In this document: positions 1 to 64,000 of the stretch, one piece after another | Position numbering within the stretch: the first letter of the stretch is position 1 | Layout: every line of letters starts with the position of its first letter | Assembly: GCA_021817145.1 (NCBI GenBank) | Contig: JAKAVV010000005.1 | Location: forward strand, 96,341-160,340 | Direction of reading: 5' to 3' | DNA from: a bacterium | GTDB taxonomy: Bacteria; Vulcanimicrobiota; JABDET01 | DNA: 64,000 bases | The notes under the pieces: generated by a model | The model's database searches: none | What the model saw: only the letters and a program-made list of their open reading frames with translations | Told to the model about the DNA's origin: nothing | Translations under genes and position numbers: made by a program

Positions 1-132
1 CCTTTTACAGGTGATTCGATCAGAAGGCTTTATTTTAGATCAATAAATTTTTGTTTTGCTAAAAGCGGTTTTTAAGTTTGGATAAATTTGTGATCAGTGC
101 GCCAATGATAGATGCTTGTCTTTCGGCTCCAT

Positions 133-1374
133 TTAAGTGAGTTCAGCAAGGATCTCTCCCCTTGATTTCTGCGGCAGCATGTTAGGTTTTACGGAAGGGT
201 ACTGCACACCCGCAAAACTTTTCAGGATAGATTCAAAAATGATCTGCGCGCCTTTTGGAGGCACAGCCATTCCGATCTGCTTTCTTACGCTTTCCTTGGA
301 TCCACAAAAAATAAAGTTGTCAGGGAAGGTTTGAAGCCTGGCTCTTTCTCTATTCGTTAAGGCTCTATTTTCAGACCAATGATAGACATGAGTTCCTCCC
401 CCTCCGCTGCCTGTAATTGTGTAAGCTGGTTTATTCGGGTTGAGTCGTTTGTAAATCTGACTGATTTTTGCGGTTTTTACATTCAATTTTAGATGATCAG
501 GAAGAAGGGCAGTAAAAGCATTTTCACCAGACTTTATATGTTTGAGCCGTTCTACAACAATCGGCGATTGAAGAGTCAGTTCATGGTTAGCAGCATTTTT
601 GGGTATAGGAGGGTTTTCTAAAGCTTCTCTGCAAGAGACATACTTTATCGAAGGGGCAGGTACGCCAAATTCGATTGGTATGTCTTTTCTGATTCCTATG
701 ATGATAATTCTATGTCTTGATTGAGGAATTCCATACTCTTCGAACTTGTAGAGGTGCGGGTAAAGAGAATACCCTGCCCCCTCTAATTCTTCTAGAATTT
801 TATTTAATGTGGTTCCTTCATTTGCGTTTTTCAGGCCTCCGACATTTTCTGCCAGAAACCACTTCGGCTTGAAATGCCTGAGAGCTTTCACTCCATAAGA
901 ATAAAGAGGCCCATAAGCCCCATCTATGCCTTTCTTTTCCCCAACTACACTGAAATCATTGCAGGGGAATCCGAATGCTAAAGCATTAATCTGAGGGAGT
1001 TTAGAAAAATCTAAATCTTCTATTTTTTGGCAGAATACGTTTGTAACAGGAATATTTTTTTTATAGGTGGCACAGGCATCTTTATCGTGATCAGATGCCC
1101 AGACATGAGCTACTGAATAGGCGCTTTGTTTCGTTTTGATTTTTGCCCTTAAAGCCCCTAACCCGATTCCACCCGGCCCGCAGAAGAGTTCCCCTAAGTT
1201 AAATTTCACTTGTTGAGGTTTCACTCTAACTAATTTTTTTCTGTTCCATTCACTTTCCTCCCTTATTTTCATAAACCTCACAAACAGGGGTTGTCCATCC
1301 ACCCTGCTGCCAAACTGCACCATCTCTTTCCTGTTCCCTTTCACGGCATCAGGGGGGACGAGCTTATTTCGCAT
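133..1374 (-). CDS. DNA (cytosine-5-)-methyltransferase
   Basis: Transfers a methyl group from S-adenosylmethionine to C5 of cytosine in DNA. Visible C5-methyltransferase motifs, in order: motif I ELFCGPGGIGLG (about residues 62-73), the catalytic Pro-Cys in FGFPCNDFS (motif IV, about 134-142), ENVGG (motif VI) and QSRHRIIIIG (motif VIII), with a target-recognition region after about residue 240. The protein is 413 residues, normal for the family. The 60 residues before motif I are longer than usual and no ribosome site precedes the ATG, so the true start may lie further in. It diverges from the T:G glycosylase at 1415. No endonuclease gene is visible; one could lie left of the window. Target sequence unknown. 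The family assignment is firm. Confidence 0.93.
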   Translation of the reverse strand: MRNKLVPPDAVKGNRKEMVQFGSRVDGQPLFVRFMKIREESEWNRKKLVRVKPQQVKFNLGELFCGPGGIGLGALRAKIKTKQSAYSVAHVWASDHDKDACATYKKNIPVTNVFCQKIEDLDFSKLPQINALAFGFPCNDFSVVGEKKGIDGAYGPLYSYGVKALRHFKPKWFLAENVGGLKNANEGTTLNKILEELEGAGYSLYPHLYKFEEYGIPQSRHRIIIIGIRKDIPIEFGVPAPSIKYVSCREALENPPIPKNAANHELTLQSPIVVERLKHIKSGENAFTALLPDHLKLNVKTAKISQIYKRLNPNKPAYTITGSGGGGTHVYHWSENRALTNRERARLQTFPDNFIFCGSKESVRKQIGMAVPPKGAQIIFESILKSFAGVQYPSVKPNMLPQKSRGEILAELT

Positions 1375-1414
1375 TAAGGTTAATACCGATTTAATACAGA
1401 GGGGTTTAAATGAT

Positions 1415-2095
1415 TTGCATGAATTAGATTTAATGGTGAGTCGAACTAGTAAGAAGAAAAAAATTCAAGAGCTTCTTCTCAACTGGCAGAAATCCAGCTC
1501 CATTACTTACCCCTGGCGCCAAGGAGAGTACACTCCTTTTCAAACCCTTCTCACTGAAATTTTGTTAAGAAAGACCAATGCTCCTAAAGTGAAAAATTAT
1601 ATTAACAGAACAATAAGGGAGGTGGGCTCTCCTTACAAAATAAAAGAGTTGGGTGTTTCCGCTCTCCGCGAATCATTGAAACCTTATGGTATGAGCAATA
1701 AAAAAGCGGAAGAACTTTCTGCTCTTGCGGAAAGGTTAGAGTCTGATTTTAGCGGGGCTGTGCCATCAGACAGAGTTAATCTCCTTAACCTCCCTGGTAT
1801 CGGGAATTATATAGCAAATTGTGTGCTCTGTTTTTCTTTTAATAAAAGAGTTCCTATCCTTGATGTGAATATCATCCGCCTTTTGATGAGAGTCTTTAGT
1901 ATAAAATCAGACAGAGCCCGCCCTCGAGATGATCTTAAATTATGGAAGTTTGCCGAATCACTTCTCCCAGAGAAACAATTTAAAGAGTTCAATCTTGCTC
2001 TTTTAGATCTTTCTATGCGGGTTTGTAAAACAAAAAAACCAAGATGTCATGAATGCCCACTGACAGAGATCTGCGATTTTTTTAAAGCCCAATGA
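1415..2095 (+). CDS. HhH-GPD DNA glycosylase with FeS cluster, Mig/MutY-like, probable T:G mismatch glycosylase
   Basis: Base-excision repair glycosylase of the endonuclease III superfamily. The helix-hairpin-helix LPGIGNYIAN (about residues 128-137) is followed by the catalytic Asp in PILDVNI. The C-terminus carries the 4Fe-4S loop C-x6-C-x2-C-x5-C (CKTKKPRCHECPLTEIC). Where endonuclease III has the lyase Lys (GRKTA), this protein has Tyr (GNYIA), the substitution known from the Methanothermobacter Mig T:G mismatch glycosylase. This suggests a monofunctional enzyme removing T opposite G. The position opposite a 5-methylcytosine methyltransferase fits that role, since deaminated 5mC gives T:G. 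The start TTG at 1415 has GAGGGG ten bases upstream; ATG at 1433 is the alternative. The superfamily is certain, the T:G specificity is inferred. Confidence 0.85.
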   Translation: MHELDLMVSRTSKKKKIQELLLNWQKSSSITYPWRQGEYTPFQTLLTEILLRKTNAPKVKNYINRTIREVGSPYKIKELGVSALRESLKPYGMSNKKAEELSALAERLESDFSGAVPSDRVNLLNLPGIGNYIANCVLCFSFNKRVPILDVNIIRLLMRVFSIKSDRARPRDDLKLWKFAESLLPEKQFKEFNLALLDLSMRVCKTKKPRCHECPLTEICDFFKAQ

Positions 2096-2202
2096 ATTGG
2101 CTGCACGAGCAGAGGTTTTTCAGGTTTTGGCTAATTTCTATGAATAAGGGGATTTCAAGCTGCAGTATAAGAATATAAAGTTTAAGGAAAGGGGAACTTA
2201 TT

Positions 2203-2691
2203 CTGAAACCCAAGTCTAGCACCAAAAAAGGAACGAATATTCGAGCAGCTGTTGTGGCAAGTCAGTACCATAAACCCATTGTTGAAAAGTTAGTGGAAGG
2301 GGCTGTTCGAGGATTTACGCAGAAAGGGGTAAAAAAGGATCGGATTGAAATTTTTTGGGTTCCAGGAGCTTTTGAAATTCCTTTGATGGCAAAAAAGTTA
2401 GCGGAGTCAAAAAGATACGACTGTCTTGTTTGTGTGGGGTGTGTTTTAAAAGGGGAAACTGACCATTACGAACATGTTGCCCGCTCTGTTTCCATGGGGA
2501 TTCAATCCGCTTCTTTGTCAACAGGAGTGCCAATCTCATTTTCTGTTTTGCTGAGCGATGATCCTCAAATCGCTTATGAAAGAGCCAGAGAAAATGAAAA
2601 TAATCGGGGATATGAAGGGGCTCTGACAGCTTTTGAAATGGCGAATTTGTTAAAAAAGGCGATTCTTAAAAGTGAAAGGCGCAAGTATTAA
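2203..2691 (+). CDS. ribH: 6,7-dimethyl-8-ribityllumazine synthase
   Basis: Condenses 5-amino-6-ribitylamino-uracil with dihydroxybutanone phosphate in the penultimate step of riboflavin synthesis. Diagnostic stretches are WVPGAFEIP, the active-site loop VLKGETDHYEHV with the catalytic His, PISFSVL, and the ENNRGYEGALTA phosphate-binding end. The first ordinary start codon in frame, GTG at 2254, would remove the first beta-strand (IRAAVVASQYH). The reading frame stays open upstream and a ribosome site AAAGGGGAA lies at 2188-2196. The real start is therefore probably a rare CTG at 2203 (or ATT at 2200), giving about 162 residues, the normal family length. No other rib genes are adjacent; lysS follows on the same strand. 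Confidence 0.9.
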   Translation: MKPKSSTKKGTNIRAAVVASQYHKPIVEKLVEGAVRGFTQKGVKKDRIEIFWVPGAFEIPLMAKKLAESKRYDCLVCVGCVLKGETDHYEHVARSVSMGIQSASLSTGVPISFSVLLSDDPQIAYERARENENNRGYEGALTAFEMANLLKKAILKSERRKY

Positions 2692-2787
2692 GTCTTCTAT
2701 TAAGCTGCTTAACAGTTCTTACCCAACAGGAACGGCAAATTTAAGTTCTTTGAAGGGTTGAACCCTTTAAACGCGAACAAAACTTTC

Positions 2788-4284
2788 ATGACAGGCCAAT
2801 CTCAATCTGAAATGACATCAACCATGGATCAAACCAGGCAGAGGATAGAACATCTGCATGGGTTAAGACAATTCTGTGATCCTTATGGTTCCGCCTTTTC
2901 AATGACTCATTCCATTGAAGAGATTCATGAAAAATTCAGCTCTATTCAAGGTGAAACTCATTCTGAAGAAAAGATCCGCACTGCTGGGAGATTGATGGCG
3001 ATTCGACTTCACGGGAAAGCGGGTTTTGGGGATCTGGTTTCCTCTACGAGCAAAGTTCAAGTTTATTTTAAACAAGACCACCTGGGAGAAGCTCAGTGGA
3101 ATTTTTTTCAGCTGCTGGATGTCGGCGATATTATTGGCGTAGAAGGAACTGTTTTTAGAACAAAAAGAGGAGAACTCTCAATCTTAATTGATGTGATTAC
3201 TCCATTATCTAAATCTATTCATCCTCTTCCTGAAAAATGGCATGGACTTAAAGATGTGGAAGTTCGCTATCGTCAGCGTTATCTCGATCTCATGGTGAAT
3301 CCAGAAGTTCGGAAGATTTTTCTCTTAAGAAGCCGCTTGATTTCAACAATGAGACGGTTTCTAGATGATCGTGGATTTCATGAAATGGAAACCCCTGTGA
3401 TGAATATTTCAGCAGGAGGAGCAGAAGCAAAACCTTTTGTGACTCATCACAATGCTCTGGATATCGATCTTTATTTGAGAATTGCCACAGAGCTGCATTT
3501 GAAGAGGCTTCTGGTGGGAATGTTGGAAAAAGTTTATGAAATCGGCAGAATCTTCAGGAACGAGGGGATTTCAACCCGACACAATCCTGAATTTACCAGC
3601 CTTGAGTTGTATGAAGCTTACAGTGATTATGAAGGCATGATGAAAATTACAGAAGATGTCATTGTTCATTTAGCTGATAAGCTGATTGGAAAAAGAGAAG
3701 TTCCTTACCAGGAGAAAACAATTCACTTGAATCCACCCTTTGAAAGGATCACTTATTCTGATGCTTTAAGGCAGTTTGGGGGAATTTTTCTCTCTGATAT
3801 CAGGGATCTGGAAAAAGCGAAACATACAGCTAAAAGTTTAAAAATCCCTCTTGACCCTAAAGCCCATGTTGGGCATTATATTGACAAAATTTTCGAAGTT
3901 GTGGTTGAACCTCATCTTGTTCAACCTACTTTTATTACCGATTATCCCATTGAAATCTCCCCTCTGGCAAAAAGAAAAGCAGATGATCCGCTGCTGACTT
4001 ATCGTTTTGAACTTTTTATTTCAAATATGGAAATGGCAAACGCTTTTTCTGAATTAAATGATCCGTTTGATCAAAAAGAACGATTTGAAGCTCAGTTAAA
4101 ACTGAAAGAGGCAGGGGATGAAACAGCTCATGGAATGGATGAGGATTTTTTAATGGCTCTGGAGTACGGCATGCCCCCTGCAGGAGGCCTTGGCATTGGG
4201 ATTGATCGGCTCTGCATGTTGTTTGCTGATGCTGCTTCAATTAGAGAAGTGATCCTGTTCCCAACTTTAAGACCCTTAGATTAG
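2788..4284 (+). CDS. lysS: Lysyl-tRNA synthetase, class II
   Basis: Charges tRNA-Lys with lysine. An N-terminal OB-fold anticodon-binding domain (first about 170 residues, with GRLMAIRLHGKAGFGDL) is followed by the class II catalytic core. Motif 2 is visible as FRNEGISTRHNPEFTSLE and motif 3 as GLGIGIDRLCMLF near the C-terminus. The start is uncertain: the frame is open from TTG 2758, the first ATG is 2788, and further ATGs lie at 2812 and 2824, none with a convincing ribosome site. From 2788 the product is 498 residues, typical for bacterial LysS. The TTG at 2758 lies in a small palindrome (AAGGGTT-G-AACCCTT, 2753-2767). The gene faces the minus-strand TonB receptor gene tail to tail. Confidence 0.94.
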   Translation: MTGQSQSEMTSTMDQTRQRIEHLHGLRQFCDPYGSAFSMTHSIEEIHEKFSSIQGETHSEEKIRTAGRLMAIRLHGKAGFGDLVSSTSKVQVYFKQDHLGEAQWNFFQLLDVGDIIGVEGTVFRTKRGELSILIDVITPLSKSIHPLPEKWHGLKDVEVRYRQRYLDLMVNPEVRKIFLLRSRLISTMRRFLDDRGFHEMETPVMNISAGGAEAKPFVTHHNALDIDLYLRIATELHLKRLLVGMLEKVYEIGRIFRNEGISTRHNPEFTSLELYEAYSDYEGMMKITEDVIVHLADKLIGKREVPYQEKTIHLNPPFERITYSDALRQFGGIFLSDIRDLEKAKHTAKSLKIPLDPKAHVGHYIDKIFEVVVEPHLVQPTFITDYPIEISPLAKRKADDPLLTYRFELFISNMEMANAFSELNDPFDQKERFEAQLKLKEAGDETAHGMDEDFLMALEYGMPPAGGLGIGIDRLCMLFADAASIREVILFPTLRPLD

Positions 4285-4330
4285 GGGATTCAGCCCAAGC
4301 AGCCGAAATTTAGAAAAAGGGAGGGATTGA

Positions 4331-6775
4331 TTAGAACTTCCGGTAAAGGTTTAGAATAAATTCTCTTGCGGCAATGTATCTGGTTCCTGAAAAATCAGAA
4401 AGAAAATCGATATTTCGATTCGAGTTAAACAGATTTAAAACCTCAAAAGAAGCATCTAAAGGAGAATGAGAGTTTTTAGAAAAAGGTTTCCAGCCAATAT
4501 TCAAATTCGTGATGAAATGAGATTCTCGATATCCATTTAATCCAAAAGGATAAACTCCATATTCAGCGTAAATGGCTGATACTTTTTGGGGATACCCACT
4601 CCCATATTGATTGTAAACACTGGCGTAAAAGCCATTGGGAAGATTGTAAGAAACTCCAAAAGTCAGGGTGTGTCTTTGGTCCTGGTCATCATAAAGAGGA
4701 AAGTAAATAAAGTTCCCTGCCCCAGGGGAAAGATTTTTGGCAAGTGAAAAAAGATAATTCATAAACCAGTTTATTCCTGTTATATTTTCAGATCGAGCAG
4801 TTAATTCAAGCCCATTTGCCTCAGCCAGAGGAAAGTTGTCAGGAGCATAAATCGGAATATTGGTAAAAGGAAGAAGAAGTCCAATATCAAGCTGGTTGAC
4901 AAATTTCTTAATGTATCCTCCTACTTCAATAGAGATCCTTTTTGAGGGTTTAAGCTTATAATCCAGTTGATAATCATTCACATTTTCAGGATAAACCAAA
5001 AGTCCGCCTTTAATATCCAGTTCAAGAGGTGGAACATTATACAGGTGATCAAAAGAAAGATACAGGGTTTGAGTTGGGGTTAAAGCATAAGAAAAATTGA
5101 TAAAGGGGCTGCCTTGGGCAGTGGAAATATTAACCCCATTATTGTAGTAATCCCACCGCATTCCCAGGTCTAATCCCACTTTACTCCCAAAAGTCATGGA
5201 ATCATTGACAAAAGCATCTCCATGAAATCCGCTTCTAATATCTTGACTGATATAAGCTGTCCCAGGGCAGTAGCAGATTGTGGGTCCGATTTCATTAGGA
5301 AGTGAGCCTGATCCTCCAGCATCTACAAAGTTCCAGTAATTGTTAATATGCATAAAATTAACCAGCCCTCCCCAGGAAAGACGGTTGTTTTGAGAAAGCT
5401 GCTGGTCAAAGGTCAAAGTTAAAAGGTTTTCAATGTTCTGATCATTAGCATAAGGAAGGATAGGCGCTCCTGGATCTTCAGGATTTTCAGGCAGACCATT
5501 TAAATAAACATTGGGCATATTGACTGCTTGAATGAATGGGGTGAATTTCCCATTGTTCTGGACAGTTTGAGTGGAATTAAGATAAGAATAACCAAAATGC
5601 AGAGCAAGGTGTTGAGACAGATCTCGTTTTAGAGAAAAAACTCCAAATAAATTTTCATCATTTTCGGTTTGGAGAACTCCAGCAGCTTGGGCTAAAGGGG
5701 TATTGGGAATGGCGAACGCGTTCCCGTTTTCCCCAAAGTCAAGAGCCATCCATCCATTTTTGCTTTTATGAACCAGATGCATAAATCCACTGGATTGAGT
5801 TCCATAGTTATTTAATGTTTGCTGATAAGGATTCACTGGATCGCTGAAAAGATCAGAATGTCGTGTGGCGCTGCCAATGAAGTACTCCCATCCGCTATTT
5901 GATGTTTTCCCATCCAGGTACCCAAGAACACCAGTGGTTCCAAAGCTCCCAAAACTCGGTTCAATTTCCCCCTGGATAGAGTTAGCTGCAGTTAAGGGAA
6001 CAAGGGAAAGGATCCCTCCCAATTTTTCCACACCGCTTGCCTTAAAGTCCCCTGTTTGAATTGAAATAGAGCTTAAAAATCGAGGATCAATAAAAGGATT
6101 TGCCTGACTCTCAGGGGTTAATGGCAGAGGGACTCCATCCAGCATATAAGTAAGAGCTCTGTGCTCCCCTTCAATATGAATCTGCCCTGTGGATTCTGTT
6201 GCAACACCAGGAGCTGCAGCCAGAATACTGGTCAATTTGCTGGTCTGGGTGATTTGAGTTTTAAGAAATTGGGTTCCAAGTTTTGTTACAGCTCCTTTGG
6301 TTGGGATTGGAGGATGGGGTTTTGGCTTTGTGGCGATCACTTCTACAAATGGTGTCTCTCCTAGTTTTGAAAATGAGAATAAAATAGTGGAAATTTTTGC
6401 GGCGACAACTTCTTTTTTTTGATAAACCGTTTCTTTCCCCCAGGAAGCAGTGATTTTATATTCCCCTGGAAGAAGATGCGAAAAAAGAACGGTCCCTTTT
6501 GAGTTCGTGTAAGCGGTCTTGCGAGCAAAAATTAGATTACTGTTTTGAATTTGAACTTTCGCATTTTGAATTGGCTTTTTGGTTTTTATTTCTTTTACCA
6601 CAACAATCAAAGTTCCCGAATGCGAAATGAGTGAGCCAAACCGCTGCTTGCGAGAGGTTTGCGTGTGAGCGGGAAAAGACTCTGAAGAAGTCTTGAGGGA
6701 TTTTGAAAAGACAAGAAGAGGGAAAAGAAAAACAGCAAAAATCAGCAGAATAATTTTTCTGGCAGATCGAACCAC
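4331..6775 (-). CDS. TonB-dependent outer-membrane receptor with N-terminal carboxypeptidase-regulatory-like domain
   Basis: A predicted outer-membrane importer. A basic N-terminus with a hydrophobic stretch (about residues 8-24) forms a signal peptide. Then comes a carboxypeptidase-regulatory-like beta-sandwich (about 52-140), a plug domain (about 155-260, with HIEGEHRALTYMLDGVP), and a long beta-barrel rich in alternating aromatic residues that ends in aromatic YRKF, as outer-membrane barrels do. Length 814 is normal. No TonB box was recognised. The substrate is unknown: the neighbours (glycolate-oxidase-like and housekeeping genes) give no clue. The GTG start at 6775 lies in a GTGTGTGG run and has no strong ribosome site. 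It is the best evidence in the window for an outer membrane. Confidence 0.88.
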   Translation of the reverse strand: MVRSARKIILLIFAVFLFPLLVFSKSLKTSSESFPAHTQTSRKQRFGSLISHSGTLIVVVKEIKTKKPIQNAKVQIQNSNLIFARKTAYTNSKGTVLFSHLLPGEYKITASWGKETVYQKKEVVAAKISTILFSFSKLGETPFVEVIATKPKPHPPIPTKGAVTKLGTQFLKTQITQTSKLTSILAAAPGVATESTGQIHIEGEHRALTYMLDGVPLPLTPESQANPFIDPRFLSSISIQTGDFKASGVEKLGGILSLVPLTAANSIQGEIEPSFGSFGTTGVLGYLDGKTSNSGWEYFIGSATRHSDLFSDPVNPYQQTLNNYGTQSSGFMHLVHKSKNGWMALDFGENGNAFAIPNTPLAQAAGVLQTENDENLFGVFSLKRDLSQHLALHFGYSYLNSTQTVQNNGKFTPFIQAVNMPNVYLNGLPENPEDPGAPILPYANDQNIENLLTLTFDQQLSQNNRLSWGGLVNFMHINNYWNFVDAGGSGSLPNEIGPTICYCPGTAYISQDIRSGFHGDAFVNDSMTFGSKVGLDLGMRWDYYNNGVNISTAQGSPFINFSYALTPTQTLYLSFDHLYNVPPLELDIKGGLLVYPENVNDYQLDYKLKPSKRISIEVGGYIKKFVNQLDIGLLLPFTNIPIYAPDNFPLAEANGLELTARSENITGINWFMNYLFSLAKNLSPGAGNFIYFPLYDDQDQRHTLTFGVSYNLPNGFYASVYNQYGSGYPQKVSAIYAEYGVYPFGLNGYRESHFITNLNIGWKPFSKNSHSPLDASFEVLNLFNSNRNIDFLSDFSGTRYIAAREFILNLYRKF

Positions 6776-6832
6776 ACACTTAGATTCTCATTTGGCTTAA
6801 TTTATCCTTTTGTATGGGTAACATTTGCATGA

Positions 6833-8137
6833 TCAACATCTTTTGGGCAACTTCTCGTGAAGCAGAGACTCTTTCCTTAAACTCATTTGAAGAAGTTCAG
6901 CAGGGTGGAGGATCGGAATCTTTAACCCTCGCTCCTTTAATCCTTTGCGAATCTGTAAAGCGCAGCCTGGATTTCCAACAGAGATCGCATCAGGATTTAA
7001 TTCAATAAATGTTTTGATCTTTTCATCCAGCAGTTTTTCAGCCATATCAGAATGGGTTAAATTATAAATCCCCGCGCTTCCGCAGCACCAATCAGGATGG
7101 GTGGGGGTTAAGAGCTTTAATTCGGGAATTCTCTGGAGGAGCTGTCTGGGTTCATCTTTAATTTTCTGAGCATGGAGCAAATGACAGGCATCTAAATAAA
7201 CCACTCTCATGGGAAGCGGTTTATAAGATAAATTGAAATCCAGATAATGGATTAATTCGCTGAAATCTAAAATTTTCTCTGAAAATCGTTTTGCTTCGGG
7301 GAGAAATTTAGAGCATTCTTTAAGCCAGGAGCCGCAGCCTGCAGCTGTTGTTACGATAAAATCAGGATTCTCTTTTTGAAATACTTCCAAGTTTTTCTTA
7401 ATGAAATTTAATGCCTCTTTTTGAAATCCGCTGTGAACCAGAAGAGCTCCACAGCAGATTTGATTCTGAGGAGCTCTTACTTCACATCCTGCGGCAGATA
7501 AGACTTGTATAACAGCTTGTTCAATCTGAGGGAATAAAACAGGGGCAGCACATCCTCGAAACAAAGAGATTCGAGGGCTCTGTTTCATTGTTTCCCCGCT
7601 GTTTTGATGAAGCGCTGAATGTTTGCTGATGCCTAATTTACTCTTCGTTAAATTGGAAGGAGGGGGAATTTCAGGGAGAAGAGTCTCGGCTTTTTGAAGA
7701 GATTCAGGGAACAGTTTTAAAATTTGAGTCTTCTGAATCATTGATTGGAGTCCTGATTTTTGATACAGTCGAAGGAGCTGTCCAATCCATTTTAAAAGAG
7801 TAGGATGTCCTAAAATTTGGGTTAAAAAGATTTTTTTTACCTTAAAATTCAATATCGATCCTGGGACAGTTGAATAAGTTTCCATTCGAGCCTGCTCTAT
7901 CAATTCTCCATAAGACACTCCTGCAGGACAAATCGTTTCACAGGCTCTGCAGTCCAGGCAGGAGTCCAGATGGCCAAAAACTTCGGAGGTCATCTTCATT
8001 CGATTTTCCGCTATTCCCCTCATCAAAACAATTCTTCCTCTTGGGGAATCCGCTTCATTTTTTAAGATTCTGTAGGTTGGGCAGGCTTCAAGGCAGAGAC
8101 CGCAGTGAACACAGGTTTTTAGTTTTTCAAGATCCAT
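6833..8137 (-). CDS. glcF: Glycolate oxidase iron-sulfur subunit-like protein (GlcF)
   Basis: Electron-transfer subunit of a glycolate/lactate-type FAD oxidoreductase. Two 4Fe-4S motifs lie near the N-terminus (CVHCGLCLEACP at about 9-20 and CLDCRACETICP at about 60-71). Two CCG cysteine-rich domains follow (region of GCAAPVLFP with ICCGALLVHSG, and DACHLLHAQ with WCCGSAGIYN). This arrangement and the 434-residue length match GlcF and its relatives. It sits 18 bases downstream of the FAD-subunit gene on the same strand, so the two are probably cotranscribed. A GlcD catalytic subunit is not next to them, and the substrate cannot be settled from sequence. Confidence 0.88.
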   Translation of the reverse strand: MDLEKLKTCVHCGLCLEACPTYRILKNEADSPRGRIVLMRGIAENRMKMTSEVFGHLDSCLDCRACETICPAGVSYGELIEQARMETYSTVPGSILNFKVKKIFLTQILGHPTLLKWIGQLLRLYQKSGLQSMIQKTQILKLFPESLQKAETLLPEIPPPSNLTKSKLGISKHSALHQNSGETMKQSPRISLFRGCAAPVLFPQIEQAVIQVLSAAGCEVRAPQNQICCGALLVHSGFQKEALNFIKKNLEVFQKENPDFIVTTAAGCGSWLKECSKFLPEAKRFSEKILDFSELIHYLDFNLSYKPLPMRVVYLDACHLLHAQKIKDEPRQLLQRIPELKLLTPTHPDWCCGSAGIYNLTHSDMAEKLLDEKIKTFIELNPDAISVGNPGCALQIRKGLKERGLKIPILHPAELLQMSLRKESLLHEKLPKRC

Positions 8138-8155
8138 GATTTCTTAATTGTTTTT

Positions 8156-9388
8156 TTAAACAAATCTCCCTGGGTTTAAAATTTCTTTTGGATCGAATAC
8201 CTTTTTTAGTTCCCGTGAATACTTCCATTCTGCTCGTTCTTCACCCCACATCTCCCAATTTTTCCAGAATTGAAGCGGAACTTTCTTATAAGAAAGCCAT
8301 CCCCCTTTTTGAGAAACAAAGCGATTGAACGATTTGAATTTCTCCAACATCATTTCAACAGCCATATCAGGAAAATTCACGGGACTGCAGTCCCAGCCGC
8401 AAGAGAACTCTCCTTGAAGAGAAAATTTGAGAGAAAAATTAAGATTTAAACCCTTCGATAAATTCTTTATAAATTCGTATAAATCGAGAAAAGATGCCGC
8501 AGGGGAAAAACCCGAGCAGAAGATTTCAGATGAATTGCGAGAGTTTGAGATATTGAGAAGCTCTTTGGCGTCTTCTTCTTTTAATTCGGAAACTGTTTTC
8601 ACTTGAAAAATTTGAGCCAATGCGCAAACTTTATTTTTAATAAACTCTGCTGCTTTCTCTTTCCCCGAGATCCAGAAAAGGGCTTGACAGCAAGAGGGTT
8701 CGTCTGGATGGGAATTCAACTGAATCTTTAAGAATCCGCCTAATAGGGGAAGATTAGAGGTAAAGCAGAGATTTAACAGTTCAATTCCCTGTCTTATATC
8801 GTCCATATCTAGACATAGAAAAATTGTTTTCTCTGGAATAGGGAAAACTCTTAAAACGCAGTAGACCAGGTAACCAAGAGTTCCAAAAGAACCCGTATAT
8901 AGTTTTGTCATTTCATATCCTGACACATTTTTGACTACCTTGCCTCCGCATTTTGTGATTGTTCCATCTGAATGACAAACAGTTAATCCTAAAACCAGAT
9001 CTCGAATGAGTCCACAGCGATAGGAGAGAAGATTAAAACTGGCGGTTGAGAGAATCCCTCCAATGCTCCTTTTTTCACATTCAGGGGAATAAAATGGGAA
9101 AAAGAGATTTGCCTCTTTTAGAAAGTGTTGAAGCTGGTTCAGCTTTGTTCCAGCTTCAATAGTAATGGTTAGATCTTGTTCCGAAAAATCATGGATTCGA
9201 TTTAATTTTTCAGAACAAACAAGAAGAGGAGCGGGGTCAGCCAAACTTTTTTCCCAATAATACCCCATTGTTTGATGTGTTCCAGATCCCCATGGGATAA
9301 CAGGAAATCCTTTTGCTTTACTCTGCAAAATTAGTGAGAGTTCTTCTATTGTTTCAGGGGCGCAGGAGTTTTTAGAAAATGCCATCAT
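8156..9388 (-). CDS. glcE: FAD-binding oxidoreductase subunit, GlcE/GlcD-like
   Basis: A flavoprotein of the PCMH-type (FAD_binding_4) family, partner of the GlcF-like protein. The N-terminal half has the fold markers IPWGSGTHQTMG, the GGILSTASFN turn and GGKVVKNVSGYEMTKLYTGSFGTLGYL, a stretch typical of GlcE/GlcD proteins. The C-terminus ends DPKEILNPGRFV as in the D-lactate/glycolate dehydrogenase group. The reading frame is open to 9499, but the paired ATG codons at 9388 and 9385 fit the family N-terminus better and leave room for a divergent promoter before the STAS gene. The product is about 410 residues, slightly longer than GlcE. Whether it acts as GlcE or as the only catalytic subunit is unclear. 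Confidence 0.8.
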   Translation of the reverse strand: MMAFSKNSCAPETIEELSLILQSKAKGFPVIPWGSGTHQTMGYYWEKSLADPAPLLVCSEKLNRIHDFSEQDLTITIEAGTKLNQLQHFLKEANLFFPFYSPECEKRSIGGILSTASFNLLSYRCGLIRDLVLGLTVCHSDGTITKCGGKVVKNVSGYEMTKLYTGSFGTLGYLVYCVLRVFPIPEKTIFLCLDMDDIRQGIELLNLCFTSNLPLLGGFLKIQLNSHPDEPSCCQALFWISGKEKAAEFIKNKVCALAQIFQVKTVSELKEEDAKELLNISNSRNSSEIFCSGFSPAASFLDLYEFIKNLSKGLNLNFSLKFSLQGEFSCGWDCSPVNFPDMAVEMMLEKFKSFNRFVSQKGGWLSYKKVPLQFWKNWEMWGEERAEWKYSRELKKVFDPKEILNPGRFV

Positions 9389-9522
9389 GATGCAATTTGC
9401 CTTATTCTCTAGTATTTTCCCGAAGTAGAAATATCCTCCCTGCCAATCCCAAAAAAGGAATTGAGCTGCTTCCAAAGAATTTAGATACAAGATAATCAAA
9501 TGAATAAACTGATTCTATCCAC

Positions 9523-9852
9523 ATGAGCCTTTCTATCAACTTAAAGTATTTTCCTAAAGAGCTGCCTGTTCTAGAAGTGTCGGGAGAATTGGAGGTTTCC
9601 AGCACTCAGCGCCTGGAACAGGCTGTTGAATCTTTGATGCAAGAAGGATACACACAAATTGTTCTGAGTATGGAAGATGTGGATTATATAGATTCCTCAG
9701 GTTTGCGTCTGCTTCTTGAAATTCGAAGAAAATTGATGGACAGTGGAGGAAAGTTGCATGTTATGAACCCTTCCCCAAGAGTTCTTAGAGTTCTTTCTAT
9801 TACAAGGCTTTTAAATAGTTTTTCGATTGTGTCTAAAGATTCAATCCCTTGA
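9523..9852 (+). CDS. STAS-domain anti-sigma factor antagonist (SpoIIAA/RsbV-like)
   Basis: A 109-residue single-domain STAS protein. The signature DYIDSSGLRLLLE (about residues 57-69) carries the Ser that an RsbW/SpoIIAB kinase would phosphorylate in partner switching. It lies alone on the plus strand between minus-strand metabolic genes, and its last 20 bases overlap the end of ubiD. No cognate kinase or sigma factor is adjacent; a degenerate RsbW-like protein is encoded at 54863. No good ribosome site precedes the ATG. Function as an antagonist is inferred from the family. Confidence 0.85.
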   Translation: MSLSINLKYFPKELPVLEVSGELEVSSTQRLEQAVESLMQEGYTQIVLSMEDVDYIDSSGLRLLLEIRRKLMDSGGKLHVMNPSPRVLRVLSITRLLNSFSIVSKDSIP

Positions 9853-11272
9853 TTTTTTCCTTTACTTTTTCTACAACTTCAGGATCCTGATTAATCTCCT
9901 CTGGCCAGGGTCTTGTCCTTCCTTCTTCTCTCCATGGTTTTGTGCAGTCCAACCCCAGTTTTTTCCCATATTTTTCAAAATTGCTGGCATGATCCAGAGC
10001 ATCTAATGGTCCATCTGAGATAATCAGATTTTTTTCGGGATCAAAAGTGGTAAAAACCCACCAGGCGGTTTCACTTAAATTTTGGATATCAATCGTATGG
10101 TCAACCACAATGATAAATCGAGTCCACATAATTTGCCCAAGCCCCCACAATCCGTGAATAATTTTTTTTCCATGCCCTGGAAAAGATTTTTTTATTGAAA
10201 CGATCGCGCAGTTGGTAAAAACCCCTTCTACAGGAAAATTCATATCGCAAATTTCAGGGTAAAAGATTTGAATTAAAGGGAGAAAAATTCGCTCAATCGC
10301 TTTCCCAAAATAAGCATCTTCTTGTGGCGGTTTTCCCACAACAGCGCTTAAGTAAATTGGATTTTTCCTATGAGTCATTCCTGTTAAATGAAAAACAGGA
10401 TAAGGCTCTGGAAGGGAATAAAAACCCGTATGGTCCCCAAAAGGTCCTTCCAATTTCTCTTCTTCGGGATCCACATATCCTTCTAAAACAATCTCTGCCT
10501 CAGCAGGAACCTCTAAATCTACTGTCAGTCCCTTAACCACTTCAACAGGAGATTTTCTTAAAAACCCTGAGAATAAGAGTTCATCAATTCCAGGTGGCAG
10601 CGGGGAAACTGCGGCAAAAAGGGTGGCAGGATCAGCGCCAATGGCAATCGCTGCTTCCATCCTTTTCTTTTTTTCTCGATATTTCCAAAAATGGTGTGTG
10701 GCATCTTTATGGATCTGCCAGTGCATTCCCGTTGTTTTTGAATCATGAACCTGCATTCTGTAACATCCGACATTTCTGATGCCTGTTTCTGGATCCTTTG
10801 TTATCACAAGAGGAAAAGTGATATATTTTCCCGCATCCTTAGGCCAACATTTTAAAATAGGCAGAAGATCCAGAGAAGGGTTTTCGACAATGATTTCTTG
10901 GCATACTCCTTTTTTTACTTTTTTGGGCAGAAAGCGATTCATCTCCATCAATTTTGGCAAGAGTTCAATTTTCTCAATGAGAGTAGCAGGGCTTGGAGGG
11001 GTTAAAAATTCTTTGATTCTTTGAGCGACTTCTTCATAAGAAGTGACCCCTAAGGCTAAAAGCAAGCGATTATGAGCTCCGAACAAATTGACTGTCAGAG
11101 GAATCTTAGATCCTTTTGGATTTTCGAACACAAGAGCTCTTCCTTGTTTTTTTACGGTTTGAACCGCAATTTCAGCAATTTCAAGAACGGGATCGCATTC
11201 GGTTTTGATTTTGGCAAGCCATCCCTTTTGATCCAGCGCTTCTATAAATTGCCCAAGATTTTGGAAAATCAT
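9833..11272 (-). CDS. ubiD: UbiD-family decarboxylase
   Basis: A prenylated-FMN-dependent decarboxylase of the UbiD family, which in quinone synthesis removes the carboxylate of a polyprenyl-hydroxybenzoate. Family signatures include LVFENPKGSKIPLTVNLFG near the N-terminus, the prFMN-binding stretch NVGCYRMQVHD, and the catalytic acid region EKLEGPFGDHTGFY. The frame is open to 11299, but the ATG at 11272 overlaps the stop of the upstream gene by one base (TAATG) and gives the usual N-terminus MIFQNLGQFIEAL, so translation is probably coupled. That gives 479 residues. No ubiX is visible here. The substrate could be a quinone precursor or another aromatic acid. Confidence 0.9.
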   Translation of the reverse strand: MIFQNLGQFIEALDQKGWLAKIKTECDPVLEIAEIAVQTVKKQGRALVFENPKGSKIPLTVNLFGAHNRLLLALGVTSYEEVAQRIKEFLTPPSPATLIEKIELLPKLMEMNRFLPKKVKKGVCQEIIVENPSLDLLPILKCWPKDAGKYITFPLVITKDPETGIRNVGCYRMQVHDSKTTGMHWQIHKDATHHFWKYREKKKRMEAAIAIGADPATLFAAVSPLPPGIDELLFSGFLRKSPVEVVKGLTVDLEVPAEAEIVLEGYVDPEEEKLEGPFGDHTGFYSLPEPYPVFHLTGMTHRKNPIYLSAVVGKPPQEDAYFGKAIERIFLPLIQIFYPEICDMNFPVEGVFTNCAIVSIKKSFPGHGKKIIHGLWGLGQIMWTRFIIVVDHTIDIQNLSETAWWVFTTFDPEKNLIISDGPLDALDHASNFEKYGKKLGLDCTKPWREEGRTRPWPEEINQDPEVVEKVKEKIKGLNL

Positions 11273-11661
11273 TAAGGGGTTCTCAGCCAGCTCCACCAAG
11301 ATTTTACAGGATTTGGCTTTTCTGGTTCTTTAAGCGTTGAATCCAGATACCACCACCAGTAAGCTTTTGGAGGTTTTTTAGCTTCTCTTTGCGTTTTATA
11401 ATGATTCCAGCCGATTTCTGCAATCAAATTCTCTTTTTTCTCCTGAAGTTTTTGATCCAGGGCAACTAATTGAGCCCAGTACGATTCAAGTGGAGCTCTC
11501 CCTTGCAAATCCATTAAAGTTTCTTGAGCTTCATCTCGATAATATAAAAGAAGAGGAGCAGCCAATCCATTTTCTCCAATGTTTTCAACATATTTTTCAT
11601 ATTCTTGCAAAATTTCTTCCAGATATTCTATTTCTTCCCCTGGCCATTCATTTGAACTCAT
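11272..11661 (-). CDS. Uncharacterised acidic protein, tryptophan-rich C-terminus
   Basis: Not recognised. A soluble 129-residue protein that begins acidic (many Glu in the first 25 residues), has a helical middle, and ends with an unusual cluster of tryptophans (YWWWYLD, then KSWWSWLRTP). It lies between ispD and ubiD on the minus strand, 11 bases after ispD, and shares one base with the ubiD start (TAATG). The arrangement suggests an ispD-orf-ubiD operon and possibly a role connected with isoprenoid quinones, but that is only guilt by association. The coding call rests on length and tight packing. Confidence 0.75.
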   Translation of the reverse strand: MSSNEWPGEEIEYLEEILQEYEKYVENIGENGLAAPLLLYYRDEAQETLMDLQGRAPLESYWAQLVALDQKLQEKKENLIAEIGWNHYKTQREAKKPPKAYWWWYLDSTLKEPEKPNPVKSWWSWLRTP

Positions 11662-11672
11662 TGAACCTTACC

Positions 11673-12380
11673 TTATGCGGGATCTCCTTTCATGATCCTT
11701 TCTTGCTTCTGCTTATTCAGCAAAAATTCAGCCAGGATTAAATCATCAGGGGTGGTGATCTTTAAATTCGCAGAATTTCCCGGGAGAATATGAACAACGA
11801 ATCCCGCATGTTCCATGACTTGTGAACAATCTGTTCCATAAAAATTCTCTTTGAAAGCTTTCTCCATAGCTTTTTTAAAGAGGTTAAATTGAAACACCTG
11901 AGGGGTTTGAGCCTGCCAGAGCAAGTTTCGATCAACTGTTTTTATTACTTGATTTTCGATCCCTTGCTTGATTGTGTCATTCACTTTTACCGCAGGAATA
12001 ACCGCTTTTTTCTCCTCTGCCGTTTTTATTAGAGAATCAATCAGGTTTGTGGTTATAAAAGGTCGAGCAGAGTCATGAATGCAAATGATTTTTGCCGATG
12101 TGGAAACAGCTTTTACTCCTTCGCCAACCGAATCCTGCCTTTCTTTTCCACCAGGAACAACGGTATGGAATTTGGTTATATGAGATGACTGGCATAAGTT
12201 TTGGACAGTTTCCATATCCCCTTTTTGAGCAACAACGATAATTTTAGAAATTGAAGAAGCCCTTTCAAAGGCTTGAAGAGAGTACCAGAGAAGAGGTTTC
12301 CCGTCCAGGCGAAGGAAAGCTTTTGGAGTCCCCATTCGGATTCCTGAACCAGCTGCTAAAATAATCGCGAATGTCTGCAC
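11673..12380 (-). CDS. ispD: 2-C-methyl-D-erythritol 4-phosphate cytidylyltransferase
   Basis: Third enzyme of the MEP isoprenoid pathway; joins CTP and methylerythritol phosphate. The N-terminal nucleotide-binding loop LAAGSGIRMG followed by PKAFLRLDGKPLL, the HDSARPFI motif, the VNDTIKQ stretch and QTPQVFQ are all classic IspD motifs. At 235 residues it is full length. The start is GTG at 12380, preceded by GGAGAAG. The usual partner ispF does not follow; an unknown gene and ubiD do. Its promoter must lie in the 12381-12587 region shared with the divergent flagellar operon. Confidence 0.94.
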   Translation of the reverse strand: MQTFAIILAAGSGIRMGTPKAFLRLDGKPLLWYSLQAFERASSISKIIVVAQKGDMETVQNLCQSSHITKFHTVVPGGKERQDSVGEGVKAVSTSAKIICIHDSARPFITTNLIDSLIKTAEEKKAVIPAVKVNDTIKQGIENQVIKTVDRNLLWQAQTPQVFQFNLFKKAMEKAFKENFYGTDCSQVMEHAGFVVHILPGNSANLKITTPDDLILAEFLLNKQKQERIMKGDPA

Positions 12381-12461
12381 AACTTTTTCTTCTCCACAGA
12401 GGGCTTGATACCTTTACGGCAAGTACTGAAGAAAATTATCCAATGACTATTATAGACCAAA

Positions 12462-12491
12462 CCCTGAAAAAGAGTCTTGACTTTTTCAGGG
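12462..12491. repeat. Perfect 11-bp inverted repeat upstream of the flagellar operon
   Basis: CCCTGAAAAAG at 12462-12472 is followed, after an 8-base spacer, by its exact complement CTTTTTCAGGG at 12481-12491. It lies between the divergent ispD and flgB genes, 41 bases before the -35 box of the flgB promoter. Neither gene reads into it as its 3' end, so a terminator role is unlikely and an operator for a dimeric regulator is more plausible. Confidence 0.6.
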
Positions 12492-12532
12492 GACATTTGT
12501 AAAAGTCATAGATCTTTTTTTTGCGATTTTAC

Positions 12533-12561
12533 TTGACATTAAAAAAAAATCATGTTATGAT
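12533..12561 (+). promoter_or_regulatory. Sigma70-type promoter of the flagellar operon
   Basis: TTGACA at 12533-12538, 17 bases, TATGAT at 12556-12561: a near-consensus housekeeping promoter. Transcription should begin near 12568, about 20 bases before the flgB ATG. This position excludes the in-frame TTG at 12567 as the flgB start. Confidence 0.85.
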
Positions 12562-12587
12562 GAATTTTGGGATTATGGGTGAGAGAA

Positions 12588-13001
12588 ATGTCTGATTTGT
12601 TCGGACAAAATTTAACGTTGGATGTTTTAGCAAAAGCGATGCAGGCTGATGCTTTAAATCAGAAGTTGATCGCCAACAATATCGCTAATGTGGACACCCC
12701 TGGGTATCATCGCCTTACTCTTTCATTCAAAAGTCAATTAAGAAAATTTTTAAATCAGACCCAAGAAATAAAAGGAGTCGTGGATCATCCTAATGACCTG
12801 CCTATTGGTTCCCCTACCTCTTTAAAAGAAGTCCAGCCTGAGGTTTTTGTTGACAATACGACTATGATGCGCCCTGATGGAAACAATGTGGATATTGATA
12901 AAGAAATGGCGGATCTTGAGCAAAACTCTGGAGATTATCAGACTCTTGCTCGTCTTGCCGCCATGAAATTGGCTATTTACAGGACCGCTATTACGGGATA
13001 A
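12588..13001 (+). CDS. flgB: Flagellar basal-body rod protein FlgB
   Basis: Proximal rod subunit of the flagellar basal body, exported by the flagellar type III system. The N-terminal rod signature QKLIANNIANVDTPGYHR is clear. The ATG at 12588 follows GGGTGAGAG and the strong promoter at 12533-12561; translation from there gives 137 residues, the family norm. First gene of the long flagellar operon, 21 bases before flgC. Confidence 0.95.
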   Translation: MSDLFGQNLTLDVLAKAMQADALNQKLIANNIANVDTPGYHRLTLSFKSQLRKFLNQTQEIKGVVDHPNDLPIGSPTSLKEVQPEVFVDNTTMMRPDGNNVDIDKEMADLEQNSGDYQTLARLAAMKLAIYRTAITG

Positions 13002-13022
13002 TTCATAAAGGAGGGGGGAAAT

Positions 13023-13463
13023 ATGAATGCTTATGATATCAGCGCAACAGGATTAACGGCTGAAAGATTGAGGATGGATGTTATTGCCAATAATATTGCC
13101 AATGTAGATTCCACTCAAACTCCAGGCGGTGGTCCTTATAAAAAAGAGCAGGTTGTTTTTGAGCCGAGGAATCCCAGTTTTCTCGATCTGCTTTCTTCTT
13201 TCCGTGGAAATTCATCATTGGCTTCGGGCTTAGGGGGGGTAAAAGTGGCTGGAATTATTCAGGATCCGGCTCCTCCTCGTTTGGTGTATGATCCAACGAG
13301 CCCACTGGCGAATTCAAAAGGATTTGTGGCTTACCCTCATATTAATATCGTAAAAGAAATGGTGGATTTGATTGATGCTTCCAGAGCTTATCAGGCAAAT
13401 GTTACGGTTATGACTGAAACAAGCGCTATGGGGAAAGCCGCCCAAGCAATTGCTCAGGCTTAA
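13023..13463 (+). CDS. flgC: Flagellar basal-body rod protein FlgC
   Basis: Second proximal rod subunit. N-terminal motif MDVIANNIANVDSTQTPGG and the C-terminal heptad region DLIDASRAYQANVTVMTETS are characteristic of FlgC, and 146 residues is the normal length. A strong ribosome site AAAGGAGGGG precedes the ATG. It lies between flgB and fliE as in most flagellar clusters. Confidence 0.96.
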   Translation: MNAYDISATGLTAERLRMDVIANNIANVDSTQTPGGGPYKKEQVVFEPRNPSFLDLLSSFRGNSSLASGLGGVKVAGIIQDPAPPRLVYDPTSPLANSKGFVAYPHINIVKEMVDLIDASRAYQANVTVMTETSAMGKAAQAIAQA

Positions 13464-13483
13464 TTTAAAGTAAGGGGGAGATT

Positions 13484-13792
13484 ATGGAAGGATTGACAAC
13501 AGATGGAATTCAGCAGAGCAGTTTGCAGCCTGCTTCTCTTTATCCTAAAAGCGTTGGAACAGGTTCTAAGGATGTGTCTTTTAAAGATACGGTTTTATCT
13601 TTCTTGAAGAATGTCAATAACTTGCAGCTTCATGCGGATCAGACGATGAGAGAATTTGCGGCGGGAGAGATCCATGATTCCGCAAAAGTTTTTCTTGCCG
13701 TTGAAAAAGCCGATCTATCCCTGAATTTAGCGGTGCAAATTAGAAATCGCCTGGTAGATGCTTATAATACAATTATCCAGATGCAGGTTTAA
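13484..13792 (+). CDS. fliE: Flagellar hook-basal body protein FliE
   Basis: Adaptor between the MS ring and the rod. The conserved C-terminal half shows VEKADLSLNLAVQIRNRLVDAYNTIIQMQV, split here as VEKADLSLNLAVQIRNR and VDAYNTIIQMQV, typical of FliE. It is 102 residues, preceded by AAGGGGGAG, and three bases separate its stop from the fliF ATG. Confidence 0.95.
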   Translation: MEGLTTDGIQQSSLQPASLYPKSVGTGSKDVSFKDTVLSFLKNVNNLQLHADQTMREFAAGEIHDSAKVFLAVEKADLSLNLAVQIRNRLVDAYNTIIQMQV

Positions 13793-13795
13793 GGA

Positions 13796-15451
13796 ATGCC
13801 ATCAGGTTTAAATCAGTACCTGGAGAACCTGAAAGTTCTTTATGACAAATTAACTCGTCAGCAAAAACTCTATTTGGGAGGAGCTGTTTTTCTGGTCATT
13901 ATCGGCATGATTGGGTTTTTGTTTTATGCGGAACAACCTTCTTATGTCGTATTGTACAGTAATTTAATGAAATCAGACAGTCAGGCAATTACTCAAGTTT
14001 TGAATTCCAAAAAAATCCCTTACCAATTGAAGCAAAATGGCTCCACTATTCTTGTCCCAGCCAGTGATGTGGATCAATTGAGAATTAAATTAGCAGAACA
14101 AGGGCTTCCCACTTCTTATGGGGTTGGACTCGAATTCTTAACAAAACCCAGCCTTTATGAAACCAGCCAGACTCTCAAGCTGCAGTGGTTAAGAGCCCAG
14201 CAGGTTGAACTTGAGAGAACAATTTCGCAAATTCGAGGAATTCAATGGGCGCGAGTGGATCTGGTTCCTCAAAGAAACTCTATTTTTATCACTCAAACCC
14301 AACCTGCCACTGCTGCTGTTGAAATTCAAATGACTCCAGGAGCTTCCTTGAGAAAAAAACAGGTTCACGCTATCATAGCATTAGTGGCTCACAGTGTGAG
14401 AGGGCTTAAACCTGAAAATGTAACGGTTATTGACACAAATGGAAATCTGCTTTCAGCTGTGATGTCTCAAGGAACTTCTCCTGCCAATATGTCTCTGTCT
14501 CAGTTGCAAATCGAACAGCAGTTTAACATGGCGCTGCAGCAGCGCCTCCAATCTCTTTTAAATAATACTTTTGGTTATACACTGCATGGATTTCCTAAAG
14601 CCTTCGTTCAGGTAAAAGCCCAGTTGAATTTTGATTTTAAAACCATTGACCAGACAACTTATATTCCACAGCCTAATGGGAAAGGGGTGATTCGAAGTCA
14701 GCAGACTGAAAAAGAATTTTTGCATGGGAAGAACCCTTCTCCAGGCGGAATTCCAGGGGTTTCCTCTAATGTGAAGATCCCCAGCTACCCCACGACTAAA
14801 ACTGCTCCTATTGGTTATACCAAAGAACAGCAAACAACGAACTATGAAATTACCACCCAGAAAGAGAGCATTAAACCTCCTGTTGGGGTTTATCTTAAAA
14901 GACTGCACCTGGCTGTTGCTGTGGATTCTTCTCCATCAGCAAACTTGCAGCCGGGGGATGTGGCTAAAATTAAAAGTTTGATTGCATCGGCAGCAGGGTT
15001 CAATCCGAAAAGAGGAGATACTCTTTCAGTGGAATCTTATCCTTTTGATCATCAGTATTTTATTAAGCAGGAACAGAAGCGAAAGAGTCGGAAAAACATG
15101 CAAAATTTTTATGCTTTTATGCGTTGGCTTTTAATTTTCGTTCTGCTGGCAGCGCTCCTTGGTTTTGTGGTTTATACTCTTATAAAACGAGGACCAAAAG
15201 CTGAAGAAAAACCTCTTGTTCAGGCTCCTCCTCCTTTCCCTCCAGAATTTCTGGTACCCCCTCCTCCTCCTATTTCTGAAGAAAAGTTTGAACCTAAAAA
15301 GTTTACCGAAAAGTTGAGAGAAAAAGGCGGGGAGCAGGAAGCCCTCCAAGAGGAGATTCAGGGAATTATCAATGAAAATCCAGGAGTGGCTGCAGAGATT
15401 GTTCGCAGCTGGTTAAGTGAAAGAGAGCACTCTGAGGAGGAATTGGTATAA
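13796..15451 (+). CDS. fliF: Flagellar MS-ring protein FliF
   Basis: Forms the membrane MS ring on which the rotor and export gate assemble. A first transmembrane helix (about residues 25-46, LYLGGAVFLVIIGMIGFLF) is followed by the periplasmic ring-building domains (YVVLYSNL, LPTSYGVGLEFL) and a second transmembrane helix (about 440-465). A short cytoplasmic tail ends in acidic residues (SEEELV) that in other bacteria binds FliG. Length 551 is normal. The cytoplasmic linker is rich in Pro. fliG starts three bases downstream. Confidence 0.96.
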   Translation: MPSGLNQYLENLKVLYDKLTRQQKLYLGGAVFLVIIGMIGFLFYAEQPSYVVLYSNLMKSDSQAITQVLNSKKIPYQLKQNGSTILVPASDVDQLRIKLAEQGLPTSYGVGLEFLTKPSLYETSQTLKLQWLRAQQVELERTISQIRGIQWARVDLVPQRNSIFITQTQPATAAVEIQMTPGASLRKKQVHAIIALVAHSVRGLKPENVTVIDTNGNLLSAVMSQGTSPANMSLSQLQIEQQFNMALQQRLQSLLNNTFGYTLHGFPKAFVQVKAQLNFDFKTIDQTTYIPQPNGKGVIRSQQTEKEFLHGKNPSPGGIPGVSSNVKIPSYPTTKTAPIGYTKEQQTTNYEITTQKESIKPPVGVYLKRLHLAVAVDSSPSANLQPGDVAKIKSLIASAAGFNPKRGDTLSVESYPFDHQYFIKQEQKRKSRKNMQNFYAFMRWLLIFVLLAALLGFVVYTLIKRGPKAEEKPLVQAPPPFPPEFLVPPPPPISEEKFEPKKFTEKLREKGGEQEALQEEIQGIINENPGVAAEIVRSWLSEREHSEEELV

Positions 15452-15454
15452 AAA

Positions 15455-16501
15455 ATGGCTGCTGGAACTTTTTTCGATTCTGCTAAACCTGGTATAGGGA
15501 AAAAAAGTATTCCTCATCTTTCTGGTCCTCAAAAAGCCGCAATTTTGCTGGTGGGGATGGGGGTTGAAAATTCACTTAAGATTTTAGCTCATTTAAAACA
15601 GGATGAAGTGGAAGAGCTGGGGCTGCGGATTGCTGAAATGGGTGATATCAGACCTGAAGTAAGGGACAGCGTGATGGAAGAGTTTTTAGAAAGGAGTCTG
15701 ATCCACTCTTACATTATGAGAGGGGGAAAAGGGTTTGCTCAAGAGATTTTGGAGCGGACTTTAGGAAGAGATGAAGCTGCTCGAGTGGTGGATATGCTTT
15801 CCTCTTCCATGCATTTTAGAGGGCTTGATATTGTTAAACGGGCTGATATTCCTCAAATCATTGAATTTATTTCAGGAGAACATCCCCAAACCATTGCTTT
15901 GATTTTAACAGGGCTGACTCCAGAAAAAGCTGGACCTGTTTTAGCCGGTCTTCCCCCTGATATTCAAGCTGATGTAGCCATGAGAATCGCGCTTTTAGAA
16001 AAGCCGACAGATGAAGTTATGTCTCAACTGGATCGAATTGTGTTTGGAAGAATGGGACAGTTTTCCGCCCAGAAAATCGGAGGAATCAAATCTGTTGTTA
16101 ATCTTTTAAGGGAAGCGGGCAGGGCATCTGAAAAGCTGGTTATCAATGAGCTTGAAAAACAAAGACCAGAAATGGCGGAAGAGATTAAAAAATTGATGTT
16201 TGTGTTTGAAGACATGGTGCTTCTGGACAATCGCTCTATTCAAAAAGTATTGAGAGATGTGGATCAAAAAGATCTCGCCCTTGCTTTGAAAGGAGCTCCA
16301 AAAGAGCTAATTGATATTATTGAGCGGAATCTTTCTGAAAGAGCGCGCGTTGTATTAAGGGAGGATATAGAGGCTTTGGGCGCTGTTCCCATGAAACAGG
16401 TAGAAAAAGCGCAGCAGAAGATTGTAGGCGTCATTCGTAAATTGGAGGAATTGGGAGAAATTGTGGTGGGCCGCGGGAAAGGGGAGACCCTGGTTGTGTA
16501 G
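15455..16501 (+). CDS. fliG: Flagellar motor switch protein FliG
   Basis: Rotor protein that transmits torque from the MotA/MotB stator to the MS ring. The N-terminal domain begins LSGPQKAAILLVGMG; the middle holds EHPQTIALIL; the C-terminal torque helix region contains DNRSIQKVLRDVDQKDLALALKG, with the charged residues that interact with MotA (broken here: DNRSIQKVLRDVD, LALALKG region). 348 residues. The ribosome site GAGGAGG lies inside the end of fliF. Confidence 0.96.
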   Translation: MAAGTFFDSAKPGIGKKSIPHLSGPQKAAILLVGMGVENSLKILAHLKQDEVEELGLRIAEMGDIRPEVRDSVMEEFLERSLIHSYIMRGGKGFAQEILERTLGRDEAARVVDMLSSSMHFRGLDIVKRADIPQIIEFISGEHPQTIALILTGLTPEKAGPVLAGLPPDIQADVAMRIALLEKPTDEVMSQLDRIVFGRMGQFSAQKIGGIKSVVNLLREAGRASEKLVINELEKQRPEMAEEIKKLMFVFEDMVLLDNRSIQKVLRDVDQKDLALALKGAPKELIDIIERNLSERARVVLREDIEALGAVPMKQVEKAQQKIVGVIRKLEELGEIVVGRGKGETLVV

Positions 16502-16514
16502 TGTCCACCGCAGA

Positions 16515-17261
16515 GTGAGATTGAGCAGGGAAGAGTATCTTGTCCCTTTGGTTGAGGTTGAAAAGTTTGCGGTTCAGGAAAGGATTCCCATAGAAGAGAA
16601 CAATGGAGAAGAGAACCTGTCTCATCCACCAGACCCTTCTTTTGTTTTAGAACAGGCTAAAAAAAACGCGGAAGAGATCCTTCGCCAGGCTAATGATGAT
16701 AAAGAAAAGATGTTGGAATTGGCTCAGCGGGAAGCCGTTAAAATTCGAGATGAAGCTTTAAAACAAGGGTATGATGAGGGGAAGACGCAAGGGATTGAGC
16801 AAGGAGAAAAACGATACAACGAAAAAGTCGCAGAACTTCAAAATGAATTTTTAAGTTTAGCCCATTCCTTGCAAAGAGAAAAAGAAAAGCTTCTCGCGCA
16901 GAGCGAATCTGAGCTGGTTGCTTTAGCTGTTGAAATCGCGAAAGCAGTGGTTCATCAAGAATTGTTAACCCATCGGGAAATTGTTGTTAATCTAACTCAT
17001 GAAGCAGTCTCTCGACTGATTCAAAGAGAAAATTTGACGGTTCGAGTCAATCCCGAAGATCTGGATATATTGAACTTGCATAAAGAGGAGATTTTGCAAA
17101 AAAATGATTTGAAGAATTTTCATCTGGTTGAAGATATTCGCGTCCCTAAAGGAGGAGTTATTGTAGAATCATCAGGAGGCCAGGTGGATGGGAGAATAGA
17201 GACTCAGTTTCAGGAAGTGGGTAAGAAGTTGAAAAAGATGGAGTCAGAAGGTAAGCAGTGA
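16515..17261 (+). CDS. fliH: Flagellar export ATPase regulator FliH
   Basis: Peripheral stator-like partner of the FliI ATPase. It has a long charged coiled coil (about residues 45-130, EQAKKNAEEILRQAN onward) with Gly/Gln-spaced repeats (GYDEGKTQGIEQGEKRY) and a C-terminal FliH/VATP-E-like domain ending in VPKGGVIVESSGGQVDGR. The frame is open from 16461, overlapping fliG; the starts GTG 16515 and TTG 16521 just after the fliG stop are more likely, but no strong ribosome site decides. The stop overlaps the fliI GTG start (GTGA). Confidence 0.9.
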   Translation: MRLSREEYLVPLVEVEKFAVQERIPIEENNGEENLSHPPDPSFVLEQAKKNAEEILRQANDDKEKMLELAQREAVKIRDEALKQGYDEGKTQGIEQGEKRYNEKVAELQNEFLSLAHSLQREKEKLLAQSESELVALAVEIAKAVVHQELLTHREIVVNLTHEAVSRLIQRENLTVRVNPEDLDILNLHKEEILQKNDLKNFHLVEDIRVPKGGVIVESSGGQVDGRIETQFQEVGKKLKKMESEGKQ

Positions 17262-18577
17262 CAGGAATTGCTCTTTCTCGATACAAAGATGAGATCTCAA
17301 GTTTAGACCCGTTTCAGGTAAGCGGAAAGATAAGGCAGGTGATTGGATTAGTCATAGAAGCAGACGGACCTTCTGTTTCTATTGGAGAAGCCTGTATGAT
17401 TCACAAGAACGAAACCGAATCACTGTTAGCTGAAGTGGTTGGATTTAAAGATCATACGGTTCTTTTGATGCCTTTTGGAATGATGCATGGAATTGTCCCG
17501 GGGTCTCTGGTTGTTTCAACAGGAGGTCCTTTAAGAATTAAAGTAAGCCCAAATCTGCCAGGAAGGGTGCTTAATGCTCTTGGAGAGCCTATTGATGGAA
17601 AAGGTCCTATTTTAGACTTTGAAGAGAGGAGTGTTCAGAATCAGCCTCCGAATCCTATGGAAAGAAAGCCTGTAGCTCAACCTCTTCCTATGGGAATTCG
17701 AGCCATTGACAGCTGCTTGACTATTGGGAAAGGGCAGAGAATGGGGATTTTTTCTGGGAGCGGGGTTGGAAAATCAACCCTTTTAGGGATGATAGCCCGA
17801 AACACAGAAGCCGATATTAATGTTATCGCTTTAATTGGAGAAAGAGGAAGAGAAGTGAAGGAGTTTTTAGAACGAGATTTAGGTGAGAAAGGATTGGCGA
17901 GATCAGTGGTTGTGGTGGCAACCAGTGATCAGCCCGCTCTTTTAAGAATTAAAGGGGCTGTTGCGGCTCATTCGATTGCAGAGTATTTTCGCGACAGGGG
18001 AAAAGATGTCAATCTGCTGTTCGATTCGATTACTCGCTTCGCTTCTGCGCAAAGAGAGGTCGGACTTGCCATTGGAGAACCCCCAACAACCCGAGGATAC
18101 ACCCCTTCTGTTTTTGCGCTTCTCCCTCAAATTCTGGAAAGAGCCGGAACCAGCTCAAAAGGGACAATCACTGGATTATATACGGTCTTAGTGGAAGCAG
18201 ATGATATGAATGAACCGATTGCTGATGCAGTCAGGGCGATTTTAGATGGACATATTGTTTTAAGCCGAGAATTAGCCACTCAGAATCATTATCCTCCGAT
18301 TGATGTTTTGCAGAGCATCAGCAGAGTTATGATTAATATCGTTTCTCGAGAGCACCAGCAGGCAGCAGGCAGACTCAGGAACATTCTTTCTACTTATCAG
18401 AAAGCTCAAGATTTGATTCGAATTGGGGCCTACGTTTCGGGAAGCGACTCAAAAGTGGATTATGCCGTTTCCATGATCGAAAAAATAAACGGGTTTTTAA
18501 AGCAGGAGATTGGAGAAAACCCTGTTTATCCAGAAACAGTTTCAGAGCTGCTGCAGATGGTTAAGGAGGGGGGATGA
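17258..18577 (+). CDS. fliI: Flagellum-specific ATPase FliI
   Basis: F1-beta-like ATPase that energises type III flagellar export. Walker A is GSGVGKST (about residues 171-178); GERGREVKEF and Walker B LLFDSITRFA follow, then the C-terminal helical domain. Length 439 is normal. The GTG start overlaps the fliH stop by four bases. Just past the gene, AAGGAGG (18563-18569) and CCTCCTT (18584-18590) could pair as a weak hairpin ahead of the internal promoter for fliJ. Confidence 0.96.
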   Translation: MTGIALSRYKDEISSLDPFQVSGKIRQVIGLVIEADGPSVSIGEACMIHKNETESLLAEVVGFKDHTVLLMPFGMMHGIVPGSLVVSTGGPLRIKVSPNLPGRVLNALGEPIDGKGPILDFEERSVQNQPPNPMERKPVAQPLPMGIRAIDSCLTIGKGQRMGIFSGSGVGKSTLLGMIARNTEADINVIALIGERGREVKEFLERDLGEKGLARSVVVVATSDQPALLRIKGAVAAHSIAEYFRDRGKDVNLLFDSITRFASAQREVGLAIGEPPTTRGYTPSVFALLPQILERAGTSSKGTITGLYTVLVEADDMNEPIADAVRAILDGHIVLSRELATQNHYPPIDVLQSISRVMINIVSREHQQAAGRLRNILSTYQKAQDLIRIGAYVSGSDSKVDYAVSMIEKINGFLKQEIGENPVYPETVSELLQMVKEGG

Positions 18578-18598
18578 AAAAATCCTCCTTTTGCATAG

Positions 18599-18627
18599 TT
18601 GACTATAGGCCAGAGGTCTGGTATGAT
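18599..18627 (+). promoter_or_regulatory. Internal sigma70-type promoter before fliJ
   Basis: TTGACT at 18599-18604, exactly 17 bases, TATGAT at 18622-18627, followed by AGAGGG and the fliJ GTG at 18643. It sits in the only sizeable gap (65 bases) of the early operon and would give separate expression of fliJ, fliK and the hook genes. Confidence 0.7.
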
Positions 18628-18642
18628 GGATAGAGGGAAAAA

Positions 18643-19116
18643 GTGAGACGTTTTGCTTATCGCTTCCAGACGATTCTTAACTTGAAGACCTTGAAAGAAG
18701 AGGTTAAGATAAAGGAGTTTGCTGAGATTGTGAATCTCCTTTATAAAGAACAGGGTTTGCTGCAGAATTGGATTCAGGAGTTGGATGGCTGCCAGACTCT
18801 TCTTGTGTCAGGATTTAATTCTAATTCAGGAGTTTCAGGACTTGAATTGATTTTTTATCAAGAATATGTTCTCTCCCTGGAGCAGGCGATTCGCGTTCAG
18901 GAAGAAAAGATTAGACTTCTGCTGGAAGCCCTTGAAGAAAAAAGAGAGGAATTGATTCAATCTTCGAAAGAAAAGAAGGTTTTTGAAAATATTTTAAAAC
19001 AAGATTATAAAGTTTACTGCTCCCTTTTCGAAAAAGAGGAGTCAAAATTTTTAGATGAAGTAACCATGGTTCAAAATCATTTAAAAAGAAAGGAGGTGAA
19101 AAATGAATATCCTTGA
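18643..19116 (+). CDS. fliJ: Flagellar export chaperone FliJ
   Basis: Stalk-like coiled-coil protein of the export ATPase complex. The N-terminus FAYRFQTILNLKTLKEE matches the start of FliJ proteins (FxFRLxxxLxxxKxxEE), and most of the 157 residues form a charged coiled coil. The GTG start follows AGAGGGAAAAA. Assignment rests on the N-terminus, the fold pattern and the position between fliI and fliK. Confidence 0.88.
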   Translation: MRRFAYRFQTILNLKTLKEEVKIKEFAEIVNLLYKEQGLLQNWIQELDGCQTLLVSGFNSNSGVSGLELIFYQEYVLSLEQAIRVQEEKIRLLLEALEEKREELIQSSKEKKVFENILKQDYKVYCSLFEKEESKFLDEVTMVQNHLKRKEVKNEYP

Positions 19117-20587
19117 GCTTTTCAACCCGGATCCCCAGATTTCAGTAAAATCAGTGAAGGGGGAAAGTTCAGTCCTAAATCTTCCGAAAACTTCTCATTT
19201 AAACTCTGCTTCTTCTCATTCTTTTCTCAATCTGTTGAGTTCTATTGTTAAGAATCCTCAAAAAATCGATCCTTCCCAATCTTATTTGCCTGCCCTTGTT
19301 CCACAGGCTCTATCCACTCAAACGACACACGAGCTTCCGAATCCGACCCAATCTCAATCTTCAGAGCCATCTCATTCTCCCATTCTGCAGGCCACTCCAG
19401 AGCCAGGAACTTCTGTCCCCCTGCAGTCTCTTTACTCTGATGTGAAAGCCCAGCCCGCCAAACTTCTGCTCCAACCACCTGATCCCCTGATAACTGCGCG
19501 CGATCTGCCAGCTCCAATTTCCTCTTCAGAGCCATCTCATTCTCCCATCCTGCAGTCCACTCCAGAGCCAGGAACGTCTGCTCCTGCGCAGTCTCTTTAC
19601 TCTGATGTGAAAGCCCAGCCCGCCAAACTTCTGCTCCAACCTGTCAACACTCCAGCAAATCCAGAGAAACTTCCTGATGGGAATCCGCAAGACCTGTCAG
19701 TGGGAACTCCGCAAGAGCTGCCAGCTGCCAACACGCAAGAGCTGACAACTGGAAACACGCAAAACCTGCCAATTCAATCCGAATCACTCCCACTTATGGA
19801 AGAGATTGCCCATACTGTTCTTACAGAAGGTGAACCAACTCCTGTCGTCCATCCTGCTCTTCCTCCATCTGAATTCCAGGCGCAAATTATTCCATCTGCT
19901 CAGGAGCCACAGGGTCAAACCGTAAAAATAGCGCCCACTCCATCTGCCCCGCCGAACCGCCCTCAGGTAACCACCCAATCTACTTCAGATCAGGCTCTTC
20001 AGGCGCAGATTTTCAACTCTTCTTCAAAACAGATGGGAGAAATTTTGCAAGCAGCATCCTCACAGATTAACAAGTTGACTTTGAAATCTTCTGTTAATAC
20101 AACTGCTGACACCCAACTGCTTTCCACAACCCCAATTCAGCAGTCCAATGCTGCCTTCCAGCTAAAAGAGCCTGCTAATCTCAGCCACTCTATTCTCAAT
20201 TTGGTTCAGCAGATTCAAGAACGTTTCCCCACTCAGACTGTAAAATCTGGCAGCATGGAACTCCAATTGAACCCCCCATCCCTTGGGAAAGTAACTTTAC
20301 AGATAACTCTGCAGAGTGGAAATGTGAAAGTTAACCTGGCGACTCAACTTCCTGATGCCAAAGCTGTTCTTGAGCAGCATGCTCTGGTTTTAAAAAATCA
20401 TCTAATGGATCAGGGTTTGAATATTCAGGAGTTTAATATTTCACTAAAACAGAACCAGCAGCATTCAGAATCAGGTTCTTCGTTTTCGTTTAATATGCCG
20501 CTGAATGAGAAAGTAGAAGAAGAGAGTGTGAATAAAATTCACTCTTCGATTTTCAACAAAACAGCAGCAGTTGATTATTTTGTTTAG
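19103..20587 (+). CDS. fliK: Flagellar hook-length control protein FliK
   Basis: Molecular ruler that sets hook length and switches export specificity. The central 300 residues are low-complexity, rich in Pro, Gln, Ser and Thr, as in FliK rulers. The C-terminal domain (about 375-460) has SMELQLNPPSLGKVTLQITL, the FliK_C core. The ATG follows an ideal AAAGGAGGTG within the end of fliJ. The middle holds a 119-base duplication and several eight-residue repeats of the type TPQELPA/NTQELTT. Length 494 is ordinary. Confidence 0.93.
   Translation: MNILELFNPDPQISVKSVKGESSVLNLPKTSHLNSASSHSFLNLLSSIVKNPQKIDPSQSYLPALVPQALSTQTTHELPNPTQSQSSEPSHSPILQATPEPGTSVPLQSLYSDVKAQPAKLLLQPPDPLITARDLPAPISSSEPSHSPILQSTPEPGTSAPAQSLYSDVKAQPAKLLLQPVNTPANPEKLPDGNPQDLSVGTPQELPAANTQELTTGNTQNLPIQSESLPLMEEIAHTVLTEGEPTPVVHPALPPSEFQAQIIPSAQEPQGQTVKIAPTPSAPPNRPQVTTQSTSDQALQAQIFNSSSKQMGEILQAASSQINKLTLKSSVNTTADTQLLSTTPIQQSNAAFQLKEPANLSHSILNLVQQIQERFPTQTVKSGSMELQLNPPSLGKVTLQITLQSGNVKVNLATQLPDAKAVLEQHALVLKNHLMDQGLNIQEFNISLKQNQQHSESGSSFSFNMPLNEKVEEESVNKIHSSIFNKTAAVDYFV
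19358..19641 (+). repeat. Two 119-bp direct repeats inside fliK
   Basis: Copies at 19358-19476 and 19523-19641, offset by 165 bases and therefore in frame. Each encodes SSEPSHSPILQ-(A/S)-TPEPGTS and SLYSDVKAQPAKLLLQP. They differ at only a few bases, which suggests a recent duplication lengthening the FliK ruler. Shorter 24-base repeats follow to about 19770. Confidence 0.9.
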
Positions 20588-20599
20588 GAGGTGAAAAAA

Positions 20600-21010
20600 A
20601 TGGCTTCGCCAATAAGTATTGCCAGTTTAGCGTCATCACTGGGGAATTCTGCATCTTCTTCCAGTTCATCCCAAACCCTTAACCCAAGCGCTTTTCTGCA
20701 GCTGTTGATGACAGAGCTTCAAAATCAAGATCCAACCCAACCCATGAGCCCAACTCAGGAAATGTCCCAGTTGGCGCAGATGAGCTCTCTTCAGCAAATG
20801 CAGAATTTAAGCAGCTCTTTCAATAGTTTTTCTCAGATGGCTGAATTGACTCAAGGGGCTACACTCATCGGAAAAAGTGTAACAGTTTCCAATGGAAGCG
20901 GGGGAACGATTTCAGGAACCATTCAGTCTCTGCAGCTCCAGAATGGAACCCCTTATTTGGAAATCAACAATATTCTCTATCCAATGAATTCTATTTTAAG
21001 TGTGGGGTAA
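20600..21010 (+). CDS. flgD: Flagellar hook capping protein FlgD (short form)
   Basis: Caps the growing hook. The conserved N-terminal block LNPSAFLQLLMTELQNQDP followed by PTQEMSQLAQMSSLQQMQNL is diagnostic. The protein has only 136 residues, like the short Firmicutes FlgD, without the large C-terminal domains of enterobacterial FlgD. The frame opens at GTG 20591, but that codon is part of the ribosome site AGGAGGTG; the ATG at 20600 is the start. Confidence 0.94.
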   Translation: MASPISIASLASSLGNSASSSSSSQTLNPSAFLQLLMTELQNQDPTQPMSPTQEMSQLAQMSSLQQMQNLSSSFNSFSQMAELTQGATLIGKSVTVSNGSGGTISGTIQSLQLQNGTPYLEINNILYPMNSILSVG

Positions 21011-21013
21011 ATC

Positions 21014-21403
21014 ATGAGTGATTCCACGAATCCATTCTTAATACAAGAAGCAGCGCAAAAGCGGGCTGCTCAAGAAATTGCTTTAAGAGAGCAGCAGCAA
21101 GCGGTTCCTGCGCAGGGATTTAAGAATCTGCTCCAGCAGGCTCAAACCAGCAGGCTCAAATTTTCAGCTCATGCTCAAGAGCGTCTGCAGTCGCGGAATA
21201 TCCAATTGTCTCCTCAAAGTTTAAATAAACTTGGAGAAATGGTGGATAAAGTTTCTGAGAAAGGAGGGAAAGAATCGTTGTTTCTTATGGACAATCTTGC
21301 TCTTGTTGTCAGCGTGAAAAACCGAGTGGTTATCACAGCCGTAGATGGGGCATCCATGAAAGACAATGTTTTTACAAATATTGACAGCGCAGTAGTGATG
21401 TAG
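21014..21403 (+). CDS. Flagellar operon protein, TIGR02530/DUF3766 family
   Basis: A 129-residue protein with the conserved block KFSAHAQERLQSRNIQLSP and ALVVSVKNRVVITAVDG that marks the small flagellar-operon family found between flgD and flgE in Firmicutes and relatives. Its biochemical role is not established; position suggests a part in hook assembly. It starts three bases after the flgD stop. Confidence 0.88.
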   Translation: MSDSTNPFLIQEAAQKRAAQEIALREQQQAVPAQGFKNLLQQAQTSRLKFSAHAQERLQSRNIQLSPQSLNKLGEMVDKVSEKGGKESLFLMDNLALVVSVKNRVVITAVDGASMKDNVFTNIDSAVVM

Positions 21404-21476
21404 GCTGGACCTCTGTTAAGGAGGAAGCCTCAGCCGCAGAATGATTGAAGCGGTAGAAAAAAAGGAGGTCATGAAA

Positions 21477-22739
21477 ATGGGTTTAATACCATCGCTTGGA
21501 AGCGCCATCTCAGGCATGGATGGTTTTTTAGAACAACTGGATGTTATTGGAAATAATATTGCCAACTCTACAACAACAGGGTTTAAATCGAGTGATGTTA
21601 CATTTCAAAATGCTATTTCACAGTTAATTCGGGGAGCAACCCCTCCAGGAACCACTGCAGGTGGAACCAATCCCCTGGAACTTGGACTGGGAACAAATAT
21701 TGCTGCCATTACTCCGAATTTTACGCAGGGGCAGCTGCAAAATACAGGGATCCCCTCTGATCTAGCGATCAATGGATCAGGACTTTTTATTTTACAGACT
21801 CCTCAGGGACAGCAGTTTACCCGAGCCGGCAATTTTTCTCTGGATGCCAACAATAATCTGGTGGATCCAAATGGAAATTTTGTTCAGGGATTTCAAGCAG
21901 TCAATGGGGTTGTGAACACGAATGCTTTGGGGAATATTAACATTCCTCTTGGGCAGTTAACCCTTGCTGAGCCAACCTCTCTTGCAACGTACGGCGGAAA
22001 TTTCAATTCTGCCACACCGATTGGGGGTTCATTTAATGTAACGACAACAGCGTACGACAGTCTTGGAACCCCCCAAACCTTAACCCTTACTTTTACGGCT
22101 ATTCCAACCGGTTTTCCAGGGGAAAATGAATGGTCTTATTCTGTTGCAGGTCCTGCTGGATCTACGATTACTGGTTCAACTCCTGGCGACATCGTTTTTA
22201 CCAATACAGGAGCGCTGGATACCACGAATTCCACATCTGGCGGGAAGCCTGTTATAACCGTTAATTTTCATAATGGGTCAAACCCTGCTCAAAACATTAC
22301 GCTCAACTTCTCGCAGTTTACTCAGTTAGATGGGCAGGATACTGCTGCAACAGTGAACCAGAATGGGTCTGCTATTGGCACATTGAATAATTTTTCCGTT
22401 GGGCAGAACGGGATTATTACTGGTTCTTTTACTAATGGATTAACCCAGGTTCTAGGGCAGGTGGCTCTTGCGAATTTCAGCAATCCCCAGGGGCTTCAGG
22501 CTCAAGGGAACAACACTTATACTGCTACTTCTAATTCTGGAACCCCTCAAATCAATGCTCCGGATGCAGGGGGGCTTGGCTCAGTGATTGGAGGAGCCCT
22601 TGAAAATTCCAATGTGGATCTAACCAATGAGCTGACAAATTTAATTACCACTCAGAGCGCTTTTGAAGCCTCTGCTCGAGTGATTACAACTTCTCAAACC
22701 GTGCTTGGAGATGTGATTCAGGCAATGGGCGGAGTATAA
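21477..22739 (+). CDS. flgE: Flagellar hook protein FlgE
   Basis: Subunit of the hook. The N-terminal rod/hook signature DVIGNNIANSTTTGFKSS and the C-terminal ANELTNLITTQSAFEASARV-like block (here TNELTNLITTQSAFEASARV) are clear; the central Thr/Gly/Asn-rich region forms the surface domains. The frame is open from 21441, but the ribosome site AAAGGAGGTC at 21461-21470 fits the ATG at 21477 (8 bases) best; ATG 21471 is too close. The product is 420 residues. A strong stem-loop follows the stop. Confidence 0.94.
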   Translation: MGLIPSLGSAISGMDGFLEQLDVIGNNIANSTTTGFKSSDVTFQNAISQLIRGATPPGTTAGGTNPLELGLGTNIAAITPNFTQGQLQNTGIPSDLAINGSGLFILQTPQGQQFTRAGNFSLDANNNLVDPNGNFVQGFQAVNGVVNTNALGNINIPLGQLTLAEPTSLATYGGNFNSATPIGGSFNVTTTAYDSLGTPQTLTLTFTAIPTGFPGENEWSYSVAGPAGSTITGSTPGDIVFTNTGALDTTNSTSGGKPVITVNFHNGSNPAQNITLNFSQFTQLDGQDTAATVNQNGSAIGTLNNFSVGQNGIITGSFTNGLTQVLGQVALANFSNPQGLQAQGNNTYTATSNSGTPQINAPDAGGLGSVIGGALENSNVDLTNELTNLITTQSAFEASARVITTSQTVLGDVIQAMGGV

Positions 22740-22743
22740 AGAT

Positions 22744-22770
22744 AAAGGGAGGGGGATAACCCCTCCCTTT
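22744..22770 (+). terminator. 11-bp perfect stem-loop between flgE and swrD
   Basis: AAAGGGAGGGG (22744-22754), loop GATAA, CCCCTCCCTTT (22760-22770). The stem is very GC-rich with a five-base loop, but only three U residues follow, so it may act as a partial terminator or a 3'-end stabiliser for the upstream rod-hook mRNA rather than a full stop. Confidence 0.6.
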
Positions 22771-22815
22771 AAAACTATCGCAAAAGTAAATGGTTTCAAA
22801 GAAAGGAAGGGCAAT

Positions 22816-23049
22816 TTGATCAAAGTGAAAAAGTTGAATCAGGAAGAGATCGTGGTCAATGCTGATTTGATTGAATATATTGAAGCCAATCCCGATGTTG
22901 TGATCACTCTGACAACAGGGAACAAAATCGTCGTAAGAGAAACAATGGAAGAAGTGGTAAAAAAAGTGATTGAATATAAATCTGCCATCAATTTGCTTCT
23001 TCTAAGAGCTCTGCAAGATATTCAAGGAGTAAAAGGTGGACACTCTTAA
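22816..23049 (+). CDS. swrD: FlbD/SwrD-family flagellar protein
   Basis: A 77-residue protein of the FlbD/SwrD family (IKVKKLNQEEIVVNADLIEYIE and the VREtMEEVVKKVIEYK tail). In Bacillus, SwrD follows flgE and increases flagellar motor power through the stator. The start is TTG at 22816 after AAGGAAGG; the family N-terminus MIKxxxLN fits it exactly. Its end overlaps the motA start by 14 bases, consistent with a shared function with MotA/MotB. Confidence 0.9.
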   Translation: MIKVKKLNQEEIVVNADLIEYIEANPDVVITLTTGNKIVVRETMEEVVKKVIEYKSAINLLLLRALQDIQGVKGGHS

Positions 23050-24019
23050 AGCCCCTTCTTCCAAAATTTTAGCGATGAGAAGGCAGAGCGCCCTTAAACA
23101 GTTTGATTTAATGAGCTTGGCTGGCATTGTGCTGGTGGTTCTTGGCCTCTGCTGCGAAGTTTTTGCTCGAGTTTTCAATGGGCTTCAGAGTTTTGTCGCT
23201 GGGCTGTTTGATTTAATTCATCTGGATGCCGTAATGCACTTTGTCAATGTTCCCGCTTTTTTTCTGATCCTGTTTGCTTCTTTTGGAGCCACTATCATAG
23301 CCCATCAATGGGAAGAAATTAAAACTCTGCCGCGCCTCCTTTCTTTTGTGATAAAAGAATCTGACTTTGATTTTGAAAAGATCATTGTTCTGCTGGCATC
23401 TTTTTCAGAAAAAGCAAGAAGAGAAGGGCTTTTAAAACTTGAGGATGAGTTAAAAGGAATTGCCGATCCTTTTATTAGAGAAGCTGTTCAGTTGGTGATT
23501 GATGGAACAGATATGGAGCTGCTCCAGAGAATGTTAAGCATTAAAGTAGAGGCAATGAAAGAAAGGCACAAAAAAGGGGAAATGATCTTTATGGATTGGG
23601 GTGGATTTGCTCCAACTATCGGGATTATTGGAACAGTTATGGGATTGATTCATGTGTTGAGTTCAGGCCTTGGATCTGGGAATATGAACGCTCTTGGCGC
23701 AGGAATTGCTCGCGCTTTTTTAGCTACCTTTTATGGAATCGCATCCGCCAATCTGCTTCTGCTGCCTGCTGCTGGAAAACTTAGATTGAGAAACCAGGAT
23801 GAGACCATGATGAAAGAGATGATTCTAGAAGGGATTATGAGTATTCAAAGCGGAGATAATCCAAGACTTTTGAAGGAAAAATTGAAAACTTTTCTCCCTT
23901 CTAAAACAGAAGCAAAACCTAAGATTCAAAAAGTAAAAAAGCCTGGATTGTTTAAAGGGCAGTCAGGTGGACCCCAAAAGGCTGAAAAAACAGAAGAGGA
24001 AAAAGTCGGAGTTCCTTAA
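23036..24019 (+). CDS. motA: Flagellar motor stator protein MotA
   Basis: Proton- or sodium-conducting stator subunit. Four transmembrane helices are visible (about residues 27-50, 65-87, 180-205 and 215-240 counted roughly), with the stator signature GGFAPTIGIIGTVMGLIHVL and the cytoplasmic loop carrying conserved charged residues (EKARREGLLKLEDEL). A Lys-rich tail of about 40 residues extends past the usual end. Start GTG 23036, inside the end of swrD, after CAAGGAG. Confidence 0.95.
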   Translation: MDTLKAPSSKILAMRRQSALKQFDLMSLAGIVLVVLGLCCEVFARVFNGLQSFVAGLFDLIHLDAVMHFVNVPAFFLILFASFGATIIAHQWEEIKTLPRLLSFVIKESDFDFEKIIVLLASFSEKARREGLLKLEDELKGIADPFIREAVQLVIDGTDMELLQRMLSIKVEAMKERHKKGEMIFMDWGGFAPTIGIIGTVMGLIHVLSSGLGSGNMNALGAGIARAFLATFYGIASANLLLLPAAGKLRLRNQDETMMKEMILEGIMSIQSGDNPRLLKEKLKTFLPSKTEAKPKIQKVKKPGLFKGQSGGPQKAEKTEEEKVGVP

Positions 24020-24022
24020 ATC

Positions 24023-24943
24023 ATGGAGCAGTCTAAACTTCTGCTGAGAAGGGGTTCTAAAAAAGAAGAGGGGCATAAAACCCATGAAGCCGCGGGAATG
24101 ATGAGATGGCTTTTAACTTATGCCGATATGCTGACCCTTCTTTTCGCTCTTTTTGTGATCTTATACGCGATGAGCAGACCTCAAATTCAAAGCATTATTG
24201 AAACTCAAAAATCTCTTGCCAAGGCTTTCCACGGAAAACCAGCTTCTTTAACCCAGGTCTATCAACAAATGCAGCAAAATCCGCGGATAAGTTCAAGCGA
24301 GAAAGCCAGAGAAGTAAAACAGTTTCTGCAGTACTTAAAATCTCATGCAAAGGAAAGATCGGTTAAGCGGTTTTTAAAACAAAATCCAACTTTATCAAAA
24401 CAGATCCATCCTTCTATTTCTCCTATGAGCAATCCTTATCGCCCTTTAAAGATGATTCAAAAAGAACTGCGCGCATTTAGAGCGGAAAACCGTTTGGAAG
24501 GGGATTTTAAAACCACGATTCAGCCTAAAAGAGGGCTTGTGATTCAACTGTTAACAGATGGGGTTTTGTTCAGCCTTGGCAGAGCTTATCTTAAGCCTAA
24601 AGCAAAAGAGATTATCGCAAAAATTGCGCAGTTCATCCAGCAGCAGCATATTAAAGGCCATATTCGAGTTGATGGTTTTACGGATAATCTACCTGTTTTA
24701 GGAGGACCTTATAGAAATAATCTCATGCTTTCTATGGCAAGAGCTGCGAATGTATGGGTTTATATGGTGAAGATGGGGATTCCTCCGGAACGAATCTCTG
24801 CTGCAGGTTATGGGAAGTACAGACCGCTTGTTCCCAATACAACTCCTGCTAATCGCCGTTTAAATCGAAGAGTAGAGATTACCATCCCTCCTTTTGTGAA
24901 GGTTTTAAAAAAGGGAAACCCCTCCATGCCAAGGAAATTTTAA
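24023..24943 (+). CDS. motB: Flagellar motor stator protein MotB
   Basis: Ion-channel and peptidoglycan-anchoring stator subunit. One N-terminal transmembrane helix contains the ion-binding Asp in TYADMLTLLFALFVILYAMS (about residues 34-53). The C-terminal OmpA-like peptidoglycan-binding domain is shown by VDGFTDNLPV and NRRLNRRVEI. Length 306. The plug/linker between them is Lys-rich. Starts three bases after motA. Confidence 0.95.
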   Translation: MEQSKLLLRRGSKKEEGHKTHEAAGMMRWLLTYADMLTLLFALFVILYAMSRPQIQSIIETQKSLAKAFHGKPASLTQVYQQMQQNPRISSSEKAREVKQFLQYLKSHAKERSVKRFLKQNPTLSKQIHPSISPMSNPYRPLKMIQKELRAFRAENRLEGDFKTTIQPKRGLVIQLLTDGVLFSLGRAYLKPKAKEIIAKIAQFIQQQHIKGHIRVDGFTDNLPVLGGPYRNNLMLSMARAANVWVYMVKMGIPPERISAAGYGKYRPLVPNTTPANRRLNRRVEITIPPFVKVLKKGNPSMPRKF

Positions 24944-24945
24944 TC

Positions 24946-25986
24946 ATGGTGGCGCCTGGGGCATCTGGTCAAGAGATTTTAAGTCAGGAACAAATTGATG
25001 CTCTGGTTTCAGCATTGGGAGAAGGGGCTCCTGAAAAATCTAAAACTGTTGTTCCAGGGAAAGAACAAAAACCGATCAGAGTTTATGATTTTCGATCCCC
25101 TGACAAACTCACCAAAGAAAATTTAAGAAATTTAAACTTGATTTACGATGATTTCAGCAGAATGACAGGTAATTCCCTTTCAGCGATCTGTTTAAGAACA
25201 AGTGTTGATATGAATGTTTCTAAAACCGATCAGCTTCCATTTGGAGAGATTATGTTTGGAGAAAAAGAACAAAAATCAGGTAAAGCAAAACCTGAAATTT
25301 TTTCCCTCTTTAATCTCTCTCCTCTTCCTGGCAGCGCTCTCCTGCAAATGGATATCCCTCTCCTTTTTGCGATTATGGATCGAATGTTAGGTGGACCTGG
25401 ATGGGGGACAAGCAAAATCAGGGCTTTAACTCAGGTTGAAAAAGAGTTGACCCAAGAAATTCTAAAAAAGATCCTGTTAAATCTTCGAGAGGTCTGGAGG
25501 AAATATCGAGAATTAACCCCCAGAGTTCTTGTTTTAGAATCTGATCCAAGGCTTGTCCCTCGAGTCATCGCTTTCCATGACACCATGGTTAGGACGATTT
25601 TTGTGGTCACTTTGGGAGAAACTTTTGGGTTAATGAAATTATCTCTTCCTTATGTGATGCTTAATCCATTACTCACTCTTGTCGAAAAAGAAGAAGGAGG
25701 GAGCCATCCAATTTACCGTCAGCAGAGAGATTATGAAGAAGTGCTGGGCTGGCTTGGGAAAATTCAGCTGCCTTTAACCATTGAATTAGGAAGCGCTTCT
25801 GTAACAGCAAAAGAGATTTTTGAGCTTGAAGCAGGACATGTCATCTCTCTTGAGAAAAAAGCGACAGGTCCATTGGATGTAAAAGTAGGAGAAAAAATGA
25901 AGTTTGCAGGACAGCTAGGAGCAGTCGGAGAAAGAAAAGCGATTCAGATTACAAAAATCATTCAAGAAGGACAGGAAAATGGCTGA
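24946..25986 (+). CDS. fliM: Flagellar motor switch protein FliM
   Basis: C-ring switch protein. The N-terminal CheY-P-binding segment EILSQEQIDALVSAL (about residues 10-24) is intact; the CheC-like middle domain (MDRMLGGPGWG) and the C-terminal SpoA domain (LPLTIELGSASVTAKEIFEL) follow. The conserved N-terminal segment implies that chemotaxis signalling exists although no che gene is in the window. Length 346. Overlaps fliY by eight bases. Confidence 0.95.
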   Translation: MVAPGASGQEILSQEQIDALVSALGEGAPEKSKTVVPGKEQKPIRVYDFRSPDKLTKENLRNLNLIYDDFSRMTGNSLSAICLRTSVDMNVSKTDQLPFGEIMFGEKEQKSGKAKPEIFSLFNLSPLPGSALLQMDIPLLFAIMDRMLGGPGWGTSKIRALTQVEKELTQEILKKILLNLREVWRKYRELTPRVLVLESDPRLVPRVIAFHDTMVRTIFVVTLGETFGLMKLSLPYVMLNPLLTLVEKEEGGSHPIYRQQRDYEEVLGWLGKIQLPLTIELGSASVTAKEIFELEAGHVISLEKKATGPLDVKVGEKMKFAGQLGAVGERKAIQITKIIQEGQENG

Positions 25987-27067
25987 TATGATTGGAGCAT
26001 TACAGCAAGGCGCTCTTGCCAGCTTGTTTAATCTTTGGACAAGCAGGGTTGGAGAGGATCTTTCCAAAATGGTAAATAAAGTTGTTGCGATTTCAGGCGG
26101 GACATGGAACGTGACTGAAATCTCGGAATTAAAGCAGAGTTATCCAATGCCTAGATTAATCGCCACAATTGAGATGGAATCTCATGAGGTGGTTTATCTT
26201 CTGCTTTCAGCTTCTGATATCTCGGTTATGGTGGATCTGTTCATGGGAGGGGATGGCACAGGAGCTCTGCCTGAATTAAATGAACTTCAAATGAATATTG
26301 TGGAAGAAACCATGAATCAACTGGCTGCTTCTTTAAGTTTAATTTTAAATCAGTTTACCGGGAAAACTTACCGCCCTCTTCCTCCAAAAATTCAATTTAA
26401 TGGACTGAACTTTCTCCCCCCACAGCTTGTTTCGCTGACTTATCAAATGACAATTAAAGAGGCTGCTTCAGGTCCTTTCATTGTTTTAATGCAGGTGAGT
26501 CAGGCAGTGGAATTAGGAACTTCTCTGGTTAATTTACAGTCCCCCTCACCTGCTCAGCAGCCTGAATCTGCGCAGCTGCCTCCTATCCAGCAGCCCCTTG
26601 TTCAGGGGGAAATATCCATGCGCCATCCAGAGCCAACTCCTTCTCTAACTGAACATTATCCTGCTCAGCAGACGCTAATTCAGCAGCCACCTACCCAGAA
26701 AAATCCTATCCAACAGCCTTCTGTTGAAACTCAAGACATGAGAGAGGTTTTAGCAAAACAGGTTCAACTGCAGCAGCTGACTCCTCAGCCCCCTGCGCAA
26801 AAAGTAGGAAATTTAAATTTGATTTTTGATGTCCTGCTTCAATTAACCGCTGTTATAGGAAGAACAGGGATTACGATTCGAGATCTGGTTGAACTTGGAC
26901 CTGGTTCTGTTTTAGAACTGGACAAACTGGTGGGAGAAGCTGTTGAATTATATGCCAACAATAAACTGGTTGCAAAAGGGGAAGTGGTTGTTATTGATGA
27001 GAGATTTGGAGTGCGTATTACAGAAACAGTTACTCCTGTGGAAAGACTGCAAGGATTAAAAGGATAA
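25979..27067 (+). CDS. fliY: FliY-type flagellar motor switch protein (CheC-like domain plus FliN domain)
   Basis: C-ring protein with an N-terminal CheC/FliM-like domain (residues 1-180, with MGGDGTGALPELNELQ and an ExxN element in VEETMNQL), a Gln/Pro-rich linker of about 80 residues (repeats of the type PIQQP), and a C-terminal FliN/SpoA domain (about 275-355, FDVLLQLTAVIGRTGITIRD). This is the FliY layout of Firmicutes and some others rather than plain FliN. In Bacillus FliY dephosphorylates CheY; activity here is inferred. Length 362. Confidence 0.9.
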   Translation: MADMIGALQQGALASLFNLWTSRVGEDLSKMVNKVVAISGGTWNVTEISELKQSYPMPRLIATIEMESHEVVYLLLSASDISVMVDLFMGGDGTGALPELNELQMNIVEETMNQLAASLSLILNQFTGKTYRPLPPKIQFNGLNFLPPQLVSLTYQMTIKEAASGPFIVLMQVSQAVELGTSLVNLQSPSPAQQPESAQLPPIQQPLVQGEISMRHPEPTPSLTEHYPAQQTLIQQPPTQKNPIQQPSVETQDMREVLAKQVQLQQLTPQPPAQKVGNLNLIFDVLLQLTAVIGRTGITIRDLVELGPGSVLELDKLVGEAVELYANNKLVAKGEVVVIDERFGVRITETVTPVERLQGLKG

Positions 27068-27125
27068 TTTTGTAAAGGGTCGAAATTCAAGGATTAAGTA
27101 GATTGCAGTAGGGGATTATGTTAGC

Positions 27126-27145
27126 AGAGAGAAGGGGTTCTCTCT
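27126..27145 (+). promoter_or_regulatory. Perfect 8-bp hairpin covering the fliP ribosome site
   Basis: AGAGAGAA (27126-27133), loop GGGG, TTCTCTCT (27138-27145). The only Shine-Dalgarno-like sequence close to the first fliP start (AAGGGG) is partly in the stem and partly in the loop, and the helix ends two bases before the TTG at 27148. It could modulate fliP translation. A nine-codon ATG frame (27119-27148) runs through it. Confidence 0.45.
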
Positions 27146-27147
27146 GA

Positions 27148-27888
27148 TTGGTGAGGTTGCGCAAAAGGGGGTTGGGAAGATTGATTTTAGCTTATCAGCA
27201 GGTTCCATTTATTCCTATTCCAAATTTGAAGATTGGGGTTACTCCTGCCAGTAATCCTCATCAGGTAGCTTTTAGTTTGCAGATCCTTCTGCTTCTAACC
27301 GTTCTGACTCTTGCTCCTTCTATTCTCGTTTTAATGACCTCTTTTACGAGAATTATCATTGTTTTATCTTTTCTTCAGCAAGCTCTTGGAACACAGCAAA
27401 TTCCTTCCAGTCAGATTTTAATCGGATTTTCTCTCTTTTTAACTTACGTGACAATGTATCCGACACTCAGTTTAATGAATAAACAAGCTCTGCAGCCTTA
27501 TCTGCATGGGAAGCTTTCAGAAGTGCGGGCTTTGAAAAAGGCTTCTGGACCTTTGAGGCAGTTTATGCTTAAACAAACTCGTGAGAAGGATCTGGCGCTT
27601 ATTTTAAGGATGGCTCATGCTCCGCAGCCTAAAACTCCAAATGATGTTTCATTAGCTCTTGTGATTCCTGCTTTTGCCATGAGTGAATTTAAGACTGCGT
27701 TTCAGATTGGATTTGTGCTTTTTATTCCTTTTATGATTATTGATATGGTGGTGGCTTCAACATTGATGAGTTTAGGAATGTTAATGCTCCCCCCTGTGAT
27801 GATCTCACTCCCATTTAAAATTTTGTTGTTTGTTCTTGTGGATGGATGGAGGCTTGTTGTAGGAAGCCTGTGGCTTAGTTTTAAATGA
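27148..27888 (+). CDS. fliP: Flagellar export gate protein FliP
   Basis: Core polytopic protein of the export gate. The block LAPSILVLMTSFTRIIIVLSF (in two parts: LAPSILVLMTSF, TRIIIVLSFLQQALG) and the C-terminal IPAFAMSEFKTAFQIGF and MLPPVMISLPFKILLFVLVDGW are diagnostic. Four membrane segments. The start is unclear: TTG 27148 is the first, GTG 27151 and TTG 27181 (with AAAAGGGGG upstream) are alternatives. No classical signal peptide is visible. FliO, often upstream, is not encoded in the 80-base gap before it. Confidence 0.94.
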   Translation: MVRLRKRGLGRLILAYQQVPFIPIPNLKIGVTPASNPHQVAFSLQILLLLTVLTLAPSILVLMTSFTRIIIVLSFLQQALGTQQIPSSQILIGFSLFLTYVTMYPTLSLMNKQALQPYLHGKLSEVRALKKASGPLRQFMLKQTREKDLALILRMAHAPQPKTPNDVSLALVIPAFAMSEFKTAFQIGFVLFIPFMIIDMVVASTLMSLGMLMLPPVMISLPFKILLFVLVDGWRLVVGSLWLSFK

Positions 27889-27933
27889 ATCGAAGCTCCT
27901 CAAGGAGCCTCTCGATAATGAAGGAGGTGAAAA

Positions 27934-28203
27934 ATGACCCCTGAAATGGCTCTTTCTCTTGGGAGGCAGGCGATTATTCTTGCCATGTTAATTAGCGCTC
28001 CAATTCTCGGGCTCGGATTAATTGTGGGGATTCTTATCAGCATTCTCCAAGCAGTAACCAGTATTCAAGAAATGACTTTGACCTTCATTCCTAAAATTCT
28101 AGCGGGGGCTTTTGGCGCCCTTGTTTTTGGGCCCTGGATGTTGATGATGATGATGGATTTTACGATTCGATTGATTAAAAGCATTCCGATGTTTGCAAGG
28201 TGA
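27934..28203 (+). CDS. fliQ: Flagellar export gate protein FliQ
   Basis: Small export-gate protein with two transmembrane helices (LISAPILGLGLIVGILISIL and FGALVFGPWMLMMMMDF). The motif QAVTSIQEMTLTFIPKI between them is the FliQ hallmark. 89 residues. An ideal AAGGAGGTG precedes the ATG. Its end overlaps fliR by four bases. Confidence 0.95.
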   Translation: MTPEMALSLGRQAIILAMLISAPILGLGLIVGILISILQAVTSIQEMTLTFIPKILAGAFGALVFGPWMLMMMMDFTIRLIKSIPMFAR

Positions 28204-28976
28204 ACTGGATTCAGGTTGCCACAACCAGGTTTGAGCTTTTTATCCTTGTTTTTGCGCGTGTTTTTACCGTTTTTTCAACGGTTCCGATCTTTGGGACAAG
28301 CCAGATCCCAACTCAGGCAAAAATTGCTTTTTCATATTTTGTCGTTCTCATTCTTTTCCCTGTTATCCCTCTTCCCAAAGAACTTCCCTCTAGTTTGATT
28401 CTTTATTTTTTTATGCTGGGGAAAGAGATACTTTTTGGATTGATTATTGGATATGTCAGTTTTATTTTGTTTTCAGGTATTCAGATCGGAGGACAGATCA
28501 TAGATTTGTTGATAGGATTTGGGCTTGCCAATGTGATCAATCCAATTTCCAATATTCAGGTAAGCATCATGGGTAATTTTCAGTATATTATCGCTCTGCT
28601 GGTTTTTGTTTCTATGAATGGACATTTTTATCTTCTCCTGGCATTAAGCCAGAGTTTTCACATTGTGCCTGTTGGAACCATGCAGTTAAGCGCAAAAGCC
28701 TTTCTGACATTTGACAGTTTTCTCTCGAAAATGTTTGTGATTGCTTTTGAGTTGGCTTTTCCAAGTGTTGCAGCTCTATTTATCACCAATATAGCTTTAG
28801 GAGTTATTTCTCGATTTGTTCCTCAGTTGAATGTTTTTTTTGTTGGATTTGCCATTACTATTTTTGTTGGATTTCTTGTTACGATTATTACGCTGAATGG
28901 ATTAATGGCATTTCATGCAAGGGTTTTTCATGATATTTTTTCTGAAATGATGGCCATGATGAGGGTTTTAAGGTGA
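28200..28976 (+). CDS. fliR: Flagellar export gate protein FliR
   Basis: Third export-gate subunit; six or so hydrophobic segments across 258 residues. N-terminal FARVFTVFSTVPIFGTSQIP and the middle GEILFGLIIGYVSFILFSG-like stretch (here GKEILFGLIIGYVSF), followed by PQLNVFFVGFAITIFVGF, match FliR. The GTG start overlaps the fliQ stop (GTGA), so translation is coupled. Confidence 0.95.
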   Translation: MNWIQVATTRFELFILVFARVFTVFSTVPIFGTSQIPTQAKIAFSYFVVLILFPVIPLPKELPSSLILYFFMLGKEILFGLIIGYVSFILFSGIQIGGQIIDLLIGFGLANVINPISNIQVSIMGNFQYIIALLVFVSMNGHFYLLLALSQSFHIVPVGTMQLSAKAFLTFDSFLSKMFVIAFELAFPSVAALFITNIALGVISRFVPQLNVFFVGFAITIFVGFLVTIITLNGLMAFHARVFHDIFSEMMAMMRVLR

Positions 28977-29030
28977 ATTGATTCCGATGCGAGTCTGAGA
29001 GAGGAAGGATGTCCTTAAGGAGTTTTGTAA

Positions 29031-30095
29031 ATGCCAGATCCAAGTAAAACAGAAGCAGCTACCCCAAAGCGAAAAAAAGAAGCCCGCGAGGGGGGACAGA
29101 TTGCCCGATCTCAAGAGATTAACACTGTCCTCATTTTATTGTTTGCTCTGATCGTTCTTAAGATGGTGTCTTTAACGTTCTTTTTCTCTTTTGAAAAGCT
29201 GTTTACTTATTACTTAGGGCATTTAGGGGAATTCCATTGGACACCTGCTCGCGTTCTTTTTGATCTGAGGAAACTAGCCGCTCAAATGTTGATCTTAATC
29301 TCCCCTCTTTTTCTCGCTGTTATTGTGGCTGGTTTGGCCGCAGGATTCGCCCAGGCTGGATTTTTTATCACTTTTAAACCCTTGATGCCCAAGTTCTCAA
29401 AGCTCAATCCAATCACAGGATTGGGCAGAATTTTTTCAAAGCAAGGGTTTGCCGAGCTGCTTCGATCCACTATTAAAATTTTTGCGGTTGGATTTGTCGC
29501 GTACTTGACTTTAAAGCAGCATTTTCCGCAGCTGCTTTTTCTAGAGGAGATGGGTTTAAAACAAGGGCTTTTTATGACAGCAGGGATCGTTTATCAACTG
29601 ATTTTTCGGGTTTTAATGGCTGCAGCTCTTATTGCTGTTCTGGATTTTCTTTATCAGAAATTTCAGTTCGAACAAAATTTAAAAATGACAAAAGAAGAGG
29701 TGAAAGAGGAGTTAAAACAAGCTGAAGGGGATCCTAGAACAAGATCTCGAATTCGGGCTAAACAAAGACAGATGGGAATGAGAAGGATGATGCAGTCAGT
29801 TCCAGAAGCCGTTGTTGTTATCACAAACCCTGTCCATCTAGCCATTGCTTTGAAATATACGGAAGAGATGCCTGCTCCTATTGTCTTAGCAAAAGGAGCA
29901 GGCTTTGTTGCTGAAAAGATTAAAGAGATCGCAAAAGAGAAAGATATCCTTATTATTGAAAAACCTCCTCTTGCTCGTATGCTGTTTAAGGTTGATATTG
30001 GGAAATATATCCCTTCCCAATTGTATCAAGCTGTGGCAGAGATTGTCGCGTACATTTACCAGATTAAACCAGGACTGCTGAATCCAAAAGATTAA
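29031..30095 (+). CDS. flhB: Flagellar export switch protein FlhB with variant cleavage motif NPVH
   Basis: Export-gate protein that switches from rod/hook to filament substrates. The N-terminus KTEAATPKRKKEAREGGQIARS, four membrane helices (about residues 30-220), and the cytoplasmic domain are all present. The self-cleavage site is NPVH (ITNPVHLAIALKY) instead of the near-universal NPTH; Asn, Pro and His are kept but Thr is Val. After the site the C-terminal domain ends VAEIVAYIYQI as usual. Length 354. It is followed not by flhA but by a toxin-antitoxin pair. Confidence 0.95.
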   Translation: MPDPSKTEAATPKRKKEAREGGQIARSQEINTVLILLFALIVLKMVSLTFFFSFEKLFTYYLGHLGEFHWTPARVLFDLRKLAAQMLILISPLFLAVIVAGLAAGFAQAGFFITFKPLMPKFSKLNPITGLGRIFSKQGFAELLRSTIKIFAVGFVAYLTLKQHFPQLLFLEEMGLKQGLFMTAGIVYQLIFRVLMAAALIAVLDFLYQKFQFEQNLKMTKEEVKEELKQAEGDPRTRSRIRAKQRQMGMRRMMQSVPEAVVVITNPVHLAIALKYTEEMPAPIVLAKGAGFVAEKIKEIAKEKDILIIEKPPLARMLFKVDIGKYIPSQLYQAVAEIVAYIYQIKPGLLNPKD

Positions 30096-30113
30096 CAGAG
30101 TACGTCTGATGTG

Positions 30114-30145
30114 TTGACAATTGTCATACATTAGGATACAATGTA
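30114..30145 (+). promoter_or_regulatory. Promoter of the toxin-antitoxin pair with two overlapping palindromes
   Basis: TTGACA (30114-30119), 17 bases, TACAAT (30137-30142). TGACAATTGTCA (30115-30126) is a perfect palindrome over the -35 box, and TACATT-N7-AATGTA (30127-30132/30140-30145) is an inverted repeat over the -10 box. This is the usual layout for autoregulation by a CopG-type antitoxin. Transcription should start at about 30149, at the toxin's start codon. Confidence 0.75.
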
Positions 30146-30148
30146 ACT

Positions 30149-30415
30149 GTGGTACAAATCAAGGCTCTGGTTTGGGACGAGTGGAATAGTGAGCATATCA
30201 AAAAGCATCATGTTTCAATCGAAGAGGTGGAGGAATTGTGTCAGGGCTATTATAAGAATCTGCCAACCTATGGCGAACGATATTTGATTCTTGGCAGAAC
30301 TAAAGCTGGAAGAGCCTTGACGATTGTTCTGGCAAGACAGAAACCTGGAGTTTATTATCTAATTACAGCAAGGGATATGAGCAAAAAAGAAAGGAGACTG
30401 TTTTTAAATGAGTAA
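30149..30415 (+). CDS. brnT: BrnT-family toxin (RelE-fold ribonuclease)
   Basis: An 88-residue BrnT toxin. The family pattern WDEWNSEHIKKHHVSIEEV near the N-terminus, YLILGRTKAGRALTIVLA in the middle, and the terminal ITARDMSKKERRLF block with conserved Arg and Lys are all present. BrnT proteins fold like RelE ribonucleases and inhibit growth. The GTG start coincides with the predicted transcription start and no ribosome site precedes it, so the mRNA may be leaderless. Its stop overlaps the antitoxin ATG by eight bases; the toxin comes first, as usual for this family. Confidence 0.88.
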   Translation: MVQIKALVWDEWNSEHIKKHHVSIEEVEELCQGYYKNLPTYGERYLILGRTKAGRALTIVLARQKPGVYYLITARDMSKKERRLFLNE

Positions 30416-30692
30416 AAAAGTTAAAAAAATCCCGCTATTTAAAGATTTAACTGAGGAAGCGCGCTTTTGGGATACCCATGATGTAACCGACTATCTGGAT
30501 GAAATGGGATTTGAGGATGTTAATTTTTTGCCGCAGCAGCCCAAAGATGAAATATTGACCATTCGATTGGAAAAAAAATTGAAGAATTTGCTTGTGAAAA
30601 AAGCAAAACGAATTGGGATTAACCCTTCCTCTTTAACTCGCGCCTGGATTGTTGAAAAATTTCTAGAGGAAAATAAAAAAAAATACGATTGA
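30408..30692 (+). CDS. CopG-type antitoxin of the BrnT system
   Basis: A 94-residue antitoxin. The N-terminus IPLFKDLTEEARFWDTHDVTDYLDEM is the toxin-binding part of the CopG_antitoxin family (shown here in two parts: IPLFKDLTEEARFWDTHD and VTDYLDEM). The C-terminus ILTIRLEKKLKNLLVKKAKR followed by GINPSSLTRAWI is a ribbon-helix-helix DNA-binding domain. It probably binds the palindromes at 30115-30145 to repress the pair. It lies between flhB and flhA, which elsewhere are adjacent. Confidence 0.88.
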   Translation: MSKKVKKIPLFKDLTEEARFWDTHDVTDYLDEMGFEDVNFLPQQPKDEILTIRLEKKLKNLLVKKAKRIGINPSSLTRAWIVEKFLEENKKKYD

Positions 30693-30773
30693 ATGGATGC
30701 TCGAAGCGGAGAAAAGGAGAAAACGCCTGAATTTAGAATTCAAAATAAAAGGGAGATTAAAGGGGGCTGTTAA

Positions 30774-32855
30774 TTGGCGTTAAACAAACCTGACACACGC
30801 CTTTCAAATATAAAGTTATTTAAAAATTCCGATATCATTCTGGCAGTTGCTGCTATTTCTGTCATTGCCATGATGATCATTCCGATCCCTCCTTTTCTTT
30901 TAGATCTTCTTCTGGTATTTGATATAGGGTTTGCTCTTGTTATTCTTTTAACTTCCATGTTCACTCTCGAGCCTTTGAATTTTTCTTCTTTTCCTGGACT
31001 GCTGCTGGTTATCACTCTTTTCAGGCTTGCCCTCGAAGTTTCCAGCACAAGATTGGTTTTACTGCACGCTTACGCGGGAAAAGTGATTCAAGCTTTCGGT
31101 AATTTTGTGGTTGGCGGAAACTATGTGGTTGGGTTCGTCATTTTTTTGATTTTAATTATTATTCAATTTGTCGTGGTAACCAGCGGCGCCACACGAGTCG
31201 CTGAAGTGGCTGCTCGCTTCACTTTGGATGCCATGCCTGGCAAACAAATGGCGATTGACGCTGATTTGAACAGCGGTTTAATCAATGAGGAAGAAGCCCG
31301 AAGAAGAAGAAGCGAGATCGAGCGGGAAGCGGATTTTTATGGAGCCATGGATGGAGCCAGCAAATTTATCCGTGGAGATGTTATTGCCGCCATTTTAATC
31401 CTTGCCATTAACATTATTGGCGGACTGATCGTAGGTATGGTGCAAAAAGGGATGGGGCTTATTGAGGCTCTTCATACTTATACTTTATTAACGATAGGGG
31501 AAGGCATAGTTACTGAAATGCCAAGTCTTTTTGCTTCTGTTGCCACAGGCTTTATCGTTACCCGAGCAGCGAGTCAAAAAAATTTAGGAGAAGAGATTAC
31601 GACTCAAATGTTCAGTTCCCCCCGCGCTCTTATCATTGTCACCCTTACTCTTGCTGTTTTTGCGCTGATTCCCGGTCTCCCCTTAATTCCTTTTGCAGCC
31701 ATGGCTGTTGGCGCGTATTTAATCTATCGGGTTGTCAACCAGGCATTAAAAGCTCCTGCAGCAGCCCCTGCTGTAGAAGAAAAACCTAAAGAGCCTGAAT
31801 CTGTTGTTCCTCTTCTCCAACTGGATCCAATGGAGCTGGAGATTGGTTACGGATTAATTCAACTTGTGGATACAGGGGAAGGAGGAGATTTGCTGGGAAG
31901 ATTGACGATGATTCGAAGACAGACTGCTCTTGATTTAGGGATTATCGTCCCTCCGATTCGTGTTCGCGACAATGTGCAGCTGAAGCCTTCTTCCTATCGA
32001 GTTAAATTTTTCGGGCTTGAAGTGGCAAAAGGCGAAGTCATGACAGGAAGATATCTTGCAATGGACCCTGGAACAGTCACTGAGGAAATAGAAGGGATAA
32101 AGACAAAAGAGCCGACTTTCGGACTCCCTGCCGTATGGATTGCTGAATCTCAGAAGTCTAGAGCAGAGGTATTGGGATATACAGTCATTGATCCAGGGAC
32201 TGTTGTTACAACACATGTCTCAGAGATTATTCACTCCCACGCAGCCGATCTTTTAGGAAGACAAGAGGTGCAGACTCTTCTCAACAATTTAAAAACCACG
32301 TATCCTGTTGTTGTGGAAGAGTTGATCCCCAATCTTTTAACCATTGGCGAGCTGCAGAAAGTGCTGCAGAATCTTGTGCGTGAAAAAATCTCGATTCGAA
32401 ATCTGCTCTTGATTTTGGAAACTTTAGCGGATCAGACAAGAATCTCTCGGGATGTCGAATTTTTAACAGAGAAAGTCAGGCAGGCGCTTTCAACCTCTAT
32501 TTGCAGAGAATATTTACAGCAGGATGGGACTCTCCCTGTGTTAACTCTTGATCCTGCTCTCGAAAATATGATGGGGGAAGTTGTGAAAAAAGGGCAGAAA
32601 GAGATGTTGGGAGCTCTCCATCCTGATACTTTGCGTTCATTCTACGGGTCCCTTTTAAAACAAGTGGAGAACATGACAAAACAGGGGTATTCTCCTGTTT
32701 TATTGTGTTCTCAAGCGATTCGCCCCTATTTCCGGCATCTGGTGGAAAGGGTGATTCCAAATCTAGTCGTATTAAGTTATCATGAGATTGTTCCAGAGGC
32801 AAGCATCAAAGCCGTTGGTTCTGTTTCTCTGGAAGGGGAAAAGGTGAAACTGTAA
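30774..32855 (+). CDS. flhA: Flagellar export gate protein FlhA
   Basis: Largest export-gate protein; forms the nonameric cytoplasmic ring that docks substrate-chaperone complexes. Eight N-terminal membrane helices (within residues 20-330) include the FHIPEP-family stretches VFDIGFALVILLTSM and FRLALEVSSTRLVLL, and the DADLNSGLINEEEARRRR loop. The soluble domain (about 345-693) follows a Pro/Ala linker. Length 693 is normal. TTG start after AAAGGGGG. Expression may depend on the toxin-antitoxin promoter or on read-through from flhB. Confidence 0.95.
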   Translation: MALNKPDTRLSNIKLFKNSDIILAVAAISVIAMMIIPIPPFLLDLLLVFDIGFALVILLTSMFTLEPLNFSSFPGLLLVITLFRLALEVSSTRLVLLHAYAGKVIQAFGNFVVGGNYVVGFVIFLILIIIQFVVVTSGATRVAEVAARFTLDAMPGKQMAIDADLNSGLINEEEARRRRSEIEREADFYGAMDGASKFIRGDVIAAILILAINIIGGLIVGMVQKGMGLIEALHTYTLLTIGEGIVTEMPSLFASVATGFIVTRAASQKNLGEEITTQMFSSPRALIIVTLTLAVFALIPGLPLIPFAAMAVGAYLIYRVVNQALKAPAAAPAVEEKPKEPESVVPLLQLDPMELEIGYGLIQLVDTGEGGDLLGRLTMIRRQTALDLGIIVPPIRVRDNVQLKPSSYRVKFFGLEVAKGEVMTGRYLAMDPGTVTEEIEGIKTKEPTFGLPAVWIAESQKSRAEVLGYTVIDPGTVVTTHVSEIIHSHAADLLGRQEVQTLLNNLKTTYPVVVEELIPNLLTIGELQKVLQNLVREKISIRNLLLILETLADQTRISRDVEFLTEKVRQALSTSICREYLQQDGTLPVLTLDPALENMMGEVVKKGQKEMLGALHPDTLRSFYGSLLKQVENMTKQGYSPVLLCSQAIRPYFRHLVERVIPNLVVLSYHEIVPEASIKAVGSVSLEGEKVKL

Positions 32856-33524
32856 ATGATAGGAACACTGGAATTTTTAAAAGAAAATCAGCAGTTAAAA
32901 CTCGAGGGAGAGAATCATTCTTTTATCACAACGATTGAATCTGTTAAACCCAACTTTTTTACGGTAAAGGGGGACCATCAAATTATAGAACATCTTTCTG
33001 TTCATATCGGCGCTAAAATGAAGGGGATTTTCATCCATGAAGATTCGATTTACTCTTTTGAAACAAAAGTTGTTCGAAAAGAAATAGCCCCTCCTCGATT
33101 GTCTCTTTCCTGGCCCAAAGAGGTTGTTGAAGATAAAGTTAAATGCTATCAAAGAGCAGGTTTTACCGGTGTGGAGGGGTATCTTCCTTTTCGATATGAA
33201 CCTGTCAAAAAGGGACAAGATACGATTGAATTTACAAAACAAGGAGTGGCTACCTGGATTGGCGGAGATGAGCTTAACATGATTTCTATTTTTGAGATCC
33301 CAAAAGGGTCGCTTCTTGCCCTTGAGCTGCAGCAGCCTGTCTCTCCTGTCCCTTTTCGGTTTTTCGGAAAAGTTCATAAAATTAAGCAGCATGGTTCTCT
33401 TTATCATATCAGACTTCTTTTCGAAGCCATTCGAGAAAAAGATCGGGATTTGATTTTAAAGTACTGTTTGCAAAAGCAAGCCCAACTGAATCGCACAGGG
33501 CTTTTAAAGCCTTCTGAGTCATGA
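32856..33524 (+). CDS. YcgR/PilZ-like flagellar protein, degenerate c-di-GMP motifs
   Basis: A 222-residue protein with a YcgR-type N-terminal beta domain followed by a PilZ-like second half. The place of the PilZ RxxxR motif reads CYQRAGFTG, and no DxSxxG follows, so c-di-GMP binding is doubtful. It begins immediately after the flhA stop and overlaps the next gene by four bases. It is the first of three tandem relatives; assignment is by architecture and the intact third copy. It may bind the motor or partner with the intact copy without the nucleotide. Confidence 0.65.
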   Translation: MIGTLEFLKENQQLKLEGENHSFITTIESVKPNFFTVKGDHQIIEHLSVHIGAKMKGIFIHEDSIYSFETKVVRKEIAPPRLSLSWPKEVVEDKVKCYQRAGFTGVEGYLPFRYEPVKKGQDTIEFTKQGVATWIGGDELNMISIFEIPKGSLLALELQQPVSPVPFRFFGKVHKIKQHGSLYHIRLLFEAIREKDRDLILKYCLQKQAQLNRTGLLKPSES

Positions 33525-34267
33525 TTTTTGGACTTTTTTCCAAGAAGAAAAAGCTTCTAACGCCTCTTGAGTCAGGAGAAAAGTTCGAACTGGAAATTCC
33601 TGGAGAGAAGCAGAGTCGTTTTCTTTATGGCAGAGTTGTAAAAGTGAGCAAGAAGAAGAATATTTTTGTTAATTTTACATCAAAAGATAAGGGAGAGAAT
33701 TTGGTTGTTGGAACAGAAGGAAAGATGACAGCATTGAAATCTGAACAGAAAATTCAATTTCAAACTAGATTTTTGCATCAGAATGAGGAGATTTTCATTT
33801 TTTCCCCTCCTGAGACCACTACCGCAGTAAAAATTTATTCTGCAACCGATCGTTTTTCTTATTCTATCTCTCTTCCTGTTCACTATCGAGCCATGGCAAG
33901 TCCTCATACCCAAAAAGGGGAAGCTATTCAGTTTGCATGGGACAGCCTCGTTTTTTCAGCGAATCTCCCTATACCAATTGGCACTTTGTTAAACCTGGAA
34001 ATCGCGCTGCCGCATTTAGATAGAGCGATTCAAATAAAAGAAAAAGTCACTGATTCCTTAAAATCGCAAAAAGATCTTAAAAAATATGATACTCGGATTT
34101 CTTTAGAGGAACTGGGAACAAGCGATAAAGAAGAGATTTTATGGTTTGTTTTGTTAAAAAGCAGTACTGACCAGCCTGCTGCAGTGAAAGGTGACAGAAA
34201 AGAGATTAGTCCTCTGGCAGACAAGGGGGCTGGAGGCCGTCTGCCGCCTTCGAAGGAGGGGCATTGA
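33521..34267 (+). CDS. YcgR/PilZ-like flagellar protein, degenerate second copy
   Basis: A 248-residue relative of the gene at 34267: both begin with a hydrophobic F-G-L-F segment followed by a Lys cluster and a PLESGEKFELEI/WLEPGQELELEL block. The PilZ half has DRFSYSISLPVHYRAM where the RRxxxR motif should be, and no DxSxxG. The last 40 residues are a hydrophilic tail. The ATG overlaps the upstream stop, and the stop overlaps the start region of the intact copy, so the three are translated together. Confidence 0.65.
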   Translation: MIFGLFSKKKKLLTPLESGEKFELEIPGEKQSRFLYGRVVKVSKKKNIFVNFTSKDKGENLVVGTEGKMTALKSEQKIQFQTRFLHQNEEIFIFSPPETTTAVKIYSATDRFSYSISLPVHYRAMASPHTQKGEAIQFAWDSLVFSANLPIPIGTLLNLEIALPHLDRAIQIKEKVTDSLKSQKDLKKYDTRISLEELGTSDKEEILWFVLLKSSTDQPAAVKGDRKEISPLADKGAGGRLPPSKEGH

Positions 34268-34953
34268 TGTTTTTTGGACTATTTGGGAAAAAAGAGGAAC
34301 CCTTCTCTAAGTGGTTAGAACCTGGACAGGAGTTGGAGCTCGAATTATCAGAAAATAATGAGAAACGAGTTTATCTGACAGATCTCATTTCAATTGGCAG
34401 CAAAAGTTTGGCACTTTCTTTTCCTTTAGGAGAAGAGAATAGAGGTGTATTTGCTCCAGGAAAAGGGGTTGATGTCCATGCTGAAATTGGTGGAAAAGTC
34501 GCTTCCTTCCATGTTTTTATTTTATCTTCTGACTCAAAAGGATTGAATCTATCTCTCCCTGAAAAGATTGAGTGGAAAGAAAAAACAGAATCCTTGCAGC
34601 AGAGAAGAAATTTTGTGCGTTTTGAAACCGCTCTTTCTGTTTTTTATGCTCCTTTTCAAGGGGTTAAAAGAGAGGGCACGACTCTTGACATCAGCGGGAA
34701 CGGGCTCAGCATGGTGAACGAGCTGGAGCTTAAATCAGGGACTATTTTACCTATCGCTCTAAAACTTCTTGATAAAGAAATAAAGTGCAAGGCAAAAGTG
34801 ATTCGGTCAAAACCTTATTCAAAGTCTATAGTCGGGCAGCAGAGATATGAAACCGCTGTCAGTTTTGTGGATATCGAAACAAAAGATCAAGACAGCATTG
34901 TGAAATACATTTTTGACAAACAGAGAGAATTAAGAAGAAGAGGGATTATCTAA
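34267..34953 (+). CDS. ycgR: YcgR-like PilZ-domain flagellar brake protein, intact motifs
   Basis: A c-di-GMP-responsive protein of the YcgR type, which in other bacteria binds the rotor/stator and slows the motor when c-di-GMP rises. The N-terminal YcgR domain (residues 1-110) is followed by PilZ with both nucleotide-binding motifs: QQRRNFVRFE (RRxxxR) and LDISGNGL (DxSxxG). Length 228 from the ATG at 34267, seven bases after AAGGAGGGG; TTG 34264 is the alternative. Its stop shares a base with the fliA ATG (TAATG). Confidence 0.85.
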   Translation: MFFGLFGKKEEPFSKWLEPGQELELELSENNEKRVYLTDLISIGSKSLALSFPLGEENRGVFAPGKGVDVHAEIGGKVASFHVFILSSDSKGLNLSLPEKIEWKEKTESLQQRRNFVRFETALSVFYAPFQGVKREGTTLDISGNGLSMVNELELKSGTILPIALKLLDKEIKCKAKVIRSKPYSKSIVGQQRYETAVSFVDIETKDQDSIVKYIFDKQRELRRRGII

Positions 34954-35729
34954 TGGATCTGCCTCTTCTCTGGAAGCAGTATAAACAGGAAAAGAGTTTA
35001 GAAGCAAAAAAACAGTTGATTACCCATTATGCTCCACAGGTTAAATTTGTGGCAGAGCGAATGGCAATCAATCTTCCTTCTCACATCGAGGTCGCGGATT
35101 TAATCAATGATGGAATTATTGGGTTGATGGATGCCATTGAGAAGTTTGATATGGAGAAGGGATTTAAATTTGAAACTTATGCAGGCTCCCGAATCCATGG
35201 GGCAATCCTTGATTCTTTAAGAGCGCTTGATTGGGTTCCTCGGAATGTAAGAAGAAAAGCGCGTGAAATTGAAGCCGTTTTTCAAAAATTGGAAAGCGAA
35301 TTAGGGCGTACTCCCACTGAAGACGAGATCGCTAAAAGTTTAAATATCAGCTTGGAAGAACTGCAGAAAGAAATGGTTTCTATCAGCGGAACTTCTATTT
35401 TTTCTCTGGATGAAATATTTTATGGAGAATCAGGGGAAGTTTCTTTAATGGAAACAATCCGAGAAATGGGGGAAGGTCCTGAAGAAGAAGCCGTCCGGAA
35501 AGAAGCAGAAAAAGTTTTACGTCAAACGATTGATGAACTTCCTGAGAAAGAGAAACTGGTTGTCTATCTTTATTATTTTGAAGAGCTCACTTTAAAAGAA
35601 ATCACTCAGGTTCTTTCTCTTTCTGAGGCAAGAATTTCTCAGCTTCATACTCAGGGGATTATCAGACTTAAAAATAAATTAAGGGTTTTATTTCAGGTAA
35701 AATTCCCCCCCCCTCTACAAAAACACTGA
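34953..35729 (+). CDS. fliA: Flagellar sigma factor FliA (sigma28)
   Basis: Alternative sigma factor for late flagellar genes. Regions sigma2 (DLINDGIIGLMDAIEKFD, FKFETYAGSRIHGAILDSLR), sigma3 (VPRNVRRKAREIE, GRTPTEDEIAKSLNIS) and sigma4 (DELPEKEKLVVYLYYFEELTLKE in parts, LSLSEARISQLHTQGI) are complete; 258 residues. It is translationally coupled to the YcgR gene. A good sigma28-type promoter lies before fliD at 45951-45977. No flgM anti-sigma gene is in the window. Confidence 0.95.
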   Translation: MDLPLLWKQYKQEKSLEAKKQLITHYAPQVKFVAERMAINLPSHIEVADLINDGIIGLMDAIEKFDMEKGFKFETYAGSRIHGAILDSLRALDWVPRNVRRKAREIEAVFQKLESELGRTPTEDEIAKSLNISLEELQKEMVSISGTSIFSLDEIFYGESGEVSLMETIREMGEGPEEEAVRKEAEKVLRQTIDELPEKEKLVVYLYYFEELTLKEITQVLSLSEARISQLHTQGIIRLKNKLRVLFQVKFPPPLQKH

Positions 35730-35730
35730 A

Positions 35731-35764
35731 ATATGGTATAATAGAGAAAAAGGAGGTGTAAGCT
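35731..35764 (+). promoter_or_regulatory. Extended -10 promoter and strong ribosome site after fliA
   Basis: TATAAT at 35737-35742 preceded by an extended-10 TG element (ATGGTATAAT); no clear -35 box. AAAGGAGGTG at 35750-35759 then leads to the GTG at 35765. It could start a separate transcript for the 35.8-42.8 kb genes. Confidence 0.5.
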
Positions 35765-36076
35765 GTGTCAACACGTGCAGTGGATCTTCAAGCTTTATTA
35801 TTTCGGCTTCAAGATGTTCAGCAAATCCAAACGACGAACCAGCAGCAGCCTCAAGTGGCTCAATCTCAGTTTACTCAGATGTTTGTGAATCAAAGCGATG
35901 TTCGAAAAGAACAGGTACAGAATTCTAACCACACAGAAGAAACAAAAATTCGAGATAAAACAGGGGGAAGAGGGGGGCAGAGAAGGCAGAGACGCCAGCA
36001 GAAACCTTCTTCTTCAGAACAGTCCGCTCCTCTAGCTTCTCCAGGATCTCCCCATAGAATTGATATTCGGGTCTGA
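35765..36076 (+). CDS. Small glutamine-rich hydrophilic protein of the flagellar cluster
   Basis: A 103-residue, strongly hydrophilic protein. The N-terminus is rich in Gln (TTNQQQPQVAQSQFTQMF) and the second half is Arg/Gly/Ser-rich (GGRGGQRRQRRQQKP). It resembles in length, composition and position the small unnamed proteins that follow sigD in clostridial flagellar operons. Function unknown. GTG start behind AAAGGAGGTG; its stop shares one base with the next ATG. Confidence 0.7.
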   Translation: MSTRAVDLQALLFRLQDVQQIQTTNQQQPQVAQSQFTQMFVNQSDVRKEQVQNSNHTEETKIRDKTGGRGGQRRQRRQQKPSSSEQSAPLASPGSPHRIDIRV

Positions 36077-37158
36077 TGATACAACTGAATGCTCTCCCAA
36101 TTATTGCTCAAGATAATCTTCAAATTCAGGAGATTTTGGCTCCTTCTTCCATTCTAAAGGTTTCAGTTGTCGGGTTGGCGGGTGACAAAGCTATTTTAGC
36201 TATTGGTGGAAAAGAGGTTTTAGCAGATTCCAGCAAAGTTCCATTAACAGCAGGGGAGGTTCTAACAGTTGAAGTTCAAAAAAGCGGGGATCAGATAGAA
36301 TTGAAGATTCTTTCTTCAAGTTTCCCTAAATCCGAATCGAAGCCAGCTTCTCTCTCTGAACCCCCTCAAATTATAGGCGCTGAACTTCAAAGTCATTCTC
36401 CTTCTCTTCAAGCAGAAACTTTCTTGCAATCTCTAGGGCTGCCTTTAGATCCTGAACTGCTAAATCCTTTAAAATTATTTTTTCAATCTATCCTACAGCA
36501 GCAAATTCCTCAGGAGAACCTCCCTTTTAAAGTGCTGCAGGCAGGTGATAATCCTGCTGCTCTTGCAGAAGTTTTGCCTCAAGTTGCAGATGCGCTGGCA
36601 TCAACTCCTGAATCAAAACTAGTATCGCTGGCAGAAAAACTTTCCTCTGCCAATGGGAAAATCTCTTTTGAAGAGATTCAAAATTTTGCCGCTTCAATTC
36701 AGCATTCTGCAAGCGCAGTTTCATCTTTTTCTCAATCTCATCAAATTGGAAATGCTGTCCAGGCTAATCAAAATCCTTCTTCTATTTTTATTCCCATTCC
36801 CTTTACCCTGGATGGTAAAAGTTGGATTGGGTACTTGGAAATAGAATCTGATGATTTAGAACAATTTGGGAAGAAATTGCAAGAAGGGAGTTTTACTCTA
36901 AAATTTACGGTAACCATGAAAAACCTCGGATCGGTTCAAGTAAAAGTTGCAGCAGTAAGAAAAAAAATGGAAACTATTTTTTTTGTGAGAGGAGGAGAAG
37001 AAAAACTCTTCATCGAAAATCATATTGATAAATTGTTGGATCGTCTGAGATCCTTACCTTTTGCCTCTGAAAAGGTAAGGGTTAAAGACACAGGGGAGCA
37101 GAAAAAAGGGGTCAATTCTTTTTTATTCAAGAAAACCCCGGTAGATGTCAAGGTTTGA
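36076..37158 (+). CDS. FliK-like protein (YlqG type) paired with an FlhB-tail protein
   Basis: A 360-residue protein with an N-terminal beta-rich part (residues 1-90), a Ser/Gln-rich middle, and a C-terminal domain (about 240-345, beginning FIPIPFTLDGKSWIGYLEIE) that resembles the FliK C-terminal export-switch domain. In Firmicutes the same pair, a FliK-like protein followed by a truncated FlhB homologue (ylqG-ylqH), occurs. It may modulate export switching. The ATG overlaps the previous stop by one base. Confidence 0.65.
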   Translation: MIQLNALPIIAQDNLQIQEILAPSSILKVSVVGLAGDKAILAIGGKEVLADSSKVPLTAGEVLTVEVQKSGDQIELKILSSSFPKSESKPASLSEPPQIIGAELQSHSPSLQAETFLQSLGLPLDPELLNPLKLFFQSILQQQIPQENLPFKVLQAGDNPAALAEVLPQVADALASTPESKLVSLAEKLSSANGKISFEEIQNFAASIQHSASAVSSFSQSHQIGNAVQANQNPSSIFIPIPFTLDGKSWIGYLEIESDDLEQFGKKLQEGSFTLKFTVTMKNLGSVQVKVAAVRKKMETIFFVRGGEEKLFIENHIDKLLDRLRSLPFASEKVRVKDTGEQKKGVNSFLFKKTPVDVKV

Positions 37159-37194
37159 GTTGTGTAAACGGGAGAAGCAGTTAGGGTTGGGAGT

Positions 37195-37482
37195 GTGAAA
37201 ACGACGACAAAACAGAGAAAAGCGGCAGCATTGGGATATGATGCGGAAAAAGACCTGGCTCCGCGCGTTTTAGCTTCGGGTAAAGGTAGAGTCTCTGAAA
37301 AGATTCTTGAAATTGCTAAAGAACACAATATTCCCATTCATGAAGATCCAGATCTTGTCGATCTTTTAGCCTCTCTTAATATTGGTGAGACGATTCCTCC
37401 TGAATTATATAAACTTGTTGCTGAAATCATCACTTATCTGTATGAAATTGATGGAGATTTTAAGATGGTAAAGAAGAAGTGA
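37195..37482 (+). CDS. FlhB C-terminal-domain homologue (FlhX/YlqH type)
   Basis: A 95-residue protein equivalent to the part of FlhB after the cleavage site: PRVLASGKGRVSEKILEIAK, a ...HEDPDLVDLLASLNIGETIP block, and LYKLVAEIITYLYEI, with no membrane helices and no NP-x-H site. In other bacteria such proteins can substitute for the FlhB C-terminal fragment. This is of interest because FlhB at 29031 carries an altered cleavage motif. GTG start at 37195. Confidence 0.88.
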   Translation: MKTTTKQRKAAALGYDAEKDLAPRVLASGKGRVSEKILEIAKEHNIPIHEDPDLVDLLASLNIGETIPPELYKLVAEIITYLYEIDGDFKMVKKK

Positions 37483-37496
37483 GAAAGGAGGAGGGT

Positions 37497-38402
37497 ATGG
37501 GGACACCAGCAGAAAATAAGATTTTGCTTCTTTTAAAACAGGGGAAAAGAGAAGATGAAAATGAAGCGAATCGCCTTTTAAAAATTTTAAGGGGACGAAC
37601 AAAAACTTCTCCATTTACTCCTTTGCCAAAGCCTGAGGTAGAGCCTCCTGCTCCAGCAGAAGTTCTTTCTCTTCCAGGACTTTCCGCTCTCCACCTCTTT
37701 TCGTACCTAAAAGAAGAAACAAGAAATAGCCTGGATGTTTATTTTCAGAATAAACAAGATGGATGGCTCCGTTATTTTTTAGCGATTCAACCTCTTGCCG
37801 CAACAGAAGTTGCAGGGCTTCCTCATCTGTCGATCAATCAAGAGATGAAAGAGTATCAGGACAAGCTTCGCTCTTTTCTACACAGACTTTTAATTCAGTG
37901 GAGATTGAAAAAGCCTATTGTTCCCGAGCAGCTTAAGCTGCCGGAATTGGATGAGATGTTGATTCATTTAATCGGGAAATTGAAGATTTTAGTTCAGCAG
38001 GGACGATTCCAGCAGATCAGCACGTTGGATTCTTGCGATAAAAGATTAACGTTTTTATGTATCTTGAAACCTGAGGGTTTTAATGCCCCCTCTAAATTCC
38101 TTCAGAAAAGCGAAGGAACTCTTCTAGCTCATCTTGCTTTTCTTGTGGCTGTGATGGCTCAGGAGGTTGTTATCTTAAAACCAGGGCAGCTGAAAGAAGC
38201 GATTGCTATAGGGGAATCCTTGCAGAAAATCAGAGAAAATCTAACGGTTTTCGTTCATCGAATGGCTGTGCGCTCTCAGTTTGGGCAGGTTGAGCCTGAC
38301 GGGAAGTTTCAATTAGCAGGAGTCATTGAAAGATTTTTCGAGTCGCTGAATTTTCTTTTTAAATCCGAAGAAAAATTTGATGCCAGTGGCAAAGGGGGAT
38401 AA
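37497..38402 (+). CDS. Uncharacterised helical protein of the flagellar cluster
   Basis: Not recognised. About 301 residues, mostly predicted helical and soluble, with a Pro-rich linker at about 45-65. Its first 18 residues (MGTPAENKILLLLKQGKR) resemble the start of the DUF11 protein two genes downstream (MGIASANRLLQLLKRGDR): M-G, N, L, L-L-K, G and R are shared. The frame opens at GTG 37479, but AAAGGAGGA at 37484-37492 points to ATG 37497. It ends in a one-base overlap region with the ATPase gene (TAATG). Confidence 0.75.
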   Translation: MGTPAENKILLLLKQGKREDENEANRLLKILRGRTKTSPFTPLPKPEVEPPAPAEVLSLPGLSALHLFSYLKEETRNSLDVYFQNKQDGWLRYFLAIQPLAATEVAGLPHLSINQEMKEYQDKLRSFLHRLLIQWRLKKPIVPEQLKLPELDEMLIHLIGKLKILVQQGRFQQISTLDSCDKRLTFLCILKPEGFNAPSKFLQKSEGTLLAHLAFLVAVMAQEVVILKPGQLKEAIAIGESLQKIRENLTVFVHRMAVRSQFGQVEPDGKFQLAGVIERFFESLNFLFKSEEKFDASGKGG

Positions 38403-39364
38403 TGATGGATTATTTTGAAGTTTTGGGTCTCCAAAAAGAGCCATTTATGGATACAGCCGATCCTTATTTTTTTCATGCGGCTCCTGATCGGGAAGAGATT
38501 TTGACTCATTTGGAAGTGGCGGTTCGAGTGGGAAGAGGACTTGCCTGTGTGTTTGGAGAGGTTGGGAGCGGAAAAACAACATTGGCTCAAACATTAGAAC
38601 AAAATCTGCTTCAAGATGAGAGTTTTGTTTTGAGGAAGGTTTTTGACCCATCCTTTTCTTCTGAGTACTTATTTTTAACACAGATAGCTATGGTTTTTGA
38701 AATAGAAAGAACTCCTGGCACCATTCTTGAGCTTAAAAATTCGATTAAAAATTATTTATTCAAGAAAGGGGTTGAAGAGGGAAAAACAATTCTTCTGATT
38801 ATTGATGAGGCTCAAAAATTAACTCTTCAAAATCTGGAAACTCTGCGCATTTTATTGAATTATCAAGCCCCTAATAGAAAACTGCTGAATATCATTTTAT
38901 TTGGGCAGCCTGAATTGATGGAACAGATGCGTCAGATGCCTAACCTGACAGATCGCATTACTTCACTCTTCTTCCTTTCTCCCCTGGATCGAATTGGAAC
39001 TCATGACCTGATTCGATTTAGACTGAAACAGGCCGGACTGCCTGATGACAGGGAGCTTTTTAGTGAAGAAGCAAAGGATCGAATTTATGATTACTGCAAA
39101 GGAAATGTTCGCAAAGTTGTGAACCTGTGTCATGACCTAATTGAAGAGCTGGTCATTCGAGAAAGAAACGTGGTAACTTTGGAGATGGTCGAAAAAGCCA
39201 TTGGCAAGAAAGAACAAATTCAGAAGCTGTTCCAAAAAGAGAGTGTGGGTGGAAATGGTAAAATGTCTGATTCGCAAAATGGATCAAGTATTTCAAGGAT
39301 TCCACAGAAATCTGTAAAGATTTCAGGATTTATCGAAAAACTGCTGGATAAAATTTGGAACTAA
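38402..39364 (+). CDS. ExeA/TniB-like AAA+ ATPase
   Basis: A 320-residue ATPase of the ExeA/GspA type. The N-terminus YFEVLGLQKEPFMDTADPYFF is characteristic (in two parts: YFEVLGLQKEPF, DTADPYFF); Walker A is GEVGSGKTT (about residues 50-58), Walker B LLIIDEAQ (about 135-142), and sensor-like FGQPEL follows. There is no transmembrane helix and no peptidoglycan-binding domain, both found in ExeA. It lies between the helical protein and the DUF11 protein and overlaps its upstream neighbour, so it probably works on them. Exact role unknown. Confidence 0.85.
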   Translation: MMDYFEVLGLQKEPFMDTADPYFFHAAPDREEILTHLEVAVRVGRGLACVFGEVGSGKTTLAQTLEQNLLQDESFVLRKVFDPSFSSEYLFLTQIAMVFEIERTPGTILELKNSIKNYLFKKGVEEGKTILLIIDEAQKLTLQNLETLRILLNYQAPNRKLLNIILFGQPELMEQMRQMPNLTDRITSLFFLSPLDRIGTHDLIRFRLKQAGLPDDRELFSEEAKDRIYDYCKGNVRKVVNLCHDLIEELVIRERNVVTLEMVEKAIGKKEQIQKLFQKESVGGNGKMSDSQNGSSISRIPQKSVKISGFIEKLLDKIWN

Positions 39365-39386
39365 TTTGATTTTAAAGGAGGGGAAT

Positions 39387-42300
39387 ATGGGTATTGCGAG
39401 CGCAAATCGTTTGTTGCAGTTATTAAAACGTGGGGACAGGACAGAAGTTGCCCCTGCGGAAAGAATTGCCGATCCGCCTTCAAATAACGGAAAATCTCTT
39501 GGGAATCCGAATGATGATCTGAAGAAACGCGCGAGTGAAATAAATCCGTCCCCACTCGAATTGAAAGATCTTGAGCGAGAAAATCTTTACCCTCTTGAAA
39601 CTGCTTATGAGGGAGAAGTTAAACCTGGAGGATTAATTCGACTTTATGCCTTTTTAAAAAACATGACGAATGAGAATTGGGATGAAGTTTTTCTGCGGCT
39701 AGAAAATTCTCAGGAACTTCATTATGTTCTAGGAACTACTTTTTGCGATGGGGAAAATATACCGGATCAAGGAGGCACTTCTCCTGTTTTATCCAGTGAA
39801 GGTGTTTCCTTGAAAAAATTTCCACCTGATGGGAAGAGAAAAATTGCTGTCCAGATGGAAATTGACTCTGCTGCCCCTGAAAATTCTTGTATTGAAACGT
39901 CCTTTTTTCTTAAAAAAAGGGGGGAAGCCTTATTTAAGCAGCAGGGGAGTCTGTTATTAAAAGGGGATTTACAATTTTCCAAATCGGATTGCTCTCTTTT
40001 CTCTGAAGCCAAGGAAACCATTAAACCTGGCGAAGTTATCTCTTGCGCAGTTACTCTTTTTAACCCAGGGCAGGTTGAAATAACCAGGGTTTCTGTTCTT
40101 TTAAAATCTTCTGCGCATCTCGCTTATATTCCGGGAAGCGCTGTGATTGACGACAGACCGATTCTAGACCCAGTTTCAGGAGAGCTTTTGTTCTCTCAAC
40201 AAGGGCTTTATCTTGCTTCTCTTCGTCCAAAAGAAAAAAGAACTTTAAAATTTCAAGTAAAAGCGGATTTTCCTCTTGACTGTGGAGAAATTGTTTCAAT
40301 TTCAGGAGGAATTCAATCTGATCAAAGCAGTCTCCTGGAGTTGGATCCCCTTAAATTTATCGTCCAGTCCTCTCCCGAATTTTCAACAGGAAAGAACACA
40401 TTGATTCGATCTCTTGTTGATAAAGAAGTTAATGCCACTGAGCTTATTCCTTATGTTATTCAGTATCAGAATTCTGGAGATGCAAATGCGTATGGAACTG
40501 TCATCCGAATCGAATCTTCCCCTTCTTTGGAGCTTGTGCCAGGTTCTCTGCGTATTGAAGAAAATCAAGTTTCTCAAGAAACTCTTCTTTTTTCTAAAGG
40601 AATTTCTTTGGGAACAATAAAACCAGGGCAAATTGGAAAGATCGCTTTTCAGATGAGAATTAAAACCCCTATTGAGAATGGAACAGATGCTGCTGTTAAA
40701 GGGATACTCTCTTTTCTAAAAGGGGACGATTTGGAAATTCCGCAAGTAACCCATAAGATTACAGCAAAACCATTTTTTGCCGATCCTAAACTAAACTGGA
40801 TTGAAGTCCATCCCAAAGGTGATGTGAAACCAGGCGATCTTTTAACTTATACTTTATGTTTGAGAAACTCTGGAGAAGCGCTGCATGCTTATCAAACCAG
40901 GGTTCGCTGTCTGATTCCTCCTGAATTGACTTGTATTCCAGGAACTCTTTCTATCAATGGAGTTAAATCTAAAAAAGAAGTTTCCACCCTTATTTCAGAA
41001 GAGGGGCTTGAACTTGGACAGGTCAAATTTGGAGAAAATCAGGAGATCAGTTTTCAAGCTTCTGTGAAATCCCCTCTAGACAATGGGATAGTTTTAGAAG
41101 TTGGCGGTGAAATTAAGGCGCAGGATATTGATGTTTATCGGATTCTCCCTTCAAAAAGCGAGGTTCATGCAAAGCCTGACTTCTCTCAGGGGATCAATAA
41201 TTTTGTAGATGTTCGGCCTGGGAAAGAAGCTTCTCCTGGAGAAGTGCTGACTTACACGATTCACTGCAAAAATGCGGGGCTTGTTCATGCAAAGAATATT
41301 GCGATTTTCGCCGATCTTCCTGAACATACTCAATATATTCCAAATAAAATGAAAAGAAATGGAATTCCTGTTCCTGACGAAGAGAAAAATTCCCCGCTCT
41401 TTATGCCTGAAGGATTTAATTTGGGCCCCTTAAAGGTAGGGGATCAGGAATTTATCACTTTTCAAGTAAAAGTAAACTCTCCTCTTGAAGTTGGAACAAT
41501 CCTTCGTGGGAAAGTTCGGATTATCCCTGACAAATTAGCCACCTATATTTTAGAAATCCCCCCTGTTTCGGTCTGTTCCTCTCCTGATTTTTCCAATCCA
41601 GATACGAATTTCATGGAAGCATTCCCTGACACCCCTATTCCTCCAGGACAAATGGTAACGTATGTCCTTTATTATCGAAATGTTGGAAACGATGATGCAA
41701 AAGGAATTATTTTGAAGGCAGGGTGTCCTCTAAAAGCTAACTACGTGAAAGGCTCCACCCGTTTAAATGGAATTCCTGTCCCAGATCTCCAGGGGACAAG
41801 TCCTTTATTTGGGAAAGGTTTAAGGGTTGAGGATGTAAAATGGAATCGTTCGGGAAACATTTCTTATCAGGTTGTGGCTCTTGAAAATATTGAACCTGGC
41901 GCCATTCTCGAAAATTCTGGAAGCATTGAATGGAATGGAAGAAGTTTTAAAACGAATGCGGTTAAGAATTCTATTATTTCATTGGTGGATTTTTCAAATA
42001 AAAAGTACAACCATTTGTCAGTTTCTGTTCCTGGAGATGTGGCGCCTGGGATGTTATTGACTTACACTTTCAGATTTAAAAATGAGGGGACTGTTTCAGC
42101 CAATGGAGTAACAGCGAAAATGCATCTTTCCCCCCATTTGCAGTATGTTTCTAATTCAACGATTGTGAATGGGCAGCCAGCCAGCGATCAGTTTGGAAAA
42201 AGTCCTGTTTTGCAGAACGATGGGCTTGCTGTTGGAAACGTTTATCCTGGACAAGCTGAAGAAATCAGTTTAAGATGCGTTGTTGAAACCCCTCTTGATC

Positions 42301-42791
42301 CAGGAATAGAGATTTTTGCCTCAGGGGAAATTATCTTGGAAAACAATCAATCTTTTGCTATTGAGAAAATAAAAAATATTGTGGCTTCTTCCCCTTCTTT
42401 TCGAGATAAAAGTTTTAATCATATCGAAGCTGTTTATCCTCCTAAAATGCATGGAAATCCTGTTGCATTTATTGTTAATTTCAAAAATACGGGTAATTCC
42501 AATGCTTACCATATTGTTTTTCGAGGAAATATTCCTAAAGGGTGGAGATACGTTAAAAACTCAACCTGTTTCAATGGAAGAGGGGTAAAGGATGAACAGG
42601 ATGAATCTCCTCTGTTTTTAAACTCGGGATTGACTGCTGCTCGAATCGAAGCGGATGAAGAAGGAACTTTCTCTTTCCAGGCTTATTTACCTCAAGGGAT
42701 ATCTTTAGGTAAAGAAGGGGATAAAGAGTTTCCAAGAATTACCGTTGAATCGCAAAAAATGGATCCTTATGAAATCTTCCCTAAAGGGTAA
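39387..42791 (+). CDS. Large eight-repeat DUF11-type protein without signal peptide
   Basis: A protein of 1134 residues made of about eight consecutive repeats of 125-135 residues after an N-terminal segment of about 60. Each repeat runs: PG-(E/D)-x-(L/V)-(T/S)-Y, NxG, YxxxS, a NG-x-P element, SPLF and L-x-(V/I)-G, the pattern of DUF11 conserved-repeat proteins usually found on cell surfaces. There is no signal peptide or membrane anchor; the N-terminus MGIASANRLLQLLKRGDR resembles that of the protein at 37497. ATG 39387 follows AAAGGAGGGG; the frame opens at 39366. Export through the flagellar system is possible but unproven. Confidence 0.85.
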   Translation: MGIASANRLLQLLKRGDRTEVAPAERIADPPSNNGKSLGNPNDDLKKRASEINPSPLELKDLERENLYPLETAYEGEVKPGGLIRLYAFLKNMTNENWDEVFLRLENSQELHYVLGTTFCDGENIPDQGGTSPVLSSEGVSLKKFPPDGKRKIAVQMEIDSAAPENSCIETSFFLKKRGEALFKQQGSLLLKGDLQFSKSDCSLFSEAKETIKPGEVISCAVTLFNPGQVEITRVSVLLKSSAHLAYIPGSAVIDDRPILDPVSGELLFSQQGLYLASLRPKEKRTLKFQVKADFPLDCGEIVSISGGIQSDQSSLLELDPLKFIVQSSPEFSTGKNTLIRSLVDKEVNATELIPYVIQYQNSGDANAYGTVIRIESSPSLELVPGSLRIEENQVSQETLLFSKGISLGTIKPGQIGKIAFQMRIKTPIENGTDAAVKGILSFLKGDDLEIPQVTHKITAKPFFADPKLNWIEVHPKGDVKPGDLLTYTLCLRNSGEALHAYQTRVRCLIPPELTCIPGTLSINGVKSKKEVSTLISEEGLELGQVKFGENQEISFQASVKSPLDNGIVLEVGGEIKAQDIDVYRILPSKSEVHAKPDFSQGINNFVDVRPGKEASPGEVLTYTIHCKNAGLVHAKNIAIFADLPEHTQYIPNKMKRNGIPVPDEEKNSPLFMPEGFNLGPLKVGDQEFITFQVKVNSPLEVGTILRGKVRIIPDKLATYILEIPPVSVCSSPDFSNPDTNFMEAFPDTPIPPGQMVTYVLYYRNVGNDDAKGIILKAGCPLKANYVKGSTRLNGIPVPDLQGTSPLFGKGLRVEDVKWNRSGNISYQVVALENIEPGAILENSGSIEWNGRSFKTNAVKNSIISLVDFSNKKYNHLSVSVPGDVAPGMLLTYTFRFKNEGTVSANGVTAKMHLSPHLQYVSNSTIVNGQPASDQFGKSPVLQNDGLAVGNVYPGQAEEISLRCVVETPLDPGIEIFASGEIILENNQSFAIEKIKNIVASSPSFRDKSFNHIEAVYPPKMHGNPVAFIVNFKNTGNSNAYHIVFRGNIPKGWRYVKNSTCFNGRGVKDEQDESPLFLNSGLTAARIEADEEGTFSFQAYLPQGISLGKEGDKEFPRITVESQKMDPYEIFPKG

Positions 42792-42805
42792 ACCTGCATA
42801 AAGTT

Positions 42806-43150
42806 TCAAGTTTTTTGATTTAAAATGGTTGAATTGACTGTGGGTTGGTAAGCTTCTTTTAATTTTTTGAGGACGACTTTAGCGTTGCCCAGATGATCTC
42901 TTTTTTGTGAAATCTCAGCCATCTTTTTTTTGAGATCATCTTTGAGTTTTTCCTCAGTGTTTAAAACCTTCTGAACGAATGGAATCAAGTCATACGCTTC
43001 TTGAGGGGTTAAAAGCGGGATCTCTTTTTCTATTTTCACAAGAAGCTTCTTGTTTTCTATGAAAATTTCCTTTGCTTTTTGAGGAGAAGGGGAAGATTCT
43101 ATCTCTTTTAGTCGGATTAAAATCTCTTCATACGATTTTTTTATGTTCAT
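42806..43150 (-). CDS. fliT: FliT-like small helical protein downstream of fliS
   Basis: A 114-residue, strongly helical, Lys/Glu-rich protein. Length, helical composition, a C-terminal Lys-rich coiled coil (KAVLKKLKEAY-like) and its place after fliD-fliS match FliT export chaperones, but no sequence motif is decisive. It faces the DUF11 gene tail to tail with 14 bases between the stops. Transcribed from the fliD promoter by inference. Confidence 0.55.
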   Translation of the reverse strand: MNIKKSYEEILIRLKEIESSPSPQKAKEIFIENKKLLVKIEKEIPLLTPQEAYDLIPFVQKVLNTEEKLKDDLKKKMAEISQKRDHLGNAKVVLKKLKEAYQPTVNSTILNQKT

Positions 43151-43185
43151 TTCAGCTCCGAGTATGCAGCAGGATTTAATCCCTT

Positions 43186-43590
43186 TTAGCTTGCTGAAAC
43201 AGCGCTCTTTTTCTGGGTTTGAAGTTTTCGGTAAGCTTCCTGCCAGGTGTCTCTTAAATCTTTAACCAGTGGAATAATCTCATCGACAGGTTCCACTTTT
43301 TTGTGAAGATTCGCTTCTTTTAATCGCGCTAACATATAGTCGTAGAGAAGGAGAAGATTTTTCCCACCCTCCCAAACTTTTACATTCAATGCCCCTGCTA
43401 ATTGAAGAATTAGCATCTGCGCTTTTTTTAAAGCATCATGAGATTTTTCGATCTCTTTTTTTTGGAGTCTTTCTTTCGAAGTGTACAACAGTTTTAATAG
43501 AAGATCATAAGCTACCACCACAAGGGCTTCAGGACTGGATGATTCAACCTGAATCATTTGATACTTTTGAGCCGGATGAGTAGGAGGCAT
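43186..43590 (-). CDS. fliS: Flagellin export chaperone FliS
   Basis: Binds unassembled flagellin in the cytoplasm and delivers it to FlhA. The N-terminal YQMIQVESSSPEALVVVAYD block (KYQ...T/S...S/P..L) and the helical bundle continuing AGALNVKVWEGGKNLLLLYDYM (in parts: GALNVKVWEGG, LLLYDYMLARL) are diagnostic. 134 residues. It starts two bases after fliD; the pair implies flagellin genes elsewhere in the genome. Confidence 0.92.
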   Translation of the reverse strand: MPPTHPAQKYQMIQVESSSPEALVVVAYDLLLKLLYTSKERLQKKEIEKSHDALKKAQMLILQLAGALNVKVWEGGKNLLLLYDYMLARLKEANLHKKVEPVDEIIPLVKDLRDTWQEAYRKLQTQKKSAVSAS

Positions 43591-43592
43591 TT

Positions 43593-45908
43593 TTAGCCGC
43601 CGAGCAGGCTAGAGGCTGTTCCTTGCTGCGCTAGACTGGATGCTGTAGAGCCTCCGCCCGATCCACTGAAGAGGTTGCTTGCAGCCGTATTTAACATTCC
43701 TAGCTGCTGAGATAAAAAACTGGATTCTCCTTGAAGCTGGGACAGGATGGTTTCCATATTGGCAAATTCCTGGTTTAACTGTTGGGTTTGGGCAGTAGCG
43801 CTGTTCTGGATTTGGGTGATTTGCTGGTTTAAGGAGTTCACTTCACTGGTATTCCCTGAAACAAGAGAAGGGAGGCCGTACTGGTTGCTGGTCAGCCCTT
43901 GTAAAACATTCTGGACATTTTGCGCAAGCTGAGTTGCAAGATTAGAGACAGCTTGAGGGTTTGAACTCATTGCATTTTGGAACTGAGTGGAATCAAAACT
44001 AAAGGAGTTAGCTGCTCCTTGTGTTTGGGTAAAACTTAATCCAAGCTGTTCAAGGGATTGAAAGGGCCCATTGATATTTGTTAAAGGATTAAGAAGAGAG
44101 CTTTCCACGTTGAACTGCGCATTTTCAATAGTAAAATTTCCGAAAAGAACCCCTGCTGCAGTGGTTTGAGTTGGCGCTGTGCCAGGGGTTGTATTATTCT
44201 GGAATGTTGGAGGGGCTGTGGCAGTGTACAGATCGCTTTCAAATTGATTTAAAGCTGTAACAACACTGTTAAAATCATTTGCTGCTGATTGGGAATTATT
44301 GCTGATGGTTAATGTTGAAGTTCCTGTTCCCGCAAGATTTAAAGTTACCCCTGTGATGGCATTGGTTACTGTGTTCGAATTATTGTAAAGGGTTGACCCG
44401 CCATTCACTGTGAGTTCAGATTGTTTCCCAATAGTTTGCGCTGCTCCTAGCAGGTCTGTGGCAGCTAGAAAGTTACCTGTTCCATCAGAAAGACTGATTG
44501 CAGTATTTCCCGAACTTTGATTGCTTAGAGAGAGGGAATCTTGGTTTTGGTTATACGTCGCTGTAACCCCTGCGCCTGAGTTGTTGATTTCGCTGATAAT
44601 GCTTGCCAGGGTATCGCTTGAAGAAACATTCAGGCTGTTTCCATTGATGGTAAAGGTTCCAGTGGAAGGCACAGCAGGTGTCCCTGTTCCAGGATTGAAA
44701 TTTGCCACACTGGCTCCTGTTACATTGGTTCCAGAAGTCGCTGGAGAAGTTGTATCAGGAGCTGCGCGATTTTCAAATTGGCTGCCATGAGGTTCTGCCG
44801 TAATGGTCATACTTCCACTTAATCCCGCATCATAAGCTTGATAAGTTGTATCCCCTGCAGTGATGTTTCGAATGTAAACCAGATAACCAGCCGCCCCAGA
44901 GGTTGGGGTTGTCACAGTAATTCCAGTGGCTCCAGAAATGGTTGCCTCAGGGCTGGCTGACGTTAAATATCCCTGGGCATTGTACCCTAAAATTTCCACG
45001 CCATAAGTATCTGCTGAATTTAATCCCCCTGCTGCAGCAGTCAATGTAGGAGCAGTGGAAGGAGCAGTCAAAACAGTTGAAGCCTGAGATAAAACCGCAT
45101 TGGGGTTGACCCCTCCTAAATGAGTAGAACTGGTAATGGTATAATCCCCTGATCCATTGCTTCCAGAAACCCCTGTTGTTAAATTGGCGATTTGCAGAAA
45201 GTTGCTTGTATCAGAGGAAGAACCAACCCCTATTGGGTTTCCATCTGATGCTGTTAACGTTAATTTGTCATTATTTAAACTGGCAGTAACCCCTATTGCT
45301 GAGCTGTTAATCGTAGAGATAATACTATCAATTGAACTGCTGGCAGCATTAACGTTAATCGTGGCTGAGTTGCCGTCATGGGTCAAGGTAAACGTGCCGC
45401 TGGTTGGAGTGGTTGGAAATCCAGCATATTGGAGTTGAATATTGGGATCCACAAATCTTCCTAAAACATTGGAAAGGGTTTCATTTGCCGCGCTGTTTGG
45501 ACCTGTAACAATCCCTTGAGAAGCTGAAGAAATGCTTCCTTGAGAAGAAACAGATGTAGGACTTGCCAGTTGAGTCACATCTATATTGTAGGAACCAGGG
45601 ACTGCTGTTGTATCAGCAGTGGCTGTAAAAACCCCTGTATTGGATGAGCTGGCAGACATTTGCGAAAAAGTGCTGGAATTTAATAGAGGTGAAAGAGCGG
45701 ATAGAATCCCTTGAAGATCTTTTACAAGAGGGGTTATTGCCCCGTTTTGATTGTTTAAAGTGGCAATTTGCGCTTCAAGAGGAGCTTCTTGAGCAGTTGT
45801 TAAACTGACCAGTTCCTGAATAATAGAACTTGTGTTTAAGCCTGAGATTAGCCCTTGGAAATTAATAGGTCCTAATCCGGCTGAGGTGTTGATCCCAGAA
45901 CTGCTCAT
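43593..45908 (-). CDS. fliD: Flagellar filament cap protein FliD
   Basis: Caps the filament and assists flagellin folding. N-terminal INFQGLISGLNTSSIIQELV and coiled-coil LEAQIATLNNQNGAI, and the C-terminal helical block GLPSLVSGNTSEVNSLNQQI (parts: YGLPSLVSG, SLNQQITQIQ), fit FliD. At 771 residues it is longer than most. It contains two flagellin-IN-like domains (about 170-235 and 410-480) and, between them, a Thr/Ala-rich fibronectin-like insert (about 280-373). Ribosome site GGAAGGTG. Probable sigma28 promoter upstream. Confidence 0.93.
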   Translation of the reverse strand: MSSSGINTSAGLGPINFQGLISGLNTSSIIQELVSLTTAQEAPLEAQIATLNNQNGAITPLVKDLQGILSALSPLLNSSTFSQMSASSSNTGVFTATADTTAVPGSYNIDVTQLASPTSVSSQGSISSASQGIVTGPNSAANETLSNVLGRFVDPNIQLQYAGFPTTPTSGTFTLTHDGNSATINVNAASSSIDSIISTINSSAIGVTASLNNDKLTLTASDGNPIGVGSSSDTSNFLQIANLTTGVSGSNGSGDYTITSSTHLGGVNPNAVLSQASTVLTAPSTAPTLTAAAGGLNSADTYGVEILGYNAQGYLTSASPEATISGATGITVTTPTSGAAGYLVYIRNITAGDTTYQAYDAGLSGSMTITAEPHGSQFENRAAPDTTSPATSGTNVTGASVANFNPGTGTPAVPSTGTFTINGNSLNVSSSDTLASIISEINNSGAGVTATYNQNQDSLSLSNQSSGNTAISLSDGTGNFLAATDLLGAAQTIGKQSELTVNGGSTLYNNSNTVTNAITGVTLNLAGTGTSTLTISNNSQSAANDFNSVVTALNQFESDLYTATAPPTFQNNTTPGTAPTQTTAAGVLFGNFTIENAQFNVESSLLNPLTNINGPFQSLEQLGLSFTQTQGAANSFSFDSTQFQNAMSSNPQAVSNLATQLAQNVQNVLQGLTSNQYGLPSLVSGNTSEVNSLNQQITQIQNSATAQTQQLNQEFANMETILSQLQGESSFLSQQLGMLNTAASNLFSGSGGGSTASSLAQQGTASSLLGG

Positions 45909-45950
45909 CTTTTCACCTTCCGTGGTTAATGCAATACGAATCCTTTTCTT

Positions 45951-45977
45951 TTATCGGGAATTTTCGTCGAAGATTAA
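45951..45977 (-). promoter_or_regulatory. Probable sigma28 (FliA) promoter of fliD-fliS-fliT
   Basis: On the minus strand: TTAATCTT (45977-45970), 11 bases, CCCGATAA (45958-45951). The enterobacterial sigma28 consensus is TAAAGTTT-N11-GCCGATAA; the -10 matches at seven of eight positions and the -35 at five of eight, with exact spacing. It lies 42 bases before the fliD ATG. Confidence 0.7.
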
Positions 45978-46050
45978 AGAATAAACAAAGTAAAAGAATA
46001 GAAAACGGACGTAGAAGGGCTTATTACTCTGTCGTAAGAATAGAAGAATT

Positions 46051-47451
46051 ATGGCGAAACAGAGAGTTTTTGTTCTTGGATTAGATGCTGTTCCTCCTTC
46101 TTTACTTAAAACCTTGAAAGGGGGAATTCCTAATTTAACAAGATTTTTAGAAACTTCTGAATATGGACCTTTAGAAAGCACACATCCCCCGATTACCTGC
46201 CCTGCCTGGGCAACCATGGCAACAGGAAAAGATCCAGGTGAATTAGGGGTTTACGGATTTAGGAATCGAACAGGTCCAGGATATGACCACCTGAAAATGG
46301 TGAGTTCAAGAGATATTCAAGCCCCTTCTGTTTGGGATTTGCTTTCACAGAGAGGAAAAGAAGTGATTGTTGTGGCTGTTCCGCCAGGATATCCCCCCAA
46401 GCCAGTCAAAGGATATTTTGTAAGCTGTTTTCTAACCCCTGGACACAAAAATAGTTTCACTTATCCTGAAGATTTTAAAGAAGAGCTGCTGAAAATCTCT
46501 CCAAAGTATAAGTTTGATGTCATGAATTTTAGAACCCCTGAAAAAGAACGAATTTTAAAAGAAATTTATGAACTGACAGATCAGCACTTCAAACTTGTCC
46601 ATCATTTTTTAAAAACGAAACCATGGGATTTTTTTATGTTTACCGAGATTGCCACAGATCGGCTTCACCATGCTTTTTGGAAATATTTTGACTCTTCGCA
46701 TCCCAAACATGATTCTGCCAGCAAATTTAAAGACGCCATTCCTGATTATTACCGTTACCTGGACAGCCTGATTGGGAAAACTTTCGAGCTTTTAGATGAT
46801 AAAACAACGGTTTTTGTCGTGTCAGATCACGGATCAAAAGCCATTCACGGCGGGATAGGAATCAACGAATTCTTAATTCGAGAGGGGTATTTAGTTCTGA
46901 AGCAGGAAGAGCTTAAGAAAAATCTTCTTATTGAACCCACTCTTCTTGTTTCTCCCTGTCTTCCTGCCGGCAATCAGAATCATGTCATAGGTGTTTCTCC
47001 TGAAATCATTGATTGGAAAAAAACCAGGGCATGGGGGGAAGGGGGGTATTATGCTCGGGTTTTTATTAACAAAAAGGGGCGCGAACCAGAAGGGATTGTG
47101 TTGGAGTCTGAATTTGAACCACTGAAATTAAAATTAAGAGAAAAGCTGCAAGCTATTCCGGATGAAAACGGGAATACTCTGGATACAAAAGTTTTATTTC
47201 CTGAGGAGATTTATCCTCTAATCACCGGGATTCCACCTGATTTAATGGTGTATTTTGATAATTTGAATTGGAGAGCCATTGGGACCATTGGATACCCTTC
47301 TCTTTATGTTTCGGAAAATGACACGGGTCCTGATGATTCTAATCACAGCCAGGATGGAATATACGCTTTCAAAAATTCTCAGACCCAGAAGAAAAAAGTG
47401 GAAGGAATGAAAATTCATCAGATTTCTCAAAAAATTTTGGAAGTGTATTAA
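46051..47451 (+). CDS. Alkaline-phosphatase-superfamily phosphodiesterase/nucleotide pyrophosphatase
   Basis: A 466-residue metal-dependent hydrolase of the type I phosphodiesterase family. Metal ligands are recognisable: the N-terminal Asp in LGLDAV, the nucleophile Thr region THPPITCPAWATMATG, the TEIATDRLHH block and VSDHGS, with a late His in DDSNHSQDG. No signal peptide. The substrate is unknown; cytoplasmic relatives act on phosphoglycerol, nucleotide or phosphonate esters. Directly abutting hemW, so probably cotranscribed. Confidence 0.85.
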   Translation: MAKQRVFVLGLDAVPPSLLKTLKGGIPNLTRFLETSEYGPLESTHPPITCPAWATMATGKDPGELGVYGFRNRTGPGYDHLKMVSSRDIQAPSVWDLLSQRGKEVIVVAVPPGYPPKPVKGYFVSCFLTPGHKNSFTYPEDFKEELLKISPKYKFDVMNFRTPEKERILKEIYELTDQHFKLVHHFLKTKPWDFFMFTEIATDRLHHAFWKYFDSSHPKHDSASKFKDAIPDYYRYLDSLIGKTFELLDDKTTVFVVSDHGSKAIHGGIGINEFLIREGYLVLKQEELKKNLLIEPTLLVSPCLPAGNQNHVIGVSPEIIDWKKTRAWGEGGYYARVFINKKGREPEGIVLESEFEPLKLKLREKLQAIPDENGNTLDTKVLFPEEIYPLITGIPPDLMVYFDNLNWRAIGTIGYPSLYVSENDTGPDDSNHSQDGIYAFKNSQTQKKKVEGMKIHQISQKILEVY

Positions 47452-48579
47452 ATGAAACCCTTAGGGCTTTATTTTCATATCCCTTTTTGCCCTTACCGCT
47501 GTCATTACTGCGATTTTCTTTCTTTTGCCAAACATGAAGAAGAGATCCCTGCATACGTGAAAGCTCTGGTTAGTGATTTGAAATTCTTTTCGGAAAGCTG
47601 CAGGGATTACGAAATTCGAACGATTTTTTTGGGAGGGGGAACCCCTTCTCTTCTTTCCGCGGAGCAAATTGAAGCCATTTTATCTGCTGTACAAACTTTT
47701 TTTCACACCAGCTGCGCTCTTGAGATTACTGTTGAATCCAACCCTGGAACCATCACTTTCGAAAAGCTGTCATCTTATCTTTCTTTAGGGGTTAATCGCC
47801 TCAGCTTTGGAGTCCAGGCTTTGCAAAATCATCATTTAAAAAGAATGGGAAGAATTCATACAGCAGAGGAAGCAGAACAAGGGTTTAATCTTGCAAGGAA
47901 AGCGGGATTTCAGAATATTAATACAGATTTGATCTTTGGACTCCCTAATCAAACTTTGGAAGAATGGGAGAATACTCTTGGTCAAGTTTTACAGTGGGCT
48001 CCTGAGCACATTTCAATGTATGGACTTCAAATTGAAGAGGGAACCCCTTTTTCTGCCGATTACAAACAGGGAATTCTGACTCTTCCAGGGGAAGAAATCG
48101 AAGCCTCCATGTATGAAAAAGGGATTGAGTTTTTAAGAGAACAAGGATATGATCAGTATGAAATTTCAAATTTCGCTAAACCTGGATTTGAATGCAGGCA
48201 CAATTTAATTTACTGGATGAATGAAGAATACCTTGGGATCGGATTAGGGGCTGTTTCATACTTAAATAAAAAGAGGTTTTGGATGACGAGAAATTTGCTG
48301 AAATATTTAAAAGGAGAAGAAAGAGCGATTGGGGAGGAAGTTCTTCCTGTTGAAAAAGAAATGGGTGAAACCATGATGCTTGGACTTCGCCTTTTACAAG
48401 GGGTTTCTAATTTAAGCTTTTTTAACCGTTTTGGGAAAAAAATTCAGGATGTCTATAAAAAGCAGATATCAAAATATTCTCCTTCAGGACTTTTAGAGTG
48501 GAAAAATGAAAACCTGTGTTTGAGCCTTTCGGGGATGATGATTGCAAATGAGATTATTCAAGATTTCATTATCATTTAA
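47452..48579 (+). CDS. hemW: Radical SAM heme chaperone HemW
   Basis: Radical SAM protein of the HemN/HemW family. The 4Fe-4S motif is CPYRCHYC (Cx3CxxC, residues 12-19), followed by GGGTPSLL and SFGVQALQNHHLKRMGR-type motifs (FGVQALQNHHLKRMGR). Missing are the extra N-terminal and C-terminal parts of true HemN oxidase, and the length of 375 fits HemW, which inserts heme into respiratory proteins. It overlaps the end of mreB (opposite strand) by eight bases. Confidence 0.9.
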   Translation: MKPLGLYFHIPFCPYRCHYCDFLSFAKHEEEIPAYVKALVSDLKFFSESCRDYEIRTIFLGGGTPSLLSAEQIEAILSAVQTFFHTSCALEITVESNPGTITFEKLSSYLSLGVNRLSFGVQALQNHHLKRMGRIHTAEEAEQGFNLARKAGFQNINTDLIFGLPNQTLEEWENTLGQVLQWAPEHISMYGLQIEEGTPFSADYKQGILTLPGEEIEASMYEKGIEFLREQGYDQYEISNFAKPGFECRHNLIYWMNEEYLGIGLGAVSYLNKKRFWMTRNLLKYLKGEERAIGEEVLPVEKEMGETMMLGLRLLQGVSNLSFFNRFGKKIQDVYKKQISKYSPSGLLEWKNENLCLSLSGMMIANEIIQDFIII

Positions 48580-49555
48580 TGGTTTCAACATATTTCCCTG
48601 TTCCAAGAGCAACGCAAGAGATCGGATCATCGGCTACATGAACCGTTATCCCTGTAACTTTTGATAAAAGTTTATCAAGCCCTTTTAGTAAAGCCCCTCC
48701 TCCTGTCAGGTAAATTCCTCGATCAATAATATCAGATGACAATTCAGGGGGGGTTTTTTCAAGAACCAATTTTACGGATTCAATGATGTTGGAAACAGGC
48801 TCTTCAACAGCTTCTCTAATCTCCTCACTAGTGATCATGACTGTTTTAGGAAGCCCATTGATCAAATCCCGACCACGAACTTCCATGGTCAGTTCTCCAT
48901 CAATGGGATAAACAGAGCCAATTTGTATTTTAATCTCTTCAGCTGTTCTTTCTCCAATCAAAAGGTTGAAGTTTTTTCGCGCGTATCGGACAATCGCTTC
49001 ATCCAGTCTATTCCCTGCAATACGAATTGAATCACTCACAACAATTCCTCCAAGGGAAATGACAGCAACATCTGTTGTTCCTCCACCAATGTCAACCACC
49101 ATATTACCACCTGGTCCTTCAACAGGAAGACCAGCGCCAATGGCAGCTGCCATTGGCTCTTCAATAATATGGACTTTTTTCGCTCCTGCTGTTTCAGCAG
49201 CTTCTTTTACTGCCCTTTTTTCCACACTGGTTACTTCTGCGGGAACCCCAATCGCAACAACAGGTTTAAAAAATCTTCTCCAGCTTTTTCCTCCGCAGAC
49301 TTTATCAATAAAATATCTGAGCATGGTCTCAGTAACTTCATAATCTGCGATAACTCCATCTCTCATGGGGCGGATAGCCGTAATATAACCAGGGGTTCTC
49401 CCCAACATGAGTCGAGCTTGTTCTCCAACAGCCACGACTTTTTTTTGAGTTCCGCTTTTGTCAATCGCAACAACTGAAGGCTCGCGCAAAACAATTCCTT
49501 GTCCTTTTACGAAAACAATGATGCTGGCTGTTCCTAAGTCAATTCCGATATGCAC
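48572..49555 (-). CDS. mreB: Rod-shape-determining protein MreB
   Basis: Bacterial actin that guides lateral wall synthesis. Phosphate loops GIDLGTASIIVFVKG and VVDIGGGTTDVAVIS, the EEPMAAAIGAGLPV segment and the C-terminal GIYLTGGGALLKGLDKLL are clear. The frame is open to 49693, but MreB normally starts right before GIDLG; the GTG at 49555 has AGGGAGG six bases upstream and gives 327 residues. It overlaps the end of murA by 17 bases, linking shape control to peptidoglycan precursor synthesis. Confidence 0.94.
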   Translation of the reverse strand: MHIGIDLGTASIIVFVKGQGIVLREPSVVAIDKSGTQKKVVAVGEQARLMLGRTPGYITAIRPMRDGVIADYEVTETMLRYFIDKVCGGKSWRRFFKPVVAIGVPAEVTSVEKRAVKEAAETAGAKKVHIIEEPMAAAIGAGLPVEGPGGNMVVDIGGGTTDVAVISLGGIVVSDSIRIAGNRLDEAIVRYARKNFNLLIGERTAEEIKIQIGSVYPIDGELTMEVRGRDLINGLPKTVMITSEEIREAVEEPVSNIIESVKLVLEKTPPELSSDIIDRGIYLTGGGALLKGLDKLLSKVTGITVHVADDPISCVALGTGKYVETIK

Positions 49556-50834
49556 GGCTTTCCTCCCTGAGTTTATCAGATTCCTGGATACGTTCGATTT
49601 CCGCTCCAAGAAGTTTGAGACGAATCTCGGGTTTTTCGTATCCTCGATCAATATATTCAATTCCTCCGATTCGACTTTCTCCTTGAGCGGCAAGACTGGC
49701 TAAAATGAGCGCCCCTCCTGCTCTAATATCAGAGGCTTCTACAGGGGCTCCTGTCAATTCTTTTACCCCTTTTACCACACAGGTTCTTTCCACAACTCGA
49801 ATGTCAGCCCCCATTCTTAATAATTCTGCCACATACATGAATCTCCCGTCAAAAATTGTCTCTGTAACAAGACTTGTTCCGCTGGCAAGAGAAAGACAGG
49901 ACACAAACTGCGGCTGCAGATCTGTGGGAAATCCAGGAAAGGGAGAGGTCAAAATTTCAATAGGGTGAATGGTTTTGCCTGCAGTCACTCGAATGGAGTC
50001 TTCATTTTTCTGCGCGACTGCTCCTGCTGCTTCCAGTTTATCTAAAAAAGCTCCAAGAAAATAAGGGGGTATTCCTTTTATCTGGATATCTCCTTTTGTC
50101 ATAAGAGCGGATAAAAGCCAGGTTCCAGCTTCCAGTCGATCAGGAATAATTCGATGGGTTGTTCCATGCAGCTTTTGAACCCCTTCGATTCGCATTTCAG
50201 AGCTTCCAACTCCTTCAATTTTTGCTCCACAGGAGTTTAAGAATCGAGCGAGGTCGGCGACTTCAGGTTCTCGAGCGGCATTCTCAAGAATCGTAACCCC
50301 TTTTGCTTTACAGGCAGCCATGAGAATATTTTTCGTTGCTCCAACACTGGATCTTCCAATTAAGATTCTATTCCCTTCCAGTTTGTCCGCTTTTGCTATA
50401 AGATACCCGTGTTCAATCATAACGCTTGCGCCAAGAGCCTGGAACCCTTCGATGTGAAAATTAACCCCTCTATATCCTAACACACATCCACCTGGAAGAG
50501 GAACCTGGGCTTGATTAAAGCGAGCAATAAGAGGACCTGTAATATCAAAAGAAGCATGGATTTTTTTAACGAGATCATAAGGCGCCTGGAAAGTATGAAT
50601 CCCTGACATATCAATTTGCATGGTTCCTTTTCGGTCGTACAGGATTTTCCCGCCAATTGCTTCTAATATTTCCACCATGACATCCACATCTGTGATATCA
50701 GGGACGTTTTCAAAAGTAACAGGCTCTTCAATGAGAATGCTTGCAGCCATTAAAGGAAGAGCCGCGTTTTTTGCTCCAACAGCAGGGAGCGAGCCTTCCA
50801 GCTTTACTCCTCCTTTAATCACTAAATAAGACAT
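49539..50834 (-). CDS. murA: UDP-N-acetylglucosamine 1-carboxyvinyltransferase
   Basis: First committed enzyme of peptidoglycan precursor synthesis. The active-site loop PLPGGCVLGYRG keeps the Cys targeted by fosfomycin (about residue 116); N-terminal GGVKLEGSLPAVGAKNAALP and C-terminal ASDIRAGGALILASLAAQG are characteristic. Length 431, full. The ATG shares one base with the atpC stop (TAATG), so the gene is coupled to ATP synthase genes. Confidence 0.95.
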   Translation of the reverse strand: MSYLVIKGGVKLEGSLPAVGAKNAALPLMAASILIEEPVTFENVPDITDVDVMVEILEAIGGKILYDRKGTMQIDMSGIHTFQAPYDLVKKIHASFDITGPLIARFNQAQVPLPGGCVLGYRGVNFHIEGFQALGASVMIEHGYLIAKADKLEGNRILIGRSSVGATKNILMAACKAKGVTILENAAREPEVADLARFLNSCGAKIEGVGSSEMRIEGVQKLHGTTHRIIPDRLEAGTWLLSALMTKGDIQIKGIPPYFLGAFLDKLEAAGAVAQKNEDSIRVTAGKTIHPIEILTSPFPGFPTDLQPQFVSCLSLASGTSLVTETIFDGRFMYVAELLRMGADIRVVERTCVVKGVKELTGAPVEASDIRAGGALILASLAAQGESRIGGIEYIDRGYEKPEIRLKLLGAEIERIQESDKLREESRAYRN

Positions 50835-51114
50835 TAGGATTCTTCTTTTAAATGCGCTTCTTCAGCTAGAACCAGAACATTATTATTTTTGACCTGGATA
50901 AATCCTGAACTGATGAGAATGTGGATTTCGCTTCCTTCTTTTTCAAAACACCTTAAATCTCCAGAGTTTAAGGAAGAAATAAGGGGCATATGCCCGGGAA
51001 GAATTCCGATGATCCCGGAAGATGAAGGGGCAGAAACATAAGAAATCTGTTTGTCAGAATAAACCGTTTTTTCAGGGCTGATCACTTCCAGATTAAGAAC
51101 TTTTTCTTCTGCCA

Positions 51115-51115
<1 letters not shown>
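50834..51115 (-). CDS. atpC: ATP synthase epsilon subunit, short form
   Basis: Central-stalk subunit of F1. The beta-sandwich domain is intact (LNLEVISPEKTVYSD, GIIGILPGHMPLISSL). The protein stops at 93 residues and lacks the C-terminal helical hairpin (usual total about 133) that regulates ATP hydrolysis; short epsilon subunits are known, for example in green sulfur bacteria. The ATG overlaps the atpD stop by one base. Confidence 0.93.
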
Positions 51116-52575
<1,460 letters not shown>

Positions 52576-52640
52576 TTAAGACCAGTCATTAGATTAGACA
52601 GAGAACTAGCAGTTCCTTTGAAGTTGCTGCTTTTTGTGAA

Positions 52641-52658
52641 GTTGAACATGTTGAACAT
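52641..52658. repeat. Tandem 9-mer in the atpD/carbonic anhydrase intergenic region
   Basis: GTTGAACAT occurs twice in a row (52641-52649, 52650-52658), with a partial third GTTGAATTG at 52689. It lies in the 163-base gap between the divergent atpD and carbonic anhydrase genes, and on the minus strand it follows a possible -35/-10 pair (TTTACA and TATGTT). Possible operator. Confidence 0.4.
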
Positions 52659-52714
52659 AAAGTGTAAAAAGAAATTTTTTAGTAAAAGTTGAATTGTATT
52701 GTTTGGTGAAATTT

Positions 52715-53350
52715 ATGAATCCAATTGAAAAGTTGAAAAATGGTTTCGAAAGATTTAAAAATGAGTTTCATGAAATAAACTCTCAGAAATCTGTAGAGTA
52801 CACGAAACTTGTTAAAGAAGGGCAGCAGCCCAAAATTCTTATGATTGCCTGCTCTGATTCAAGGGTTGCTCCTGAAATTCTTTTTCATGTTGATCCAGGG
52901 GATCTTTTTACCGTTAGAAATATTGCCAATCTGGTTCCTCCTTATGAGATGGATGGTCATCGTCATGGAGTAAGCGCTGCAATTGAATATGCGGTTGATT
53001 ATTTAAGGGTCGAGCATATTATCGTAAAAGGTCATGCTAACTGCGGTGGCATTGCTGCTTTAATGAAAAAAGGAGCAGTGGGAGATTTTATTTCTCCCTG
53101 GATGTCAATCTCTAATAAAGCTCGAGAAGAAGTTTTAAATGTTTTCCCAGATTTGACAGATGAAGAAAAGCGGTCTGCCTGTGAAAAAGCTTCGATTCTG
53201 GTCTCATTGGAAAATCTGCTGACTTTCCCTTTTGTTAAAGACAAGCATGAAGGAGGAAAGCTCAGGATTCATGGTTGGTATTTCGATATGAACAAAGGGG
53301 AGCTTTTAAGTTTTCATCAGGAGAGCAAAAGATTCCAAAAAATAAGATGA
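52715..53350 (+). CDS. can: Beta-class carbonic anhydrase
   Basis: Zinc enzyme interconverting CO2 and bicarbonate. Zinc ligands are in ACSDSRVAPE (Cys, Asp) and KGHANCGG (His, Cys). 211 residues from the ATG at 52715 (preceded by TTTGGTGAA); the frame is open from 52694. No signal peptide, so cytoplasmic. A bidirectional terminator overlaps its stop. Confidence 0.93.
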   Translation: MNPIEKLKNGFERFKNEFHEINSQKSVEYTKLVKEGQQPKILMIACSDSRVAPEILFHVDPGDLFTVRNIANLVPPYEMDGHRHGVSAAIEYAVDYLRVEHIIVKGHANCGGIAALMKKGAVGDFISPWMSISNKAREEVLNVFPDLTDEEKRSACEKASILVSLENLLTFPFVKDKHEGGKLRIHGWYFDMNKGELLSFHQESKRFQKIR

Positions 53351-53390
53351 GGGTCTTAAATCTGCTTTTCAACCCTCATCTTGTTTTTTC
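53346..53390. terminator. Bidirectional intrinsic terminator between carbonic anhydrase and sodB
   Basis: GATGAGGGT (53346-53354) pairs perfectly with ACCCTCATC (53372-53380). A T-rich run (TTGTTTTTTC) follows on the plus strand, and AAAAAATAA on the other side gives a T-run for the minus strand, so it can end both converging transcripts. The carbonic anhydrase stop codon is inside the stem. Confidence 0.85.
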
Positions 53391-53425
53391 TTTCTTCCGT
53401 ATTTAAGTCTATTGGGTTTCTGCAA

Positions 53426-54040
53426 TTAGTGTTTGACAGCCCCTGCTTTCGCATGAGCCCTGTCATAACGGTTGTTCACTTCTTCCCAGCTGACTGCATT
53501 GAAGAAAGCTTGAATGTAATCGGCTCGCTTTAAACCATAATCCAGAATAAAGGCGTGTTCAAAGACGTCCAGGACAAGCAGAGGGGTTCCACCAGACAGG
53601 TGCCCTGCATCATGCTCATTAACCCAAACATTGAACAGGTTTCCTGTCATAGAGTCAAGGTACAAAATTGCCCAGCCGATCCCTCTCATCGCTCCTACTG
53701 CTGAGAACTCTTTTTTCCAGTTTTCAAATCCTCCAAATTCTAATTCCATCTTTTTGTAAAGTTCAAAACTTTTAGAAGGCTCAGATTTGGTTTTGATCAT
53801 ATTATCAAAATAATATTCGTGAAGCCGCATCCCATTAAATTCCCAGCCGAATCTCCTGTGAAGTTCTGAATAGTGAGGAGTTTGCATTTTCCCCGAAGAT
53901 TCAAGCTGTTTCAGCTCTTCCATCAGCTTGTTGGTGTTATCCACGTACCCTTTATAAAGGGTAAAGTGGTTATTTAAAAGCGTGTCGCTAAACCCTTGAG
54001 TTCCAAGAAGTCTAGTATAATCTTTTGCTTCATATTTCAT
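53426..54040 (-). CDS. sodB: Superoxide dismutase, Fe/Mn type
   Basis: Dismutates superoxide in the cytoplasm. Four metal ligands are recognisable: His in NNHFTLY (about 24), His in RLHEYYF, Asp in LDVFEHAF and His in the same motif. 204 residues. AGGGAAGAG precedes the ATG. The order ...VNEHDAGH before LVLDVFEHAF is normal. Fe or Mn preference cannot be read from this sequence with confidence. Confidence 0.93.
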   Translation of the reverse strand: MKYEAKDYTRLLGTQGFSDTLLNNHFTLYKGYVDNTNKLMEELKQLESSGKMQTPHYSELHRRFGWEFNGMRLHEYYFDNMIKTKSEPSKSFELYKKMELEFGGFENWKKEFSAVGAMRGIGWAILYLDSMTGNLFNVWVNEHDAGHLSGGTPLLVLDVFEHAFILDYGLKRADYIQAFFNAVSWEEVNNRYDRAHAKAGAVKH

Positions 54041-54269
54041 GGCTCTTCCCTCCGTTTTGACAGCGCCGCTCTATGCGGTGCATCATAATTTTATGTATAT
54101 CGTTTTATATTTAACAGATTCAAGAATTATCCTGTTGAATTTTACATCAAGGCTTTTTAATCATCTCTTCCTGGAAAGATTTAGAAGGTTTCGTTATGAT
54201 AAGCATAAAATATATCTATATAGGATTGGGGAGATTTGGGAAACAACTTGGATCCTGTGAGGTGAAGCA

Positions 54270-54557
54270 ATGCCGATTTATGAATATGAGTGTCAGAAAT
54301 GCCATGAGCTGTTTGAACTTTTTCAAGGCATCAATGCTCCAACGGTAACAGTGTGCAGTCTTTGTTCAGGAACTGCTGTTCGATTGATTTCTCGTCCTGC
54401 CATTTTGTTTAAAGGCTCAGGGTTTCATGTTACAGATTATTCGAAATCAGGGAAAAATTTAGATGCCCCTTCTCAAAAGACGGAAGGAAATGGAAAATCG
54501 AATGAATCGAATAAGCCATCTGAAATTTCTAAGAAAGAAGAAAAACCTGCGCCATAA
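54270..54557 (+). CDS. FmdB-family zinc-ribbon regulatory-like protein
   Basis: A 95-residue protein starting MPIYEYECQKCHELFEL with CxxC pairs (CQKC, CSLC) and LISRPAILFKGSGFHVTDY, the FmdB signature. Proteins of this family are small zinc ribbons of uncertain function. The C-terminal 30 residues are hydrophilic and Lys/Ser-rich. GAGGTGA precedes the ATG. Confidence 0.9.
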   Translation: MPIYEYECQKCHELFELFQGINAPTVTVCSLCSGTAVRLISRPAILFKGSGFHVTDYSKSGKNLDAPSQKTEGNGKSNESNKPSEISKKEEKPAP

Positions 54558-54653
54558 CATATAATTTTAAGTTTTTCTTCGACAGAAAACAAAAAAGAAA
54601 TTTCGTTCTTGCAAAAAAATAAATAATTTTTTGAAAAATTTTATTCAAATTGC

Positions 54654-54682
54654 TTGATTTTTTTTTTGAAAGATGGTATGAT
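54654..54682 (+). promoter_or_regulatory. Sigma70-type promoter of the 14-residue peptide gene
   Basis: TTGATT (54654-54659), 17 bases, TATGAT (54677-54682), in an AT-rich stretch with T-runs. Together with the ribosome site GGTGGTGA and the terminator at 54792-54819 it defines a transcript of about 130 bases. Confidence 0.75.
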
Positions 54683-54723
54683 ACAAGTGCAGAATAAAAT
54701 TGAAATTGAAAGGTGGTGACGGA

Positions 54724-54768
54724 ATGGCAGCCAAGAAGGCTAAAGCAAAATCCAAGAAGAAGAAGTAA
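54724..54768 (+). CDS. 14-residue lysine-rich peptide MAAKKAKAKSKKKK
   Basis: A tiny reading frame with its own promoter, ribosome site (AAAGGTGGTGA, 54710-54720), ATG at 54724 and terminator. Nine of 14 residues are Lys and four of the other five are Ala or Ser, resembling the basic tails of histone H1-like or DNA-binding proteins. All Lys codons but three are AAG, unlike the AAA-leaning neighbours. It could bind nucleic acid, act as a leader peptide, or be the coding part of a small RNA. Function unknown; the transcription-unit evidence is good. Confidence 0.65.
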   Translation: MAAKKAKAKSKKKK

Positions 54769-54791
54769 GTCATCGCAAGTTTCAGTTTTCT

Positions 54792-54819
54792 CCGAGGCTA
54801 AAAAGCCTCGGTTTTTTTT
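54792..54819 (+). terminator. Strong intrinsic terminator after the small peptide gene
   Basis: CCGAGGC (54792-54798), loop TAAAAA, GCCTCGG (54805-54811), then eight T (54812-54819). A textbook terminator. Confidence 0.95.
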
Positions 54820-54862
54820 CGGAAATTGTTTCATTAACACAGAACATGGGAAAGTATAAAAT

Positions 54863-55267
54863 ATGGAAACCGTTTATCTAAAGATTCCTAAAGATCCGCA
54901 GTTCATGCTGGCTGTTCGACTTCTGGCAGCCGGGATCGGAAATATCTATTCATTCAACACGGAAGATATTGAGGATTTAAAGGTGGCTGTTTCAGAAGCT
55001 TGTTTCTGCAGCCCTGAAGAAGGAACCCCTGCTCTTGAATTAACTTTTTTTCTTGATGAAGGGAAGATGACTGTTGAAGTAAAAGGGGCTTCCTCCGGCA
55101 AAAAACCGACTTTAACTCTTGGAAAACCTGCTCAAGAAAGTATTGGACTATTGTTAATGCAGAACTTGATGAACTCTCTTGAGTTTAAAAAAGATGAGAA
55201 CTGCAGCCTGATTAGAATGACGAAAAAAAGCAGAACGCCGATCCTGCCGCTGTCAGGAAAATCATGA
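54863..55267 (+). CDS. RsbW-like anti-sigma/histidine-kinase-fold protein, degenerate ATP site
   Basis: A 134-residue protein of the RsbW/SpoIIAB type: N-terminal YLKIPKDPQFMLAVRLLAAG and FNTEDIEDLKVAVSEAC align with the anti-sigma kinase fold, and GLLLMQNLMNSLEF with its C-terminal helix. The N-box Asn is missing (SEACFCS where SEAxxNA is expected), and no DxGxG is visible. It may bind a partner without kinase activity. The STAS gene at 9523 is a possible distant partner. A lipoprotein gene follows. Confidence 0.7.
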   Translation: METVYLKIPKDPQFMLAVRLLAAGIGNIYSFNTEDIEDLKVAVSEACFCSPEEGTPALELTFFLDEGKMTVEVKGASSGKKPTLTLGKPAQESIGLLLMQNLMNSLEFKKDENCSLIRMTKKSRTPILPLSGKS

Positions 55268-55295
55268 CACGCTGCAGGTTCAAAGGAAAGATTGA

Positions 55296-55784
55296 ATGAA
55301 TCGTCCCCTGAGATCCCAGAAAGTTGTTGAGGTAAGGAAAATCGCAAAGCCTTCTTTTGTGATTTTATGTTTTCTTCTTTTGATTGGGTGTCATTCGATC
55401 AGCAAAAAAGCGCTTGTCCAAACTCCTCCTCATCGCAAACCCATCTTTCTTTCGAAAGAAGGTCCGATCACTGCAAGTGATTTGGGAGTTCCGATTTATC
55501 CGGGAGCGACTGCCAGCAAAGGCATGATTGCGCGCGGTTCTATTCAAACCGCTTCAGTCACCTTTTACACTTCTGATTCAGTTAAACAAGTTGAGGATTT
55601 TTATCTTGAAAAATTGGGGACTCCAAAACAACTTTCAACTGAAAAATCGGGTAAGGGTAATCTCACAGATGTCGATATGGAGTTTGTCGGTAAAAATAAA
55701 AAAATTCTGATGGAAATTATGTCCAGCCCCAAAAAGATAGGAACGATATACGTTGTTTTAACTCAAAGTTATCCATCACGGTAA
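55296..55784 (+). CDS. Predicted lipoprotein of unknown function
   Basis: A 162-residue protein with a basic N-terminus, a hydrophobic stretch and the lipobox LLIGC (Cys at about 32), so it should be lipid-anchored. The mature part contains DLGVPIYPGATASKG and a compact alpha/beta domain (FYTSDSVKQVEDFYLEKLG) that resembles small membrane-surface domains of unnamed families. Role unknown. It lies 28 bases after the RsbW-like gene, probably in the same operon. Confidence 0.75.
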   Translation: MNRPLRSQKVVEVRKIAKPSFVILCFLLLIGCHSISKKALVQTPPHRKPIFLSKEGPITASDLGVPIYPGATASKGMIARGSIQTASVTFYTSDSVKQVEDFYLEKLGTPKQLSTEKSGKGNLTDVDMEFVGKNKKILMEIMSSPKKIGTIYVVLTQSYPSR

Positions 55785-55839
55785 AGAAGCCTCTGCCCTT
55801 TCTTCCATCATCTGCTCCATCAAAGGAGGAGAATAAATA

Positions 55840-55899
55840 TTGGCGTATCTTTTTGTAGGAGAATCCAACAGAAAAAAAAGGGGGTATTTATTTTGTTAA
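55840..55899 (+). CDS. Possible 19-residue upstream reading frame
   Basis: TTG at 55840 opens a frame of 19 codons (MAYLFVGESNRKKRGYLFC) that follows a very good ribosome site AAAGGAGGAG (55822-55831) and ends with TAA overlapping the TTG start of the next gene. It could be a short leader peptide translationally coupled to the secreted protein. Coding status unproven. Confidence 0.35.
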   Translation: MAYLFVGESNRKKRGYLFC

Positions 55900-56300
55900 A
55901 AACAATTCAACTGAAACGAGTTAATCTTCTGTTTATCACTGTTCTTGCAGTTATCTGTGTTTTTCTTTTAGGGAAAGCCTTTGCTGCGCAGCCTGGAAGC
56001 GCTTCTGATCCCATTGTGACTCAATCTTATCTGGTTCAGAATTATTCCTGGCAGCTGACCACTCTTTCTCCTGGAGAATCTTTTCCCCTGACTCTTGGCG
56101 CAGAAGTTGTCTTAAGATCCGGAGAAGCTGCTTTGTCAGGAAGGCGCTCTCAAGGAGTTGCGGATTTAACGATTGGGCATAATCTACCTGTTGGGACATT
56201 GATTCCTTCCAATCACCTTTTAATTTACCCCTCCCTTCGTGGAAGCCGAATTAAAGCGATTACACCTACTATTCTTTTAACTAAAGGAGCTGAGCAGTAA
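55893..56300 (+). CDS. Secreted protein associated with DUF5693 membrane protein
   Basis: A 135-residue protein with an N-terminal hydrophobic segment (about residues 11-30, FITVLAVICVFLLGKAFA) and a signal-peptidase-like AFAAQP junction. The mature part begins PGSASDPIVTQSYL, a motif that also occurs in small exported proteins of Firmicutes and others. Function unknown. TTG start at 55893 after AAAAGGGGG. The next gene starts right after its stop. Confidence 0.75.
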   Translation: MLKTIQLKRVNLLFITVLAVICVFLLGKAFAAQPGSASDPIVTQSYLVQNYSWQLTTLSPGESFPLTLGAEVVLRSGEAALSGRRSQGVADLTIGHNLPVGTLIPSNHLLIYPSLRGSRIKAITPTILLTKGAEQ

Positions 56301-58226
56301 GTGCCAATAAAAAAGCTTCTTTATGGAATTTTAGCTGTTTCCGTTCTCTTCAGTTTATTTGCAGCTCTTCAGCGTCACAAAATTGAAATTAAAAACAAGA
56401 CAGTCGAAATCGTTCTAGATTATCATGATTTTCTGCAGTTTTGTCAGAAGAATGGATTTCCTGTTGATTCTACTTTAGAACGTTTTAAAAAACATGGAAT
56501 CTCCAGTATTGCTCTACAGGAGATGACCCCAGGTGAACTTTATCATGAAGGGAAAATCGTTCGAGTTAGAGGGGCTGATTTGAAGCTGTACAAGATCAAG
56601 CTGAAAGGGGAGATTACTTATCCTTCGACTCTACTCCTTGTTAAAAGCAAAAAGATTAAAACATGGCTTTTAAAAGCTTTTTCCGTATTACTGAAAAAAG
56701 GTCAATTTAAAGCTCTACCCGAAGGATTTCTCATTCATCAAAGATGGAGCGATCTGGCGCAAATGGAACTTGGGATTGCTCCCTGGCAGGCAGAAAAACT
56801 GGCAGAAGATGGGTTTTCGATTGATCCTAGAATTTCAAACCCCGGAAATCTGAATCGCGAAAAATTGAATTATCTGCTTGGGACCATTCCTCTTCAAGAT
56901 CATCCAACCGTTGTTTTTTCAGGGCTTAGAAATGAAATTCTAGGGTTTGATCAGTATATCCCAGAAGTGGCGAACTTTTTTAAGCTGCACAGAATATTTT
57001 ATGGGTATCTGGAAGTTTATTCCCCTTCCAATGTTCAACTTGGAAGCATTGAGCTGGCAAAATTGATACCGAATCAGATTGTAAAAGTTCAAACCTTAAT
57101 GTACCCCCCATTATACCGCATGAATCCACAGATGGCAATTGATATTTTTACTCTTGGAATTCATGAAAGAAATGTCAGAATTGTGTATTTCCACCCTTTT
57201 TTAAATCGGTTTGGACGATTAAGTTTGATGCAAACCAATTTCAAATTTCTGGATGGTTTGGAAAAGAGGCTCAAAAGAACAGGGTTCAGCTTTGGGAAAG
57301 CAGAGCCTTTTCCGCTATTTCACCCTTCTAGAATCCAAATTTTTATCTCTTCTTTAGGTGTATTTGCCTGTGTTTTTCTGTTGATTTTGATCTTTGTCGA
57401 TCTTTCCGTTTTTTGGACTGCAGCAGGGATGACTGCAGCAGGCATTTTGTCTTTTATCAGCAGTATGGTTTTGAGATTCCAAAATCCCTGGTGCTTTGGA
57501 GTCGCTTTCCTCGCAGGGATTACGTTCCCTACTTACTCTCTTCTTTTGTTTTCAACGAAAAAACCTGTTTCTTACGGGAAAGCTGTTTTATATCTTGTTC
57601 TGGCATCCTGTGTTACGGTTTGTGGAGGATTCCTTGTTTCCAGTTTGCTTGCTAATAATTTAACCATGCTGGCAGTTGAAATGTTTCGAGGAGTAAAAGG
57701 GGTTCTGGTTTTCCCTATCCTTTTCGCCCCTTGGCTTGCCTGGGTTTACCGCAATGTGAAAGAAAGAGCAAAAACGATAAAAGAGTTGATGACAAATCTT
57801 AAGAAGCCTTTTGATAATCCCGTGAAATTTATTCACCTGGCAGGGCTTGTGCTTTTAGGATTGGCAGGACTGATTATGATTATTCGAAGCGGAAACACCA
57901 CCATGGCTGGTTTGATTCCATCCTTTGAGAAAAAGTTAAGAATTCTTTTAGAGCTGTATCTGATTGCTCGCCCTAGATTCAAAGAGTTTTTAATTGGACA
58001 TCCCTTTTTTATCCTTGCGGCGTGTTTTGGATTGGATTCAGAATGGGGTTTTTTCTTTTTTATTTTTGGATGTATTGGACAGGGGGATATTCTGGATAGT
58101 TTTGCCCATCTGCATACCCCTTTATACTACACCCTTTTGCGAACCTTCCACGGAATCTGGATTGGAGCTGTTCTGGGGGGAATTTTGCTCTTTATTACTC
58201 GGAAAATTTTACCGGAGTCAAAATGA
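56301..58226 (+). CDS. DUF5693 polytopic membrane protein
   Basis: A 641-residue membrane protein: one N-terminal helix (about 5-20), a large extracytoplasmic domain (about 25-345, with VEIVLDYHDFLQFCQKNGF) and several C-terminal membrane helices (about 350-640). It matches the DUF5693 family in architecture, which in other genomes often neighbours surface-polysaccharide genes such as csaB. Function unknown. GTG start directly after the upstream stop. It overlaps the nicO 3' end by nine bases. Confidence 0.8.
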   Translation: MPIKKLLYGILAVSVLFSLFAALQRHKIEIKNKTVEIVLDYHDFLQFCQKNGFPVDSTLERFKKHGISSIALQEMTPGELYHEGKIVRVRGADLKLYKIKLKGEITYPSTLLLVKSKKIKTWLLKAFSVLLKKGQFKALPEGFLIHQRWSDLAQMELGIAPWQAEKLAEDGFSIDPRISNPGNLNREKLNYLLGTIPLQDHPTVVFSGLRNEILGFDQYIPEVANFFKLHRIFYGYLEVYSPSNVQLGSIELAKLIPNQIVKVQTLMYPPLYRMNPQMAIDIFTLGIHERNVRIVYFHPFLNRFGRLSLMQTNFKFLDGLEKRLKRTGFSFGKAEPFPLFHPSRIQIFISSLGVFACVFLLILIFVDLSVFWTAAGMTAAGILSFISSMVLRFQNPWCFGVAFLAGITFPTYSLLLFSTKKPVSYGKAVLYLVLASCVTVCGGFLVSSLLANNLTMLAVEMFRGVKGVLVFPILFAPWLAWVYRNVKERAKTIKELMTNLKKPFDNPVKFIHLAGLVLLGLAGLIMIIRSGNTTMAGLIPSFEKKLRILLELYLIARPRFKEFLIGHPFFILAACFGLDSEWGFFFFIFGCIGQGDILDSFAHLHTPLYYTLLRTFHGIWIGAVLGGILLFITRKILPESK

Positions 58227-59309
58227 ATTCTGCTGTTCTGGTTTTAATACCCTATGATAATAAATCCATGCTGATCCCCAGGTCAACAGCATCAGAACGA
58301 CAATGATTCCTCCAATCACTCCAAAATTCAATTTTTGGAGAAAAACCCAGAACGCTCCCTCCAATTTTAACTGCATAGAAATTAGCTGCAGCCATTCAAT
58401 TCCTCCAACAACCAGAGCGATCAAAACACTTAATCCTGTTATGATTGTATTGAAGTAGAGTTTGCGCACAGCATCAATCATTGCCCAGTCATAAATTTTC
58501 ATCATGGCGATCCCATCTGCTGTATCCATCAGGCTCATTCCTGCTGTAAAAAGCAGAGGAAAAACCATGACTCCCCACAGAGGAAGCCCATTGTTTTGAG
58601 CCATAATAGCGGATATTCCTAAAATCGCCACTTCGCTTGCTGTATCAAACCCTAACCCAAATAAAAATCCTACAAAGTACATCTGCCAGCTTTTCTTGAT
58701 TTTTTTGTAGGCAAACCCGAAAATGCGGGTTAAAAATCCTCTTTGTTCAAGAAGAGCCGTGATATTACCTTGAGCTTCTGCATCTTTATTCCCTTTTCTA
58801 TAATGGCTGAAAGCTTCCCAGAGATGGAAAAAAATGTACAGATTGATAATTCCAATTAAAGTTAAAAAAGCGGCAGAGATCGCTGTTCCAAAAATATTTC
58901 CAAAATGCTCCAGGAATTTTAAATGCGTTTCTGTCTGCCGAACCCCAAGAACAATAGCAAGTGACATGAGAATCACAATGGTAGAATGACCGAGAGAGAA
59001 GAACAGCCCTACTCCTGTTGGCCTCTGTCCATCCTGTCTGAGTTTCCTGGTTACATTGTCAATAGCTGCAATATGATCCGCGTCAAAAGCATGTCTTAAT
59101 CCAAAAAAATAAGCGAGAATACCGATCCCCAAAACAGCAGCATCTATGAATTTCAAATCGTAAAGAGTCCCCCATGCCGCAAGATTCAAGGACGTGACAA
59201 AAATCGCAATAAGAATTAGCCGTCCTTTAGGAAGCCGAACCGCTTCTTTAAGATTTCGAGCGCTGATTTTAGGTATTAAATTTTGATTTTCTTGAGGAGA
59301 TGTTGACAT
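58218..59309 (-). CDS. Nickel/cobalt transporter, NicO/HoxN/NixA type
   Basis: High-affinity inner-membrane Ni/Co permease. The signature HAFDADHIAAIDN (HX4DH) in the second helix, FFSLGHSTIVI, and LGFDTASEVAILG are present. 363 residues and about eight membrane segments. No B12 riboswitch or obvious NikR operator was recognised upstream, only a hairpin. No urease or hydrogenase gene is in the window; Fe/Mn SOD and HemW give no direct hint to the need for nickel or cobalt. Confidence 0.9.
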   Translation of the reverse strand: MSTSPQENQNLIPKISARNLKEAVRLPKGRLILIAIFVTSLNLAAWGTLYDLKFIDAAVLGIGILAYFFGLRHAFDADHIAAIDNVTRKLRQDGQRPTGVGLFFSLGHSTIVILMSLAIVLGVRQTETHLKFLEHFGNIFGTAISAAFLTLIGIINLYIFFHLWEAFSHYRKGNKDAEAQGNITALLEQRGFLTRIFGFAYKKIKKSWQMYFVGFLFGLGFDTASEVAILGISAIMAQNNGLPLWGVMVFPLLFTAGMSLMDTADGIAMMKIYDWAMIDAVRKLYFNTIITGLSVLIALVVGGIEWLQLISMQLKLEGAFWVFLQKLNFGVIGGIIVVLMLLTWGSAWIYYHRVLKPEQQNSF

Positions 59310-59368
59310 TTTAGCCGCTTATATGTGATATACTTCATACTCAGGTGGATAACCTGCTAATTTGAAAG

Positions 59369-59401
59369 AGATTGGAGGTCGGTCTTCCTGACTACCAATC
59401 T
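59369..59401. repeat. Imperfect 12-bp inverted repeat between aroA and nicO
   Basis: AGATTGGAGGTC (59369-59380) and GACTACCAATCT (59390-59401) pair at ten of twelve positions around a nine-base loop. It lies in the 119-base gap between the aroA stop and the nicO start. It has no T-run on either strand, so it is more likely a regulatory hairpin or operator than a terminator. Confidence 0.45.
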
Positions 59402-59428
59402 GAACAAAAAATGGAGGGAGGTCGTCTC

Positions 59429-60721
59429 TTATTGGAGTTTGTCCAGAAGCTTGAAAAAATTAGGGAAAGAAATATCAATGACTTCCGATCCATTTAGAAT
59501 GGTCTCTTTGTCCGCTGTCAATCCACCAATCGTAAAAGCCATGGCAAGTCTGTGATCTCCATGGCTGAATACTTCAGCCCCTTTTAGTCTAGAGGGACCC
59601 TCAATCACAAAACCATCAGGGAGTTCTTGGATGGATACACCCATTTTCCGAAGTTCCAGGCATAAATCTCGAATTCTATCCGTTTCTTTTACTCTTAATT
59701 CTTCCGCATGAGTGACCTTTGAAACTCCTTCTGCTTGACTGGCTGCAATGGCAAAAATAGGGAGTTCATCAATGAGATTGGGAACTTCTTCTGGAAAAAT
59801 TTCTGCTGCTTTCAAAGAACTGGAAGAAACGACCAGGTCCCCTTCAGGCTCAAAAAAGGAGTTTCCAGCAGAAATAGTTTTTGAAATAACTCGAATGTCC
59901 CCTCCCATTCTTTGGAGAAGTTTTAGAAAAGCGGTTCTGGTTGGATTTAATCCAACCCTTTTTAAAGTGATTTTAGAATGAGGGACACATAAACCAGCCA
60001 CCAGAAAAAAAGCGGCTGAGGAAAAATCTCCAGGAATATAAAGGTTGATTCCTTTTAAAGGGCTGGGATTGACTGAAATTTTTCTATCTGAGAATTGAAT
60101 CTTTCCTCCCATTTCAGATAATAATCTTTCTGTGTGATCTCGTGTTTGAGCGCTCTCTTCTAATATAGTTTCTCCTTCTGCCTGCAGAGCAGCCAGGATC
60201 AATGCTGTTTTTACCTGGGCGCTGGCAACTGGAATCCTGTACTTTATTTCATTCAGTTTTCCTCCTTGAACACACAGAGGGGCTAAACTTGCGTTCCCCC
60301 TTCCTGAGATTTTCCCGCCCATGAGTGATAAAGGTTCCACAACCCTTTTCATAGGACGCTTTCTTAAGGATTCATCTCCTGTTAAAACTGAGAAAAAAGG
60401 CTGCCCTGACAAAAGCCCTAAGAGAAGTCTTAAAGTTGTTCCTGAATTTTCAGCATTGAGAATGTTGTCAGGTTCTTTTAATCCATCCAATCCTTTTCCA
60501 TGAATGATCCGAGCTGCAGGAGTTGGAGCTTCAATAGAAACACCTAATAATCTCATGCAGGCTTCTGTGGCAAGCGTATCTTTTGAAGGGAGGAAATTTT
60601 CGAGATGAGTTATCCCTTGAGCAATTCCTCCTAAAATCAGTCCGCGGTGGCTGAGAGATTTATCTCCTGGAATCTCAATCTCGCCTGATAAAGATTTAAT
60701 CGGGGAAATTTTTCTCGTCAA
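59429..60721 (-). CDS. aroA: 3-phosphoshikimate 1-carboxyvinyltransferase (EPSP synthase)
   Basis: Sixth step of the shikimate pathway and target of glyphosate. N-terminal IPGDKSLSHRGLILGGIA and LNAENSGTTLRLLLGLL, the C-terminal ESDRI-like KETDRI and HGDHRLAMAF are characteristic. The reading frame runs far upstream into the cyclase gene, but TTG at 60721 overlaps the cyclase stop by four bases (TTGA), has AAAGGAGG upstream, and gives 430 residues, the usual length. Confidence 0.94.
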   Translation of the reverse strand: MTRKISPIKSLSGEIEIPGDKSLSHRGLILGGIAQGITHLENFLPSKDTLATEACMRLLGVSIEAPTPAARIIHGKGLDGLKEPDNILNAENSGTTLRLLLGLLSGQPFFSVLTGDESLRKRPMKRVVEPLSLMGGKISGRGNASLAPLCVQGGKLNEIKYRIPVASAQVKTALILAALQAEGETILEESAQTRDHTERLLSEMGGKIQFSDRKISVNPSPLKGINLYIPGDFSSAAFFLVAGLCVPHSKITLKRVGLNPTRTAFLKLLQRMGGDIRVISKTISAGNSFFEPEGDLVVSSSSLKAAEIFPEEVPNLIDELPIFAIAASQAEGVSKVTHAEELRVKETDRIRDLCLELRKMGVSIQELPDGFVIEGPSRLKGAEVFSHGDHRLAMAFTIGGLTADKETILNGSEVIDISFPNFFKLLDKLQ

Positions 60722-62616
60722 TCTGCCTCCTTTACTGTCCAAATAAGAATTTTCTCTTTTTTCCCGCGAACATCTGTTTCCCCTAAGTTTAGAAAATGGT
60801 ATTTTTCTTTCGCTTTTTTTATGGCTTGATAAGTATTGTCCGACAGGATGAGGGGAACCTGATACTCTTTTGTCAGTTCTTGAAGACGGGAAGCCACATT
60901 GACAGCATCCCCAATCACTGTCAGCTCTTCTTTTTTTTGAAACCCTAATTCCCCCCAAATTACTTTCCCTGTATTTAGTCCGACCCCAATTTTCCACTTT
61001 CCTTTTACTGCTTTTAAAATTTCCAGACCTGCTTCTAAAGCCTGATCCGAGTCATCAGGTCTGGGGTAAGGCTCTGAAAAGATCCCCATGATTTCATCCC
61101 CCACAAATTTTGCTAGAAACCCCCCTTTTTCAATAATAATTAAACCAACAGTATTGTAATAATCTTTAATATACTCCAGGACCTGATCCGGAGAAGTGGA
61201 TTCTGCGACACTGGTAAACCCTCTGATATCGCAGAACAAGATCGTGACTTCATCTGTTCTTCCATTTAACCCAAGATCCGTGGGGTTTTTTCTATACCCT
61301 TCTGCTAATTCAGGGCTTAAGTATCGGGATAAAAGAGCCACTGTTTTTGAAATTTCCTGTTCTGTAGTAAAAGAGCGATGCAGTTCTATTCCGGTAAAAC
61401 TCAGGAGAGAGGCTGTAACAGGGAAAATAAGAGCCAGGTTATATCCCCAGACATACCGAATCAATAAAAAATCCAGCAAGATAAAAGCTGTCAAGAAAAG
61501 CAAATACCCTGCGTAGAAATAAATTCCTGGCTTTTTGAGTTTCTCTCTCGCGTAAGAGAACCCTAGTGGAGCAAAAGCTAGCAGCACAATTGAAAAAATC
61601 TGGATTGACTCTGGAACAGGGTGAACAAATTGAGCATGCAAAAGATCCCACAGGACAACCGCATCAACAAAAATGGAAGGCACCACTCCTGCTGGAGTGG
61701 CAATCTGCTGCTGCCGTATGGTTCTGGCATCCCCCACAAAAACATACTGCGCATGTTTGAATTCTGTTTTAGGAAGGGGTTCGAATTTCTGCTGACCAGG
61801 AGGCAAATGGTTTGTTAAAACCTCAGTTACCGTGTAGGTGGGGAAAAAATCGCCTAAATATCCTTGTGTTCGATCAATAAAAGGATACCGCAAACTAATT
61901 CCTCGCGTTCCATGTTTTATCGAAGCTTCTCCTTTAGGTATAATGTTATCCGGATCGATTTTTCCGTATTTCCCTGTGTATAGAAGATAAGGAAGAACAC
62001 CTAATGGAGCCCAGTGAATTTTGTATTTTGGGGTTGATTTTGATGGCTGTATTTTTTGGATAAAGGCAGGAATTCCGCTCTGTTCCGGAATTTGCGGAAC
62101 GATTTGACGATAATCCCAATGAACATACTCTGCTTTCCCATCTGTGGCAAGAGGAATATTGGCGATTCCAACAGGATGATTTTCCGCAAAAACAGGAGAG
62201 GGGGAAATCAATGTGTTCTGTTCACGCCCCCCTCCTGATGACCAGGAAAGAGCAGAAAAAACAACAGTTCCGCGAAAATCTTTAATTGCTTTTTTAAAGG
62301 CATCTGCTCCATTCCATTTATTTATGCCAAAGGGATAAAAGTAATCAAACAGCAAAATTTTGCGGGGGGATTTCATCTCTTGATTGAGTTTTCTAACCAG
62401 TTTCCCCCAGATTGGGGACAAAACAGTTTGGTTTTTCGTTAAGTCAGAGTTTTTTAAAAGAATGACAGCAATTCTGGAGCTGCCCTTGTCCATTTGAATA
62501 CTTCTTGTGCTGTAATCGTACAGCGGGCTTTCCACGATCCTTAAGACAGGGAACAGCCATAGGGTACTGATGACAAGAGCTGTAGATAAAGAAATATAAA
62601 AAGGTATTCTGCCCAT
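60718..62616 (-). CDS. CHASE2-domain class III adenylate/guanylate cyclase
   Basis: A 632-residue membrane sensor: N-terminal helix (about 6-24), an extracytoplasmic CHASE2 sensor domain (about 30-335), three membrane helices (about 340-415), and a C-terminal class III cyclase domain (about 450-625). Catalytic metal Asp residues lie in ILFCDIRGFTS and KFVGDEIMG; IGDAVNVASRLQ matches the substrate region. cAMP or cGMP product cannot be settled from the visible residues. aroA is translationally coupled downstream. Confidence 0.9.
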   Translation of the reverse strand: MGRIPFYISLSTALVISTLWLFPVLRIVESPLYDYSTRSIQMDKGSSRIAVILLKNSDLTKNQTVLSPIWGKLVRKLNQEMKSPRKILLFDYFYPFGINKWNGADAFKKAIKDFRGTVVFSALSWSSGGGREQNTLISPSPVFAENHPVGIANIPLATDGKAEYVHWDYRQIVPQIPEQSGIPAFIQKIQPSKSTPKYKIHWAPLGVLPYLLYTGKYGKIDPDNIIPKGEASIKHGTRGISLRYPFIDRTQGYLGDFFPTYTVTEVLTNHLPPGQQKFEPLPKTEFKHAQYVFVGDARTIRQQQIATPAGVVPSIFVDAVVLWDLLHAQFVHPVPESIQIFSIVLLAFAPLGFSYAREKLKKPGIYFYAGYLLFLTAFILLDFLLIRYVWGYNLALIFPVTASLLSFTGIELHRSFTTEQEISKTVALLSRYLSPELAEGYRKNPTDLGLNGRTDEVTILFCDIRGFTSVAESTSPDQVLEYIKDYYNTVGLIIIEKGGFLAKFVGDEIMGIFSEPYPRPDDSDQALEAGLEILKAVKGKWKIGVGLNTGKVIWGELGFQKKEELTVIGDAVNVASRLQELTKEYQVPLILSDNTYQAIKKAKEKYHFLNLGETDVRGKKEKILIWTVKEAD

Positions 62617-62636
62617 TCGTGATCCATTTCGCGGTC

Positions 62637-62695
62637 AAAAGGAGGATCCCCTTATTGCCAAAATCCTCCTTTTAGAGAATTGTTTGAAATTCTCT
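62637..62695. repeat. Two perfect inverted repeats in the cyclase/62763 divergent region
   Basis: AAAAGGAGGAT (62637-62647) pairs with ATCCTCCTTTT (62663-62673), an 11-bp perfect arm with a 15-base loop, 21 bases upstream of the cyclase ATG. Next to it AGAGAATT (62674-62681), loop GTTTGA, AATTCTCT (62688-62695) is followed by TTTTG. The -35 (TTGTTT, 62680-62685) and -10 (TATCCT, 62703-62708) of a weak plus-strand promoter overlap the second repeat. Possible operator or attenuator pair. Confidence 0.5.
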
Positions 62696-62762
62696 TTTGT
62701 GCTATCCTTAAAGTAAGGATTGATATCCACGCAGTCCGTATTTGGAGAAAAGGAGATAATGA

Positions 62763-63122
62763 ATGAGTTCGTTTTATTATAAAAAACTTTCCCACCCCCT
62801 GCAGATGACCCTTCGGACCATTGAAGGGCAGTATTTGGGAAGTTTTCCATGCCACACACTTTGCGATGATGGGGTTTTGATTGAGGGGAAGGTTGATACT
62901 ATTCTCGACAGTTTGAGACTTTTGGATTCCTATCTTTTGATTCTTGAAATTGCTGTTCCTCACCACCGCTCCATTCGCGCTGCAGCCCGATTGAGTTTGC
63001 ACAATCTCACAAGACAATATCAAAGTTCCAGAGCTTTCCTCCGTTTCGTGCGGATGAATTTTGACTGCAAGCAGAGATACACAGATCTTCTTTATTCCAT
63101 GACTGCATCGAACTTCGCGTGA
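62763..63122 (+). CDS. Uncharacterised 119-residue protein
   Basis: Not recognised. A mixed hydrophobic and basic protein (pI high) with two Cys in SFPCHTLCDDGVL and a later FDCKQRY; the middle is helical (VDTILDSLRLLDSYLLILEI). The ATG at 62763 is preceded by AAAGGAGAT seven bases upstream, so the start is good. No signal peptide is clear. It diverges from the cyclase gene. Confidence 0.65.
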   Translation: MSSFYYKKLSHPLQMTLRTIEGQYLGSFPCHTLCDDGVLIEGKVDTILDSLRLLDSYLLILEIAVPHHRSIRAAARLSLHNLTRQYQSSRAFLRFVRMNFDCKQRYTDLLYSMTASNFA

Positions 63123-63235
63123 AAGCTTCCAGAAATCAGTTGAAAATCCGTTGGTCTGCAGAGCGTGAGATAAGGGTGAGCCCAGGAGATTCCTTGCCAG
63201 GGGATTGTTAGTGTGAGTCGAAAATAAAAAAAGAA

Positions 63236-63883
63236 TTGGATATTTTTACTCTGAGTTTGATTACGATTTTTTTAGGCGGCATTAATCTCTTATATCGAAA
63301 TTGGAAAGAGAAAAAGTTGAGCGCCTGGCTAAATAATCTAACGATCAGCTTAAAAGCCGAATTGACAGTGGATAAACACTCTATGGATTACCATGTCTAT
63401 TATTTGAAAGGAGTCTTCCAGAACGCCCCGTTTCAGTGCGCATACGTGAAAGGGTTGTGGGATAAACCCTCCAGTTTTAGAGTTTCTGTCCCAGCGGATA
63501 GCAAAGAGTGTTTTTCCATTCGGCTGAATGAGATTCAAAGTGGCAAGGTTCAATTGGGTGAAGTTCGGTCTGATGAAGTTCGGTCTGATGCAGTTCAGTC
63601 TGATGCAGTTCAGTCTGTGAAGGCTTCATCCAATGCAGAAAAGGAAGACCATTTATTCAATTGTTTTTCCAGTCCACAAAGCAAACAAGCGATTTTAAAA
63701 ATGCGCTCTCTGGGGATTGATACCCTTGAAACAAAAACAGAAGAAGGTAAAAAATCCATTTGCGCTGTCTTGATCGCAGAAAAAGGCCGCCGCCAATCTC
63801 GCTTGTTTTCTGTTACGTCGGATTGGGTGGAACAAGTTGTCCATTTAATGCAGACCCTGACTCAAGAACCTGCAAAAGTTTAA
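63236..63883 (+). CDS. Uncharacterised membrane-anchored protein with internal tandem repeat
   Basis: Not recognised. 215 residues with an N-terminal membrane helix (about 3-20, FTLSLITIFLGGINLLY), then a globular region, a short stretch of repeats (about 105-128, units (G/D)-(E/A)-V-(R/Q)-S) encoded by a 15-base tandem repeat at 63560-63619, and a C-terminal alpha/beta part. TTG start at 63236; no strong ribosome site. It could be expressed from the 62.7 kb promoter. Confidence 0.6.
   Translation: MDIFTLSLITIFLGGINLLYRNWKEKKLSAWLNNLTISLKAELTVDKHSMDYHVYYLKGVFQNAPFQCAYVKGLWDKPSSFRVSVPADSKECFSIRLNEIQSGKVQLGEVRSDEVRSDAVQSDAVQSVKASSNAEKEDHLFNCFSSPQSKQAILKMRSLGIDTLETKTEEGKKSICAVLIAEKGRRQSRLFSVTSDWVEQVVHLMQTLTQEPAKV
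63560..63619 (+). repeat. Four 15-bp tandem repeats inside the 63236 gene
   Basis: Units GAAGTTCGGTCTGAT (63560-63574, 63575-63589), GCAGTTCAGTCTGAT (63590-63604) and GCAGTTCAGTCTGTG (63605-63619), preceded by a faded unit at 63545-63559. In frame; unit-number changes would add or remove five residues each. Confidence 0.9.
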
Positions 63884-63969
63884 TATCACTGAAGCAGGAC
63901 AGCGTTGAATCTCCGCATAACCTGACCTTGCAGTCAGAACACCTCGATTAAGCTTAAATTGAATTAGTA

Positions 63970-63998
63970 TTGACATTTTCATTTGGGGGTGGTAAAAT
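63970..63998 (+). promoter_or_regulatory. Sigma70-type promoter at the right edge
   Basis: TTGACA (63970-63975), 17 bases, TAAAAT (63993-63998): near-consensus. It drives a gene beginning beyond the window. Confidence 0.75.
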
Positions 63999-64000
63999 GA

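Follow-up and report, generated by a model that had tools for sequence, protein, structure and literature searches.

AAA+ ATPases of the ExeA/GspA type are encoded directly ahead of a partner, GspB (ExeB/OutB), that begins with a leucine-rich basic helix, the MSxILxALxK motif. The ATPase itself carries a transmembrane (TM) segment and a peptidoglycan-binding domain, its partner also has a TM helix, and the genes around them are those of the type II secretion system (T2SS). A study concerned chiefly with the periplasmic HR domain of GspB also records natural fusions of GspA with GspB (PMC9239104). A further family of related ATPases, TIGR03015, belongs to the XrtA/PEP-CTERM systems. Proteins with DUF11/B_ant_repeat domains (PF01345, TIGR01451) are mostly extracellular and located at the surface. 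In MinD-type membrane targeting, a short hydrophobic and basic helix follows a linker at the extreme C-terminus of an ATPase.

Here we describe three consecutive genes, P1, P2 and P3, in a 64-kb stretch of DNA (the window). As in the GspA/GspB pair, an ExeA-like AAA+ gene is followed by a partner with an N-terminal leucine-rich basic helix, and natural ATPase-partner fusions occur in both systems (GspAB and, here, the protein of genome G138); the neighbours of P2, however, are fliK, flhX, fliS and fliD rather than T2SS genes or gspB. Many flagellated members of the little-studied phylum Eremiobacterota have the module, which we read as a probable cytoplasmic accessory of the flagellum, so far undescribed, in preference to a secreted flagellar coat. 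Literature searches on the flagellum in combination with ExeA, DUF11, TIGR03015 or Eremiobacterota yielded no description of such a module, and no account of an ATPase-partner docking helix was found.

Gene layout and protein architecture

P1, P2 and P3 sit between fliK–flhX and fliS–fliD (Table 1). P1 starts at the ATG at 37497, preceded by AGGAGG, P2 overlaps the P1 stop codon by one base, and P3 starts at the ATG at 39387, preceded by AAAGGAGGGG; the ribosome-binding sites of P1 and P3 are good and the spacing within the trio is near zero. The original prediction of three tightly spaced genes after an FlhB-tail gene thus agrees with the coordinates and with the PF01312 match upstream. FliK-like genes also precede the module at loci L037, L036 and L082. 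Elsewhere the window encodes FlhA, FlhB and FliR together with the export ATPase, a hook/rod protein of the FlgE family and a sigma factor for RNA polymerase (Sigma70 r2-r3-r4 type).

Table 1. Position, strand and supporting evidence of the features of the module and its neighbours, in window coordinates
Feature	Position	Strand	Evidence
FliK-like hook-length control gene	36076..37158	+	Flg_hook E=2.2e-5, under family cut-off
FlhB C-terminal-domain gene, FlhX type	37195..37482	+	PF01312 E=1.3e-18
P1, partner protein: two N-terminal putative docking helices and duplicated beta-helical domain	37497..38402	+	ORF with Shine-Dalgarno sequence, AlphaFold
Putative docking motif, copy 1 in P1, AENKILLLLKQGKR	37509..37550	+	helix 5-14 in model
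Putative docking motif, copy 2 in P1, EANRLLKILRGRTK, residues 23-36	37563..37604	+	helix 18-34 in model
P2, AAA+ ATPase, AAA_22, ExeA/GspA/TIGR03015-like	38402..39364	+	Pfam AAA_22 3e-23
Hydrophobic/basic helix at the C-terminus of P2, FIEKLLDKIWN, candidate membrane tether	39329..39361	+	model helix 310-319
P3, eight-repeat DUF11 partner, 1134 aa	39387..42791	+	PF01345, TIGR01451
Putative docking motif in P3, SANRLLQLLKRGDR	39399..39440	+	profile test; same place in P3 of G002
Eight DUF11 repeats in P3, 129-136 aa each	39582..42788	+	segmentation and alignment
fliS	43186..43590	-	PF02561 3.4e-28
fliD, marker in co-occurrence test	43593..45908	-	FliD_N and FliD_C

P2 (320 aa) matches AAA_22 only in Pfam, and its hydropathy over 19 residues (KD19) peaks at 1.28. 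The C-terminal TM segment and the periplasmic peptidoglycan-binding domain of ExeA/GspA were both absent by Pfam and hydropathy, in line with the ATPase lacking membrane and peptidoglycan domains that had been predicted. The best NCBIfam match, TIGR03015, extends over residues 4-268 with 154.5 bits, far under the curated cut-off of 324.5, and no exosortase context was seen at the window locus. The structural model (pLDDT 91.4) finds its nearest folds among the initiator-type AAA+ ATPases Orc/Cdc6 and TnsC; it is disordered at 292-308 and closes with a terminal helix at 310-319. This hydrophobic and basic helix after a linker resembles the MinD-type helix, whereas P2 is an AAA+ protein and not a MinD/ParA ATPase, and its membrane binding is a prediction. 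The P2 tail is amphipathic in the window (p=0.011), but significance is limited to the window and G002, a genome of the same family, and amphipathicity is not claimed for the family as a whole.

No Pfam family above cut-off and no NCBIfam family was found for P1, and its AlphaFold model (pLDDT 83.6) had no match in the PDB better than E=0.9. The model places two N-terminal helices at the motif copies, then a floppy linker and two copies of a unit made of a strand plus helices; the hydropathy peak (KD19 of 2.21) falls in a helix within the folded domain. The repeats of P3 are clear DUF11 members (PF01345, 87.5 bits, cut-off 24.6; TIGR01451, 149.5 bits, cut-off 24, E=1.8e-44), and the protein is without any hydrophobic stretch, N-terminus included (maximum Kyte-Doolittle value over 19 residues, 1.08). 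Segmentation, family matches and hydropathy therefore bear out the description of a 1134-residue, eight-repeat DUF11 protein with no Sec signal. From known DUF11 proteins P3 differs in this missing signal, in its ordinary cysteine content, in its putative N-terminal docking helix and in being encoded in an operon with an ATPase.

Relatives of the ATPase and the N-terminal helix

A scan of the genome collection with the ATPase recovered sequences from Eremiobacterota and Omnitrophota/TA06 at E<1e-54, and general ExeA-type ATPases from 1e-39 upward. The closest ATPases outside the phylum are those of Omnitrophota (38-42% identity), which lie in type II secretion/pilus loci. In the ATPase tree the flagellar modules form one supported clade (100/98), with one row of family f14 inside it; this clade adjoins G005 and then Omnitrophota, and stands apart from the GspA-type ATPases.

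In loci of Omnitrophota, of the GspB type and of Eremiobacterota alike, the gene directly 3' of the ATPase opens with a short basic helix rich in leucine. Where the contig continues beyond an Omnitrophota ATPase, the next gene begins with a motif clearly similar to that of P1 and P3 (SPEEKLLRLIKGEKK, TADQKLLKMLEAS) and then has a TM helix; a weak T2SSC match was obtained for two of the three such partners tested, and a secretin-like gene often comes next. At 38 loci of Proteobacteria and others, the product of the gene that follows the ATPase has MSYILDALRKSE or a similar sequence at its start. Unlike Omnitrophota and GspB partners, those of Eremiobacterota have no conserved TM helix by hydropathy, and domain searches returned no T2SSC or GspB match for P1, P3 or the fused partners of family f8; the periplasmic HR domain of GspB is likewise missing from P1 and P3. 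Related ATPases end in hydrophobic/basic tails, for example GFFVRLFSRLAAK, whereas the Omnitrophota ATPases have no such tail. We infer that membrane anchoring may have moved from the partner to the ATPase in Eremiobacterota.

The N-terminal helix common to P1 and P3 follows the pattern [KR]-L/I-L-x-L/I-L-[KR], and the longer pattern originally proposed for both proteins, MG-x(3,4)-N-x-x-L-x-LLK-x-G-x-R, fits MGTPAENKILLLLKQGKR and MGIASANRLLQLLKRGDR. P1 has two copies, as do the P1 homologues of G002, G004 and G048; the second one, EANRLLKILRGRTK, did not figure in the earlier description. A profile built only from ten Omnitrophota ATPase-partner motifs was compared with 1310 control N-termini. 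Copy 1 of P1 scored 10.33, which 0.23% of the controls reach; 4.2% of them score as high as the P3 motif, and homologues from two other families, P1 and P3 of G004 and P1 of G048, beat every control. In the reverse test, all ten Omnitrophota partners ranked in the top 5%. Because a profile derived from Omnitrophota alone ranks P1, P3 and their homologues so high against the controls, the likeness of the motifs exceeds chance. The motif was present in every homologous partner read, and the similarity of N-termini in homologues, set beforehand as a test, was thereby upheld.

A profile trained on GspB from Proteobacteria, by comparison, scored P1 and P3 weakly and missed the motifs of families f8 and f16. 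We therefore claim for the helix the same role as in GspB, whose motif occupies the same place after the ATPase gene, and make no claim of direct homology. A search for further motif carriers across the genome with a degenerate DNA pattern was discarded as too loose, giving 69 matches against 30 with the reversed control; of these, the analysis covered the three copies in the module.

Distribution of the module and its link to flagella

The module is kept in at least five families of Eremiobacterota. G002 has the order PilZ-fliA-fliK-flhX-P1-P2-P3, with the trio arranged as in the window. G004 encodes a FliK-like protein, an ATPase, a P1-like protein, a second ATPase, a P3-like protein of 1333 aa with two motif copies, and a helical domain. 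The order in G048 is FliK, FlhX, ATPase, P1-like, ATPase and a P3-like protein fused to a P1-type helical domain, this last protein spanning two contigs whose join was deduced from shared PLAEEIP repeats at their ends. Families f8 and f16 have the ATPase and a single protein that combines the motif, one DUF11 domain and a duplicated helical domain; profile comparison assigned the DUF11 domain to the P3 type (98.5% probability, E=1.5e-15) and the helical domain to the P1 type (97.4% probability, E=1.6e-11). The f8/f16 module lies beside fliD, fliS and flaG, often near glycosyltransferase and sugar-biosynthesis-type genes. The search of other genomes thus found the trio conserved beside flagellar genes in G002, G004 and G048, and a fused form of it in f8 and f16.

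Fusion goes furthest in G138, where ATPase, motif (AEMRLVDVQR), DUF11 domain and helical domain form one protein of 888 aa. An ATPase-partner fusion that keeps the motif inside fits a docking helix and not a cleavable or N-terminal export signal. Judged from its conserved placement and from these gene fusions, the shared N-terminus is most likely a docking helix for the ATPase. The proposal that it is a targeting or docking signal read by the ATPase or by the flagellar export apparatus is accordingly retained in its first half, which the Omnitrophota partner motif, the profile test and the G138 fusion favour; the export apparatus fares poorly as its reader, with the motif internal in G138 and also heading the partners of non-flagellar Omnitrophota loci. 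In G005 the motif is found on a partner with an HTH_36/Phage_rep_O domain.

Co-occurrence was scored in 149 genomes, counting the ATPase at >300 bits. ATPase and FliD were found together in 44 of them, with 3 and 11 discordant genomes, counts that ignore shared ancestry. In the largest family, f8, with G138 set aside, the ATPase is present in 40 of the 43 genomes with fliD and in none of the 56 without it. The two genes share a contig in 35 genomes, 4.3-7.9 kb apart. G001, a congener of the window that is 98% complete, has neither fliD nor the trio nor the high-scoring FlhA seen in the window, and G009 lacks both FliD and the ATPase; the ATPase/fliD contrast within genus g1 and that within g9 count as separate cases. 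Vulcanimicrobium alpinus, a cultured species, bears type IV pili but is not flagellated (PMC9758169). Synteny with flagellar genes and the co-occurrence of ATPase and fliD both support the view, put forward at the outset, that the trio is a flagellum-linked module.

The link is real and not absolute. G138 carries its fusion with no FliD and no FlhA-grade FHIPEP match, G004 has the module and no FliD match, and non-flagellar f14 genomes encode a relative of the ATPase along with a partner that has the motif; conversely, families f9, f11 and part of f10 have FliD without the module. A general cytoplasmic or envelope scaffold, serving cell polarity, surface sensing or cell shape and merely co-inherited with flagella in most families, would account for the modules of G138 and f14, and Sec-less DUF11 proteins do stand beside mre/mrd-type cell-shape genes in f8. 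We nevertheless consider it unlikely, given the tight fliD linkage and the absence of the ATPase from most non-flagellated genomes.

It is very improbable that P2, like GspA, works for a secretin machinery (the T2SS or a type IV pilus) and that its flagellar neighbours are accidental. The nearest out-of-phylum relatives do come from T2SS/T4P-type loci of Omnitrophota, and the genome of the window encodes one secretin, but a secretin is present in 135 of the 149 genomes, G001 and G009 with no ATPase among them, and the distribution of the ATPase tracks fliD instead. P1 and P3 moreover have neither the HR domain nor the conserved TM helix of such partners.

Location of P3 and a proposed mechanism

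The original prediction had P3 secreted as a flagellar sheath, surface or adhesion protein, and the cysteine content speaks against this. P3 has 13 cysteines in 1134 aa (1.15%), its homologues 0.7-1.0% and the fused f8/f16 partners 0.43% on average, compared with 0.76% in the ORFs of the window, 0.02% in FliD (22 loci) and 0 in FliK (three genomes). Because P3 is ordinary in this respect and FliD and FliK are nearly cysteine-free, export of P3 together with the axial proteins is disfavoured; the argument is a statistical one. Exit through the flagellar type III apparatus, with the shared N-terminus as export or targeting signal, would suit the fliK/flhX neighbourhood, the missing Sec signal and the surface location usual for DUF11 proteins. 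Set against these points are the cysteines, the internal motif of the G138 fusion, the same motif at the head of Omnitrophota partners in T2SS/T4P-type loci, and the f8/f16 partner, which has one DUF11 domain only, followed by the helical domain. We regard such export as quite unlikely. Given its ordinary cysteine content and the absence of a conserved TM helix from the Eremiobacterota partners (KD19 maxima mostly 1.2-1.7 in f8/f16), P3 is probably cytoplasmic.

The reading we prefer, to which we give slightly better than an even chance, is that a GspA/GspB-like ATPase-partner module has moved to the flagellum and acts there as a cytoplasmic scaffold in late assembly. P2 would be an AAA+ ATPase of the cytoplasm in which the TM and peptidoglycan parts of ExeA/GspA have been lost; it ends instead in a linker and a short hydrophobic/basic helix, a possible anchor on the inner membrane. 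P1 and P3 would dock on P2 through their N-terminal LLxLL(K/R) helices, as conserved placement and gene fusions suggest, while the rest of each protein, in P1 a duplicated beta-helical domain of a new kind and in P3 a DUF11 Ig-like rod, would remain cytoplasmic and build a scaffold at the base of the flagellum that is remodelled by ATP. Because the module adjoins fliK/flhX and fliD/fliS, its position suggests a role in late assembly, and the scaffold might act when FliK/FlhX and FliD, FliS and flagellin come into play, a placement drawn from gene neighbours only.

A broader idea, which we advance tentatively and with somewhat less than even confidence, is that ExeA-type ATPases are plug-in devices that any partner can recruit through a short helix rich in leucine. 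They would be used in this way by GspB-type scaffolds, by DUF11/helical flagellar proteins and by the DNA-binding protein of G005, and in Eremiobacterota they would have been made into an ATP-driven cytoplasmic flagellar scaffold composed of DUF11 rods inside the cell and of a fold without a match in the PDB. Were the preferred reading to hold, the bacterial flagellum would gain a phylum-specific ATPase accessory and DUF11 rods would have a place in the cytoplasm. For ExeA/GspA-type ATPases it offers a simple, testable rule, namely that a portable helix at the N-terminus identifies the partner.

Similarity to P3 also led to large Sec-less DUF11 proteins in f8, encoded near trpS/aminotransferase and mre/mrd-type cell-shape genes. 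They were rejected as counterparts of P3, as they start with MRTLTEVFAPG, have no motif and stand among other gene neighbours.

Architectures of the ATPase and its partners

The docking motif, a short leucine-rich basic N-terminal helix of the module's partner proteins, also occurs in genome G005, where an ATPase of the module's subclass is followed by a protein combining it with an HTH_36/Phage_rep_O DNA-binding domain, which suggests that the helix is portable. The ATPase, motif, DUF11 and helical parts are naturally fused, in that order, in G138, a genome lacking FliD and any FHIPEP match of FlhA grade. Two further modules have each partner preceded by its own ATPase paralogue.

Coordinates of the features
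Feature	Location	Genome or context
ATPase and motif-bearing partner	L217:6429-8868	G005
Natural fusion	L218:6607-9270	G138
Module with two paralogous ATPases	L082:6486-10512	G048
Module with two paralogous ATPases	L036:8605-11728	G004
FHIPEP (FlhA/SctV)	G000:C26:12744-14771	
Three consecutive PilZ/YcgR-like genes	window 32856-34953	between flhA and sigma-factor gene

Type III export gates

FHIPEP matches were found in 138 of the 149 Eremiobacterota genomes, even in G009 (without FliD or the module ATPase), whereas FliD occurs in only 55, and the FHIPEP matches within f8, the largest family, separate into two classes by score. Together these findings suggest that a second, non-flagellar type III export gate is widespread in Eremiobacterota, G009 included.

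Additional DUF11 and PilZ proteins

Five f8 loci (L092, L093, L096, L100 and L101) encode paired DUF11 proteins of about 1100 residues, starting MRTLTEVFAPGAPTLPEGLRTLVVSP... and lacking a Sec signal, flanked by aminotransferase/trpS-type genes on one side and mreC/penicillin-binding-type cell-shape genes on the other; they constitute a second DUF11 set, one that is apparently intracellular. The first two PilZ/YcgR-like genes are strongly divergent, leaving mere traces in Pfam.
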